From NCBI GenBank assembly GCA_951799445.1, contig OX637294.1, positions 20,547,452 through 20,611,451 of the forward strand: a stretch of DNA of 64,000 nt. Reading direction: 5' to 3'. A model generated the notes under the pieces. It was not told the DNA's origin. It saw nothing but the letters and a program-made list of their open reading frames with translations, and searched no databases. Below are positions 1 through 64,000 of this stretch, piece after piece. Position 1 is the first letter of the stretch. Every line of letters starts with the position of its first letter. The translations under genes and the position numbers were made by a program. The stretch is from Pseudisothecium myosuroides. Its lineage: Eukaryota > Streptophyta > Bryopsida > Hypnales > Lembophyllaceae.

Positions 1-938
1 AGTAGGAAAAGACTCTTGGTTGACTTTGTTTCGCCATCGTATGGTCCCAGAATGTCGGTCAATGTCACGGGGACCCCACCACGTGATTAATTCTCGAGGA
101 ATCTTGCCGGTTCGGGTACTTGCCGCTACCGGAATGTTGCAAAACTTAACAAAGCGTATTATTAACATAAAATAAGCTACTGCAATTTTTAGTGAGATTT
201 TACCGCAACCTAGTCAATTTACAAGAAATTCCCGTTGGAGGTTAGAACGGTTGACCGCCCGGAAGAGGTTCTTTTGCAAGTCGGAAGATGCCGAAAATTT
301 TCATGGGACCTCTCAGGGAGTATCATGAAAAATGTAGAGGTGCGTTTCTATATCTGGCACAATTTGTCAGTGGAGATCCAAATTGGCCATCTCCTTAAAT
401 TGTTGATGGTGTGGAAATCTTCTGCAAATGAGGGAATCTTGATAAATCGATTTTGCCGTTGAACTCCTGGCGTGGAATTTCTCCTAGAACATCATTCTTC
501 GGCAGTAGATTCTTCCATGAGCCCGTCTTGCGTTAGTGGCTCCTACATGCTAACAATCAGGATTTTGGAAATTCATTGATCTAATGGGGAATTTGAAATC
601 TAACTCTAGGACCCAACCTAGTGGCCTCGCTGTGGATCTCTTGGATCGACTTAACCATGAATTGTCACATTCACAGTGGGATTTAGCCCTTTTGGGTCTA
701 TATGACTCAAATGCAACAAATCCTGCTATCTTGTGATTTCTATTCAATTTTTAGGCGAGGTTTGGGAGAGTTCTAGGTATAAAATCAAAACCAAACCAAA
801 TGCTATAATGGGTATGACACAACCCTATTTTGGTTCTACACCCTTCTTATTATTTTTTGTATACTTTTATCAACTTTAAATTACAAATTTCAAAAAAAAA
901 AAATCTACAAGTCCCAAGTGACAAATTAAGAGCTCACA
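1..938 (-). mobile_element. LTR of a retrotransposon, cut by the window edge
   Basis: Read on the minus strand, this segment starts at 938 with TGTGAGCTC and runs off the left edge. It is colinear with 61707-62650 on the plus strand: the shared blocks include the CCAAGTGACAAATT region, a stretch around 540-600 matching 62050-62110, and the GGCGAAACGAAGTCAACC block near 20-40. The TG start, and the TATA box further along the right-hand copy, identify it as an LTR (U3 part). No coding sequence is seen in it. Two inverted copies near the window ends are separate insertions of one family. Confidence 0.75.
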
Positions 939-953
939 CTGTGGGACACGCCA

Positions 954-2409
954 ATGGCTTCGAGTTCATCAAACCTTTCGTCATTAAGCCAGAAGAAACA
1001 AATGAAGGAGCCAAACATTAACTATCCCCCCAAAGAGTATTTAGCTGCATGTAAGGGCTACGGGATAGAATTCTACAATAGAAGAACTTTTCAAACATTG
1101 GAGAGGTCCTATTTGAATAGGAACAAAAATGATTATATGATGCGTTGAATAAGGAGTTATGGGAGGTATTTGAATCAAAATTGGAAACATTTGAAAAATT
1201 CAACAATTACACTGATTACTCTGATTATTCGGATTTTTTCGATAAAGCGGTGGTTGCCTTGACTACCAATGTAGTGGCATGCTGGAAGTACGTTACTAAA
1301 AAATCTCCAAATGACCCTAATTTGAATCACTTGGAGCAAGAATTAATTTCAAAATTTTAGATGGTCCAAATATGGTGTCAGTTATATTTTGTTTGCCGCA
1401 ATAAGAGGAGATACTAGTGGAGAGAAACAATAGAGAGCCGTATCGTGGCTGATTGCGGGGACGGACGGAATTGTTGGCTTCTACGTTCACTGAAAGTGAT
1501 AGAAATGCCGAAAAGAGAAGCAATAGGCGCGTACGGGACCTTGAGGAAGGTACGGATCACTAAAATTGCAAGCATCCCCAGTTGGGTAGAATTTGCAGGA
1601 AAGGATTTGAAGATTACAGACGCAAAGGAGAAGCATTGAGAAATCATGGTTGAGGCTATGGATGTCCGGTGGAGCATCCAAACATCATTAGACTTACGTA
1701 CCTTCATCCAAAAACAATGGAAGGTTATTTTCTTTGGTACAATGGGGATTTTCTACTTCCTTTCCTGCTAAACTACAATAAAATAGTTGCAAAATCAACG
1801 AGCATGGGTGACATTGTGAAGCAAACGGGTACCAGGTTGAACAATGAGGAACTCGAGTGGATTGCCACTTACTGTACAAATTGCGTGAATTTGGCATTGT
1901 CATTGCTTGTTATTGTGGGGAAATGCCACGAGGTGGACTATATGCACAACAACATCTCTACATCCAATGTTCTGCTTCATTTCGATCTTTATGCAGAAAA
2001 TAGGGTATACATAGGGCTTTGTGACCGGGGACTTTTGAGCCGAGTCATGGAAAACGAGCCGTCAAAGTATGGCTATAAAACCTATGAAAACCTTCTAAAG
2101 GTGAAAAAAGCCCGAAAGTTTGTTGCTCCAAACTTGTTCTATGCATACGATGACTCAAACTTAGAGAACTTGTTGGAGGCCATGCAACGAATCCATTGGT
2201 ATTCTAAGGCTGCAAATGCATATGCAACGGGATGGATAACAAAACAGATTTGGAAGGAAGAATGGGATTCAACTTATTTTTCCAAACAAAACTTAGTGTA
2301 GTATACGAACCTTAAGGTGAAATTGGAAAGCCTTGTACAAGAGGATGTGCGAGAACAGGCTTCTATCCCGGATATTCTAAACACATTGAAGAAGGCACCG
2401 CACTGCTAG
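954..2409 (+). pseudogene. Protein-kinase-like pseudogene
   Basis: A chain of open segments in different frames gives a degraded kinase-like protein. 954-1148 encodes an N-terminus beginning MASSSSNLSS. The reading frame shifts near 1140 and continues to 1360, then is broken by stops and shifts up to 1640. The longest piece, 1669-2301, carries EHPNIIRL (the beta-4 region of kinases), HNNISTSNVLLHF where active kinases have HRDxKxxN, and IGLCDRG in place of the DFG strand. FVAPNL stands in the APE position. The catalytic Asp and the DFG Asp are therefore absent. It is either a pseudokinase relic or a broken gene; stops between segments favour a pseudogene. The LTR ends 16 bases upstream. Confidence 0.6.
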
Positions 2410-3190
2410 AGTATGCCCGAGTGTTGTTATCCTAGATAGTAATTTTTTGTTTTTACTTTTTGAACTTTAGCATGTGGTGATCATCTGCAAGGTAGGGGAT
2501 GTTCACCTATCATTCTCAAAAGAGATCACGTGTAATTGGCATTTGCCAACAACATACCATATATAAAACTACAAATATATTGAAAACAATACAATTGGCA
2601 ATTTTTTATTTTTTTATAGCTCCATGTATAAGATGTTGATGTTTTCATGTCTGAAGTTTTGAATGATTCAATCACAATAACACCCACCATCTGGGCCAGG
2701 TATGAGACAAAAAATGAGTAAATAAAGTGTGCTGTACAGTAAGGTCTATTTCATTTAGAAACTGCCAATGTGAGCCATTCCAATTTTTATTGCATAGTAT
2801 AAGAAAAAATGGAATTTTTTGTATTGCATAATTAAAAACCAATTCTTATGCAATTTCACTCAAGCACACCAAATTTCGATTCCTAAAAAGCAAAATTTCA
2901 TTTTTGATGAATTTTTGAAGTCTATTATCATGGTTTTACATAATATTTTATAAAAAACAATTGATGATGAAATTTTTTAATTCGATTGCATGGATATGTA
3001 GGAAGCATGCATACGCACATCTTTTATATTGAAAAACACCCCCTTGACTAACAAAAATTTGACTAGGAAGAGTTTAAACGTGAGGCATCATATGACCAAA
3101 CTTTGTAAAACACATATTTTCTATATTTTAACTATATTAGTATATTTTGGAAAAATAACCTCCAAAATATTGGACAGACAACATCTCTAC
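2410..3190. other. AT-rich spacer, nothing recognised
   Basis: No convincing ORF, RNA gene or repeat boundary is visible in this AT-rich stretch. Confidence 0.5.
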
Positions 3191-3231
3191 CGGACAAGTG
3201 AACCGGATGGATGGGCAGGCGGACAGTCCGT

Positions 3232-3488
3232 CCAATATGACAACCCTTCTCCGCCGCCTTCTAATTCGCAACTAGCACTATTTCCTCCTAGCGATGATAC
3301 GCCTAGGACAAACTTGCCATTGAGGATCCTTGCGCCATGATTGTCATGCATCCGAGGCGCCAACAACCTCTCCAATTCTTGCGTCCAAGCATTCAAAGCT
3401 AGTGGAGATTCTTCAAATCTACATTGCCTCGCTCGCGTTTCTGATACTAGTTGTTTTTGCAGCAGTGGCGATTTTAAAACCGGAATAG
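3232..3488 (+). pseudogene. Proline-rich membrane protein family, copy C (fragment)
   Basis: This plus-strand segment matches the C-terminal two thirds of the copies at 45.5-45.9 kb and 60.9-61.3 kb. Residues PSPPPSNSQLALFPPSDD and then LPLRILAP correspond to the Pro-rich block and RILSP block of the other copies. A frame change near 3340-3350 leads into TTSPILASK followed by a hydrophobic stretch (IYIASLAFLILVVFAAVAIL) and a stop at 3486. So the order is Pro-rich region, conserved ITSP-ASK linker, membrane segment, as in copy A. The signal-peptide half is missing and a frameshift separates the two parts. Function unknown; it resembles a small secreted or type I membrane protein. Confidence 0.6.
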
Positions 3489-3503
3489 CTGCGTGCATGC
3501 TGC

Positions 3504-3768
3504 GGACCACGTGGGAATGCAACGGTTGAATCCTTCGAGCATGGTTTGCGTATTTGGAATATACTAAATCGCATGCTGAGGGGAGTGTTTGGACCACATG
3601 GCAACTGGTGCAACGGTTGAACCCGTCGAGCATGGTTTGCGTATTTGGGATATATTAAATTGCATGCTGGGGGGAGCAATTGGACCACATGGCAATGCAA
3701 CGGTTGAACCCGTTGAGCATGGTTTGAGTATTTGAGATATAATAAATCGCATGCTGGGGGGAGCGTTT
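3504..3768 (+). repeat. Three tandem units of about 88 bp
   Basis: Units begin with GGACCACRTGG at 3504, 3591 and 3682; the unit following 3768 is broken (GGATCCGCATG). Each contains CAACGGTTGAA, GAGCATGGTTTG and AAATYGCATGCTG. The single-copy equivalent is found downstream of the proline-rich gene copies at 45.45 and 60.7 kb, so this is a local expansion of that gene's 3' region. Confidence 0.8.
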
Positions 3769-3879
3769 GGATCCGCATGAAGGTTTAATTATTTTCCACA
3801 GTACAAGAAACCCAGGTTTTTTGTATGTCCAACCAAAAACGTGCAATATCTAGGTGGACATGAAACGTCAAGGAGAACA

Positions 3880-4054
3880 CACTACAAGAGGAAGGGGTGT
3901 TTTAAGTAGTGTCCTAAACATCACGTCTTTTAAGTAAGTTTTTAAGTAAAATTTTACTAAAAAGACAATCTTTTTAGTAAAATTTTACTTAAAAACTTAC
4001 TTAAAAGACGTGATGTCTAGGACACTACTTAAAACACCCCTTTCTCTTGTAGTG
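3880..4054. mobile_element. Hairpin CACTA (CMC) MITE, copy 1
   Basis: A 175-bp near-perfect palindrome starts CACTACAAGAG and ends CTCTTGTAGTG. It is flanked on both sides by the 3-bp direct repeat ACA (3877-3879 and 4055-4057). CACTA termini and a 3-bp target duplication are the hallmarks of CACTA/En-Spm transposons. The element has no coding capacity and the arms (about 85 bp each) make it almost entirely foldback. A second copy is at 28310-28483. Confidence 0.9.
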
Positions 4055-4351
4055 ACATTAAGATGTCGGGCGATTTCTTGCAACAAAAGTATAGATTTTT
4101 GTGGATGCTGTATAAAACAAGGAAAATTTTCAATCACAGCATGTTGGTACTGACCAAAACAAGTATGTCATCAAGGACATGACTGCGGACATATTTATGT
4201 TTTAAAGATTGTCTGAAAAAACAATCATAGCCACATCAGCATCATTGGTCAAATTAAACTGCAGATAAGTTTGTGGAAGTTACAGCGGTTAAGGATAAAA
4301 TGGTTGCTTGAGGTTAAAAAAAACAAAATGGGAAGGCGGTTGAAAAAATGC

Positions 4352-4399
4352 TGACGTGGCATCTGACGTGTCCGGTGACGTGGAAATTCAGTGACGTGG
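4352..4399 (+). promoter_or_regulatory. Cluster of four TGACGTG motifs
   Basis: TGACGTGG or TGACGTGT occurs at 4352, 4364, 4376 and 4392, spaced 12, 12 and 16 bp. TGACG and ACGTG cores are binding sites of plant bZIP factors (TGA and G-box groups). There is no obvious gene directly downstream, so it may equally be the subterminal repeat array of a transposon. Confidence 0.4.
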
Positions 4400-5189
4400 A
4401 CTTCAAAAATGTTGATGAGGCATGCCATGTCAGCATACAAGGTCGTCCATGATCCATTTTTGGGTGTTATTCTTAACGTCATGTGGGACATACAGATGTC
4501 CCCGAAAACATTACTTTTGCTAGCAATGTCATCACCTACATGCGATTGAGACCTAGTAGCGCATGTTGTTGACTGTGCAATCCATGACGTCTGATTGGAT
4601 AGCCTGACATATAGTAATTGAAGGAAGGCGTCTTCTGTGACATACAAATAACATCAATATGATCTTCTGCCTCCTTCAAGCGGTTTTACGAACGTCCATC
4701 ACTGAATGCATCCATGCATGCCATACAGGCTTGCCACTACTTGAAATGAACATGCTCATTGTACGTGTCTTCCGTGGGTTTTGTAGACCCTATTTCCTCT
4801 TGGATATATGATAGTGGCCAAGGATAAACAAGAGAACATAAACATTTTTGTAGAAGACCTAGTCACTGCACTCTCCAGAGATAAGGAATGAGTTGCACTG
4901 TCCTTGCCGTGATCCTAATAACAATATTCTATGCGGGGCAATTTACAAAATCATGCATGTGTTCTATGTAAGCATTCATAAATATGGTAGAAATGTGACA
5001 TGTCCGTCTTGCTATACATTGGGAAACAATGTCTTCTCCCTCTCTTAAATGTTCATAAGACACCGGTATGCCTTGGGACCCCCCCCCATTCACTATTTAG
5101 CAGGTACAGATACGCCTTAAGAGACATACAGGCAGACAATCCATTGTATTCTGCAAACGTCCTCTTGGACGTCTGCGTGTTGTTCCATT

Positions 5190-5734
5190 GAAATATATAG
5201 GATTGAAAATACTAAATTGTTAAGAATTTATTTATGAAATTGAAAAATGTCAATCCCAACTGTTGTAATGTTGTAATCAACAATCTACATCCAATGTTTT
5301 TATTTTTTTTCAAAAATATTGAAAATTGAGTTAAATAAAGGACTTCAAAGTTTATTTTAGAATAGAGATTCCATAACTACACTCAAACTAAGAATCCTCA
5401 TAACTTTTGACTCATTGATCGGAATGGAATGATTCAAAGCTTCCCACATATATATAAATCTAAAGAACCAATTTCAAATTTTTATTTTTTTTAAAAGTGA
5501 TTTTTAAAGAAGTTTTTTTTGCTGCCTGGGCTGCCCGCCGAATGTGGAAAATGACATATCATGCAATAACTTTTTAACCATGTAGTCAAAAGTTATGAAA
5601 ATTGTTGGGCCTTAAAGCTACTCCTCGGGCCCATCTTGTGTGAAAATTTCAAAGAAAAAAAATAAAAACTCCGCTCATAGTGAGCTGCCCCCAAAAGCTA
5701 TGTTATCAAAAAAGTATGTTCAAGGCTTTAGGGG
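5190..5734 (+). repeat. Fragment of TTAA-type element family, right end at 5734
   Basis: The 5200-5480 part is closely similar to 58890-59165 and more distantly to 49300-49500. The right end reads GGCTTTAGGGG followed by TTAA (5735-5738), matching the termini of the elements at 42712 and 50335. No left terminus was found, so the copy is probably truncated. Confidence 0.55.
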
Positions 5735-6079
5735 TTAAGGGTCTAGAAGGTAGGTCAGCATCTTGTAGCTTGTTTTGAGGGGTGTTTATATGGAAAAGAT
5801 GTTTTTTTTTTGTTATGAGGTGTGTGAGAGGAAAGAAGTGTTTGAATCCGAATTTTGATTGATGATATCTTTTTTTATACCAATGATTTTGCAATGAAAT
5901 TTGAAAAAATTGTTCTTTGCAAGATTCTTTTTACAAAATGAGTTTGCAAGCTTGATTTGAGTTTGTATTGAGAAAATTATGAAAGTTCAAAGGTGACGGA
6001 GTTTGTGGCTACCCAACTAAAACAACTGAGATTTTTGAGGCTCATAATTCTTGTTCAAATAAGCATCTTTAAGTGAAAT

Positions 6080-6442
6080 TTTGAGAGAAGATAGTCTGTG
6101 ATGTTATCTTTCTAAGAAGCTATTACACTTGAGTTTTGAAAAAGTATAGAAGGAGTTATAAAGTACTAAGGGAGGAGAGGTCTGTTGCCTTTCAAAAGAG
6201 AATGTTGAGACTTTGCTTGTCTATAACTTTTGGACAGTATCTTAGATCAATTTGAAATTTAAGGAGAAGTTAATTTTTGAGTTTAGATTTCTAAAAAGTT
6301 ATTATACTTGGGATTTAAACAAAAATTAAAGAAGATATAGGATTTTGAGATAGGAGAGGTCTGATGCCTTTCAAAAGAGAAATCTGAGACTTTGCTTGTC
6401 TATAACTTTTAGACAGTATCTTAATTCAATTTGAAATTTTGA
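6080..6442 (+). repeat. Two tandem units of about 180 bp
   Basis: GGAGAGGTCTG-TGCCTTTC followed by ACTTTGCTTGTCTATAAC occurs in both halves, about 180 bp apart, with homologous flanks (CTAARAAGYTATTAYACTT before it). No coding sequence is apparent. Confidence 0.7.
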
Positions 6443-7155
6443 GGGGTATTAGATTATCTCAACAGCTTTTCAATTTTCTATTACTTTTAGCATTTGGAGG
6501 TTGGAGCCATTTTTAGCAACAAATCAAAGAGCGCAGCTAGAGTAGAGTTTGGTTCCAATTTTTGAAGACTTCAAGGTTTGAAGAGTTGAAGATATGAAGA
6601 CTTAAAGACATGAAGATTTGTATGTTGTGACTTGAGGCTTGTTATTCCTAGCCGACTTTGGAGGCTTGTTGTATTTTGTTCCTAGTCAGTTTGGGAAGCT
6701 CGTTGTTTTTCATTTTTTCATTGTAAATTTTGTTGCAGACTATGTGGTGATTCAGTATTAGTCCCGTTTTGTGTTTGTGGCAACGAAGTGTGATTGATCA
6801 CCCATATGGTCAATCTTTTATATCGTTCCTATTGGTGAGGCTTGCTTGTTAATCACCCTGATTTTGAGGTTTAGGAGCTAATTTCTCAGACGGTTAGCTC
6901 ATAGTTTGGCCGTCCCGTTTTACTCATTCGAGGCCGTGGGTTCTTATCACCTACCTTTACCCTGACCATTATAGAGCCACAACAGGACATGCCAATGGGG
7001 AGGAGTTTGAAGATTGAAGAATGAAGATCGTAGACTGAAAAATAAAGACTAAAGATTAAACGATTTGACAGAACTCCATAGCAAACTATTCCCAGTCGCA
7101 GTTAGAATCCTCATGATTTTCTAAAGCAAACTCTCTCTATACGACAGCGTCGGAT

Positions 7156-7515
7156 TTAATGCAACATTGAGGTCTCGTAAATCTCTGGTAAAGCTTCAGT
7201 CGATAAGTAGGTAGTATCTAGATGACAGAACGTGAAGTAGCTTAGATGGTTTTTTTTACAATCTCCTGGATGGATTGGAAGCAGGTTCAATTTGAAAGTA
7301 CATAGAGTGTTCGGTTTAGGCGTTGTCGGAATTGATAGCAAGAGGCCAGTGAACTAGACTGAAATGCTTTGGACTCAAATGGCCATCAGCAGAGCACTGA
7401 TATTCAAGAGTATCTTTGAGCGCAACGGACTGACTGTAGTTGCTTGCATACACTTGTTTCCAATGGATAATATGTCTGTGAATGGTATTCTGACATTTCT
7501 GCAACAATACACCAA
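7156..7515 (-). repeat. Dispersed repeat R1, minus-strand copy
   Basis: Read in reverse, the segment shares long blocks with 18990-19280, 45020-45230 and 60110-60470, including CTATCAATTC, the GATCC-TCCAGG block and GATACTACCTACTT. It retains an internal part (GTTGCGCTCAAAGATA and TTTCAGTCTAGTTCAC) found otherwise only in the 60-kb copy, so it is the more complete version. Origin unknown; no ends or protein identified. Confidence 0.7.
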
Positions 7516-8521
7516 AAGTCATTGCTTTAATTCATATCTTCAGCAATTGCTGTGTTATTACAGTATATGTTTTTTTTTTGTTGAACTATGAATGATTTTC
7601 TTCAGCAAGCTCATAAGGTCATTGTTTTCAATATTAGTACTGATTCTAAATTAGGGCCCTACTTGGTTATTGGACATAATCCTTTCCTCTTCTCCAAACC
7701 AGATCGGTATTGTAAAATCTTGTAAATCTACAATCTAACATATGCTTTTTTAGGAAAGTTCACAATTATGGGTACCAAAAAAATTCATAAATGATAGCCC
7801 CATTTTTTTAATAAATTTTGACTAGGGGTACACCGTTTTGTATAAATTTGCTAAAACAAAATTTGGAGGCATTTCTAAGTATTGCAAAGTACCCAACAAT
7901 ACCCATTAAGTACATCTTAAAAAAGAGGAAGGATGAAAAGCAAATTTCATTTGTTTACATGGGTAAATGGAGAGGATTTACATGTCTAAGCTATTGAAAA
8001 TCAAGGAGAAAATGGATTGTCCAAAATCCCCAAACTCAACCAAAAAATATTACCAAGATATTATCATAATACTTATAGTATTGATTTTTTTTAATTGAAA
8101 TATGCAACAAATACTACAAGGATTTCTTGCAATCATCCATTGATTGTACATTATATTTCAGTGCAAAATTTAATTTATACATGAAGCTCTCTTCCATTGC
8201 ATCTCTTAGATTGATTACTGTTGTGAACTTAAATCACTAAGAACCCTTTCAACTCTAAATAATAGAATAACCAATATTTGATCCAAGATTTAAAAAATCT
8301 ATTTGAAATTTGTTTTCTTCTAATACAATAAACCAAAGTACATATTTCTATCTATAACTTCTAAATTTTAATTTTTTATGGTTATTTCTATTTGCACTCT
8401 TATTAGACAATTATTATTTAAGTGAAAAGAGACAAGGTTTCAAATATCAATTATTTTATTGTATTCCACCAAACAATGTAAAATATAAATTTTATCAATT
8501 ACTAAAAATTATTTTTTGAAA

Positions 8522-8804
8522 GTCTTGCTACAACTATCTTCTTTTGATGAAAATTTCAAATAAAGATGAAAAAGACATATTTTATGACATATTCAAATTT
8601 TGTTTTAAAACCTTGAAGTCATCTAGGAGGGTTGATGCCTAGTTTGTTTTTAAATTTATGCATATTTTAATATATTATATAAACAATTATATAAATGCGT
8701 CACCTGCTTTTATATTTTTAAATTGGTCCTTAAGGAATTTAACTAAATTCAAGCATAGTTTTTAATAAAGCATTTCTTTAAAATACTTTTTTTATTATTC
8801 AAAA
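8522..8804 (+). repeat. 283-bp direct repeat, left copy
   Basis: Nearly identical to 12009-12291 (I see two differences, one near position 8582 and one near 8785). It lies immediately outside the left, truncated end of the LTR element at 8805-12008. Confidence 0.9.
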
Positions 8805-8860
8805 AAATAATTTTTAAGTAATAAGTCTTTCAACAAATCTCATTCTTAATACATAGACTT

Positions 8861-10610
8861 TTAAACAAATCTCATACTTAAATTATTTTTTGAATATGGT
8901 AACCATAACTTCAACATAATCAGATCACATTTTCTTTCAATATTTTTTTTATTTTTAAAATAATAGTAATTAATTTTTTTAATAATATAATTGTATCTAT
9001 TAATAGCAATTTGTACACCAATGCAACAGTTTCCACAAATCTCATTCTTAATACATAGACTTTTATTTTCAATTTTACTTTTCAATTTTAAATTGAACTC
9101 TTTATTTTCTTTTGATAAAAGAATTATTTTATAATATGCATTCCATTGATTAGTATTGGAATTTTGTATTTGTTTATTATCTTCACAAGTACGGATAATT
9201 TTTTCTATATTAGAACAAGGTACATACTCTAATTTCTTTTTGCAATATGATTGCATATTTATTAAGGATTTTATTGGATCAATGAAATTTTTATTCGACT
9301 TTTCATTTCTATTTTTGCCTGCATTATGAAGAATCACAAGCACATTCCACATGATAAAATTCTTCCACTTAATTTGTTCTTTACATTTGTTTATAATCAC
9401 TCGAATTTTGAAAGTCTCATTATGAGGTTGAATAATAATTAATATTGTATTCACCACACTTGTTTTTTCTTTCAAAATATTTGTTTCATAAGACAAATCA
9501 TTTATCACTACTTTGTCTTCATTTCTTGTTTTATTTTCTGAATACTTATATTCTTTTAAGGATTTCTTTTGTAAATCAATTTCACATTTTAATGCATTAA
9601 TATCAACTTTAATTTTGTCTATTGATTTATTTAAATTAGCCAATCTTTGTTTAACAAGGAGAAAATTTTCATATAAATAATGTATCATATCTTTGAGTTC
9701 ATTTATTTTTTTATCTTTTGATTGAATATATTCCTTAGAATTTTCTTTTTGTAAAACATTTTTCTTTTTATGAATATTGATTTGAATATGAAGATCATGC
9801 TTTTCATTAGAAACAATCATAAACTTTTTATCTAAATTTTTCAATTGTGAAGATAATACATCCAATGTTTTTTGCATAGTAAATTTATCTTGAATTAAAT
9901 CTTTATTGATCTTACTTGTACAAAAGAATATTGCTGCCATTGATAAAAATTGTAATTGCAACCTAGTCATTTTTGTTGAATAATTAACTTCCAATTGGTT
10001 CATCTTAAGCTTCACAGACTTTGCTTCATTTTTTTCAAATTTATGTTTTTCTTTCAATAACTTTTCTATTTCAAGTCTCAAACATATTTCAATCTTTTTA
10101 TTTTCTTCCAATGCTTTTGATAAATCATCTGATTTTGTACATAATTCATTTTTAAGAGATTCAATACACAATTCATAGTTCTTTTGGTTATATTGAGCGT
10201 TATGACTAATTGTCAAAAGATTTGCCTCAGCCTTGTCACGTTGTGCAATTATTGATTTATATACCGTTTTCCAATAGATTTCTCGTTCATCAATTTTTTT
10301 AGTTAATTCTTTTGCCAAATCATTTTTAAGAACTTCAGTTTGTGATTTATAATCCTTTTCATTGTTTTTATAGATTTTTGAATGTTCCTCCAATATTTTG
10401 TTCTTCCAATTTTGATTATATTCATTTTCTTCTTGTACATTCAATTTCAAAATCAATAATTATTTGGTCACGGATTAAAATTTGATCATGTAGACCATCT
10501 CTTTCTTTATTCCAATTTCTAGCACAATCCCATATTTGCAACCAATTTTCATACAAATAATTTTCTCTTGATGTCCTTGGCCAAAAATTATCAAACTTTG
10601 GGTCAATCAT
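8861..10610 (-). pseudogene. AT-rich coiled-coil ORF in the gag position
   Basis: The first segment (10610-10425) starts MIDPKFDNFWPRTSREN and carries WLQIWDCARNW. A frameshift near 10430 joins it to a 500-residue ORF ending at 8861. The long part is rich in Lys, Glu, Asn and Ile with heptad-like repeats, typical of extended coiled coil, over about residues 1-300. The C-terminal third is less regular and contains scattered cysteines but no CCHC zinc knuckle. It starts about 50 bases after the primer-binding site, where gag normally lies. I do not recognise the family; it could be a divergent structural protein of the element or a captured host coiled-coil gene. Confidence 0.5.
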
Positions 10611-10662
10611 CCTATAAGCAATTGAATTTTTTTTTAAGGACTAGCCAACCTACTTTGTTGTC

Positions 10663-10680
10663 TCCCCGGCAGCGGCGCCA
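10663..10680 (-). other. Retroelement primer-binding site
   Basis: On the minus strand this reads TGGCGCCGCTGCCGGGGA, the motif seen just inside the 5' LTR of many plant Ty3/gypsy elements. It lies three bases after the LTR end (TACA). Confidence 0.85.
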
Positions 10681-10683
10681 TTA

Positions 10684-12008
10684 TGTAGATGGATTTTTAC
10701 TATAGAGTTAATTATAATAAAATTCCTATAGTTTTGAGTTCGTTCGCAGGGAGGTATGATTGCACTATAGATAATTCCTAAGGGAAACTAAATTAACCCC
10801 AAGTTGTGCACAATGGAAGGAAATCCATGGAATGTTCCTAACTTCATAAATTCAATAGATAGACTATTTTATTATAGTTAAATCCAGGATTGGAAACTTA
10901 TCAATTCCTTTGTAATCCTATAGCTTTATCTTTATTCTCCATTGCTCCATCACTTCTCACCAACCGCTCTGGTACCAGCTTCTATTGATTCCTCCAACAA
11001 TTCGCTCAGGTACTATTGATTTGATTCACAGCTTCTTCCGGCTTTGTTGCAATTGTATCCTTCTCTTCATTCTTACTTTCCTCTAATGTAACTTCCTCCA
11101 TAGTTTGGCATTTCATCCTTATATTATTTGATTGACAACAATATTTGCACTTCTTTCCCTTGAGTTTCAACTGTTTATTATCCATTGTAATATCCCTTAT
11201 TCTCACAATTCTATTGATTCAGTTTACAGACTCACTCTAATCACCCCATCTCTATTGATTAATCTTCCACTTTTCATCCTAACACACTCAATAACATCAT
11301 GCTCATACACCATTGACACACACTATTGAAATCAGCCATCACAATTGATAAAATAATTAAAACCAGATCCAAACTTGCATTCACATCCAATCACAACAAT
11401 AGAAATTTCTCACCCATTAAATCCACAAACTCCACACAATCACACATTCACAATTGATACACACAATTCAGCACACTCAATCATTCACATCACCATAGCA
11501 TAACACATCCAAGAATTCACACCATTGATAATAGCGACTCATATTATAAACTCCGCATTATATTTCACTTTGAAATTTACAATTGATCCTCACTGTAGCT
11601 TCACTACAAAACACTATCGATTCAACACATTCACAATCACAGACACCAGTACTATAGAAATTCCACTCCTCACTTCACTTACAAAATCACACAAAATTAT
11701 AGATCACTCACACACTCCACACACTGCCGGCCTCACCACCGCAGGAGCTCTGGCTTCCCTCCAGACTGAATTCTAATTTCGCTTGACAATTGATTTCACC
11801 CCAACCAGCGGATAACTACTTAACCGCCATCAATAGATTTCATCCAGTTCCTCATTACATCCATCTATTGATTAAGTTCTATAGAAAACCTTTATTAACT
11901 GGTAATATTGACATATTAATATCTTAAGTACTATAGAAATATGAACATTAGAGAATTTAACAAAATTTTGCTATTACTCACACATTCTCTATAGATTCTA
12001 TGACTACA
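10684..12008 (-). mobile_element. LTR, 1325 bp
   Basis: The plus strand begins TGTAG at 10684 and ends CTACA at 12008, a 5-bp terminal inverted repeat of the TG...CA type, and it abuts a primer-binding site. It contains many short repeats of the kind CTATTGATT and CACAATTGATA. No second LTR occurs in the window. Confidence 0.8.
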
Positions 12009-12291
12009 GTCTTGCTACAACTATCTTCTTTTGATGAAAATTTCAAATAAAGATGAAAAAGACATATTTTATAACATATTCAAATTTTGTTTTAAAACCT
12101 TGAAGTCATCTAGGAGGGTTGATGCCTAGTTTGTTTTTAAATTTATGCATATTTTAATATATTATATAAACAATTATATAAATGCGTCACCTGCTTTTAT
12201 ATTTTTAAATTGGTCCTTAAGGAATTTAACTAAATTCAAGCATAGTTTTTAATAAAGCATTTCTTTAAAATCCTTTTTTTATTATTCAAAA
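12009..12291 (+). repeat. 283-bp direct repeat, right copy
   Basis: Matches 8522-8804 almost base for base and begins directly after the LTR terminus CTACA. Confidence 0.9.
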
Positions 12292-15200
12292 TATGGAATT
12301 CAAGCCAATTGTGAATTAAATTATGAGTGAAAAGACCTCATGCACACAAAAAGAGAAACAAAAGATTGATAACATCATATTATAAGAGTTGAATCGTTTA
12401 CAACTTGATAGTTGTTATGCCAATACTATAGTTAATATTCTATTCTAATCTACATGTAATTTTGAATTCTATTCCAACCAAAAAAATGCATTCCTACCAC
12501 TAATAACATTTTTTTTTTATGGAAAGGTTCAAAATTCAAATCAAAGTAATTTAAGTTGTTGTAAATTTGAAAGGAAATCATTTTTCAAAATCTTAACATT
12601 TAAGTATTTTTGTAGAAGTATTGAGATCACATGTTTCAATTTTCCAAACTTGTTTCATCCAAATAAAGTTAACATCTATATAGATACAATCTTAATTTGG
12701 TGTATTCATGTGTTTTAAATCAATTTTGAAGAAATCAAATTGAACTTAAAATTTCAAGAAGAGAGTTCATGAGGAATATGAATCTTGATTTATTTTTTAA
12801 AAATATGGTGTAAAACTAATCAATTTTCTCCATGAGTATGTTTAATTGATATTCTTGCTTCATATTTTGTATAACATTTTAACCCCTTGCCATCCAAGCT
12901 TGATCAACACATTTTATAAGAAGCATGTGTCTTGATGCAATTTCTCAAAATTTGCATTGTCCTTTGGAAAATTCACCATTGAATATCAAAGCTATTTGCC
13001 TCATAAATTGGAAATTTTTGTCCTATGTGCATTTGATGGGAAGAAAGATGAAATCATAACGTTTGATCATGTGGGAAGTATAGCAGTAGTGGGGACACAT
13101 TTGGTCTCCTTGTGTGGTAAGCAAGTCTACTTTCTACACCAATTCGAAATTTGAAAAATTTCGAAATTATAAATATAAATTGCAATTTGAACTTTGGGCC
13201 TATAACCATATACTCTTCTAATTAGAAAATAAAAATAATTATAGAATGATAAAAAAAAAATTTGTTTACATAATGCTATTCACACTATAATATTCACCTA
13301 TGGCAAAATATTCAAAAATTTAAAGCATATATTGTATTTGATATGAATTTCCTTCAATAATTCACTATAATTTTACCTTTTTTTATAAAGCATAAAATTT
13401 TATCTCTAAAAATTATAATAAAACAATTTTTGTTCATATAAATTAGTGACCAAAAGCACATCATTCCTCAAAGCAAAAAATAATTAAGTTTGTTAATATG
13501 GTCAAAGGCTCATTCTTTACTTAAGAGTTTAACTTTGAGCATTAAGGTTAAGGTCAAAAAGTGGTCAATGGATGACTTTCAAGATTATATATGAACAACG
13601 CATTTATTTATTAAAAAATTGAATAATTTTAGGCAAAAGTATCTAGGTAATTGGTCTTGTCTTTTAGGGTTAACCCTTTGAAGTCAAAAGTCAACCATGG
13701 ATGACATTCTATATCACTTGTAGAAACGAAGAATACACATATTGGTCCAAAAATTATTTTTAGCAAAGTACTATCATACTATGGTAATAGGTCTCGTCCT
13801 TTCAGAGATAGGTTTACTTACATTTAGTCATGAATGATGAACAGAGTACAACTAAGGTAGAAGCATCTAAATTGGACATTTGTTTTGGATCTCTTAATCT
13901 GGAGGGTGCATAGAGAAAAAAATTATGTGCACTTGGTAGGAATTAGGTTAGGAAATCATTAAAATTGGTTTCATATTTTTCTAACTTTGTATAAATATAA
14001 TACAAATTTTTGAAAACACCTACATAGATGCACCTACTGTGAACACGGTCTAGACTAACACCAAAGTGGCCATGGAAGCACCCAAAAGCAACACAATATA
14101 AGCTTAGATTATGCACAAGTGATTGGCCAATGCAAGACCGCCTTCATGATAGTGACAACTTCTTGGAACCCCACCTATCTATTTTGGGTTCACTTAAGCG
14201 CGGATTTAGGTCGTTTTCTAGATGACTGTCTATAAATGACTCGTGTCCAATTTAGGTACTTCTACCTTAGGAGAAGTCACAATTCATTTCTCTCCTTGAA
14301 CTCCTCTGCATGAACTTGCTACAGATTCGAACGTGGAAGACTTGCAATTGATGGTTTCAACTAGTTTGCTGAAATTTTTCTTCTAAGTTATAGCCTTTGA
14401 GACGACTGTAGAGCCTCTTTGAATTTGTTGAAGTTCCTGAAAGTCTATAATTGTGGCTTTTTACCATTGGATGCCATTAGAATTTGTATCTTACATTATA
14501 AACTTGGTGACTTTGGGGTGGTTACAATTGAGTGATGTGGAAGCCCATATCATTAGAAGAAATTTGAGGGCTCCAAAAGGACCTTTCCCGCTGCTAGGAA
14601 CAGTCAAAATATATAAATAATTAAAAAATAAAATAAAATATTAAAATATTGTTAAAAAAAATTAAATTAAAAAAAATAAAATTCCGACGTGGCATAGTTT
14701 TGGCCACGTCAAATTACTGTTCCCAAGGCGTTCCTAGGGCCTGATAACTCGCAGTCTCTTATTGTCCCCAAATTTTTTCTAATGTCCACATGTCCATTGA
14801 AAATTACGGAATTGATACTATGGTCCCCTATTGTACACTGAATAGGGGTATTAAGGGGACCCATACTAATTAATCAACATGGCACACTATATAAATATCT
14901 ATCTTTTTTGTACATCAATAGTTATTGAAGTGTCCAGGGGTTGTACATCATGTTTCAATCATCTACAGTTTTCCAAGATAAATCCCTTTAATTTTTTGGT
15001 CACCTTAATATCCCTATTCAATGTAGTTTGTTTAAAAAGAATAAATTTTGTACTGTAAATCTCCGGCCTATTGATACCATGACTCTTCTTCTACTTCATA
15101 ACATTGTTAACCAAGCCTTGGGGTTCCCTTTTGCTTCCGCAAGAAGCAGGAGTCCTTTAGTGCTGGAATTTACTAGACTTGACAAGCAAATGGTACACAG

Positions 15201-15960
15201 ATACACGTGGGAAGAGGATATGGGCCTAGGGATGGAACAACACTAATCCCCCTCCTACTTACTTTTACCCAGTCAATCTAGTTTGTCATATCATACTTGA
15301 ATTTTCCTTCTTTCACGTATCTAGGGGAAAATTATACCTTCACTTGGGAGGTGGAGGTGGAATCACTTAACAATGTTATGTTCCATACACATTACTAAAA
15401 GTTTCTATTCATATTTGGAAAAACCAACAGTTAGTTTGAAGCGTTAGGTGGTGGAATTGGAAAAAATCTAGTTGCAATTTGAACCAATAGGTAAAAAAAA
15501 TGGTGAAAAAATTCTATTCCAGAGTATAAAACTTCTATTTAGAGTAAACTATAGAAAAAATAACCAAACTCCGTATTTGGAAAACCGGTACAATATGGGA
15601 ATTAAAGGAAAATAGTCAGTAAGGTAAAAACACCCAAAAGTGTCCGTATTCCCATTCTTGTATCCTAGATTACCACTAAATATGTCCCTAGATTTTCATC
15701 AATGTATCCTACAAAATGCTTAACTCTGATTCGCTAACACATTTGAAGGACACGTACTTAACTTTGATTTGCTAACAACTTAATTTTGCAGATTTCAGTT
15801 TAGGGTCCACCTATATGAGAGTTTCAGTGGTCTAGGGAACCGGCACTTTAAAAAATCATAGAAATTACATACCACATCCAAAAAATCTATTTTTTTTTTT
15901 TAATATTCCTGATTTTCACTTGCTAATACTACAAAAATATTATTTTAGAAAAAAGGTGCC
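12292..15960. other. AT-rich spacer with weak tandem repeat
   Basis: No gene could be supported. 13546-13668 and 13669-13808 look like two diverged units (GTCAA-GGATGAC, then AGGTAATTGGTCTYGTC). A short imperfect inverted repeat containing GGAACAGT lies at about 14590-14720, with GACGTGGC and GCCACGTC facing each other at 14684-14708. Small ORFs at 12957 and 15028 have no recognisable similarity. Confidence 0.45.
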
Positions 15961-17296
15961 TCGACCTATGCTGAATTGCTTAATATTGGCGGCTTTGGGT
16001 GTTTCCACCGTAAAGCTGAAAAAATATCCCGACCTCTGGTTTCCCCCATTGCGCAAGCACCTGACAGATGGCATCCATCGACAGCCCCAGATGCTTTCCC
16101 TCTGACGAATCCTCGCCGTCCGATGTTCACCAGAGTTCGGCCAAACGAAGTTGAATTTCATCCACATGGATGTATTTCATCTCAATCAGGCTTGGATTCC
16201 GTCCCCCTCTTCTCCGCTTTCCGGAGGTTCTGCCCTGTTCTTAGGAAATATGCCTTTGACGCTTACTTCCATACGATCGAGCCTCGCAGAATTCGACCCC
16301 TTGCTGCAGTCGCACTAACTTCGCTTTGAGTGCGCTCCGTCTCGATCCCTCAAAGGTACTGTAAATTGTTTGCAAGCCTTTGCTTTGAAGTCTGATTTTC
16401 TGCAGAGTCTTTTCAAAGTTTTGTTTTGTGATATTTTGCGTTTCTTCTTCTTCTTCTTTGGTGCGTGTGAATTTACGGAAGTTCGATTCTGTTGCGAATC
16501 TTCGTGGAGAATCGGCTTTGAAATTGTTTTTAAGTATGTGAATTCCTGTGTTATGGAAGTTGTAGTGTGTGCGCCTTGCTTATTGCTATGATGAGAGCTT
16601 TTCATGTGGTTGGTCGCGCTTCTTTTCTGACACTCGTAAGTGGAGAGATGCCGCGGTGCCAGCTGCGGAAATTCCGTCGTGGGTGTTGTGTTAGTGGGTT
16701 TCTGTGCTGTGAAAGTTTAAGTTTTGGAGTGTGTGTTTTTCAGATTTCGATGAGAAAAGTTTTTGCTTGGTTCACTTGATGGAAGATTTTATTTATTTTT
16801 TGGGGCTCGTGAGTTGGATGATGCCTGCTTGGAAAGGCTGTGAAATTGAATGGTGGGTATCTGTACTTTGGAGGTTGTAGAGCGTGCGTTTTGGTGGTTT
16901 CCGAGAATAGAATTTTTTTATTGGTTCATTTCGTCGCGAGCGCTTCTTTACAGTCTTAAGTTGAATTATTGTTTGTTGCCAGCGGGAAATGGTTCTGAAA
17001 TTTCTGTTGTTACTGTTTAAGTTTGTGGATCTCTATACTGTGGAAGTTGTAGTGTTTTTTCTTGCTGGATTCGTTGAGAGAATCATTTTTGGGGTTCATT
17101 TCGATGAGAGAATGTTTTATGCTCGTATGTTGATTGATAATAGGTCACTCCTGGAATGATAATATAAGATGGAGCCTGAACCTTCTCATTTTGTTATGAT
17201 CGTTCCGAGGATTATTGTTGCTCGTGTGGAATTTACAACGCGTTTTCGTGCTGTGAAGGTTGAGCTTGCATCAGGAAGGATTCAAGGCTTGTGAAG
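15960..17296 (+). other. Promoter and leader (with intron) of the USP gene
   Basis: Base composition changes from AT-rich spacer to GC-richer sequence near 15960. A good donor AAAG|GTACTG follows 16355, and TTGCATCAG|GAAGG gives an acceptor at 17275, 22 bases before the USP start codon, suggesting a 5' UTR split by an intron of about 0.9 kb. An ORF at 15976-16329 lies inside this leader and is probably not a separate gene. Confidence 0.45.
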
Positions 17297-18721
17297 ATGA
17301 ACGGGGAGAGGTATATCGGGGTGGCACTCGATTACTCGCCAAGCAGCAAGTATGCTTTGAAGTGGACCCTAGATAATATTCTGCGCCCGCACGACCACCT
17401 TATCGTTGTGGTAGTGAACAAGGAGATGCTTCTCGAGGGTGGGACTGGGGTTCTGTGGGCAAAGACGGGCACCCGTAAGTTTTTCACCGTTGGCCTGCTT
17501 GAAATTCATAGACTTTAATACCGGTTTTGAAACATCCGTCTCTAGCTTCGTACCGATTAATTCTCCGGTTCACGGGATTTGTCTCTGATTTGTGAGACAT
17601 GATAGTGTTGGACCCGTAACTGTTCCCAAGGTATAAATAGAGGTTACTCCTGCTATTTGTGTTTGATTTCTCAGGTTTTGCTATTGTTGCATTTGTAATT
17701 TCCCTATCCAGCACTAATAGGGACGGGCGATTGTGTACAAATGAAGTCTATTCTATGCATCATACTCACACGTTTAATCGTTCACACATGTAATCTTTCC
17801 AGGACATTCCATTTGAATGTGTGTAAGCCTTTGCCTCATCGGTCAATATCCGTCCGTCCGTCTGTCTCAATTCTGTACTGGCAAGTTATTTGAAAATGAT
17901 GTAGTATCTTTGTTGGTTTGCAGCTTTCATTCCATTGACCGCTGCAGAGGATGCACACAATCAGAAGACGTACCAACTAAAGATAGACGAAGAAGTCTCC
18001 AAGATTCTGCATGAAGCTGCAGTCAAGAAGGTCCACTTTTGCTTCTCATTGAAGTTGTACTATGCAGGAGTTTCAAACTTGTTCTTGCTCTTGTTTTAGG
18101 AGAATCGTGTTTCCCTCTGAATTCTCTATTCAGGTCTTACTATCATTTGTGTGCCCCATCACACTGTAAGGAGGAAATGACTTCGGGAGACTATTATCAG
18201 CAGCTAACAGAATGTTGTTTGTGCATGCAGATTACTGTGGTCTACAAGGTTTACTGGGGAGACCCGAAGGAGAAGGTCTGCAGCGCTGTTGTGGATGCGC
18301 CACTTGATTTCCTCGTCATGGGATGCCGAGGTCTTAGCGCGGTCAAAAGGTATAATTTCTGAGAGCTTCGGATGGTCATTTTCCAGTCGTCATGCTCTAA
18401 ATTTGAGTTTGACAATCAAGTGTTTCTGTTTTGGGTTGCCATCGCACTTGTCTGCCTGTTCTTCTTCAATTATGATGTCATGTGTAGAAGGGATTGTCTT
18501 CTTCATTTTTTTGGTATTTGAAGCGCATCTGGGTGTGTAAATACAGTTCAGATGATATTTGTGCTGCTGAGATTTCTACGTTTTGTACTTGGAAGCAAGC
18601 AAACATACATTAATCTCTACAACATCGTTATGGCAGGACCTTCATGGGGAGTGTAAGCAACTACGTAACGAACAACGTCCCCTGCCCTGTCACCATAGTG
18701 AAGTTGCCTCCCAACTTATAA
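17297..18721 (+). CDS. Universal stress protein (USP) family, four exons
   Basis: Exons 17297-17474, 17924-18030, 18231-18349 and 18637-18721 join in frame through GT-AG introns to 162 residues, the usual plant USP size. The protein opens MNGERYIGVALDYSPSSKYA (first strand and helix), continues with TPFIPLTAAEDA and the IYWGDP-like block VYKVYWGDPKEKVC, then MGCRGLSAVKR, the family's nucleotide-binding G-x-x-G-type loop, and ends GSVSNYVTNNVPCPVTIVKL. USPs are soluble alpha/beta proteins that bind ATP or signal in stress responses. The loop has MGCRG where MGSRG is usual. I chose the ATG at 17297 because it opens the conserved domain. No frameshift is seen, so the gene looks functional. The R1 repeat follows 270 bp downstream. 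Confidence 0.9.
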
Positions 18722-18989
18722 GTGGAAGGCAGATGATGCTATCGGGAAGGCAGAGCTCATACTTCTGCTCGATATTGACCTTGTATTGTGTTTTTGTTGC
18801 TTTTCCGAGTTGGTAGAATTGAAGTGCATAAGTGCAGGTTGTTACTGCCGTTCATTCACCTGTTCATAGTCTCTACAGATAGTGTGATGTTCACACCTCT
18901 ATCGTGTATGCGATAACATTATCCTCATGTGCCAAGGTCATGAAGTCCTTGATGTCAGAACCAGTGGTAAATCTCCGTGTTTACTCACC

Positions 18990-19280
18990 ATTTTGAAATC
19001 CTATTTGATTCGTGTTACTGTCATTGTTGAAGAAATGTCAAAGTACCATTCACAGACATATCCTCCATTGGGAGTGAGTGTATGCAAGCAACTTTCATGG
19101 CAGTTCTCAGGCTATCAATTCCGGCAATGCCTAAACAACACTCCCTACTTTCAACTTGTGCCTGCTTCCGATCCTTCCAGGCGATTGTAAAGAAAAATAC
19201 CAAAGCTTCTTGACGTTCTGCCATCAAGATACTACCTACTTGCCGATTGAAGCTTTACCAGACATTCACGTGACCTTTCC
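18990..19280 (+). repeat. Dispersed repeat R1, copy 2
   Basis: Shares the blocks GAAGAAATGTC, CTATCAATTC, TTCCGATCCTTCCAGG and CATCAAGATACTACCTACTT with the copies at 7.2, 45.0 and 60.1 kb. It lies just after the USP gene and could overlap its 3' UTR. The following bases (CTTTCCAACGGTACCAAGAG and AAACAAAATAAAC) resemble the array at 46.7-47.8 kb. Confidence 0.7.
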
Positions 19281-19637
19281 AACGGTACCAAGAGCGCCGG
19301 ATGCACAATTTGTGAGATTTCAAAATGTCAAACAAAATAAACAAACAAAAAAATAAAACAAAACAAACAAACATACAAATTTAAGGTGATGATAACTTTT
19401 AAAATTAATCAAATATCAAAAAAATAAAATATCAAAATTTTACTTTATATTAAAAATATTACTTTATCTTCATCAAAAATCAAAATAAAAGTATAAATTT
19501 ATATATAAGTCACTAAAGAAAAGTTGTTCTTTTATTGCATATTCAATCATTTAGATTATACTATTAGTAATATTTGTTTAATATATGTCACCAAAATTGA
19601 TTATTTTTTAAAGGAAAATCTTGGAATTACATTTCAA

Positions 19638-21485
19638 ATGGATTTACTACAGACAACACGGAATCGGATTCTTCAAGAAATATTGAGACCATTGTCAACA
19701 CTAGGAAAAAAATATAAAGTGCTAATTATGGATACTACAACTACAAGGTTGATGTCCCAATTATTTAAAGATTATGAGATTTATGAAGAATGCATCTCCA
19801 AACTAGAAAGTTTACACAGTAGAAGGTCTTCCAATTCAAGAATTGATGCAATATATTTCATCCAACCTTCTATACAGAATGTTAAAAGATTGGTTAAAGA
19901 TATACAAATGCATTTTTACAAAATGATGTATGTGTTTTTTAGTACACCTATTGAAGAAGAGTTGTTGAAGGATATTACAAAAAAAAAATCTATTTTGAAG
20001 CATATTGGTGGCCTCAAAGAGATCAATTTAGAATACTTTGTTGTCAACAATCAAGCATTTACTACAAACAATCATGAGATTCTCAACTACATGCTTGAAG
20101 AAAATACTTGTGAAGGATTATCTACTGTTATTGATATTATAGCCACTCGCCTTGTCACTGTATTTGCTTCCATGAAAGAATTTCCACATATTAGATATCA
20201 AATTGGTTTGTCTGATAATGCAACATTTAATGATTGTATTCCTACCAAAGTAGCTGCAGCTTTTTGGAATGAATTCATTAAACGCAAAGAAAAATTTCCA
20301 AGATATCCAACCATTGAAACTTGTGACTTAGTAATTGTAAATAGATTCACAGATCTTATAGCATTGCTAAGACATGATGTAACCTATGGTGTACTATGTC
20401 GTGATACATTCTTAGTGCAAGATAATGTATTATTATATGAATCTACTACAAATGAAAATAAAAAATGCATATGTTTAGATTGGCGGGATCAAATATGGAT
20501 GGAGCTACAATATATGAATATCAAAGATGCAAAGACTACTCTTGAAAGTAAAAAAGAAAAATTCATTGCCAATAATGCATCAATGCAATACAAATTAGCA
20601 AAATTACATGGCTCTAAATATGAGCAACACAATTGTGATACAAAATCTCTCAAAAAAATAGTGTCTTCAATTCCAGCATATATTAATGAATATCCTATTA
20701 TTACCTCTCATTTAGATATTGTAAATGATTTGATTAAGGTAGTGGAAGAGCGTCATTGGATTGAGATTTCAAATTTTGAAATAAAAGCCATGGAAGAAAA
20801 TCTCAACACTACTGCAATCCATAAATTGCAAAAGTTTTTTAATACAACTGCTAACAACATCAATAGGGATGACAAATTGCGATTGATTGTGATTTTCTTC
20901 ATCACGTGTTTTCACAAACTATCTTCTAAAAGATACAATGAAATTATGGAATTGGCTAAACTTAATGAAGAAGATAAAAAATTATTATCTTATTTGGAAT
21001 CAATTGTTGGAATTTGGACGAAAAAACCAATCTTAGATCAAACACTAATTGGTTATCTCGCTCATAGTCTACATCGATGCCAATTATCAGAAGAAGAATA
21101 TCCTTTTATAAATAAATCGTCATCAAGTGAAGAGAAGCTTATTAAAGACAAGGATTATATGTCAACACCACAACCTTTACAATGGATAGGCAAGAAACAT
21201 GTGAAAGATAATGTTGAATGTAAAGCAACAAGTGAAGGTAAAAAGATTGAAACCCAATCTCAAACAACTTCAATTTTTCCTCGTAACATTTTACAAAGGC
21301 AAAGACATCAAAAAAAGAAGTTGGTGATTTTTGTTGTTGGAGGAATATCTAATTTAGAAATAGGTACTATTGAAAAATTAGCTTTTGAGTTGAAGCATCA
21401 AATAGTTTTAGGTTCTACTCACCTTGAGGATCCTTCTGAATTCCTTTATAAATTACAAAGTGTTGCAATATCTAAGGTGCATTGA
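19638..21485 (+). CDS. Intronless, AT-rich Sec1/Munc18 (SM) family protein
   Basis: An uninterrupted 615-residue ORF from the first in-frame ATG covers nearly the whole SM fold. Recognisable in order are TTRNRILQEIL and VLIMDTTTTRLMSQ (N-terminal domain 1), IDAIYFIQPS, VFFSTPI, GGLKEINLEYFVVNNQAF, IATRLVTVFASMKEFP, PTKVAAAFW, ETCDLVIV, LSEEEYPF and LVIFVVGGIS, ending with IVLGSTHLEDPSEFL. SM proteins clasp syntaxins and SNARE bundles to drive membrane fusion. It lines up with the plant KEULE/SEC1 group. The block that in KEULE reads DRSIDQIAPVIHEWTYDA is strongly altered here (NRFTDLIALLRHDVTYG). All introns of the 31-37 kb gene are absent, which indicates a retrocopy. Codons are mostly A/T-ending. 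No poly(A) tract or target duplication is obvious. Function uncertain. Confidence 0.75.
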   Translation: MDLLQTTRNRILQEILRPLSTLGKKYKVLIMDTTTTRLMSQLFKDYEIYEECISKLESLHSRRSSNSRIDAIYFIQPSIQNVKRLVKDIQMHFYKMMYVFFSTPIEEELLKDITKKKSILKHIGGLKEINLEYFVVNNQAFTTNNHEILNYMLEENTCEGLSTVIDIIATRLVTVFASMKEFPHIRYQIGLSDNATFNDCIPTKVAAAFWNEFIKRKEKFPRYPTIETCDLVIVNRFTDLIALLRHDVTYGVLCRDTFLVQDNVLLYESTTNENKKCICLDWRDQIWMELQYMNIKDAKTTLESKKEKFIANNASMQYKLAKLHGSKYEQHNCDTKSLKKIVSSIPAYINEYPIITSHLDIVNDLIKVVEERHWIEISNFEIKAMEENLNTTAIHKLQKFFNTTANNINRDDKLRLIVIFFITCFHKLSSKRYNEIMELAKLNEEDKKLLSYLESIVGIWTKKPILDQTLIGYLAHSLHRCQLSEEEYPFINKSSSSEEKLIKDKDYMSTPQPLQWIGKKHVKDNVECKATSEGKKIETQSQTTSIFPRNILQRQRHQKKKLVIFVVGGISNLEIGTIEKLAFELKHQIVLGSTHLEDPSEFLYKLQSVAISKVH

Positions 21486-23975
21486 TTTCAGATGTTGTGA
21501 ATCACTAATTAGTCTTAAAATGAATATTTATAAATAGTTACTTTGAAGTTAATTACTAGCAATAAACTAGTATTTGTAACCTACATACATATTTTTTGTA
21601 AAAACAAATTGTAATTTTAAATAGACAATGAAATCAAATAAACAACAAAGTGATTTTTTTAAAGCAAAGCTTTAATATCTATATGGAATATTTTTATTTA
21701 TAAAAATAAAATAAGAATTTACAGCATTTCCACCTCTACCATTGTATACTTTGTACGCCAATGAGCTCCAAATTGTATAACAACAATTAGTTTCTACTAA
21801 AATGTTTATAGGAATTCTAAAGAATTATCAATTTTTTTCTATGTTGATGCTTAGTTTATGATATATAATAAGCTAAATCTAATTGGACACATTTGCTATA
21901 TGTTGTTATAACCAAAACTCTTAGATAGATCTTTCATTCAAATTTTTATTCTTCAAAATCAAACTTCACTTGATCAAAGGATAAAAAACAAATTTTGTAA
22001 TAAATCTTTTATTGTAAATGTATGGTCAATTATGCATACATGTGAATAATTTTTTCATGTCGTGTGAATAATTTTTAGAATCTTCATGGAATTTCAAATG
22101 TAAAATCACTTATACCATGCAGTGTATTTTCTCACTGATTATCAAATTTTTTAATGTTTGACTTCTACTTTGACCTTGAAATTTTTTGTTTTGTTTATTG
22201 AAGACAAACTCATCTGAAATTTATATAACATTTGTTCCTATACAAGTAAATTATTAATTATTAAATTCAAAATAATAAGGTCCAAATCACAAGTCTAGAC
22301 CACCTCTGAACCATAAATATAACATTTACAATTTGTCTAGTGGAAGCATCCTCTACTACAATAAAACCTGATAAGATTTGATTTATAATAGGGTACAATT
22401 TTGAATAGCACTTGCATTATAAATGGGTGACTCTTGAACCCATGGAAAAGGATCCATACAAATAAGTTCTCTCATTACATTATTAAACCCAACATGTCAA
22501 GTCCTTATCTATTTCTAACTGCAAGCGTCTCAAGAAAGAAAAGAGTTCTGAAAAACCTAAATTCAATGGTCCATTCTATCTATCTACAGCAGCCCTTTTT
22601 TAAGCTTTTTGAGAAAGTGCCAGGACAGCGATCACTTAAAATTTGGTGGAGCATTGCATTTCTACATTCATTCATCTTTTGGACCAAAAATCACTTTTCT
22701 ATCAAATCCATACACTTTTTCATCCAAATTTGACAACTTCATCTACATTTTTTTATAAAAATGAAAAAAAATTGGCGAAAAAAGATTACTTTTATCTGGC
22801 GAAAAAAAGACATTTATTTTGAAATGGTGAAATCTGGCCCCATGGTGCCACTAAAAAAAGGGCTGATCTACAGTAGCGCTGTAGAAGTAAAAAATTTTAG
22901 AAGTTTTCAGAAAATTATAGTATGCTAGCTTTAGATAGAATGAGTCGATGTAATGTGCAAGTTTGAAATATAATTATCTTCTAATTAAGTAATCATTACA
23001 AGGACACTATGTTTGAAATTGTTCATTCCCAAGCATATAATTAAAGATGGTGAACCATGAGTACAAAATGGAACCTGAGCAACAGAGCCGCTAAGCATGA
23101 AATATTGCTACAGTGACGTTACACTAACAAATCACGAATGACAAACCCCTAGCAATCAAGGTTGCACACATTCCAGTTGAAAAGCATGAAATAGAGGTTT
23201 TCATGTCAAAAATATTGTCTGCCATTACCTCTTAATCGAGCAGCTAGTTTACACATCAAATATATACCCTAATGGTGCAAAGGTTTAAGTGTAAGAAAAT
23301 CACACTTGGAATTACAATAAAAGTGGGAATAATAGAATTTTATATATGCAACGAATGATATCAATTCCACCATTCTTTGTCGCCCAACGATATTTGAATT
23401 GGTCATGCTAAGTAATTATTCTGCATAAGATTCATCAAGCTATTAGGGCTGAGATTGAATAAGGTCACATTGCAATCTGATAGATGACTGGAACCAACAA
23501 TTAAGAAACACCACCATAATATCCTATAGCTCAAAGCAGAAGAAAAATCATTCAATTTTATTACTTGGATTGTTGAAATATGAAGCATATGTCTGTTCAA
23601 CCAGACAGAAAAACTGTTACAGATTACGAAAGTGTTAAGGACATGGTAAATCACATAACAACATTTAACGATATCAATAACTCATAAGAAGAGTTCGGAT
23701 TTTAATATTTAGTTTTCTTGACAGGGACTATGTACCATGGTGGTTGATGAGCATGAAAGGAGATTCTGAAGTTGCGCTGCACGCAAAAACCAGAAAAATA
23801 AAAAAAAAGCAGAGGCTTGAAATCCATGTGATGGAGCAATAACCCATTCGTGACATTTGCAGGCTATAGGAAAAATTCACTGCTACTCTTGATGTCGCTT
23901 GCTTGTAACCTAAAGGCTTACAGACACGTAATTCTTTTATCTATGACCATGATTAACTAAAAGCAATAAATGGTT
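21486..23975. other. AT-rich spacer, no gene recognised
   Basis: Nothing supportable was found. Short ORFs at 22434 and 23403 show no family motif. Around 22760-22830 a GGCGAAAAAA motif occurs twice. Confidence 0.4.
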
Positions 23976-23977
23976 AC

Positions 23978-25335
23978 TTAAATGGGTGCAAACTTTGAGA
24001 CTTTTCTAGGCTTCCACCCTGAACAAAATTTGGCAATGCGGTTTTTGATTCCCATCAGAAACCAGCCATCATCTTTACAGACTCCGTAGTCTTTATAAAA
24101 GACAATCATTATGGTTTTGATTTTGGAGCTAACAATGTCCTTGAATGGTAGTTGAACAAAGCTGGCTCGTTGCAATTGATTATGCCATTGCTGGTATGGC
24201 TCTACTCGTACCACTCTTGTTTGCCCTTCACAAGCAATGACGTTTTTAATCTCTGCATCAAAAAATTCTCTTTCAACCAAGACTTTGTTTGGGTCATCAA
24301 GAGGCATGGATATTTCCATCCCTTCAAATATTGTTGAGTAATGCTCAACACTCTCCCGAAAGCGGGTCATAAAAAATGGAGCATTTAACCTTGCATTCAA
24401 CCCCACAATAGCAAATACCTGCACGTTCGGAAAACAATGGAGTTAATGCTTCATTATAAACATTCATGAGCCCAAATCCATTGCCTTAATTAGATGAAGT
24501 AATAAGAAACAAAGGCAATATGCTTCGCTAGACAAACAGCTACTTCCAGTGTTCTCGTTAGATACGGCCATGCAAGGTGCCATAAACGAGGATGCTCATT
24601 AATGAAATTGAAACTGAACAGAAGATGCTAACTGTGACCTTAGATATGTACCTTGGGATTCATGCTTTGAATCCTTCTCAAGAAAACTTCGCAAGGGTTT
24701 GTTGCCATTAGAGACTCATCAAGAAGATGGTGTAGCTTATCGGTACACACTGCAATCACTTCATTGTCTCTCAAATTCACATCCCTAGCCGTGCTTGATT
24801 CCCAACATCCAGTCAGTGCAACAAATTCTTCCCCACTCTGCTACAAACGTTTTCTTGGATGTGGTGAATCAATAGTTACCTATATAAAAAAACAGAATTA
24901 TGCTGTAAGATTCATTTATGTACATCTGAACATGACAAGGAATTAACCAATGAGCTTTACAAACTGCACACTAATGGAAGGTCGTAAATTGGATGCCAAA
25001 TTGCTATAAGTGAACAGGTTGGCCAACAATTGTAGATACTTGTTATACAAAGGTGGGGCGGCCCATCCGGCCCTCTTCCTTAGTTGTTGCATAAGGCTTG
25101 GGAATTCTACTCCATAGCTTATTCCGTAGTATATCACATGGACACAAGTAGCACCTTCAAAGGCATCTACCAGCGATTTTATGATGAAATAGTGTCCAAG
25201 TTTAAAGAACGGGTAGTTTTTGGTGTACATGCAAATTTCTTTAAATGCAATCGCTGCAGAGGGACAGTTATTGTTGATTGCCATGTAGAGCTTTTCACCG
25301 GTCCCTGACAATCTTGCAACCTGTAGGCAAAAAAA
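23978..25335 (-). pseudogene. GRAS-domain transcription factor pseudogene
   Basis: Three exon-like blocks on the minus strand match the GRAS domain. The first (about 25325-25050), after an acceptor TTGCCTACAG, encodes ARLSGTGEKLYMAI and YPFFKLGHYFIIKSLVDAFE, then HVIYYGISYGVEFPSLMQQL, the VHIID/PFYRE-side motif of the family. The second (about 24890-24652) encodes DNEVIAVC and SLMATNPCEVFLRRIQSMNP and ends in a donor AAG|GTAC. The third (24418-23978) encodes NAPFFMTRFRESVEHYS, VIACEG and the terminal SAW-like FCSGWKP. An in-frame TAG near 24842 and loss of the leucine-heptad region and much of the middle show decay. Intact GRAS proteins are nuclear regulators. Confidence 0.75.
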
Positions 25336-25849
25336 CATCACCAAAGCTTAGTCAACTGAATTGGCCAAAAAAAGATCGGCTTTGTCTCAAATATCAACTA
25401 ACTAAAGGCCAATGATATAAATCAGTTTGATGTATCTTGATTGACTGTGAAAATTTAGTTCGACTACGTTCCGTAAATGAGTCTTCTTTCACAACACTTG
25501 AGGGTCTGAAATGACAATTAACCTAGAAGATGACAACCACCAGGTTGCCTTTCCATTCTAATAACCTTAAAGGATTTGTCTATTTTGAAAACCATTCAAA
25601 TTTAATGTTCTAAGCTAATGAAGAAAGACAGCTGCAAAAAAAATTGCGTAATAGCAATAACCTTAATGCTTATGAAGAAACACATGCCAATTGTCCTAAA
25701 CACAACATCTCTGCCACTCGAGGAACTCAACTGTAATTGCTAGTTTGTGATACACCTACAAAGCTGTAACTTTAGAAAAAAAATACCAATTCAGTTTCAA
25801 AACTCAAACCCAAAAAATCTTGATCAAAATAGGTCAAAACCATCACAGT

Positions 25850-26473
25850 AATGGAACCTCTCATGGAATTTCACAAAGGATGTGCAAGCTCATATTCTTA
25901 TTTTGCACAAAGGTTAAAGGAGAATCAAATTCTGCTTTCTCCTTTTAATTTAAGCAACTAAGGAATCTTTCACATACAGGAGAATCTTGGCAAACTGATT
26001 TAGCTATCGAGTTTGACATGTGATTTCCATCCTAGACTACCGCACTTCCTCCATAGATTCCTCCTACAATTTGTAACTCCTAGAGGCTAACAATCGGAGT
26101 TTCGGCTATTTTTTTGATACTATGGGGAATGTGAAACCTATCTTTGGGAATGGACTTAGGACCTCAACATTATTCTCTTGGACCAATTTCAGCCATAAAA
26201 TGTCACATGCACCATAGGTTTGGGCTATTTGGGCCAAGTTAGCCCTAACTCTACTATTTACCTAAATTCTCGTGTTTTAACCTATATACAAGTGGGAATG
26301 GGATTTATTTGGGAAAAACAACCTGTAAAGGACCAAATGCTATATTGATATGTGACTTACCTACTTTGAGTATACACTCTTTTTTGGACTTTTGTATATA
26401 AAACTACACTCAAATTCGTGAAAAAAGAAAAAAAGAAAATCATGAGTCCCAAGTGACAAATTGGGAGCTCACA
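25850..26473 (-). mobile_element. Diverged LTR of the same family as the window-edge LTRs
   Basis: Colinear with 400-938: the shared landmarks are GCTCCTACA/CTCCTAGAGGCTAACAATC, ATGGGGAATKTGAAA, CCAAATGCTAT, a TTTTGTATA stretch and AGTCCCAAGTGACAAATT followed by GAGCTCACA at 26465-26473. The divergence is high, so this is an old insertion. The left limit is approximate. Confidence 0.6.
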
Positions 26474-27859
26474 GGGGGTTGTGGGCACTGAGATCCTTGG
26501 AATAATTGAAGAGAGCGAGTGCGGAGCTCTGCGATGCACTTCACACGGGCACATGATGTGTGCAGCTTTGGCATGGTTTGCTATGAGCTTGTTACCAGAA
26601 GCATTCTTTTTTAAGGGTGTTCTACTAGGGAGTAAGATTTCATTCTTGATGGAAACATACCAGAATTGCTTACAGATCTCCATCTATTGCTGAAGAGTGT
26701 TGTTATAGATTATTGGCATGCTGATCCTTCAAGGAAGCCAAATTTTTGGACATTGTAGATAAGCTGAATGAGTTTTGATTCTTTTGCTGCTCCGTAGTTG
26801 TTTTTTGATCAATTGTAAAGGGTATTTGTATCATTTGTAATTGTAGGACTTCTGCTATCATATTTATTTGGGTGGTCCACGCGGACAAGAAGAATGGGTT
26901 GAAGATTGCACCAGCGCTTATTAGAAAGAGGACTATACATAGTTGTTTCAGTGTTTTGTATGGATTTCAAAATATTTGCAACAAACTCCATCTATGCTTG
27001 TCATTTCTTAACTTCAACAGATTCCTCATTCAGATTCAGATTCCAATCTACTGCTACTGCTGCAGTATTGGCATTTTGTTTATGTGAGATCAATAGCAAA
27101 CATGTAAGCTTATCTGCCTATGATAAACCCTAATGAATTCATTTACAAAGCGGGAGCAAGAGCAGCGTCATCGTCATCTGGCTCCACGAGGTTCTTCTCA
27201 TCTTGTGTGATGGTGGTTGGCATCTCGATTGCGCGGCTGCAATGTCTTCTTCTCCCACCTTGGGCACCACCATTGTCAACACCCCATTGTTCACATTAGC
27301 CGTGATCCCATCTAAATGTGCATTCTCACGTTACCATCACCTCTACTGGACTGGACGTGTCCCACAAATTGTTTCTGCAATCCTAAAAGGACAAGAGAGA
27401 CATCATTGAACCCAAAAATCGATCAAGTGCGATAAAGTACTAAAGGCGTGGTTGCAAGGGTTGAAATGTGTCTGTGCTTTAGTGCTTGGACTTACTGTTG
27501 AGTGGAGAAGAGGGTGCTTGAAGAGTGTAGAAACTGCAACTCATGAGGAAGCTCTAGAGTGATCGGCAACCAAAATATCCGCAACAAAGAAACTTGGCCT
27601 ACTTTATGAACAAATCTTCATAGTGCCCAAGTGGTTACCAAATCCGTTGTTAACACGATTGTTTGAAAAAGCAGCAAGTACAAGGTGCCTCATATGGCAA
27701 GACCAAGCTTACTAGGAGAAGAATGTTCCTTGATCGCTGGCCACTTGCTCCTACAAGGTCATTTAACACGGCCAACGCTTACTCAATGGTCAAAACTAGT
27801 AATTAGAGCTTTTTAGTGGGACACAAATTGTGCTTGATTTGGAGGTTTCTAGAGGGATA

Positions 27860-28020
27860 GAGGGAATATAACATATGTACATATGACATACATACACTAT
27901 AACATGGAAAGAATTTATAATATAGGTACCTATAATATAGATACCTATAATCCTAGAGGTGTCTATGATATAGATTTTTAGACTTACAGGCTCATAGATT
28001 CTATGCTCACATGCTAGCAC
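27860..28020. repeat. Relic of the ATAG-rich Mutator-like MITE
   Basis: Contains TATAATATAGGTACCTATAA and GATACC, shared with 54900-54930. The right end (GCTCACATGCTAGCACT) is the reverse complement of the GTGCTAGTATATGAGC-type terminus at 54857. No matching left end or target duplication was found. Confidence 0.45.
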
Positions 28021-28690
28021 TCTCTACTCTTCACTAAGATCATTGATAAAATGAATTCCCTGGTCACTAATCAAAACTTGTGGAACTCCAAATCGCAAAA
28101 AAATATTCTAAAATAAAAAATTTGTTGTGGTCTTTTTATTGGTGGTTTTCACTACCTTAGCCTTAATCCATTTTATCAAGTAATCCACTGCCAAAAGATG
28201 CCAAAGTATGTTTTTCATGAGATGATGTAAGGTGGATTAGGCCAACATAATCTATGCCCTATTTTTTAAATAGAACAAAGGTGAAGAAGGGTTAAGTGGG
28301 AGCATCATACACTACAAGAGAAAGGGGTGTTTTAAGTAGTGTCCTAGGCATCACGTCTTTTAAGTAAAATTTTAAGTAAAATTTTACTAAAAAGACAATC
28401 TTTTTAGTAAATTTTACTTAAAAACTTACTTAAAAGACGTGATGCCTAGGACACTACTTAAAACACCCCTTTCTCTTGTAGTGATATGAAAGTCATTCTT
28501 TGCATACTGTTGGCATGCATCACACCATGTGGCATATTAGCGAGCATTCACATACATAGTGGGCCAAAAGTAACTGGCCCTAGGGATTTTGCATCAAAAA
28601 ATGCCTTAGGAAATGCCCCTCGCAAGTGCCATCATGGCATGTTCCAAAGATTTTTGTGGCCTTAAGTTTATTCACACCCCAACAAAGGTT
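28021..28690 (-). pseudogene. Ty3/gypsy integrase relic
   Basis: On the minus strand, decayed but recognisable integrase pieces appear in order: HDGTCEGH, YFWPTMYVNAR and CDACQQYAKN (the HHCC zinc-binding region), then LLAVDYLIKWIKAKVVKTT (catalytic core strand) and RFGVPQVLISDQGIHF (second catalytic Asp region). Stops and frame changes interrupt it. The CACTA MITE at 28310-28483 splits the HHCC part from the core. Confidence 0.75.
28310..28483. mobile_element. Hairpin CACTA (CMC) MITE, copy 2
   Basis: A 174-bp palindrome almost identical to 3880-4054, with CACTACAAGAG and CTCTTGTAGTG ends, flanked by the target duplication ATA (28307-28309 and 28484-28486). It is inserted inside the gypsy integrase relic. 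Confidence 0.92.
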
Positions 28691-31480
28691 TCAACAAGCA
28701 AAACAACAGCGAAGGTCTCAAGAAAGGATAATACCTTCTTTCAAGATTCTAGGGAGGGGAGATCAAGTGTTTGGCATACAATATTATAAAGAGTGAAATT
28801 GGGTTTAAAAATGCCAACTTTGTAAATTCAATGAATACAACCATGTGATTTTTACACATAGCAAAAAGTTCATTTGTTATTCCAAAATCATCTAAGATTG
28901 CATTGCAAACATGTAGGAAAATAAGAGAGATACATTAGCAATCAAAGAGACAAAATAGTCCCCTTGTGGACAACAATGGCAAGCCATATTTCCAATATTG
29001 CTTTAACCGCCTATAATATATCTTTCCTTTCTCAAAAATCAATTAATTGAAATACATGTGGAATATCCTTTGATTTATTGTTTCTTTGCAAAAGAAATTA
29101 TGCATCTCATAAATCTAAATATATCCCATGACCAAGTGTCACTCCAAGTTAACAATGTTTACTTATAATCATGAATTGAAACTTGAGACTTCTAGCAATA
29201 AAAATTTGATCTTACTAAAGAATCTACAGAAATTTGAGTTCAGATTATGGATGAGAATAAAGTCAAATATGTTCCATATTCACAAAATTAATTAATTTGA
29301 TCCAACTGAGTGCCACTTTCATTACATTTTCAAATATTCAAAACTTTGTAAACTTGCCTTTCATTTTAAGCGTAGATTGTGTATTTGTATGCATCTTTTA
29401 GATCAAACACTTCACCTCTATCTTGTTAAGAAGATACTTCAAGGGGGTCTTCAAGAGGCCACTAGACTGCCATATTGGCTTACTTTGATTAGAATTGTCT
29501 ATTTCATTTGTTTGTAGATTTTCATCAATTGTGCATTTTTTTTAGAATGAGACAATTAATCCTGTAAAGGAGGCTTAGCTGTGTATCTTGAAGAGTGATG
29601 TAGTTGTTTAATTGTAAATCTAAGTGTTGGAATTTGAATTTTTTCCTCATCAAAACAGGTTTAGGTTGGCAACATTTTAGAGTTTATTGTATATGCCAAT
29701 ACTAGAATATTTTTACCCTGCATTTATTCTTTGAAAGAATTGATTGTAAGGATTGTTGATACTTAGTCATGAGTACTTTGAACTTGACACAAAATTGAAC
29801 ACATCTTGCATCCATAATGATGATAGGCAATGCTTCTAGGTCATCTTGTTGTCTTTAAATTTGTGTGCATTTCACCTACAAGGATTGTTAAAGAGGTTTC
29901 ATGTCTCTTTTAGGACAAGAGGGAAGGCCATATTAGTTCATTCACATTTCTTAACTAAAAGGGAATGACAATTAGGAACCTCTGTGACACATGTTTCTAT
30001 TGCACAATTGCAATTAACCAAGTCACGATGATTACATCTACCTCCACCTCCACGTAGCCAAAATTAGTGAATGTCCACCCACCCAATTATACTCCAACTA
30101 GGGAGGAAAAAGAGTTTTGCAAATTAAAGAACTATAGTAGTTAGTTAGAAAACTCTAATTCTTTTTTGAGGTTAGATTGAATTGGTTTAGGGTTGGCTCT
30201 AGACCCAAGTGGAGAAAGCTTTGCACTCCAAGTAAGTAGGATAAATAACAAGAACAAGAACAATAATAATCCATAATAGTAATAATAAATGTTGGCCTGA
30301 TGAATACAGAGTGTTGGGATAGATCAGCTATCCGTACCATTTGAATATGGCCTTGCTCAAAAAGCAAGACGCCACAACAAGGTCAAAGCCTTTTGTACCT
30401 CAACTACTAGGCATATCAATAGCTTAGTTGAGCACTTTAATGTCCCTAATTACAGGGCGTAATGCATTTGTTACAATGCCAGGCACTCCTTACACCTTGC
30501 ATTGCCAAGCACTATGGTAGAGCCACCCATCACCGACCAATGACCCATTCCCGACCTATAGGTGCACGTATTTTTGACCATGCTTAGAATGTTTTTTTTT
30601 TCATTTTCAAGGTTGGAACTAATAAATACATGACACATGTCCCAAGTTGTGGAAAAAAAAGTAGGAAATAATGATTAGGTAAAAAGTTATTGAATGATTG
30701 AAATTGGAAGACTCTACATATTGGCCATGGGTCCGGCGCAACTTTTGCCTTGCAAAATTCATTGTAAATTGACTTTGGGTGATAAAATTCCCAAAATTTG
30801 GGCAATCCCCATCATTTCTGTCTCTACACCTGCAAAATTTTTTCTTTCGCCTTCAAGTACCCCACATCATGTCCGTAGGTGCTTATTCGGTCGGTTATGG
30901 GTGGCTCTACCATATTACCAGGGCAATGCCATGTGCTTATCGCAGCGGGACGCTCTACTCAGGCCTCCCATTGTATGACGGCCCCATTCACCCTTGGCCT
31001 TGTGGTAAGGACCTCACACAACAGGAGGCCCTCAGTGGTGGTGGGTGTCCCACTATCACATATCAGCCGCTCAATAATGTAATATTCTACTTTTAACGAC
31101 CAATTCAACTAGCCGTGTCTATTTCGAGCTTCATTTGCAAAACGCATCCTACCGTTCCACATCACTGGAACCTCTGTCGCCAATGGTTTTCGACTTCCAT
31201 CACCGAACCGAGACTTTGTTGCAGTAGCAGCTTGTGCTGGCCTATTTTCAATTCGTCCAAACCACGATACATTTGACAATGAAGCATAAGCATCGCACAA
31301 CAAGACCCTTGTGGTGCACACCAATCAATCAAAAGCTGAAGGCTAAGGTTGTGGTCATTTCATAAGCAGAGCCCAAAAATACAAGCATGCCTCCAGGATC
31401 CAGTACCCGGAGCATGCTACAGTCTCAAATCTCTACATCAGGCAACCTATCTTCCTCTTCTTCCACATCAGAAGTCATCT
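28691..31480. other. Spacer, no gene recognised
   Basis: No family-level similarity or convincing exon was found. The region is AT-rich until about 30.7 kb, then GC rises towards the gene island. Confidence 0.4.
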
Positions 31481-31688
31481 ATGTCTAATTTGCTCAAGTT
31501 TTTGATTTTCTGCAGCCAAAACGACACGAGTATGAGAGCCCAGCGAAGGACGTCTGCAAGGTTCATACAAACAGCACGGCTGAAAACCGGGAGCCGACAC
31601 CTGACGGAAACGTTCCATATTCAACAAGCGCTGGTCGGAAAATTCAAAGCGTAAACTCTACGAGGCATAACGGAAGCAAAACACGTAC

Positions 31689-34600
31689 CCGGATGAACTG
31701 ATGTGGATTGTGGAACCAACTACAACCTCTCGTCTCAATTGCGGGGTCAGTTTATGCGCTACTCGTAACTGCAGATCAAGCCCCACAGGAAGTGATTTTT
31801 AATCCCAAAGGCACCATAAAACCACATGAACACAAATGTGCATAAATCGAGGAGAAGACGTCCAGTGCTCACCTCAGATCGTGTCATCCCTCCTATGATA
31901 AACACAAATATGCGCTTCCCATTAATTTTGGGATCACTGGCGGCATGCCTCAGCACCGAGTCACTAAGGTCACTCACCACAAATAGTAGACTTAGAACAG
32001 ATTCATAGCAAAACGAAGACTTGTGTTACACCGCCATGGAATTGATGGCTTCTGCCGTACGAAACAAGAAATTGCAACACAAACTGGAGCTCTCTGTCAG
32101 GCATCACGGCAAGTGCAAACCTGGAGTACCCATCCTCAGACGATGCCCTGCCCTTCGATGCCCAAGTGCTACCTCCACCTTTGCCAACTGTGCGTCTGGA
32201 CTGTACAGGTTTGGAGGTGGGGTTTACAGGTGGGCGTGCCGAGGGCGAAGAAGAAGACTGGTGGCTACTGCCAGCGGGATCCTTCAGATATGGATACTCT
32301 TCCCTAGAAAGACTCCCCTTGTCAACTTCCTCCACCACATCCTGAACACAGAGAAAAGGAACACCGTGACATGAAATGGGATAAAAAAGAGACCACCCCA
32401 TCGTACCACTGCACTCTACCCTCTTCTTTCCTTCACGATGCAGACGAAGCATGCAGCACAACCCAATCCAAGTCTCCACTGCAACACGAAACCATAAGCC
32501 AAGTCAGTTGCGGATATACCTGTAGTAATGGATAGAACCTAGACAGCTGCCAACCTTCCTCATCCATTTCTTTTGATTTTCTTGCAGGCCGTTTAGCCTG
32601 CCATCACAAAATGGTATACGGACTTCAGTTAGAAAAGAAAAGATTTCACCATCTGCACACAAATGCATCAGCCATCATTCGGGCTGTGATATGCGTCACC
32701 TTCCGGGCACCGAACTTCAAAGCAAACTTCTCCACTCCAGACGACATTTGTTTCTTTGGCACTTGAATTCCCAAATACTCCAAGTTATTTACCGCACTCA
32801 TGTCGTCGTCACTTAACTTAGACAGCTGCATAACGCGGCCAAAGGAGGCGAGTCAGTAAAATCCTAAAAAGCGTACTGATGACAACGACAAGGAACACTG
32901 ATAAACAGTAACGAAAATCTCAGTCCACATCAAATTCGTTAGACAAGGCCTTTTCCAGGGCTTCGGAGTGAGATAGTATTAGTCCATCCAGAACGCTGTG
33001 CAAAATAAAATAGTAGGGTGGCGTCGTCAATTCAGACCTTCCTCCAACTAAGACGCTTTGTTGCGTCTAGCTTGTCTGGATGGGTAGCTGCATATATCAT
33101 TAGCAAGCGCAGCTTGCATTCTGAACTCATCTCCTGCGTTCACCCCAAGTCCGTCTCATCAATAACATGGCCGCTTCGCCAAAGCCGCAAAATAGAGTCC
33201 TACACTAGGCTGATAAGACCAGCATGCCAGCATGATCTCAGCATCCTTCACGTGGAAAAAACTGTCCGGAACCGTCCCCTCACGGTTGACACCCTAAATT
33301 GATGACTTGAAATACCAATGAAAAGATAATCTGCAGGAGCGGATGGTCTGGAGAATGTGAGCACCGGATTGCCATTGAGTATGCCGATGAGTTCCTTAGT
33401 GGTTGCATCGCCGTAGACAAATTCTTGCTCCAGGTTGCCGATGTCGGTCAACCCGTCTTGCCTAATCTTGTTATTGAGCATGGTAGCAATCTACAATAAA
33501 ACACAACTTTGGTTCAATCGCGTGGTTTGATGGAAGAACATGGAAGTCCTGCAGGCACGCAATACGCGATCGATCCAGTTGTCAAGAATCAGACTCTTGG
33601 TTTAGGGTGTAGGGTGTAGGGTGTAGGACGCAGGCCCATGGTTACATGAATATGGAGACTAAGCTTGTCAATCTGGTCTCGATACTGAGGAAGTGCCTGC
33701 ACCAACTTCTGCATGTCCCTGGTTGACAACTCTTGCCCCTCCCTGTTGCAAGAGGAGAGTCGCTACTCAGTCAATGACAAGAAATACAATAAATATAAAA
33801 CTCAATAACCGACGTCTACCTACTTAAGACTGCATCATTCCAGTGTAAGAATTCTCGGGTCTAAAACTTGGTCATCAAAAAGTGACTACCGTTTCACAAA
33901 ACTACCTAAGAAGGTCCAGATAAAACTTTCAAGCACATTTTCTCGATGTCATGCCAGGCAAGAGGCGCACTGTACCTCGCACCCAGTTGCAGTTGAGCAG
34001 CTTTGTTTTTATTTGTAAACATTGCCATTTTATCCGACAGACGCAAGCTTGCCTGTTCCAGCATTGACCACATAGTTTTTTCAATTTGACTATTTCAGGC
34101 CGCCCCCAAAACCCAAAGCACTGGAGAGAATCAGAGGACCCAAAATTACGCACATCGGCAATGAAAAGATCGAGCAGTTCCACCCAAATCGGGTCGTGTT
34201 CCTCCAGCAGCACCTCTTTGCGCTCCTTTTTGCTTCCATTCATTGTCTGCAATTCACACAAAGGAACATCAAACCACCACGTACTCTCCACTTCTCCAGA
34301 CTGCACCCGAAAATCAGCAACAAGCTCCAATACAGAGGAGCTACGAACATACGATCCTCTAGCACACACACAGCACTTACAAAAGAAAACCACAAAAATG
34401 ACCTGAACACTGCACTGTCCCATTCATCTGTCTCACAGTAAATGCACAAGGGGCTCCAACAACTGAAAAAACAGAAGTTCCATACCTCATAAGAATACTT
34501 GTTGCCTTCCAAGTCCAAGAGGTCATGGCACATAGCATCGTACGACCATTCATGTATTACTGTAGCCACCTGCAACAATCATTCTGATGAAACTCTTAAT

Positions 34601-37091
34601 CTTTCCAGACTGAAATTCTTGATAACTTGGAGCACAAGGCTCCCTACAGACTGACCTGCCGCTGGGAAGAACAAATATGCGTACTTCGATTTCAGCGGAA
34701 AGTCTAAACTCCAAGAATTCGAAAAAAGACACAGAATGCAATACACAGAAAAAAGACACAGAATTCGAAACAGGAGAAAGATATCTTAATCCATCCAACT
34801 CCTGAAAAGTCTACTTACGGGGTCAATGGACCTATCCACGATGATGAGGTCGCATGTCTCTGATTGTCGGAAGTTCAGTGAGGAACCTTGTGCCTTGTAC
34901 TTCATCAGCTTATCCCAGAGTAAAGCGGCCACCTTGGTGGGTACAAGGTCACGAGCTGCTGTGGTCGTGGATGCATCCATAACGGACCTAGGAGCACGGT
35001 ATCGCACATAGGGAAACTCCTGAAACGAAAACACGGAATCCATCAGCGAGGAAACAAAACAAGCTCCAAATCACCAAAACTACACACTAATTGCCTATGA
35101 CAGTGCCAAAGTCAACTTAACACAACGGCGTACAAATACACGAATCTGCTAGCACCTTCAAGGATGCAAATACAGTGGAAAGTCGAGTAGCAATAGTCTC
35201 AATGCAAGCGTCATAGTCCCTTGTGCCCTCGCTATGTTCTCCAAATAACTGCTCCAAGGCAACATCATTGTCGGTTGTAAAGTACTGCAGCACGAAACAC
35301 CTCGGGCATCACATTCCTCGAATCAGCAGGCTCCACTAAGGCGAGTACGGCATGCACAAGCGCCACTGGCCACCTGAGGCAGTCCACAACTCCAGCAGAT
35401 CTGCCGTGGCAAAGGCATGTATCACCCGGCACAGCAACCAGGATACAACCAGATCAAGCGATAGGACCACTACAAGTGCCGTAAAGAAATACCTGCGTGT
35501 CTATGGCCAAGTACTCCAAATTCATCTGCATTAATGCACGCATACATCACGATAAGCGGCAACGAAAGAGCATGTCCCCGGATACCATGCCAAAGATGGA
35601 TGTAAAAAGAGAATCCGACGCCCAAATGCGAGTCGACTAGTCTAAACAAATGGAAGCCTACAGGTGGCAACCAGCTCACCTCTCGAAGTGCTCCAACTCG
35701 GGACAGAACAGATTGGTCGCCCTTGATTTGTTGAAGTAGGTGGCGATTTATGAGTGAGCTAAAATACACGTATGCTCTGGCAAACCCCGAAAAACAGTAC
35801 TCGTTGGTCCCGAATCCACATGAACAACACAGCAAGATGCCAACACACGTCTTTTGCAATCTCAAAATTACAAACTAGTACAGCCACTCCATCGGTGCCC
35901 ATGTCAACTGTAGCAGCACCCACACTCACAACGATCATGCAGATTGTTTCGCGATCTCCAAAGACAGTCACATTTCAAAGGGCCCGCCGCATGCGTACCC
36001 TAAGCAATATATGTTGACATGACCCCTACCGTAGCAGAACAGGGGAAAACATCTGCCAACGAAAACAGGTCGACGGATGATAACTCACTTCTTATAAAGA
36101 GGCGTTTTCCCTGACATGTCTTGCATGAATTTTCGTACGCTGCACACAGCAGTAATGAAAAATTTTACATCGAAGGGGAAGCAAGACAACCCAAGTACCC
36201 AACTGATTCTACTGTAAGTCCTTACGTGCATGTTTCCAACTCTTTCTAAGTTAAGCCTCAATGGACTCACAAATCTAATATCTAAATTTCCTTCACATAC
36301 ACGACTCTTTAAAGAGTTGTGCCGATGTGTGTGTACACAAACCAGTGCCTGATCAGGCAAAGCAAACATCGGAAGGCTATTCGTCACAGGCTTGTCAATA
36401 AGGTCATATCACCTGTCATGAGATGGCTGAATGAAGTACACTGCCTCAAGAGCAGGTAGGGGTTTTCTGCGTTTATTCAAATCCTCGACCACTGCAAAAG
36501 AGGGACAGAATCACGGTTCACGCTTTGTTCTCCTCTGGCTGGTTCCTGGCATCACGGCCCCACACTTGTACGAGTAGTCTACGAACTACAACATGAAAGC
36601 TCATTAACGACAAACATTATAAAGTAGGCAGTACCGAGAACATACACGAGATTCCTTCATCCGTGATGTCAGCCATCTTGCATGAGCATGATATCACTTT
36701 AACTGTCACTTCGTCCATAATAAGCACCTGCACACACATTGTTCAACGCTTCTCACTCTGCTAGTCTGCTTTGCCTTCCATATCTTCTTTCTCATTCCCC
36801 CGAGTGACTGCCCAACAGCCTACTCAACCACTCGTTATCCTGCAATTCGGAACCTAAAATTGTGCACTGAATATACACATCCGAGCGGATTGCAAACAGC
36901 CATGTAAGCTGCGAATCCGAGAGCTAAGGAACACCAACATCCAAAAAAGACATTGCATCACCGTCATTACAATCCCAATGGACGACGGCATCCTTACTTG
37001 CGTGACATGAAAAACTCCATATAAATTTGTACCTTCCAATCAACTGATGCCCTGCCAGTCCTGGCTGCTTTCAGCATCTCTTGCAGGAGCC
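31689..37091 (-). CDS. SEC1: SEC1/KEULE-type Sec1/Munc18 protein, at least 19 exons
   Basis: Minus-strand exons with GT-AG borders and matching phases: 37091-37033, 36727-36646, 36491-36413, 36139-36089, 35776-35680, 35525-35493, 35284-35156, 35019-34819, 34569-34486, 34246-34154, 34052-33976, 33742-33646, 33490-33365, 33133-33038, 32825-32700, 32597-32520, 32341-32121, 31972-31873 and 31768-31689. Family blocks include [96 protein letters not shown] and [15 protein letters not shown]. The protein binds syntaxin for exocytosis and cell-plate fusion. The first exon with the start codon was not found. In the last clear exon the family's GSTSLDDPPQF stretch appears about 10 bases short, shifting the frame and ending in RYAS-stop. 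A weak final exon may lie at about 31553-31490. Either a C-terminally altered gene or an early pseudogene. Confidence 0.85.
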
Positions 37092-38060
37092 CTGCACATG
37101 CTGCAGGGTTAGACTGGAGGATAATTGAGCGGCCGGGCGTTCGCTATCTTCAGCTACATGGAGGCAAACGTAAATCACCGTGACGCGACCAACTGCAACT
37201 GTGCAATAGAAACGGGTGTCACACAAGCTCCTAATTGTCTACCCTCCTGCGCATATGTCTCCCATGGTCGAGAAAGGAATGAACTAATACGGCCTTCCTT
37301 CCTGTCCTGCAAGAGACATGAAGTTTCTTCGACAATCCAGGCAGGCGAAATTCACACAAACCTAGAGGACAACAATACAACCTCCTACAAGCATCGACTA
37401 TCATCACTACGGACGCAGGATGTGTACATTTCCGTGTCAAGTTCAGACGACCCATGACCAAGCATCAGCAGGAAACCTCCGGAATGATACTGTCGCTATT
37501 GAGCTGGGACAGCAGGACAAGTTCGCACAATTTCAACATTTCATTTCAAGATTTCTCCACCCAGTGAAAAATTGCAGAATTCCAAGCAGACGAACGGAAG
37601 TAGGGTGTCTACGCGCTACCAGTTCGTCAGCAACTTTATCTGAGCATCCGGATATACCATTAATAGCCTCGACGAGTCTTAAGGACATGGGGTGTAATCT
37701 GAAAGACTCAACCGCAGCCCCAAAATTGCAGGCGGGCAGGGAGAGCCACCGACGCATGGAGATATTAACAATTTAGCAGACGCCGGGCTTCACTTAAGCA
37801 GGGGAACCTAGACTACGCCCCGGCACCCTCCAGTGCCAACGGGAGCTCGAGGTGATTGCTGGGCGAACGTCAATCGCTTATTAAGGAATACCGTAGCAGA
37901 AAGCAGGCGGACAATTGAAACAGTTGAAACACCAAACACGCGCATATTACCACTACACTGCTCCGCAATTCAAAATAAGAATAACTGATGTGTTATACAG
38001 GTCAAACCACAGAACATCAACGATTATCAGTGCAGCATGAGAAATGAAACTGTAGGACTC
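37092..38060 (-). other. Upstream region of SEC1, first exon not located
   Basis: SEC1 needs a start exon encoding roughly the first 20-25 residues. I could not identify it here. An ORF at 37757-37533 has no similarity and may be untranslated leader. Confidence 0.35.
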
Positions 38061-38062
38061 CC

Positions 38063-39713
38063 CTAGACAATTATTGAGGACCTCGAAACTTCTCTTTGGC
38101 TTTGCAGCGCTGTACCGTTAAAACCAAGTTATGCATGTCTAATGGCAATAAATGACAGCAAATGACAAGAAAGAGAAGAGGCGAGGAGAAATGAAAACCT
38201 GACCTCTCAAGTTTTCCGTGGCCTCATCCAACACCAAATTCAAAAGCTGGTCATATCCTTTCAATGTTCCTGTCACTGCCAGATCCCTCGATATTCAGTA
38301 TAATAGATATCAGAACAGAGTTCTTCCATTAAACCCCTACCAAACCAAGGATTAATAGTTTCAAAACGATAGCTTCAATTGAGCATATTGTGGGGCCAAA
38401 TAGATCACCAGAACGGCTAAACAACGTCGCATGTGTTTATCAAAAGACAAAACAAAACTGGCACAAATAAAATCCCAATACGACCTAAAGTGCTAACAAA
38501 CATGAGGCCCAAACTTGGGCTTATGGGAGAAATAATCGAGTCTTTTAATGAACGTGATGACATGAACCGATTTCTAACAACGATTGACTCTCCCGCTTCA
38601 TCTTTCAGGTCAGATGAATGCAAGTTGTCAACATACACTAGGCAAGACAACTAGAAGACTCGGCAGTACTGACAAATAACGTACAGGATACTAAATTAAT
38701 GTGAAGGATACTTATAAAGTTAAGCATATGCTAGTCGCTCTACTCCCTTAACACCAAAACTCCGGTGCAAGACTAAAATAAAAACAAACAGCAGACACCA
38801 ACACTGTACAGGCTACCGTAGCTCAAAACCATACGAGCTTGTACATTGAGAAATTCAATATACACATTCACTTCACATCAACAAGTTCTCGATTGTGTTC
38901 CAATACAGAAACAATTAAATTCACCTAGGTAAAATACTGCTGTAGTAGCCTAAACCCTAAACCCTGATACATTGGCTATGGTATATTCCAGCATTGTATC
39001 ATGTTAGAAAGCTCAGCATTTCGTAAACGACCAGAAAAAGCCCTTTCACTTATGATTGAAGTAACGAAGCTCACCATATCCTGCCAAACCACCCCCCGAG
39101 AGCAGTATCACGAGGGCAAAGAAGTTGGCGTACACCTGCAGGTCACAAACACCGTCAATATTCAGAAACTTTCAATTGAAATAGAGTTGTTTCAGTTTGA
39201 AATAAATAAACATCGTAATAAGTTAACCTGAAGTCGCACTTTGAAGCGCAGGTTCATCAAAATCTTTGGAGTGACCCGTCCAGGTCTTGCCGGGAGGTGT
39301 TTTCGTCCGAGAAGTCGATGCCTTGCGCATAAGATTCCTTCCACATACGATGGCTTCAAAATGTGGTGGCTCCTACGCAATCTCATCTTGGGTTTTCTGC
39401 CGTAGTGAACTGCCCTCCATTTCTCGTAGTGGGGCCTGATGAATGGCATACTAACCTCAGCAGGCCATCTTACGAGAATGTTGAGGAGACTACATTTTAA
39501 ATCGCTCCTCAGATCCAGAAGGCCGTGCTCCCAGTCAAAATCGAACCAGAATTCCGAGGGAATTCTGAGATAGTCCTCATAATACAACCTCAGTATAATG
39601 CTCTTCAATTCCCATGGAAGATCTCTAAATCGGGCTCGAAACAAATCAACATCTATGTCGGCAAAGGCGTCAATTGGAGGAAGCGTCGGCGGAGGCGGCA
39701 GAGGCGGAGACGG
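38063..39713 (-). pseudogene. LSm7-derived locus with an unrelated upstream exon
   Basis: Four consecutive minus-strand segments have compatible splice sites. 39713-39228 (162 codons, phase 0) starts after a CCCCCAG acceptor, has a Pro-rich head, RDLPWELKSIILRLYYEDYL and a basic tail KPKMRLRRSHH; its family is unknown. 39135-39075 encodes VYANFFALVILLSGGGLAGY, resembling a degenerate LSm first exon. 38275-38204 encodes VTGTLKGYDQLLNLVLDEAT plus ENLR, an almost perfect LSm7 Sm-fold segment. 38109-38063 reads into IIV-stop where LSm7 has LIVCRGTAV, two bases apparently missing. LSm7 is a subunit of the LSm1-7 mRNA-decay and LSm2-8 U6 complexes. No start codon is seen. Either a pseudogene next to an unknown exon or a chimeric gene. 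Confidence 0.55.
38947..38964 (+). promoter_or_regulatory. Telo-box-like CCTAAACCCTAAACCCT
   Basis: Two plant telomere-type units in a gene region; telo-boxes are common in promoters of translation and RNA-processing genes. It lies within the LSm7-like intron, so its role is unclear. Confidence 0.3.
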
Positions 39714-39895
39714 CTGGGGGAGGCGGCAGAAGCTTCGGGATTAAGTAACGTAAATCACATTTCAGATGGCACCAAAAAAATATTCTCTAGAATCAGTGAA
39801 AAACATTCTATGAGTTGATCAAAAAATCAATAAGATCGAACTAAATACAGTTCGAACAAAGCTACTCAAAACTGCTAGAAGAACAGAGGGCCCAA

Positions 39896-41069
39896 CTAAA
39901 CAATGAGAATGATTATTATATACACCATGCCACTAAAAGCGATCCACGGATCCACTTTATGCCGTCTCTCGTACGCCTTCCTTTCCGCTGATTTAAGTCG
40001 GTCTCGTTGAACTGTGTTATTGGCTGGAACAGCAACTCCAGTGGCATATGCATCATCCAACATTCGGGAAGAGTTTTTCGCAGACTGCCCCTGCAAAACC
40101 ATATGGTAGTATCTTAGCACTTGTGTAATCAAGTTGTGCATATAATCAATCCGTTGAGATCAAATAGCAATAACTTTTAGGGTGGACTGCCATCAACCAA
40201 ACGTTTCCCCTTCTTGCGCACCGCACACCTACCACGTGGAATCGTAAAAAAATTCGTTCACATAGTAAGAAAGTTGGTTCCCTTCTTGTGGAAACCATCC
40301 ACGTATTCACCAATTGTAGAATTGTAAACATTACTGTCTAGGCAAGTCAGAATAACTACGTGCAGTGGATGCGCATTACAGGGGAAGCCCTTGTTTCTAA
40401 GACATTCATCGTTAAATGCTTCGTGCATCACAAGATCTACATGATTCTTGAACCATTTTTCCTGTGGAAGATTTAAGACCCACTCATCGCTAAACTCGAA
40501 TCAGTTACCATAATTTGGAATTTGCTAAATAATTTGAAACCTGTGGTATGCGATCAATGGCAAGTCTACTGCACCTGCAAGATGTGCGCTCCGTCCCCTC
40601 TGGTGCGACGAAAAAGCTCGGCGCGCTCCTGCGCTTCGACTTGCCCTCGGTGTTGGCGCAGCAGGTAGAGTTCGAGCCCCGTGTTGAAAGACCCCAACTC
40701 CTCCGCGATTTGCTCAATGCGGCGCTTCCAGAGATCCCGATGTGCCTCCGCTAACACCTGGTTCGGCAACATCCTGTTCATGTCCGCGCTGGCAACTTGC
40801 AACTGCCCGATCTCCTTTCTCAGCTGCTCCAGGAGGTCCGGCGCCGCGGGTGCTTGTTGCCCCTGCGCATCCTGACCCCCTCCGATCCCGCGGTAACTAG
40901 GGCTCCTCGTGCTGCTGGGCTGTTGCCCTCCCATTTCCAATCGCTCCAGGCGCTCCAATCCATCGCGCACCATCGACAACGCCCAGCGAGCTTGGCTGTA
41001 CGCCTCATCCAAGGGCAGCGCCTCTGCTGCCACTCCCAAGCTCCCCGCCCCGCCATGATCCTCTGCCAT
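39896..41069 (-). CDS. Membrin-like Qb-SNARE with shortened C-terminal half
   Basis: Exon 1 (41069-40575, 165 codons) and exon 2 (40090-39896) have good splice sites (TTGCAG|GTGCAG and TTTTGCAG|GGGCAG) and join in phase 0. Exon 1 carries EAYSQARWALSMVRDGLERL, AHRDLWKRRIEQIAEEL and ERAELFRRTRGDGAHILQ, as in plant MEMB11/12. Exon 2 carries NSSRMLDDAYATGVAV, QRDRLKSAERKAYERR, HKVDPWIAFSGM and a short hydrophobic tail. Membrin acts at the cis-Golgi in ER-Golgi fusion. Compared with Arabidopsis membrin two pieces are missing: about 9 residues (FDEEAQ region) at the junction and 17 residues between RKA and ERR in the SNARE helix. The second is a clean in-frame loss. The tail after WIAF is also short. 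MAEDHGGAG at 41069 is the first ATG. May be a variant or failing gene. Confidence 0.75.
40258..40500 (-). other. Unexplained 80-codon ORF in the membrin intron
   Basis: Between the two membrin exons a minus-strand ORF encodes FEFSDEWVLNLPQEKWFKNH, then VMHEAFNDECLRNKGFPCNA and HVVILTCLDSN. The composition looks like real protein rather than random sequence, with an acceptor-like CTTCCACAG inside and a donor-like ATTG|GTGAAT. I do not recognise it. It may be an exon fragment of another gene inserted in the intron. Confidence 0.3.
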
Positions 41070-41099
41070 TGCTCTCCTCCCCAATTAATTCGAGCTCGG

Positions 41100-42040
41100 T
41101 TGCAATCATGGATCATAACGGAATTCCGCAGTTCAATATAAAATCTAGCTACAAGCTGCCTTCAGAGCCAAGACCATGAATTATATTCCCCTCAAATTAC
41201 TCGGTGATCCACTACAAAACCTGATTCTCCAAAGGTGCTCCAGCTGCGGTTCGAAGCACAACGCCAGAAATCTAATCCTTCTGTGATCAACCGCTACGGA
41301 AACCTAAATGAAACTCTGAGCAGAGACGTTGATGAAGTGCAGATCCGCAGCAAGGGGAAGGAAATGGTGGAACCGGCAGAGTAGATCAGGAGCGATGCAC
41401 AAGATGGGAGCCATGCACAAGACGAGAGCGCAACGCACGAGGAGAAATAGACTTCCTAATCAGAGGCGGATGAATAGGTGGATGGATGAAATATGAGAGT
41501 AGAGTGCCGTGCCGGCACGAATGAGTCTTCTTGCACACCTCTCTAATATTGCCTTCTCTAATATCACATCCTCACTTCTTTCACCAAACCTTAGAAAATA
41601 GATGTGCCTAGGTTGAAACCCACTTAGTATTCTTACTATTGACCATGAAAATTCTAAAATGTCCATCTATAGAATTTCTAAACAATTTTATAGTTAAATG
41701 TTCAATGACGAAAAAATACAAGATATTAAGAATAAAATTTGGATACAATAGGACATTTGTAAAAAATTTATAAACACAAAGGAAATATGCCCAATTTTAT
41801 ACCAGAGTATTCTATAACATGTTCTTCAATGTTATAAGATTTTGTATACAAATGTAATAAGCTGGTAAGGGATTTGATAAGTATGGAAAAGAACAACTTG
41901 ATGCCACCATTCTTATGATTTGGATACTTTTTAATGCAACTTTTATATGTCCAATGCTACATTATCACAACGTTATAGAATTTTAGAATCTAGACACTTG
42001 GTCATCTACAAATGGTCATGAATAGAAAATTATATACAAG
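41100..42040. other. Membrin promoter side and AT-rich spacer
   Basis: GC-richer sequence up to about 41460 is probably the membrin promoter and 5' leader. Beyond it lies AT-rich spacer with nothing recognised. Confidence 0.4.
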
Positions 42041-42215
42041 CATTAGAAGAAAACTTCATTGGTCTCAACAAAACCAACTTGATGAATTTTCTATGTTTTT
42101 TGTTTCCAACACAAAATTTAGCGCTAGGAAATACAGAATTTTGCGTATGGAAACAAAATACATAGAAAACACATCAAGTTGGTTTTATTGAGACCAACAA
42201 AGTTTTCTTCTAGTG
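42041..42215. mobile_element. Hairpin MITE, second CACTA-like family
   Basis: A 175-bp foldback starts CATTAGAAGAAAACTT and ends AAGTTTTCTTCTAGTG, with arms containing CCAACTTGATG and CATCAAGTTGG. It is flanked by AAG on both sides (42038-42040 and 42216-42218). Apart from one changed base the ends are CACTAG, again CACTA-type with a 3-bp duplication. The sequence is unrelated to the 3.9-kb family. Confidence 0.85.
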
Positions 42216-42711
42216 AAGGTAACCTCTCATTCAATTTTTTTCATTCACAAATGAGTGGCTTTGCTAAACAAATGCATCTATCGGAAGATGACTGAGGGTG
42301 ATAGCAAAAAACACTTCTACAATTTTTTGACACACATTTTAAATAGTTGTATCTTTTTCTTAAAACTTTTGAATTATAACTCTAAAAGATCCAAGATTTA
42401 TGAGTGAAATACTCATGACTATTGTACATTTGAAAGAATTTTTTGAATCTAAAAAAAACTTCTATATAGAAACATGTTACATTGGATTTTATCTATAGAA
42501 CCTTTTTTTCTTGAGGGCAAATGAACTTTTGAATATTAGAATATAAGGATATTTTTTTTAGTTATATGTTATAAAAACTAGCTTTTTTTAACTTACTTAA
42601 AAAATTTATCAAAAGAAGAAAAATAAGGCACAAAATTTAAAAAAAAATAGTAATTGATAGAATTGATGTTTTATATTGTTTAGTCAAAAACCAAAAAATA
42701 GTTAATATTAA

Positions 42712-43347
42712 CCCCTAAATGCCCAAGGCCTGCTTTAAGCTTCCTGAAATTTGCTCTAAATTGAACAAAAAGCCAACATTTTGATAAGTTGTATCAGTTT
42801 TTTAAAATTGTAACCGTACAAATTCAAACTAGACATGTTAGAAATCACATATATAGGAAAAGAAAACACAAGAATATCACTTATGGATTGAAAGATTATA
42901 ATGTTTGATCATGAGGGTGTTAAACTAAGAATTTCTTTCACTCCTTTTTTCACATGTCAAATCTAAAAAATTGGTCACCAAAAAAATATGAGGTTGAAGG
43001 ACCTAACATGCATAACTTTAATCAATTTATGGCTTCTCAAAAACTGCTCTACAATTTTTTTAAATGAATTTCTAATGTGATTTTTTCTCCAAGATCTAAT
43101 GTATTTGAGGCTCATTTCCAAGAGCCCTCAACACTACGGAAAGTCAAGATTGCAATGGGTACCCTTGCACAAAATCTTGAATAGAAAAATCATAATCAAT
43201 TTTCATAATCAGATTTTTGATGCTAAAATTAGACTTCCAAAAGAATTTTTCAAAAATATAAATGTCTAAAAATAGAAAATTTGTTAGGTTTTATTTAACT
43301 TCAAATTATTGTCAACACCCAAATTGGGTGCCTTGGGCATTTAGGGG
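42712..43347. mobile_element. TTAA-flanked element, 636 bp
   Basis: A perfect 18-bp terminal inverted repeat, CCCCTAAATGCCCAAGGC, is bounded on both sides by TTAA (42708-42711 and 43348-43351). No ORF of note lies inside. TTAA target duplication is diagnostic of the piggyBac superfamily, but the CCCC start is my only other hint. Confidence 0.7.
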
Positions 43348-43351
43348 TTAA

Positions 43352-44180
43352 AACCTCATCTCTTTCTTCAAATAATAAATATCTAATATTTTCTTCATAT
43401 TTGATAACTTATACTCATTTGTTCATTTGAAAACAATAACAATGCAAATAGAAATAACCATAACAAACTTTAATCTAGAAGTAACAAATAGAAATAGAAC
43501 TTTGATTTATTATGTTTAAAAAAAGAATGTCAAATAGATTTTTTTAATCCAGTTACAAAATGGTCACTTTATTTAGTGGTTAATGGGATTTTAATGAGTC
43601 AAGTTCACAACACTAATATAAGCAATGCATTGGAAGAAAGTTTTATGTTTGAATCCTAGTATGAATTTAATTGTCCAATGAAATATAATGTTGCAATCAA
43701 TTGGTGATTGCAAAAGACGCTTATATTATTTGTTGCCTTTTTTTAAATTGTAGAAATTAATTAGTTTTATCAATATTATGATTACAACTTGGTATTATTT
43801 TTTGGTTGAATTTGGAGAGTTTAGACATGTGTTTCCTCTCCATTTATCTATACAAACAAATGAAATTCACTTCTCATCCTTCTGACTTCTTTTCTAAGAT
43901 GTATTTGGTAGGTATTCTTGAATATTTTGTAGTACTCCAATTTTTATATTTTTCTAGTGAATTTCTACAAAAATGGTATACTCCACTCAAATTTACAAAA
44001 GAAAAAAGAAAGGCTACTCTATGTGACTTTTTTGTATCCATTGTTGTGAACTTACTATGAAGTCATGTATCAAAGAAAAATTGAATTTGCAATCATTCAT
44101 AAACTTACCACCAGAACATTCAAATTGTAGACCTCTTCAAGCATAGTCTCGGGCATTTGCAGTGTTATTTTTTGAAACCC
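43352..44180. other. AT-rich spacer
   Basis: No supported gene. The ORF at 43806-44060 has no recognisable motif. Confidence 0.4.
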
Positions 44181-45019
44181 TTCTACAAGAAACAATATGG
44201 AGGTTATGAGAATTGGCTATAAAAATTTAAGATTTTAACCCTAAGAAAAAGGTACTCAAAAGTATTGTCAAAATCCTCCAAATTGTTAAGTGTGACATAA
44301 CTTTGGGAATACTATTATTCAATCATTCTATTTATGAAAAATACCAAAAAAATATGATAGAACCACATTCTCCTTGTGTAGCCTTGGTAAAAATTTATGG
44401 CAATCCGAGTAGAATTCCAAAAGTTATGTATCCAAACTCAATCGTCAGACAATGTGTGACACAAAATAGTTCAAGTGCAATCACCCCAACACAAGGTACC
44501 AACCATGAAACTTGACACCATAACCTTCTCTTTTCACATGACACAATGTAAGGTAGGAGGCTTGAATTTGGGAGGGTCATTTAGAACCGCCATATAGACT
44601 CGCCTAGAATAAACATGAGGTGGTCTTTAAATGGACCTTCTATAGTCATTGAATGGATCAATAAAAAATTATTATTTATTGCAAGAGCCAATCATTGTCT
44701 TGCTTTCCCCATTTGTCTCTAGAAGTTGCAAGTGAACGGTTTATGAAAGACCTAGGGTCATAAATAGGGACCTATGACACATCTTGTTTGAAAATTCATA
44801 AGTAATTCAAAAATGCTTCAAAAAATACAAAACGACTTGTGTTACAATCAGAATCTATTTCTCTTTGTCTGGAAAATGAGCAAAAAATAATCCCATCCAA
44901 GAAACCACATGAAAAAGGCGAACTAGCCCTTAGATGCTCGCTTTTAGAGCCTGCTACCTTAGTCTAAAACAAGTAAATAAGTTTAAACTCAGTGCTTTGT
45001 TTATGGCAAATTTAGCCCA

Positions 45020-45230
45020 AAGCGTTTTTGTCTTCACCTCTCAGGCTATCAATTCTGGCAATGCCTAAACAACACTCTCTCTACTTCCTAATTGTACCTG
45101 CTTCCGATCCTTCCAGGCAATTCATTTTTCAAGAAAAACACCTAAGCTTCTTCCATCAAGATACTACCTACTTGTTGATTGCAGCTTTAATTAGCAGACA
45201 TTTACGTGACCTCAGCGTTGCACTCAATCC
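45020..45230 (+). repeat. Dispersed repeat R1, copy 3
   Basis: Contains CTATCAATTC, TTCCGATCCTTCCAGGCAAT and CATCAAGATACTACCTACTT; lies within duplication copy A. Confidence 0.75.
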
Positions 45231-45244
45231 GACGCAACCTAATG

Positions 45245-45451
45245 TCAAGAAGCAGAATCCGTGGAAAAATCAACAGCCCGTTTAGGTTTGATCTCCAGCT
45301 GGTCAAAATTCAAATCAACTAAGATTGCACCTCCAGTTTGCGAAAATCTTGACGAGATGCCAGCTCCAATGAATAAAACCGTCTCCATCTGCTCCTTGTC
45401 ATGGATCACAAAAGATTTGCTCACTAGCAAGAAAGCTTCATGCGGATGCAA
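45245..45451 (-). other. Conserved ORF downstream of proline-rich gene, copy A
   Basis: Encodes SFVIHDKEQMETVLFIGAGI, RFSQTGGAILVDLNFDQLEI and ends FSTDSAS. The equivalent in copy B (60728-60510) differs at a few positions and has a stop where copy A has Q of DKEQ. It follows the proline-rich ORF on the same strand and might be a 3' exon or untranslated region. Family unknown. Confidence 0.35.
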
Positions 45452-45455
45452 TTGC

Positions 45456-45990
45456 TCAAGTCTCCAGCATGCGATTTACCCTAAAGAGGCTGATCCCGCT
45501 CGGGATCCCGCTCGTGGTTGGCAGTCCGCAATAATGCTTTAGGCCGTAATTAAGAACGCACAAAGCCAGGAGCACTAAGAGCCATTCTATAACAATGAGC
45601 CTAATGGTTGATAGCTTCGAAGCTCGAGTTGGAGAGGTTATTGGTGCCTTAGATGCAGGAGCTGGCGAAAGAATCCTTGGTGGCAAGTCTCTCCCAGGCG
45701 TAGCATCGCTAGGAGAAATGATTGCTGGTCGCGAATTAGGAGGCGGCGGGGGAGGCCGAGGTGGATTTGAAGGGCTTGGTGCAGGAGCATTTCCAGAGTC
45801 AACAGCCGGCTCAGGAGCTGGTACCGCAACTAGCTTCCTCTCCGTGCGATCGTGCACCTTAACATATGGAGAACACTTGCGTGACTTGACATTGCCGGAA
45901 ACTGGAGAGTCGGAGGCTAACGCGTAGCAAGAAAATGTGAGGAGCAAAAGTGCAAAGAAAGCTTGTACTGCTCATCGCCTCGTCGCTTGA
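45456..45990 (-). pseudogene. Proline-rich membrane protein, copy A
   Basis: The open frame encodes a hydrophobic leader (LLTFSCYALAS), NVKSRKCSPYVKVHDRTER, VAVPAPEP, a Pro-rich block with PPRPPPPPPNSRP, RILSPAPASKAPITSP and a membrane segment (IEWLLVLLALCVL) with a short tail. So the design is signal peptide, Pro-rich ectodomain, single membrane span. The start is lost: upstream ATGs at about 45990 run into TGA where copy B has an Arg codon (CGA), and copy B's internal ATG is absent here. Unless it starts upstream by splicing, this copy cannot make its signal peptide. Role unknown; cell-wall or surface association is only a guess from composition. Confidence 0.6.
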
Positions 45991-46699
45991 TCCAAGACCA
46001 TCATCATCGTTGATTACTGCTCTATAAAATCTCGGCCAATACTTGCACTACAACTACACACGCATCATCATAAATTACTTAATTAAAAATTGGTTTCCAA
46101 CTCTTCCAAATCTCAGGTCTAGAGCTCACTCAACCTTCACGCTCCAATGCTAGCAATGATTTCACTAAGGCTTCACACCGAATGCAGAATCTACAATTTG
46201 CCATTGTAACGACGAGGAAACAGCGTCAACTCTGCCAATCCTACTGAAGCAGTGCAAACCTATTAGTAAACTCAAATGTTCACATAACTCGGAGACATGG
46301 TTCATACATACATCCTCCATGGCGACATCTGATTTGCTACAATTGTACAGAATGCTCCTGAGAATGCTGGAAGAGATTACGAGACCAGGATTAGTTAATT
46401 TGTCATGGCGTTTCTTGGACCAAGACTCAGAAAAGATCATGAAGCAATCTCTGGCTAAGTTAAGGGCAACGTAATGAGATGGAGTTGAGGAATGCAATAC
46501 TTGCTTGCTCACACCAAGTCACGATCGTCGGTGTTGTGGAATGAACTCAAATGCAGCGCTAGTGCAACGCGATGAGGGCGTTCCGAACATCAAGGCATAG
46601 AAACTCATGCTACAGTGAAGGGATTGCGGGCCTACGAATTGAAGTGAGTGCAATGGAGTCGGGGGAAGCACTATCGTAGTGTGCCCTAAGTGTGCAGCA

Positions 46700-47810
46700 T
46701 TGCCACAATGTATGAAAATCATCACAATAAAAATAATTTTTTAAAATTTTTAACTCATAAAACTTTGAAATTCAATTTCTTTTCTATCGAGCATTGGAAT
46801 GTCACAAAAAAAAGTCCGTGCACCCCTACTCGCAAAGAGCTTTCCAATGGTACCAAGAACGTGATTGGGGAACTCACGTTCCAAGAAATCTCACGGTAAC
46901 AAACAAAACGAAACAACCTAAATAAACAAATAAACAACCTGATTCAAGGTATACTATTGTGCCCTGTGCAATTGCCACAGCCAAAATAAAAAATAAAAAT
47001 AATTTTCTAATTTTTTAGTTCATTAAAACTTTGAAATTCAATAACTTACACACCGTAGTGTGAGAGGTTGCGTTTGTGATACAAATAGAAAGCCTTATGC
47101 ACAAAGCAATGCAAGGGCTTTGTTTTGGGGTGTTTCCACATGCGATGTGAAAGTTATGGTTTTTCCAAAATAAAAGATAATTTAATTCAATTGTTAAATT
47201 TAAAAAAATCCCAAAACTTCCCACTGTAGGTCCAAATGCCACGAGGCTAGTACGAATAGAAAGGTCTGTGCACCAAAGAGTGCAAGGGCTTTGTTTCATG
47301 GCGTTTGGACATGCGGTGAGAAAGATATGATTTTTTAAATTAAAAGATAATTTAATTCAATTTCCAAATTCATGGAAACCTTGAAATTCAATAACTTTCA
47401 AAATGTAGGTCCAAATGCCACGGAACAAAGTCCATGGACCCCTCCTTGCCAAGATCTTTTGAGCGGTACCAAGAATGCCTCAGAACACCTTATGGTTTGT
47501 TAAATCTCAGCGTATTAAACAAAACAAACAAACAACCTATCTTGAGGTATAGACTAGTGTGCCCAGTATTGTTGCCACAGTCAAAAAAATAAAAAATAGA
47601 AGTAATTTTCTAATTTTTTAATTCGTAAAAACTATTAAATTCAATCACTTTCAAATTATAAGTCGGAACACCACGAATCAAACCCGTGCACCCCTCCTTG
47701 TCGAGGGCTTTCCAATGGTACTAGAAACATGATGGGGGACCCACGGTCTAGGAGATCTCAACGTAACAAACAAAACAACATTTTAATTTGAGGTATGGAA
47801 TAGATTCTTC
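46700..47810 (+). repeat. Complex array of related units
   Basis: Blocks of the type AATAATTTTYTAATTTTT, ACTTTGAAATTCAATAACTT, CAAGGGCTTTGTTT, CTTTCCAATGGTACCAAGAA and AACAAACAAAAC recur. Nearly equivalent starts at 46975 and 47572 are about 597 bp apart. The CTTTCCAA-GGTACCAAGA block also occurs at 19273. No ORF is supported. Confidence 0.6.
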
Positions 47811-48620
47811 AGAAGCATTCTTTAAGGAAATCCGAGTCCGTTTCTAAAATACTGGTGGGATTTGGGTGACCCTAGAAGTTGGACAGGGTTCATAAAATGG
47901 TTGATTGGGCATTTCAAGGTAAATATGTGCAAATTTGAAATTCAAATAATGTCATAATAATGATACAAGTATGTAGATATCTTTCTAGAATAACTAAGTT
48001 CAAAAAATAATGAGATTTTTTTTAAAAAAATTCAAATTTTCAATCCAAAATTTGAAGATAACACATTCTCTCCTCATACTTCTTTAGTGTTTAACCTTTA
48101 AACATTGGGCTCATGACTGTGGAAATCATCTTTTTGGATACTATGTGAATCATTGGCTTAAAAAATTTCAAAAGCATTGACTGGAAGTCAAACTACTGTA
48201 GAAGACTTCCACTTTCACAACAAAATAATGTGTTCCATATTAAGTCACTTCTTTAAGTGGTTTCACTAGTTTAAGCAATCTAAATGCCTTGAAGTCAAAA
48301 CAAGATGTTAGGAGTCTTCAAATAGTGGAAACATGAAATGGAGAGCAGGAAATTGGCAACTTATTGCACAATGATTTGGTTCATGTGCAATCTACAAAAT
48401 TAACTACAAGCCTTTATGCCTCATTAAAGGGTAGAAACAAAAGATGACATACCATATAGATGGTCATGATCAACAAAAATATTTCTAAAAACAAATGCCA
48501 GCATTTGAGGGGTATTATTTTTCAAAAAAATTCTTATGGAAAAAAAGACAAATCTTTTTATTTCTAGGCAAATCACATTTATCAATTTTAGTTAATTTAT
48601 TCAAGAAGGAATGCCTACAT

Positions 48621-48924
48621 GGCGAATTTCATTAAAATGCGGTATTCCATGTGCCATTTTCACACCCTGTTGTCTAGGACAAGTATACATTGCTAACATC
48701 TAGGTCAGTTTTAGATTTCATAAATCTAAGACTGACATAGATATCAGACCGTGTAGTCTGAAAATCTAATATTGGTGGAGATTTCAAATATTTAGGATAG
48801 ATGTAGATTTCAAAAATCTAGTACTGGTATAGATTTTGGTTTAGAAAAAATAGTTTAGACTGTGTAGTCTAAACTACTAAAAGTGCCATATTAACGGAAT
48901 ACCGCCATTTTAATGAAATTGGCC
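48621..48924. mobile_element. MITE with ~27-bp terminal inverted repeats
   Basis: GGCGAATTTCATTAAAATG-CGGTATTCC at the left matches the reverse complement of GGAATACCGCC-ATTTTAATGAAATTGGCC at the right. The interior has small palindromes around AGACTGTGTAGTCT. No clear target duplication; superfamily uncertain. Confidence 0.6.
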
Positions 48925-49194
48925 ATCTACCCTTACTATTGGAAAACGTAATTTTGTTTTGTAACATTTCCAAATTCATGCCGTAGTTTCAAAGTCACAA
49001 TGGAAGGCTTGCTTGAAAGAAAATGACATTTATTTTTGCATTCTTGTATATGTACACCTCATAAATTTATTGCTTGAAAAAAATATTGTCCCCCTCCCCC
49101 CCAATTTTTCAAAGAGACGTTTTTTTATTGGTTTACAAGCCAAGTGCAATGTTGCACCCTTCAAGTATAAAATTATCTAATTTAATGTCAATGT

Positions 49195-49686
49195 GTGTTC
49201 GTTGTTAGCTCTAAGATTGGATTGAAACACAATAAGCCCAACAGTGAGATTGTTCTAGCAAACAAACTTAACCTTGTTAAAAAAAATTCAATTATAAAAA
49301 TTGCATTCATAAATGAATCCCATAAGTTATTTTTTCAAGAAGATGCTTAGATTGTCCAAATAAACAAGATTGTTCATAACTTTCACATCACTAATCCAAA
49401 TGGAATGAATCAAAGCTTCACATTTAGATAAAAATATGATCTATAAGAAACAATTTTGTTTCAAATTTTTGTGGACTTCTTTTTCTCTTAGAAATGGAAA
49501 AATTATATTTAAGATGGCATAACTCATGCTTCCATGCACTGATTGAAATACAAATTATATTCTCTCAAAGCTAATAAGTTTTTCTATCTTATGAAAAAGT
49601 TTCAAAAAAATTCACCAAAAATTGAGGTCATAGGAACCTATCCAAAATCTAATTTGTCCCCCAAAGGGACAATGGTCCTTTAGGGG
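49195..49686. mobile_element. Partial TTAA-type element, opposite orientation
   Basis: This segment is the inverted, diverged counterpart of 50335-50835. The right end reads GGTCCTTTAGGGG followed by TTGA instead of TTAA. Together the two form a large imperfect inverted repeat with a spacer of about 650 bp. Confidence 0.6.
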
Positions 49687-50334
49687 TTGAATTTCAAATG
49701 TTAAATTCTTTGGAGTATTATAACAAATTTTAAGGATTTTTATTTTATTTTTTTATTCAAGTTGTTTTTAAAGAGTTGGTCATTTTGATGGGCCCACTCA
49801 GTCCAAGAAAGGTGACGCACCCTTGATGGGGGAATAGAGAACTTTGGCGTTGGGGCTAGAGAATGTTTGTTCAAGGGTTAGCATTCTTACCATCAAAGCC
49901 AAATGAACTCTTTACACTTGTCATTGAAAATCACCGACAATCAATTCCAAGCTCCAAAGATCAAATTCATTTAGCTCCACCAACAATCTCTCCGATGACT
50001 GCTAGCCTTATAAGATTGAACACAACTATGGATTGATCAAAGAGCATACACATATTCTTAATCTTGTTGAAGATTGTTGTTATGGATCTTTTTCAATTCG
50101 AATAGAGTTATTGAATGTGAAGCAAGAAAACTATCAATTGTTTTGGCAAATGTTGTTGTTATAAAGAGCCTACACGTCTTTTTTATATTAAAATATGAAT
50201 GAAAAAACACACCATATTGTGTTATTTGCATTCTAATATGTAGAACTTGCAATAGGAATAAATTTTTTAATTTTGGGATTTTATTTAGAATTTCAAAAAT
50301 GAATTAGATTGTCAAACTTCATTTTCCTAGTTAA

Positions 50335-51248
50335 CCCCTAAAGGATCAAAGTCCCCTCGGGGGACACTTGGGATTTCGGGCAGGCTCATGCGACCTGAAA
50401 TTTTGACTTGATTTTTTGAAACTTTTTTTAAAGATAGAAAATCACATTAGCTTTCTAAAAATATAATTTTTTTTTCAATCGGTGCCCGAAAGCAAACGTT
50501 ATGCCATCCTAAAGCAAAAAAGCAGTTCGGTGGGCAAAAAAAAAAAACAGAAGAAAAAAAAAATTAATTAATTTTTTTTCCTCAAAGATCATGTTTATGT
50601 CTACATTTGAAGCTTTGATTCATTCTATTTGGACTCAGAATGAGAAAGTTATGGACAATCTTGTTTTTTGGGCAATTTAAGCATCTTAAAAAAAAAAAAC
50701 TTATAGAATTCATTTTTTAATGCAATTTTCAATTTTTTTCAATTTTTTTTTTTGACAAGGTCAATGTTGTTTGCAAGAACAATCCCATTGTTGGGATTAT
50801 GTTGTTTTAATTCCACCTAAGAGCTATTAACAATTTAGTGTTTTGTTCAATTTTGGACCTACTTCTATTTAACAATTTTTTATATGTGAAAATCAAGGTT
50901 TGACATTCTGAAAAAAAATTCCCTGACTCTCAACTCAAATGTTCAACATAAAAAATTACAACTTTAAGTTGTGTAGTGCAAAAAAAATCCACAAATGGCC
51001 ATCAAAGTCATCTGAAATTGCAGGAAACAGTCCAAAAAAAGTTTTTTTTCCAACTTTGAATGCTAATATCTTCCATTCGGAACAGTCAAATTCCTTGAAA
51101 TTTTTACCACATGATCTGAGACAAGTGAAGTATAAGATCCTACGGTTAGATTCTAAAAAAAAGTTTTTTTTGGTTTAGGGAGTGATCGCAGCAGAAATGG
51201 CAGTTTTCAGTGATTTTGGAGCCAAAAAATGCCTTGGTCCTTTAGGGG
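50335..51248. mobile_element. TTAA-flanked element, 914 bp
   Basis: Left end CCCCTAAAGGATCAAAG and right end CTTGGTCCTTTAGGGG are near-matching inverted repeats, both bounded by TTAA (50331-50334 and 51249-51252). Same family as 42712-43347 by its first eight bases, though the interiors differ. No transposase ORF. Confidence 0.7.
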
Positions 51249-51876
51249 TTAAATCAAATACCAAAAATGATTACATTGAATGTTACAATCAAGGTTGACA
51301 TCTACTTTGGGGATGCATGGACCTTAGGGATCAAGAGAAAAACAATGTATATTGTGTGTTTTGGTCTTGGATCCAATCAACTTCAAATTATTTTACATGT
51401 TTCAATTTTAAGATTTATTTAATATATAATGTAGATAACAAATGAGACTTTACATGCGTCATTCCATTGATCAATTTTAAGATTTTTTTGAAAGGAAACA
51501 TCTTCAATCCAAAAATCAAGTTTGAAATCTCATAGGGGTCACACCCCTAAAATTTTAGTAACCACGTGCGATAACAAGGTATTTAATGGGGGGGTATTTA
51601 TCTTCTTCCCATTTTTTTCCCTCCCTATTGGTAGATAAAAAGCTACCGGCATGTATTTATGAGCACTCTATTTTTTTTATAAATGGATGGAGAATCTATT
51701 TTTTGGCACCCTGTTTTTTTTCTACATTTTAGAATTATGGAATACCGAAAAGAATGTGAACACATTGCAAAAGCAATAATGCAAGTAAATTTTTTTTCTT
51801 AACATTGGAAGTAGCACCAATGCAACATACAATACCAACAATGTACCATTGAAACTCCCAGCTTGAACCAGAGTGG

Positions 51877-52085
51877 TTTCCTACCTAAACCACCAAATTA
51901 AGTTAAGTTAAAGGGCTTAATTAAAAGTTAATTCAAATTTAGAACAACTCACCCATCCAACCCGCCAAATGTTCAAGCTATTTCCTACCTAAACCACCAA
52001 ATTAAGTTAAGTTAAAGCGCTTTATTAAAAGTTAATTCAAGTTCGAGACATCTCAATCATCCATCCAACCCCCCAAACCATTAAT
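51877..52085 (+). repeat. Two tandem units of 104 bp
   Basis: Units begin TTTCCTACCTAAACCACCAA at 51877 and 51981 and share AAGTTAAGTTAAAG and CATCCAACC. Non-coding. Confidence 0.85.
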
Positions 52086-52089
52086 TAGA

Positions 52090-53615
52090 AAACTGAACCT
52101 ACTAAGAATTTCAGGGGTATCCAATGTTTGACATCCTATTTTTTTCAACTATACTAAAAACGAAGGCTTTTTTCCATACCCTATTTTTTTTTATAAATGC
52201 ACTAAGCACATATTACCAATGCTATAGTAGATCTATTGAAAGTATAAATTTTTCCTTCAATGAATTAAATTGACCCTATTTTTTTTTATTTCACACCATT
52301 TTCTACTGCACCAATGGTCTCCCCCCCCAAGTTTGAAATATATTACTTTTAATACAAAAGAGTAATCCAAAAGGGGGCTAATAATACGGACATGATGTGG
52401 TCATTGTAGAACCAAAGTTCGTGTGCATTTATTTTAAAGAGCCTTTGCAATTCTACCAAGCCTAAGATGCATTAGATATGAAGAATTATTGGAGTCAAAA
52501 TTGTAGAATTTGTTTTTAGTTAAGTATTTTAAACCCTAAAGGATTTAGTGTTCAAATTTTGAATAATAAATCAATGTATATAAACACGATCTAAGCACTC
52601 ATCATTGTAGAATCTTAGTTTTTTCATCTATCTAAATGTTTGTAGATTTTTGTGTTACTTAGTTCTTTAACATTTGTAGGTGTAACATGTAAGATTTTTA
52701 TTTAGCTTATTTATTCAAGTCATTTCTAAAAGGTCATTTTAGGAACCAAAAATTAAGTTAGTTTTTGAAGTCATACATATTTGTACCCTTTACTAAAAGT
52801 AGAATATTTGCATGCAAAAAAAGGCTTAAAGAACTGTATCATTCAAACGTAAGAGAACTAATAGAAGAATCTACAAACAATTAGATGAATGAAAAAACAA
52901 ACATTTTGTGTGATTGAGACATGTTTGCAGTCATTTGCTGTTCAAAATTTGAAGATTTATTCCTTTAGGAGATAAAATCCGACAAAAAATCAACCTCTTT
53001 TTATCTACTGCTTTTCAACATATATAAGTTCAACATTCCTTTCCACCAACAAGAACTTTGATTATTGACTTACTACAATAAAGACTCTATTTGTTCAAGA
53101 TTTCCACATTTAATGGCAACATGACAAATTTGATGACGCACTTGCAAAATCTAAATATCCCTTTTAGAAGGTAGACGTGATGCTACCGAAGAGCATCCGC
53201 ACTACGTGACTAGAAATATGGACAATACCGGAATTTTCAAGTAGAGGGTTGTGGACCTCATTCCGTTTAGGTGACTTTAAAAAATATTGATCTAATGCAA
53301 AGCCGGCAATCCAAACCTCAAATGGATTTTTCCACATCATAAAAAGAAGGAGAGGAAAAGATTCTACATTAAAAAAAAATTATGCAAAACAATGGAAGGT
53401 TCAATTTTATTGGCACACATAACAATGTTTGAAAAGGTATGACAATTATGAATCTTCCTACTAGCTGTGACCTAGTTAATGAAGTTGCAGGCCCTTCATA
53501 TTTTGCCAACTTGTTGGGTTTGGCAAGGAGAAGGCACGCTTAGAATTGAAGAGCAACCAATTATATTGATTGCATTGCGGATTGTTTTTTAGAGTTGTCT
53601 CTTTCATTATATCTC
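52090..53615. other. AT-rich spacer, nothing recognised
   Basis: No gene or bounded repeat could be supported. Confidence 0.4.
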
Positions 53616-53619
53616 TAGA

Positions 53620-53768
53620 TTATACCGTTACCATCATAAAAGCCGGTTCTATTGATGTACCAACTTCCCTCTTGCAAATGGGCCAGTCTTTCATTATACT
53701 GTTACCGTCGTGAAAGTTGGTATGCTCTACTTGATATACCACCTTTCCTCTTGCAAGTGGGGCAAGAT
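53620..53768. repeat. Two imperfect ~75-bp units at the 3' end of the RING exon
   Basis: TTATACCGTTACCATC...CTCTTGCAAATGGGC at 53620-53691 is repeated as TTATACTGTTACCGTC...CTCTTGCAAGTGGGGC at 53695-53768. The second unit holds the last codons of the RING ORF, so the first is a duplicated coding end. Confidence 0.7.
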
Positions 53769-53968
53769 CCATTGATCTTGAGCCATTGATCAATGCATTT
53801 GACATGAAAATAATGCACGCAGGGTAGCTCCTTCACCTCCACACCATCTTCATATAGAGCAAGGCAAATGCAACACTGAACAACTTCAGCAGCAGGTACT
53901 CCAACTTGTTCATCTCCTCCAATTGAAACCCTCATGTTGACCTCCTCCTTGTTAGCTTGATTCACTGT
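53702..53968 (-). pseudogene. RING-H2 E3 ligase C-terminal exon
   Basis: The ORF encodes VVQCCICLALYEDGVEVKEL, PCVHYFHVKCIDQWLKINGS and CPTCKRKGG. The spacing C-x2-C, C-x-H-x2-H-x2-C, C-x2-C is a complete RING-H2 finger, closest to plant ligases with a C-terminal RING of the At1g12760/At4g11680 kind. These bind E2 enzymes to ubiquitinate targets. Upstream there is an acceptor-like AAACAG at about 53969 but no further exons, and a large foldback starts within about 30 bp. The N-terminal membrane part of such ligases is missing. All zinc ligands are present, so the exon decayed little or is recent; called a fragment. Confidence 0.65.
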
Positions 53969-53991
53969 TTCATGGGCATGGAATTTGTACG

Positions 53992-55352
53992 TTGGCTATG
54001 GGGTGATTGCATGAAAGACTGGTCAATTTCATCACATGTTGGCAAAACTAAGGTTGTCTTTTGCTATAACATTTGAATTATGAATCCAATGCCAAAAACA
54101 AAATATAGAATGTCTAGATGTCTTGATTGTAATCATAAACCTTATTTTTCAAAAAATTAAAAAAATCATTTAATATTTAAAGTTCAATTTCTCTAATTTG
54201 TCACACTTTCAAGTTTAGAGGTTTTGAATACTTTTGAGCAGTTCAAACTAATGATTTTCAGTTGAAATTTCTATGGCACATTTTTGTAGTAGGCAGATAT
54301 GTTTCTATCAAAGGGCATCTAAAAATACATTATTTGATGTCCTCCACATCTGTGCAAAGAGGCCTCCCTTGCGCGTGCAATTGTGAACAATAGAAATGAT
54401 TTTGACATCATTTTTTTTTGTTGAAACTCATCACTAGGAAGTCCTCCCAAATGGCCAATTTTTAGTTTTTTTTTACAATTTTTTTCCTATTTATTACAAA
54501 TTAAAATGTCAAAGTATGTAGTTTTTTGCTACAATTCTATGTCCGAGAATATGTCCCAATAAATACATACTTTGACGTTTTAATTTGTAATAAATAGAAA
54601 AAAAACTGTAAAATCCCCCTAAAAATTGGCCTCTTGCAAGGACTTTCTAATGATGAGTTTCAACAAAAAAATTGAGGTCAAAACCATTTCTATTGTTCAC
54701 AACTGCACGCGCAAGGGAGGCCTCTTTGCACAAACGTGGAGGATATAAAATAATGTATTTTTAGATGTCCTTTGGTAGGAACATGTCTGCCTACTATAGG
54801 AATGTACTTTAGAAATTTCAACTGAAAATCATTAATTTAAGCCGCTCAATCCAACGGTGCTAGTATATGAGCCCAAGAATGCAAGCTTGTAAGCATTGAG
54901 CCTACAATATAGGTACCTATAATATAGATACCCCACACTATACAAGGTGTGTGTATTATAAACACTTATAATATGGATATTTGTAACATATATACTCTAT
55001 AATCATAGACGATATCTATAGTATATACACCTATAACATAGGTGTATAGTATTCTAGGCTCATGGGCTCACACTCCTATGCTCACATAATAGCAACCCTC
55101 CGCTCAATCATATTCAAAATCCCTAAATTTGAAAAATGATAAATTAGAAAAATTGAACTTTAAATATTAAATGGTTTTTTAATTTTTTTGAAAAATAAGG
55201 GATATAATTACAATCAAGATATCTACAAATAGCTTTTTTATTTTTGGCATTGGAATCTTAATTCAAAAGTTATAGCATAGAACAACCTTGTCTTGCTAAA
55301 GTGTGACAAAAACCGACCAGTCTTTCATGCAATCACCCTATGCCAAAATCAC
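53992..55352. repeat. Large foldback with ~540-bp arms
   Basis: The left arm (53992-54515) and right arm (54560-55352, excluding an insertion) are inverted copies. Outer ends: GGGTGATTGCATGAAAGACT on the left and its complement at 55318-55340. Inner parts: GTCAAAGTATGTAG and CATACTTTGAC, with a loop of about 45 bp. The right arm is interrupted by the element at 54852-55099. No ORF is found. It may be a foldback transposon or a hairpin-RNA locus. Confidence 0.8.
54852..55099. mobile_element. Mutator-like MITE, 248 bp, with 10-bp target duplication
   Basis: Flanked by CCGCTCAATC at 54842-54851 and 55100-55109. Imperfect terminal inverted repeats: GGTGCTAGTATATGAGC on the left, GGTTGCTATTATGTGAGC read from the right. 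The interior is ATAG/GGTACC-rich and related to 27860-28020. A 9-11 bp duplication is typical of Mutator-like elements. Confidence 0.75.
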
Positions 55353-57440
55353 ATTAGCACTTGCTCTTCGAGGTCGCTCTCGTAAGAGTATTAAGTGGCA
55401 TAACATCACAAACTTGACCATCAATGGCAGTATAAGACGGAGGTAGAAAGGAATGAAAAGGAATACCAAGCAGAGCCTGCTCGTGCATTAAACATCAAAC
55501 TTGCCACATATTAGTGCACAAACTCATTGATTGCTAATAAGAAAAAAAAAGAAGGAAAAAGAATCAGTTATTAAAACAAACTGAGAAGTCAGCAAGGAGA
55601 ATTTTTAGAACTATCTTAAGTAATCTCTATGTGCCCAAAATGAAAATTGAACTTCACATTGGGTTTCTATTATTGACAATACATTGTAGCAACTTTCTAA
55701 TTCTATTTCTGTAATTGAAAATTGTAGGATATGATTTCCGCTTGTTATTGATACATTTTGATTCTTTCCTATGTGATATTGATTTCAACTCTTATAGTTA
55801 TGAAAGTGACCAATATTGGTAGTTTGGATAGTTAGGATTGTTCAACATTTAACTCCAATTTTAACTTCGTTCCAACTAAGAGTCCTCCACTCTTGAGGAC
55901 AAAAACATGCAGTGCTCTTCATTTACTAATTTTCGTAATAATTTTAAAATTTACTCCAACAATCATGAATTTTTGATTCTCCAAAAGATAAGATCAATTG
56001 AATTGGTCACTTTTAAGCTAAAGTATGATTCCTTGGTTTTTTAAAGGTTAGGATTTGCACCTATTCAAATGTGGAGCTTGCCTTGATGCCCCTCGCGTAT
56101 CAATGATCACTATGCCAAACCCAAAACAAAGTACAAAGAAACCATGCAACAATGTCCACAGCCACTTGAGAATCTTCCCAAACCTACACAAAGTCATGAC
56201 CAAATCATCATTCATCCAATGGACCTAGTCAATCTGCAAGGTGATTGTCTTGATGACAAAATCTTTGGTGCTAGAGTTAAATAAAAAGATAAGAGTGACC
56301 AAATAAGTGATGTGAAAGCACAACGGCCATAAACTTGTTTATCAAACCACGGATCTTGAAAATGTTCAAATTTGATGAATTTTGCAAAATTAATTCAACA
56401 AAATTGATGTTTGCGACTTTCATGAAATTATCAATTCTATAAGAACAAAATTGAAACATACAAGTAGAGAAGGAAAAACAAAATTAAGCTATAGGATGAG
56501 CATACTACCTAAGGTATGTTTATCCCAAATTCCCACCTAAAACGTATGCTCTAGATTCATTTCATTTTATGTGGCAATCAATTTTGGATGCACATAATTT
56601 AAAATCATCAATTCAGCCGTACCTTAGATGCCCACCGATTTCAGACTTGTCAACTTCAGAGTCTGAAGGGACATTTTAGTTAGTTTGAGGAAGTCAATTT
56701 GACTGCTCTCTCAAACGTTTGTAGCTGCAATAAAAGAGGGGCAACGCTGCTAGGTACCTAGCTCCATAACCAATGGCCCATATTCGCAAAGTTACAGGTG
56801 GGTGCTCATCTCAAAAGATGGAAAGAAAAACCACGAGGAGAATAAGTTGGATGATTGTGCAAATAAAACCAAAAGTCAACCAAGAATAAGGATTATTCTA
56901 TCACTTCTTTGTCATCAAGGTGCAAGGTCCAAACACACTGTAAATTTGCAGAGTTGGAAGTAGAGACATTTGCAAGAAACCATGGTTGACCTATTACGGA
57001 CAAGTTGGCATAGGAAAGGAAAAAAAAGGCATCAATCTAGTCACTCTCATATTATTCCACTTGCAACACATAGCTCTTGTATCTACTAACGTTTGTATAA
57101 CACAATTATGAAAATTGTTCAACAAAAACAAGCATTGAAATACAATCCTTGATGACACTGTTTAGCTTAGAATTTATGTATATCCTTTGAAACTATATGA
57201 CAAATTTGTCATGAATTTTTCAGTTGATAATCCAAGTGAATCATTCTAAATCTTTGAAATTCAAAGATTCTTATAGAACTATTTAATGCGCTTCAATCAA
57301 TCTTGTCATTCTCGTGTTGCCCAAATGCAAATCAATTACCATGTCTTCAAAATACAAGTAAAACATGATTGTTGTTTAATATGTGATTAGCTGATCTGGA
57401 TTCGTGGACCCTGTACAAAATTGACTGCAAGATTGGTGAT
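55353..57440. other. AT-rich spacer, no gene recognised
   Basis: Scattered short ORFs only; no motif or clear repeat boundary. Confidence 0.4.
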
Positions 57441-57447
57441 TAAAACA

Positions 57448-57714
57448 TTACGGACCTGTTGGAACACCTTTGTGTGGCACTATTGATGGCAAATTCAAAG
57501 TTTGAAAACCTACTGCAGCAACACTTGAAGACGCTATGTTGGAAGCATCTGTAGCAGGTGGAATTGTCACAACATGCTCATGTTGCAAAGAAAATTGATC
57601 CATGAATTTACTAGTCTCCGATTTAAGATTCAAATTCTCACGTCTATTGGCCATGAAAGTGTCGATATAAAACCTTGGTACCTCTACCTTACAAAGAGCA
57701 AAATTACTAGACAA
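57448..57714 (-). CDS. Hypothetical exon-like ORF
   Basis: An 88-residue ORF contains NFALCKVEVPRFYIDTFMAN and a Ser/Ala/Thr-rich tail ending KGVPTGP. A TTTGTCTAG acceptor-like site sits just before NFALCK, so it may be a terminal exon. The ALCKV stretch vaguely recalls the end of NAC domains, but I cannot support that. No neighbouring exons found. Confidence 0.2.
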   Translation of the reverse strand: MSSNFALCKVEVPRFYIDTFMANRRENLNLKSETSKFMDQFSLQHEHVVTIPPATDASNIASSSVAAVGFQTLNLPSIVPHKGVPTGP

Positions 57715-58889
57715 AGCTATTTAAGAAACTTATATTTAGCTAGACTCGGATAGGATATATCAAATCAAATCTAACTTAGGACTATTTGCTCAACAACTGT
57801 AGAAAAAAATCCACCTAAGTATACTACAAGTACTAAAATGCTATATTAAAATTAGACATGATTTCATCACATTGACAATAAAAATAGGTCATTAGAATAA
57901 GTACCGTCATTTTAATTTGTCTCCTAGAAATAGTTGGGTTTATTAAATGTAAAAGCAAACCGTCACTTTTACTCTCATTTTGAATCTCGTACCCAAGGGT
58001 TAGGGTTGGCAAATTTTTTTGGTGAAAAACAAATGCTAGAATTTGTGGGATACTATTTTTTCAAAATAAATATATAATTGAATGGTAAACAATGAAATTT
58101 TCTATTTTTAGTCATTATTGGATCACATTGACTACTTTAATTAATTATTTGGTAGTGCATAAATGCCACCTTGGACTACCATGTGCAATATGCATGGGAC
58201 TTTTAACTTAGAAGGTAGGAAGTCCTAAAACACTTCAAACTCTAAAAGCCAACTAATATAGAGGTACATATTACACTTTTTAATGCATCATCAATGTACA
58301 AACAATGAACATTTTAAGATGTAAAGTCAACGCTTTTAGTGATTCAATTTCAAAAATTTATGATAATTAAATCCATGAAGGTCCAAAAATTCAGTTTTGA
58401 AACAATTTGCATAAGATACCAATTCCAATTTTCTTTCAATGAAAAATTACTACAAAATATTTCAAGAAACCAAAATCTCCATAGCAATCAATTGGTAAAG
58501 GGTTGCTTTTAAATCCTAAAGTTCCTTGACTGTGTTTCCACCAAAAACCGGCTCCCAAACTGTCATTTCTAGTGCAAGTACCAAATTTTAGAAAAATAAA
58601 AATTTTTAGACATATGTAACCATAGGATCTTGTAGTATACTAGTTTGAGAAGATGTGGAAAAAATTTCAGAAATTTCCATTGTGTGGATTGTAAGATATT
58701 AACGTTTGCATTGACAAGAATCCTTTCATTGGCCCTTCACAAGGTCACATTTGTGAAAAGAAATGTTCAAAATGATGGTGCTTCTTTGGATTCATTCTTC
58801 AAGGCAAGAATTGGCTATATGCTTGAAAACTTTCACTACATTTGGAATTGAATAATATAGAAAAAAAAATAGTAAATAGAAAAAAATGG

Positions 58890-59165
58890 AGAATGATTCA
58901 AAATACTTAATTGTTAAGAATTTAGATATGGAATTGAAAAATGCCAATCCCAATGGTTGTAATGTTGTAATAAACAATCTACATCCTATAATTTTATTTT
59001 TTTCAAAAAATACATTGAAAATTGAGTTAAATAAAGGACTTCAAAATTTATTTTAGAGTAAAAAATCCATAACTGCCCGCAAACTAAAACTCCTCATAAC
59101 TTTGATTCATCTCATTGATCAAAATAGAATGATTCAAAGTTTTCCACGTGTATATAAGTCTAGAA
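58890..59165 (+). repeat. Copy of the 5.2-kb TTAA-family interior
   Basis: Matches 5205-5465 closely (GAAAAATG-CAATCCCAA, TAATGTTGTAAT-AACAATC, ATTGAGTTAAATAAAGGACT). It ends where the plastid-derived segment begins. Confidence 0.75.
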
Positions 59166-59167
59166 TT

Positions 59168-59432
59168 TTGTTTCTATAGGAGCTCTATCAACAAAGTTTT
59201 GTTAATCTTCCTTTAAAATACTAGTAAGAAGTACATGTTGGTATTAAGACAATTAAATCTGGGCGTTCTTCTTTATCTTTTCTAGTTATATTATCAACCA
59301 CTTTTTCTTGAGATCCACATGCTAATACATGACGATCCACTATACTAGCCATTACAGGAGCAAAATCACATTCTCTTTCTAACATTGAATGCATTACATT
59401 AAAGTAATCGTCTCCTAAGGGAGCATGTGAAG
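59168..59432 (-). pseudogene. chlB: Nuclear insertion of plastid chlB (NUPT)
   Basis: The minus strand encodes [60 protein letters not shown] and, after a 4-base insertion, ILKED-stop-QNFVDRAP. This is unmistakably the N-terminal part of the plastid protochlorophyllide reductase subunit ChlB (dark-operative enzyme, nitrogenase-like). Substitutions (e.g. R to C), a small insertion and a stop show it is not functional. It covers only about 265 bp and lies between an element fragment and the duplication copy B. Confidence 0.92.
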
Positions 59433-60109
59433 ATAATGATTTTTATAATTATGTGTCCACTGAAAGAGTGAAAGGGTGAAGGGGTCATGAAACAAGGCTA
59501 TAAAAATTGCAGATTGTAATTCTTAAAAAAAGGTTATCAAAAGTACTGAACCCCCTAAAATGTCAGGAATAATAGATCTTAGGGAATACTATTCTACAAT
59601 CATTCTATTTATTAAAAATACCAAAAAATAATGGTAGAACCTTATTAACCTTGTGCAACCTTGGTAAAAATTTTATAGCAATCCGAGTAGAATTCCAAAA
59701 GTTATGTATCTAAACTCAATCCTCATACAATGTGTGACACAAAATAGTTTAAGTGCAATCACCCCAACACAAGGTACCAACCTTGAAACTCTATATTATA
59801 ACCTTCTCTTTTCACATGACACAATGTATTCTAAAACAAGCAAATAAGTTTAAACTCATAACACCATCCTCCAACAATTCTTTGAGAGGGTTGTAGATTT
59901 CTAAGATTTTCCATACTGATTTAGTTTGGAGGAGTGGATAAGGTCCAGTAACCAAGTAGGGCCTCATCACAGAATCAGTACATATTGGAAAGAATGACCT
60001 TGAATGTGAGCTCGCTGAAGAATTTAATCATCGATAGTTCAACAAAAGGAAAGCTTATACTGCAAATAATACTGCAATAACTGGAGATATGAACTAACCC
60101 AATGACTCC

Positions 60110-60470
60110 TAGTGCATTGTTGAAGAAATGTCAGAGTACCATACCCTCCATTGGGAATAAGTATATGCAAGAAACTTCATGCAGCAGTTCCGTTGTGCTC
60201 AAAGATATCCTTGCATATCAGTGCTTTGTTTAAGGCAATTTTTGCCCGAAGCGTTTCAGTCTAGTTCACCTCTCGGGCTATATATCAATTCCCGCAATGC
60301 CTAAACCACACTCTCTCTTCTACTTTCAAAATTGAATCTGCTTCTGATCCTTCTAAGCGATTCATTTTTCAAGAAAAACACCTAAGCTTCTTGACGTTCT
60401 GCCATCAAGATACTACCTACTTGCTGATTGCAGCTTTAATTAGCAGACATTTACATGACCTCAGCGTTGC
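60110..60470 (+). repeat. Dispersed repeat R1, copy 4
   Basis: Long version, with GAAGAAATGTCAGAGTACCAT at the start and GCTCAAAGATATCC and TTTCAGTCTAGTTCACC internally, as in the 7.2-kb copy. Confidence 0.75.
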
Positions 60471-60509
60471 ACTCAATCCGATGCAACCTAATGTCAAGAA
60501 ATAGAATCT

Positions 60510-60728
60510 GTGGAAAAATCAACAGCCCGATCAGGTTTGATCTCCAGCTGGTCAAAATTCAAATCAACTAAGATTGCACCTCCAGTTTGCGAAAATCTTG
60601 ATGAGATGCCAGCTCCAATGAATAAAATCGTCTCCATCTACTCCTTGTCATGGATCACAAAAGATTTGCTCACTGGCAAGAAAGCTTCATGCAGATGCAA
60701 TTGCTCAGGTCTCCAGCATGCAATTTAA
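60510..60728 (-). other. Conserved ORF downstream of proline-rich gene, copy B
   Basis: Reads SFVIHDKE-stop-METILFIGAGISSRFSQTGG and DLNFDQLEIKPDR. The TAG replaces the CAG codon of copy A. Its conservation may reflect only the recent duplication. Confidence 0.35.
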
Positions 60729-60888
60729 CCTAAAGAGGCAGATGACTGTCGGCATGAACCACTGAATTGCTACGTCGTCCCCAGCATGGCAGCGATTCCG
60801 GACACAATAACGCTGTTTCTAACACAGAAACACTGCACAAACACAGGATTATTGCAAAGGTGCTTAAAACAATAAACACCACTTTTGA

Positions 60889-61287
60889 TTACTTTGACGC
60901 TTGAATTGGAGAGGTTATTGGCGCCTCAGATGCAAGAGCTGGCGAAAGGATCCTCGGTGGCAAGTCTATCCCAGGCATAGCATCGCTAGGAGAAATGAGT
61001 GCCGATCGCAAATTAGGAGGCGGCGGGGAAGGCCGAGGCGGATTCAAAGGGCTTGGTGCAGATGTGTCTCCAGAGTTGATAGCCGGCTCAGGTGCTGGTA
61101 CTGCAACTAGCGTCCTCTCCGTGCGATTGTGCACCTTAACATATGGAGAACATTTGCGTGACTTGACGTTGCCGGAACTTGGACAGTCAGAGGCAAATGC
61201 ATAGCAAGAAAATGTGAAGAGCAGAAGTACGCAGCAAGAATATTGCATTGCTCGTCGCCTTGTCGCATGATCCAAGACCGTCATCAT
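60889..61287 (-). pseudogene. Proline-rich membrane protein, copy B
   Basis: The only copy with a full signal peptide: MQYSCCVLLLFTFSCYAFAS, then SGNVKSRKCSPYVKVHNRTE, VAVPAPEP, PPRPSPPPP, PPRILSPALAS and ITSPIQASK. A TAA follows ASK directly; the same frame after it would encode a membrane segment (KVVFIVLSTFAIILCLCSV). So this copy ends just before its membrane anchor and could be secreted. The ATG at 61287 is the first; that of MQYS is 13 codons later and better placed for a signal peptide. Compared with copy A the ectodomains are about four fifths identical. Function unknown. Confidence 0.6.
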
Positions 61288-62995
61288 CTTTGATTACTAC
61301 TCAATCTATAAAATCTCGGCCAAAATCTGTGCCAAAATTGCAACACGCGCATCATCACAAAATACTTTACTTAGATTGATTTCCAACTAGAGCCTTCATG
61401 CTCCAATTATGCTAGCAACTAATTCACCAAGGCTTAATTCCGAATGCAGAATCTATAAATTGCCATTGTAACGACGACGAGGAAACAACGCCAAAATCCT
61501 ACTGAAGCAAATCTAATAGTAAACTCAAATGTTTACAGAATCGGCAAAGGCGTGGTTCCTACAAGCATCCTACATGACGACATTTGATTTACTACAAAAC
61601 TAATGCTCTTGAGAATACTAGGACAGATCATGAGACCGCTATTAATGAATGAATTTGTCTTGGCGTTTCTTCGACCACAGCTCAAAAAAGATCACAAAGC
61701 AATCACTGTGAGCTCCCAATTTGTCACTTGGGACTCGTAGAATTATTTTTTTGGAAATTTGCAATTTAAAGTTGATAAAAGTATAGAAAAATCCATAAAA
61801 AGAGTGTAGAACCGAAATAGGGTTGTGTCATACCCATTATAGTATTTGATCTAGATTTGTGTTTTTTACTTAGAATCCCCCAAACCTTGCCTAAAAATAG
61901 TATAGAAATAACGAAAAGGTTAGATTTGGAGGATTCAAGTCGCACAGCCCCAAAAGGGCTAAATCCCACCATGAATGTGGCGATTCATGGCTAGGTCGGT
62001 CCGAGGGATCCACAACGAGGCCACTAGGTTGGGTCCTAGAGTTAGATTTAAAATTCCCCATTAGATCGACGAATTCCCAAAATCCCGATTGTTATCATGC
62101 AGGAGCCACTCACGCAAGACCGGGCCCTTGGAGGAATCTACAGCCCAAGGATGGTGTTTTAGGGTGAATCCCATGCCAGGAGTCCAACGGCGAAATCGGT
62201 TCGCCAAGATTCCTCCACCTGCAGAAGATTCCCGCACCGTCGCTAATTCAAGGAGATGTCCAGTTTAAGTCTCCATTGACCAATCGTGCCAGGTACGGAA
62301 ACACACCCGCACGTCTTTCATACGACTCCCTGAGAGACCACGTGAAAAATCCCGGCATCTTCCGACTTGCAGAAGAACCTTTTTCCGGGTGGTCAACCCT
62401 CCTAACCTCCAACAGGAATTTCATGGAAATTACCCAGGTTACAATAAAATCTCACTAAAAATTAGACTAGCTTGTTTTATGTTAATAATGCGCTCCGTGA
62501 AGTTTCACGACATTCCGATAGCGGCAAGTACCCGAACCGGCGAGATTCATCGGGAATTAACCACGTGGCGGGGTCCCCGCCGCGTTGATCGACATTCCGG
62601 GACCATACGATGGCGAAACGAAGTCAACCAAAAGTCCTTCCCGACTCTCTCGCACCCACCGGAGACCCTAGGCTATTCACATTTCTCAAAATAGGAGACC
62701 CCCAAGATCTAAGATTTTACCACGATTTGGTTTTTAAACTAAATTAGCCTACAATGGGTTTTTGGCCTCGGTACGGGGGGTAAGGGGTTTAGGACTAAAC
62801 ACGGCGTTCTGGATCCAACGGCGCAATCCGTTCGGCGATTGGAGCTAATCTCCAAAAGTTAGGATGTTGGTCCAGCATAGATGGTAGAAGTAGAAATTTA
62901 GGATGTAGGATGAAAATCTTTGAGGATGAGGATGAAAATCCCCGTTGATAAGGTTACCTTAGAACTCTAGAGGGAGGGGTGAGCCCTTGGAAATC

Positions 62996-63004
62996 TATAT
63001 AAGG
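62996..63004 (+). promoter_or_regulatory. LTR TATA box
   Basis: TATATAAGG, followed within 30 bases by CTCTCTCTAG, a plausible retrotransposon core promoter. Confidence 0.6.
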
Positions 63005-63468
63005 GCCCCATTTCTCTCTCTAGAACACCCCCAATTCTTGTTTTGGGTCCGTGGGTCCAAGTTATTTTGGATATTTTGGCGTTTGAATCCAAAAACCTCT
63101 ACGGTGTTTTCGGAGCACTTTTGGCTCCATTGTTACTTATTTTCAAGCTTTGAAGGTCCTTGGAGGTCCTTCTACCTTGCTTTGTGTACTCTTTTGTGAA
63201 GTTGTTGGCATCTTGTTGTAAGTGGAGAGCCTCTCTCTCCCTCTTGTACGTGTTGCGGTCTAACTTGTGAAGTTTGAGTTTCTTTTGTTTGTATCTTGCA
63301 CTAATCCTAAAGTTACCCCCCACCGTACCTTGGCGATGCCGCTTTGGGGGGCCTTTAGCGTGTGAGCTTTGTGTTGCCACGTGGTCTAACTTGTGTTTTT
63401 TTTTTCCTTTGTGTTTTGTCTTACACCCTCTTCTAACCTTCTCTTTGTTGAGTGGACCCCCCTCCGGG

Positions 63469-64000
63469 ACGGCGAAGCTTTGAACCTCCTTTGTGCATGT
63501 TTTCTAAAGTTATCCCAAACCCTCTTCTAATCTTCTCCTTGTTGAGTGGACCCCCCTCCGGGACGGCGAAGCTTTGAACCTGTGTGTGTTTTTTTTCTTT
63601 AAAAGTTTAGTTGTTTTCCCTCTTCTAAAATCTCTCTCATTGTGTGGACCCCCCTTGGAAACGGCGAAGCTTTGAACTAGTGACAAGTTGAAGTCCTAAA
63701 ACGTGTGTTAAAAGTGTAGACGGCAAAGCCTTGAACCCCCGAAGTGTCAAAGAAGTCCTAAAGTTGGTGTTAAAACCAACTTAACGGCGAAGCTTTGCAC
63801 TTCCCCCGTGTTTAGGTCCAAAGTCTAGTTTCCAAGACCTTTGTGGAAACCTCCAGAGTTTAGCTTCCAAGATATTAGAATCTAGCATGAAGTAGGAAGT
63901 GGTGGGCCAAGTTTAGCTACCTAGCCCTGGTATACGTGGTTTGCTAAGCCGAGTGTCTTGCTTCACAACTTCGGGCCTAACCCCCGGACGGCGAAGCCTT
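63469..64000 (+). repeat. Six dispersed ACGGCGAAGCTTTGAAC motifs
   Basis: Found at 63469, 63563, 63661, 63720 (one-base variants), 63784 and 63988 (cut by the edge). The first three follow GTGGACCCCCCT. Spacing is 94, 98, 59, 64 and 204 bp. Confidence 0.85.

What the first reader, a model, noticed from the sequence alone, without database searches (positions are those of the whole stretch)
8522..12291. LTR-element fragment inside a 283-bp direct duplication
The element with one LTR, primer site and coiled-coil ORF ends exactly at two nearly identical 283-bp direct repeats. Integrase gives 4-6 bp. A duplication of this size suggests capture of an incomplete cDNA at a widely staggered break, or template switching during repair. 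The missing 3' part fits an interrupted reverse transcript.
Basis: partly seen in the sequence, partly recalled or inferred. Interest (0 to 1): 0.75.

Follow-up and report, generated by a model that had tools for sequence, protein, structure and literature searches.

The report
Retrotransposon fragment with a repair scar
A plant jumping gene that lost its tail is flanked by two copies of a 283-base piece of DNA, at least partly ordinary host sequence, most likely left by error-prone repair of a chromosome break rather than by an unusual way of inserting.

Summary
The repeat is real: 8522-8804 and 12009-12291 match at 281 of 283 bases. They flank what looks like a minus-strand LTR-retrotransposon fragment: one LTR-like block of 1325 bp (12008 to 10684), a primer-site-like sequence, and an ORF that ends about 70 residues before two of its three relatives. 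The first 71 bases of the repeat are host DNA: an old paralog at 42564-42709 runs unbroken from left flank into repeat.

The left junction is not clean. Bases 8805-8882 (perhaps to 8894) look like templated filler: a 36-base copy (35/36) and a 17-base copy (16/17) of the element at 9030-9065, plus a weaker inverted copy of the left-flank edge. Such patchwork marks polymerase-theta-type end joining. The right junction is a precise TG end beside GTCTT.

I think the element integrated normally, then lost its 3' part in a break, and repair copied 283 bp of host DNA and patched the gap. One-ended insertion at a wide stagger remains a serious rival. A simply interrupted reverse transcript would keep the 3' LTR instead. 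The genome-wide test got no answer. Unusual in detail, ordinary in kind.

The parts
8522..8804 (+). R1: left copy of the 283-bp repeat, read here as a repair-synthesised copy of host DNA
   Evidence: 281/283 identical to R2; first 71 bp and the left flank are homologous without a break to 42709-42564
12009..12291 (+). R2: right copy of the repeat, directly abutting the LTR end; its first 5 bases GTCTT would be the integrase target-site duplication
   Evidence: that GTCTT is the duplication is inference
8805..8882 (.). Filler between R1 and the element (may reach 8894)
8828..8863 (+). Filler piece: 36-nt direct copy (35/36) of 9030-9065
   Evidence: 0 of 200 shuffles as good
8865..8881 (+). Filler piece: 17-nt direct copy (16/17) of 9035-9051
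   Evidence: 1 of 200 shuffles as good
8799..8822 (-). Inverted, gapped copy of the left-flank edge (8498-8520), overlapping the last bases of R1; weaker than the direct copies
   Evidence: 2 of 200 shuffles as good; not significant with the whole filler as query; alignment printed (0 of 4000 sampled AT-rich stretches of the window as good)
9030..9065 (-). Template of the two direct filler copies, inside the ORF (9064-9032 codes KSLCIKNEICG)
8864..10456 (-). 531-aa open piece of the ORF; homology to P0001 and P0002 ends about LKLWLPYSKNN (8914 to 8882)
10425..10610 (-). N-terminal 62-aa piece of the same ORF in another frame (FWPRTSRENYLYENWLQ)
   Evidence: 30/57 identical to P0003 and 23/50 to P0002
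10662..10680 (-). Primer-binding-site-like TGGCGCCGCTGCCGGGGAG, 3 nt after the LTR; resemblance to tRNA-Asp is recalled, not computed
10684..12008 (-). The single LTR-like block, 1325 bp, TGTAG...CTACA
42564..42709 (-). Old paralog of left flank plus the first 71 bp of R, without the element

Best explanation
An ordinary plant LTR retrotransposon integrated on the minus strand with a normal 5-bp duplication (GTCTT), which would explain the precise LTR end at R2 (inferred). Later a double-strand break removed its 3' part, including the 3' LTR (inferred). The left broken end was extended by copying 283 bp of host DNA that normally lies to the right of the insertion site, either from an element-free homolog (synthesis-dependent strand annealing) or from the right flank of the same or the sister chromatid through the shared GTCTT (inferred). 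The new strand left that template at ...ATTCAAAA, folded back on the left-flank edge for about 20 nt, copied the element end at 9030-9065 twice, and was sealed to the element at 8883-8895 by polymerase-theta-type end joining (inferred from the patchwork). Shown: the repeat, host origin of its first 71 bp, the TG end next to R2, the ORF ending before two relatives, and the direct filler copies. Inferred: the order of events, the template and the enzymes.
For: Filler copied from both sides of the junction, two direct pieces from the element and one weaker inverted piece from the left flank. Polymerase-theta joining in mouse stem cells leaves templated inserts in cis (snap-back) and in trans, defined there as copied from within 250 bp of the break, and the authors compare them to products in C. 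elegans and Arabidopsis (PMC5730883, passages); the element template here lies about 140-180 bp from the junction. Barley deletions with filler, 13%, are ascribed to SDSA (PMC3706897, passages). The right junction is a precise TG end while the left is ragged, as expected if integrase made one and repair the other. The flank-to-R1 junction is ancestral. ORF homology stops at the filler; P0001 and P0002 run 71 and 68 residues past the last shared motif. At 8586 R2 and the paralog agree, so the change lies in R1.
Against: A left 5-bp duplication cannot be seen apart from R1, so normal integration is not shown independently, and the LTR end is judged from one LTR only. That R runs on natively into the right flank is not shown: the paralog covers 71 of 283 bp and three further 71-bp pieces of R show no similarity there. 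The inverted piece is AT-rich, chosen after inspection, and not significant when the whole filler was the query (about 0.6 of shuffles as good); its source lies about 285-305 bp from the end of R1, outside the 250 bp used in the cited study. The same study reports theta-made tandem duplications occasionally accompanied by cis inserts at staggered breaks, which fits the first rival too. P0003 has no counterpart of the last shared motif and was left out. No empty site and no other element copy could be examined.
Confidence: 0.5

Rival explanations
1. Insertion-time event: the intact U3 end of a broken or incomplete cDNA was joined by integrase, or captured by end joining, at a break with nicks 283 bp apart. 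Both overhangs were filled in, duplicating R, and the ragged cDNA end was joined to R1 with filler.
For: Gives the same anatomy in one event. Tandem duplications between opposed nicks are established in mouse cells, and those made without the usual end-joining factors, by polymerase theta, are larger and occasionally accompanied by cis templated inserts (PMC8355091 and PMC5730883, passages). Precise TG end.
Against: Needs a 283-nt stagger. A 5'-LTR-only duplex is not the expected product of a simple interrupted reverse transcript (textbook order, recalled); it needs a plus-strand stop after the second transfer, or a broken cDNA.
Confidence: 0.27
2. Patch-mediated break repair: a staggered genomic break was patched by copying from another chromosomal copy of the element, duplicating R.
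For: Natural rice insertions forming tandem duplications are reported (Vaughn and Bennetzen 2014; the paper is not held; only its title in reference lists and a citing sentence seen). Filler present.
Against: Copying from a genomic copy would not be expected to begin exactly at the LTR's terminal TG.
Confidence: 0.13
3. Tandem duplication of R first, with the element inserting later between the copies; or an assembly artefact.
For: Neither is excluded without reads or relatives.
Against: Insertion would have to hit the exact boundary of the copies, and the filler at the other boundary would need a separate event.
Confidence: 0.06

Closest known systems
Polymerase theta-mediated end joining with templated inserts
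   Same: Filler copied from near the junction in direct (trans) and inverted (cis) form, as described in PMC5730883 (passages)
   Different: The 283-bp copy is longer than the 250-bp reach used to define flank-derived inserts there, and the inverted piece is only weakly supported; no genetic test here
Patch-mediated double-strand break repair / tandem duplication at nicked breaks
   Same: Insertion flanked by direct duplication of target DNA
   Different: One junction is a precise LTR end, the other filler; the preferred model needs no second nick
Truncated plant LTR retrotransposons; Athila/Tat-type (OTA) elements
   Same: One LTR plus part of the internal region; 1.3-kb LTR and a tRNA-Asp-like primer site (both the likeness and the lineage are recalled)
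   Different: The 531-aa ORF piece has no Pfam family above cut-off and only three relatives among 7990 scored candidates, so the lineage is not established

Membership tests
LTR retrotransposon | TG...CA terminus with inverted ends | tested here: met
   TGTAG at 12008, CTACA ending at 10684
LTR retrotransposon | Primer binding site just inside the 5' LTR | tested here: inconclusive
   TGGCGCCGCTGCCGGGGAG 3 nt after the LTR; tRNA match recalled, not computed
LTR retrotransposon | Two LTRs | tested here: not met
   Only one LTR-like block in the window; hence described as a likely fragment, not filed as an intact member
LTR retrotransposon | gag/pol domains | tested here: inconclusive
   The 531-aa ORF piece has no Pfam family above its cut-off; the 62-aa piece was not scanned, and the lost 3' part could have held such domains
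Target-site duplication by integrase | 4-6 bp identical flanks | tested here: inconclusive
   Flanks are 283 bp; a 5-bp GTCTT duplication would be hidden inside R1/R2
Theta-mediated end joining scar | Filler templated from nearby flanks, cis and trans | tested here: met
   Direct pieces: 0 and 1 of 200 shuffles as good. Inverted piece weaker: 2 of 200, about 0.6 with the whole filler, 0 of 4000 AT-rich stretches
Theta-mediated end joining scar | Dependence on polymerase theta | not testable with these tools
   needs genetics
SDSA from a homolog | Element-free allele flankL-R-flankR exists or existed | not tested
   The genome search gave no answer (13 requests); the in-window paralog supports flankL-R over 71 bp only

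The most novel reading that the evidence does not exclude
A one-ended integrase insertion: an LTR cDNA whose plus strand was unfinished joined the chromosome at its U3 end only, and the stalled intermediate was resolved by breakage 283 bp away, fill-in and theta-type joining, giving a hybrid of integrase and repair ends with a pseudo-target-site duplication.
Probability: 0.2. Interest if true: 0.55.

Novelty: new member of a known kind. Interest (0 to 1): 0.33.

Why it matters
It shows how an apparently huge target-site duplication can be a repair scar, and gives junction signatures (one precise LTR end, one filler end) that would let surveys of truncated plant LTR elements separate post-insertion decay from aberrant integration. 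If one-ended integration were proved, it would add a route by which incomplete cDNA enters plant genomes.

Tried and rejected
Repeat as part of the element: rejected for its first 71 bp, because the paralog at 42564-42709 joins the left flank to R without the element. Clean truncation at 8805: rejected by filler and ORF homology. A 7-nt AATATGG match between the right-flank edge and the element edge was considered as junction homology and dropped: 3.7% of 20,000 random draws of 20-nt pairs share a 7-mer. A 15-mer shared by the left-flank edge (8506-8520) and 8880-8894 is rarer: its score was reached by 1 of 4000 AT-rich 37-mers sampled from a pool of 7204, and 1 of 20,000 random draws not matched for AT shared a 13-mer (draws closer than 400 bp were skipped but counted). 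It leaves open whether 8883-8894 is element or filler. Relatives: the protein search gave 3 hits among 7990 scored candidates, a capped number; the alignment search returned only P0002, itself in the query, among 7998; viral contigs gave 189 pattern matches and no confirmed relative. Paper searches: searches returned 0 papers; searches gave nothing that I used; led to the papers cited, of which I saw listings and passages only. The Gymny paper (PMC2633040, four passages) has 0 occurrences of 'coiled' in its main text, so it gave no lead on the lineage. No structure prediction, coiled-coil prediction or tRNA comparison was run.

Full report
Observation. The two repeats are as described: 8522-8804 and 12009-12291, 281 of 283 identical, differing at 8586/12073 and 8785/12272. 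Between them, on the minus strand, lie one LTR-like block of 1325 bp (12008 to 10684; TGTAG...CTACA), a primer-binding-site-like sequence 3 nt inside it (10680 to 10662), and an ORF in two frames (10610 to 10425, and 10456 to 8864). BLAST found no other copy of the element in the window.

Host or element? The left flank and the first 71 bp of R align to 42709-42564 on the minus strand without a break at 8522. The flank matches at 60 of 79 positions and R at 47 of 71. The R part scores 52 against a shuffle mean of 20.8 (maximum 44), and 0 of 2000 shuffles reach it (shuffles of 2-base blocks). So R begins as host DNA, and the flank-R1 junction is ancestral. Three further 71-bp pieces of R show nothing there, so host origin of the rest of R, and the R-to-right-flank continuity, are assumed. 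At 8586 the paralog agrees with R2, so the change is in R1.

The left junction. The 531-aa ORF piece has three relatives among 7990 scored candidates: P0001 (190 of 280 residues identical), P0002 (92 of 280) and P0003 (37 of 51). The N-terminal piece matches P0003 and P0002. Alignment of the C-terminal parts with P0001 and P0002 shows that our ORF follows them up to about LKLWLPYSKNN (8914 to 8882). P0001 and P0002 then run 71 and 68 residues further, with IW[DN]PGI near the end. P0003 was left out of that alignment; it lacks the LKLWL motif but also has IWDPGI near its end. The sequence past that point, 8805-8882, is a patchwork. Bases 8828-8863 copy 9030-9065 at 35 of 36 positions (0 of 200 shuffles as good). 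Bases 8865-8881 copy 9035-9051 at 16 of 17 (1 of 200). Bases 8799-8822 resemble an inverted copy of the left-flank edge (2 of 200; with the whole filler as query about 0.6 of shuffles were as good). Against AT-rich stretches of the window, 0 of 4000 sampled (of 7204) matched the flank edge as well as the inverted piece does (alignment). These pieces were chosen after looking, so the counts are optimistic, least so for the 36-nt copy. A 15-mer shared by 8506-8520 and 8880-8894 leaves the exact filler end uncertain. The template at 9030-9065 lies inside the ORF stretch that aligns with P0001 and P0002 on both sides, though it is itself weakly conserved.

Mechanism. Plant LTR elements in one survey have 5-bp duplications in 93.4% and 4 or 6 bp in the rest (13,566 elements, selected partly by their duplications; PMC6317226, passages), so 283 bp is not an ordinary integrase product. 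The right end is a precise TG terminus; the left end is filler. I read this as an ordinary insertion (5-bp GTCTT, now hidden inside the repeats) followed by loss of the 3' part and repair. The left end was extended by copying 283 bp of right-hand host DNA, the nascent strand snapped back on TTCAAAA to copy the flank edge, then copied the element end twice and was joined. Cis and trans templated inserts mark polymerase-theta end joining (PMC5730883, passages), and filler-bearing deletions are ascribed to SDSA in barley (PMC3706897, passages). The order of events, the template and the enzymes are inferred. On rechecking I lowered this reading from 0.55 to 0.5 and raised the first rival from 0.22 to 0.27 (and the novel case from 0.18 to 0.2), because that paper also reports theta-made tandem duplications at staggered breaks with occasional cis inserts.

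Template switching in repair is supported. An interrupted reverse transcript in the simple sense is not: by the textbook scheme (recalled) the 3' LTR is made first and the 5' LTR is completed last. A stop in plus-strand synthesis after the second transfer, or a broken cDNA, could still give the fragment, and a one-ended insertion at a 283-nt stagger could give the same anatomy.

Limits. The host genome search did not complete in 13 identical requests, so other element copies, the empty site and allelic forms were not seen. Assembly error cannot be excluded. The host is probably a land plant: of 182 hits to the Sec1-like ORF 120 were listed, and the named ones among them are, as I read the names, plants; the best hit is unnamed. 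The species is unknown.

Verdict. A real and well-preserved scar, but an instance of known repair processes acting on a known kind of element.

Noticed in passing
19524-21485: A 653-aa uninterrupted Sec1-family ORF (Pfam Sec1, E 1.1e-72), about 30% identical to plant KEULE/Sec1a proteins and 62% over 57% of its length to an unnamed 370-aa protein; possibly an old, still open retrogene.
   Followed up: partly
10610-10425 and 10456-8864 (minus strand): An ORF family right after the primer site of an LTR element, with a conserved FWP.[ST]SRE start (P0002, P0003 and ours) and IW[DN]PGI near the end of all three relatives; no Pfam family above cut-off for the 531-aa piece.
   Followed up: partly
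44272-46218 and 59549-61480: Direct duplication about 15.25 kb apart, pieces 80-95% identical.
   Followed up: no
1-941 and 61704-62646: Inverted similarity of the two window ends, 77-85% complementary over about 940 bp; parts of 7147-8592 also have inverted relatives within 42564-45235, at 59891-60484 and at 19023-19276.
   Followed up: no
3880-4061 and 28309-28490: Two copies of a near-perfect palindrome (arms 97-98% complementary), MITE-like foldback elements.
   Followed up: no
23978-24424 (minus strand): Fragment of a GRAS-family protein (Pfam E 1.8e-27, profile positions 238-374 of 374), perhaps a pseudogene remnant.
   Followed up: no
54095-55245: Nested inverted repeats with arms of 109-185 nt.
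   Followed up: no
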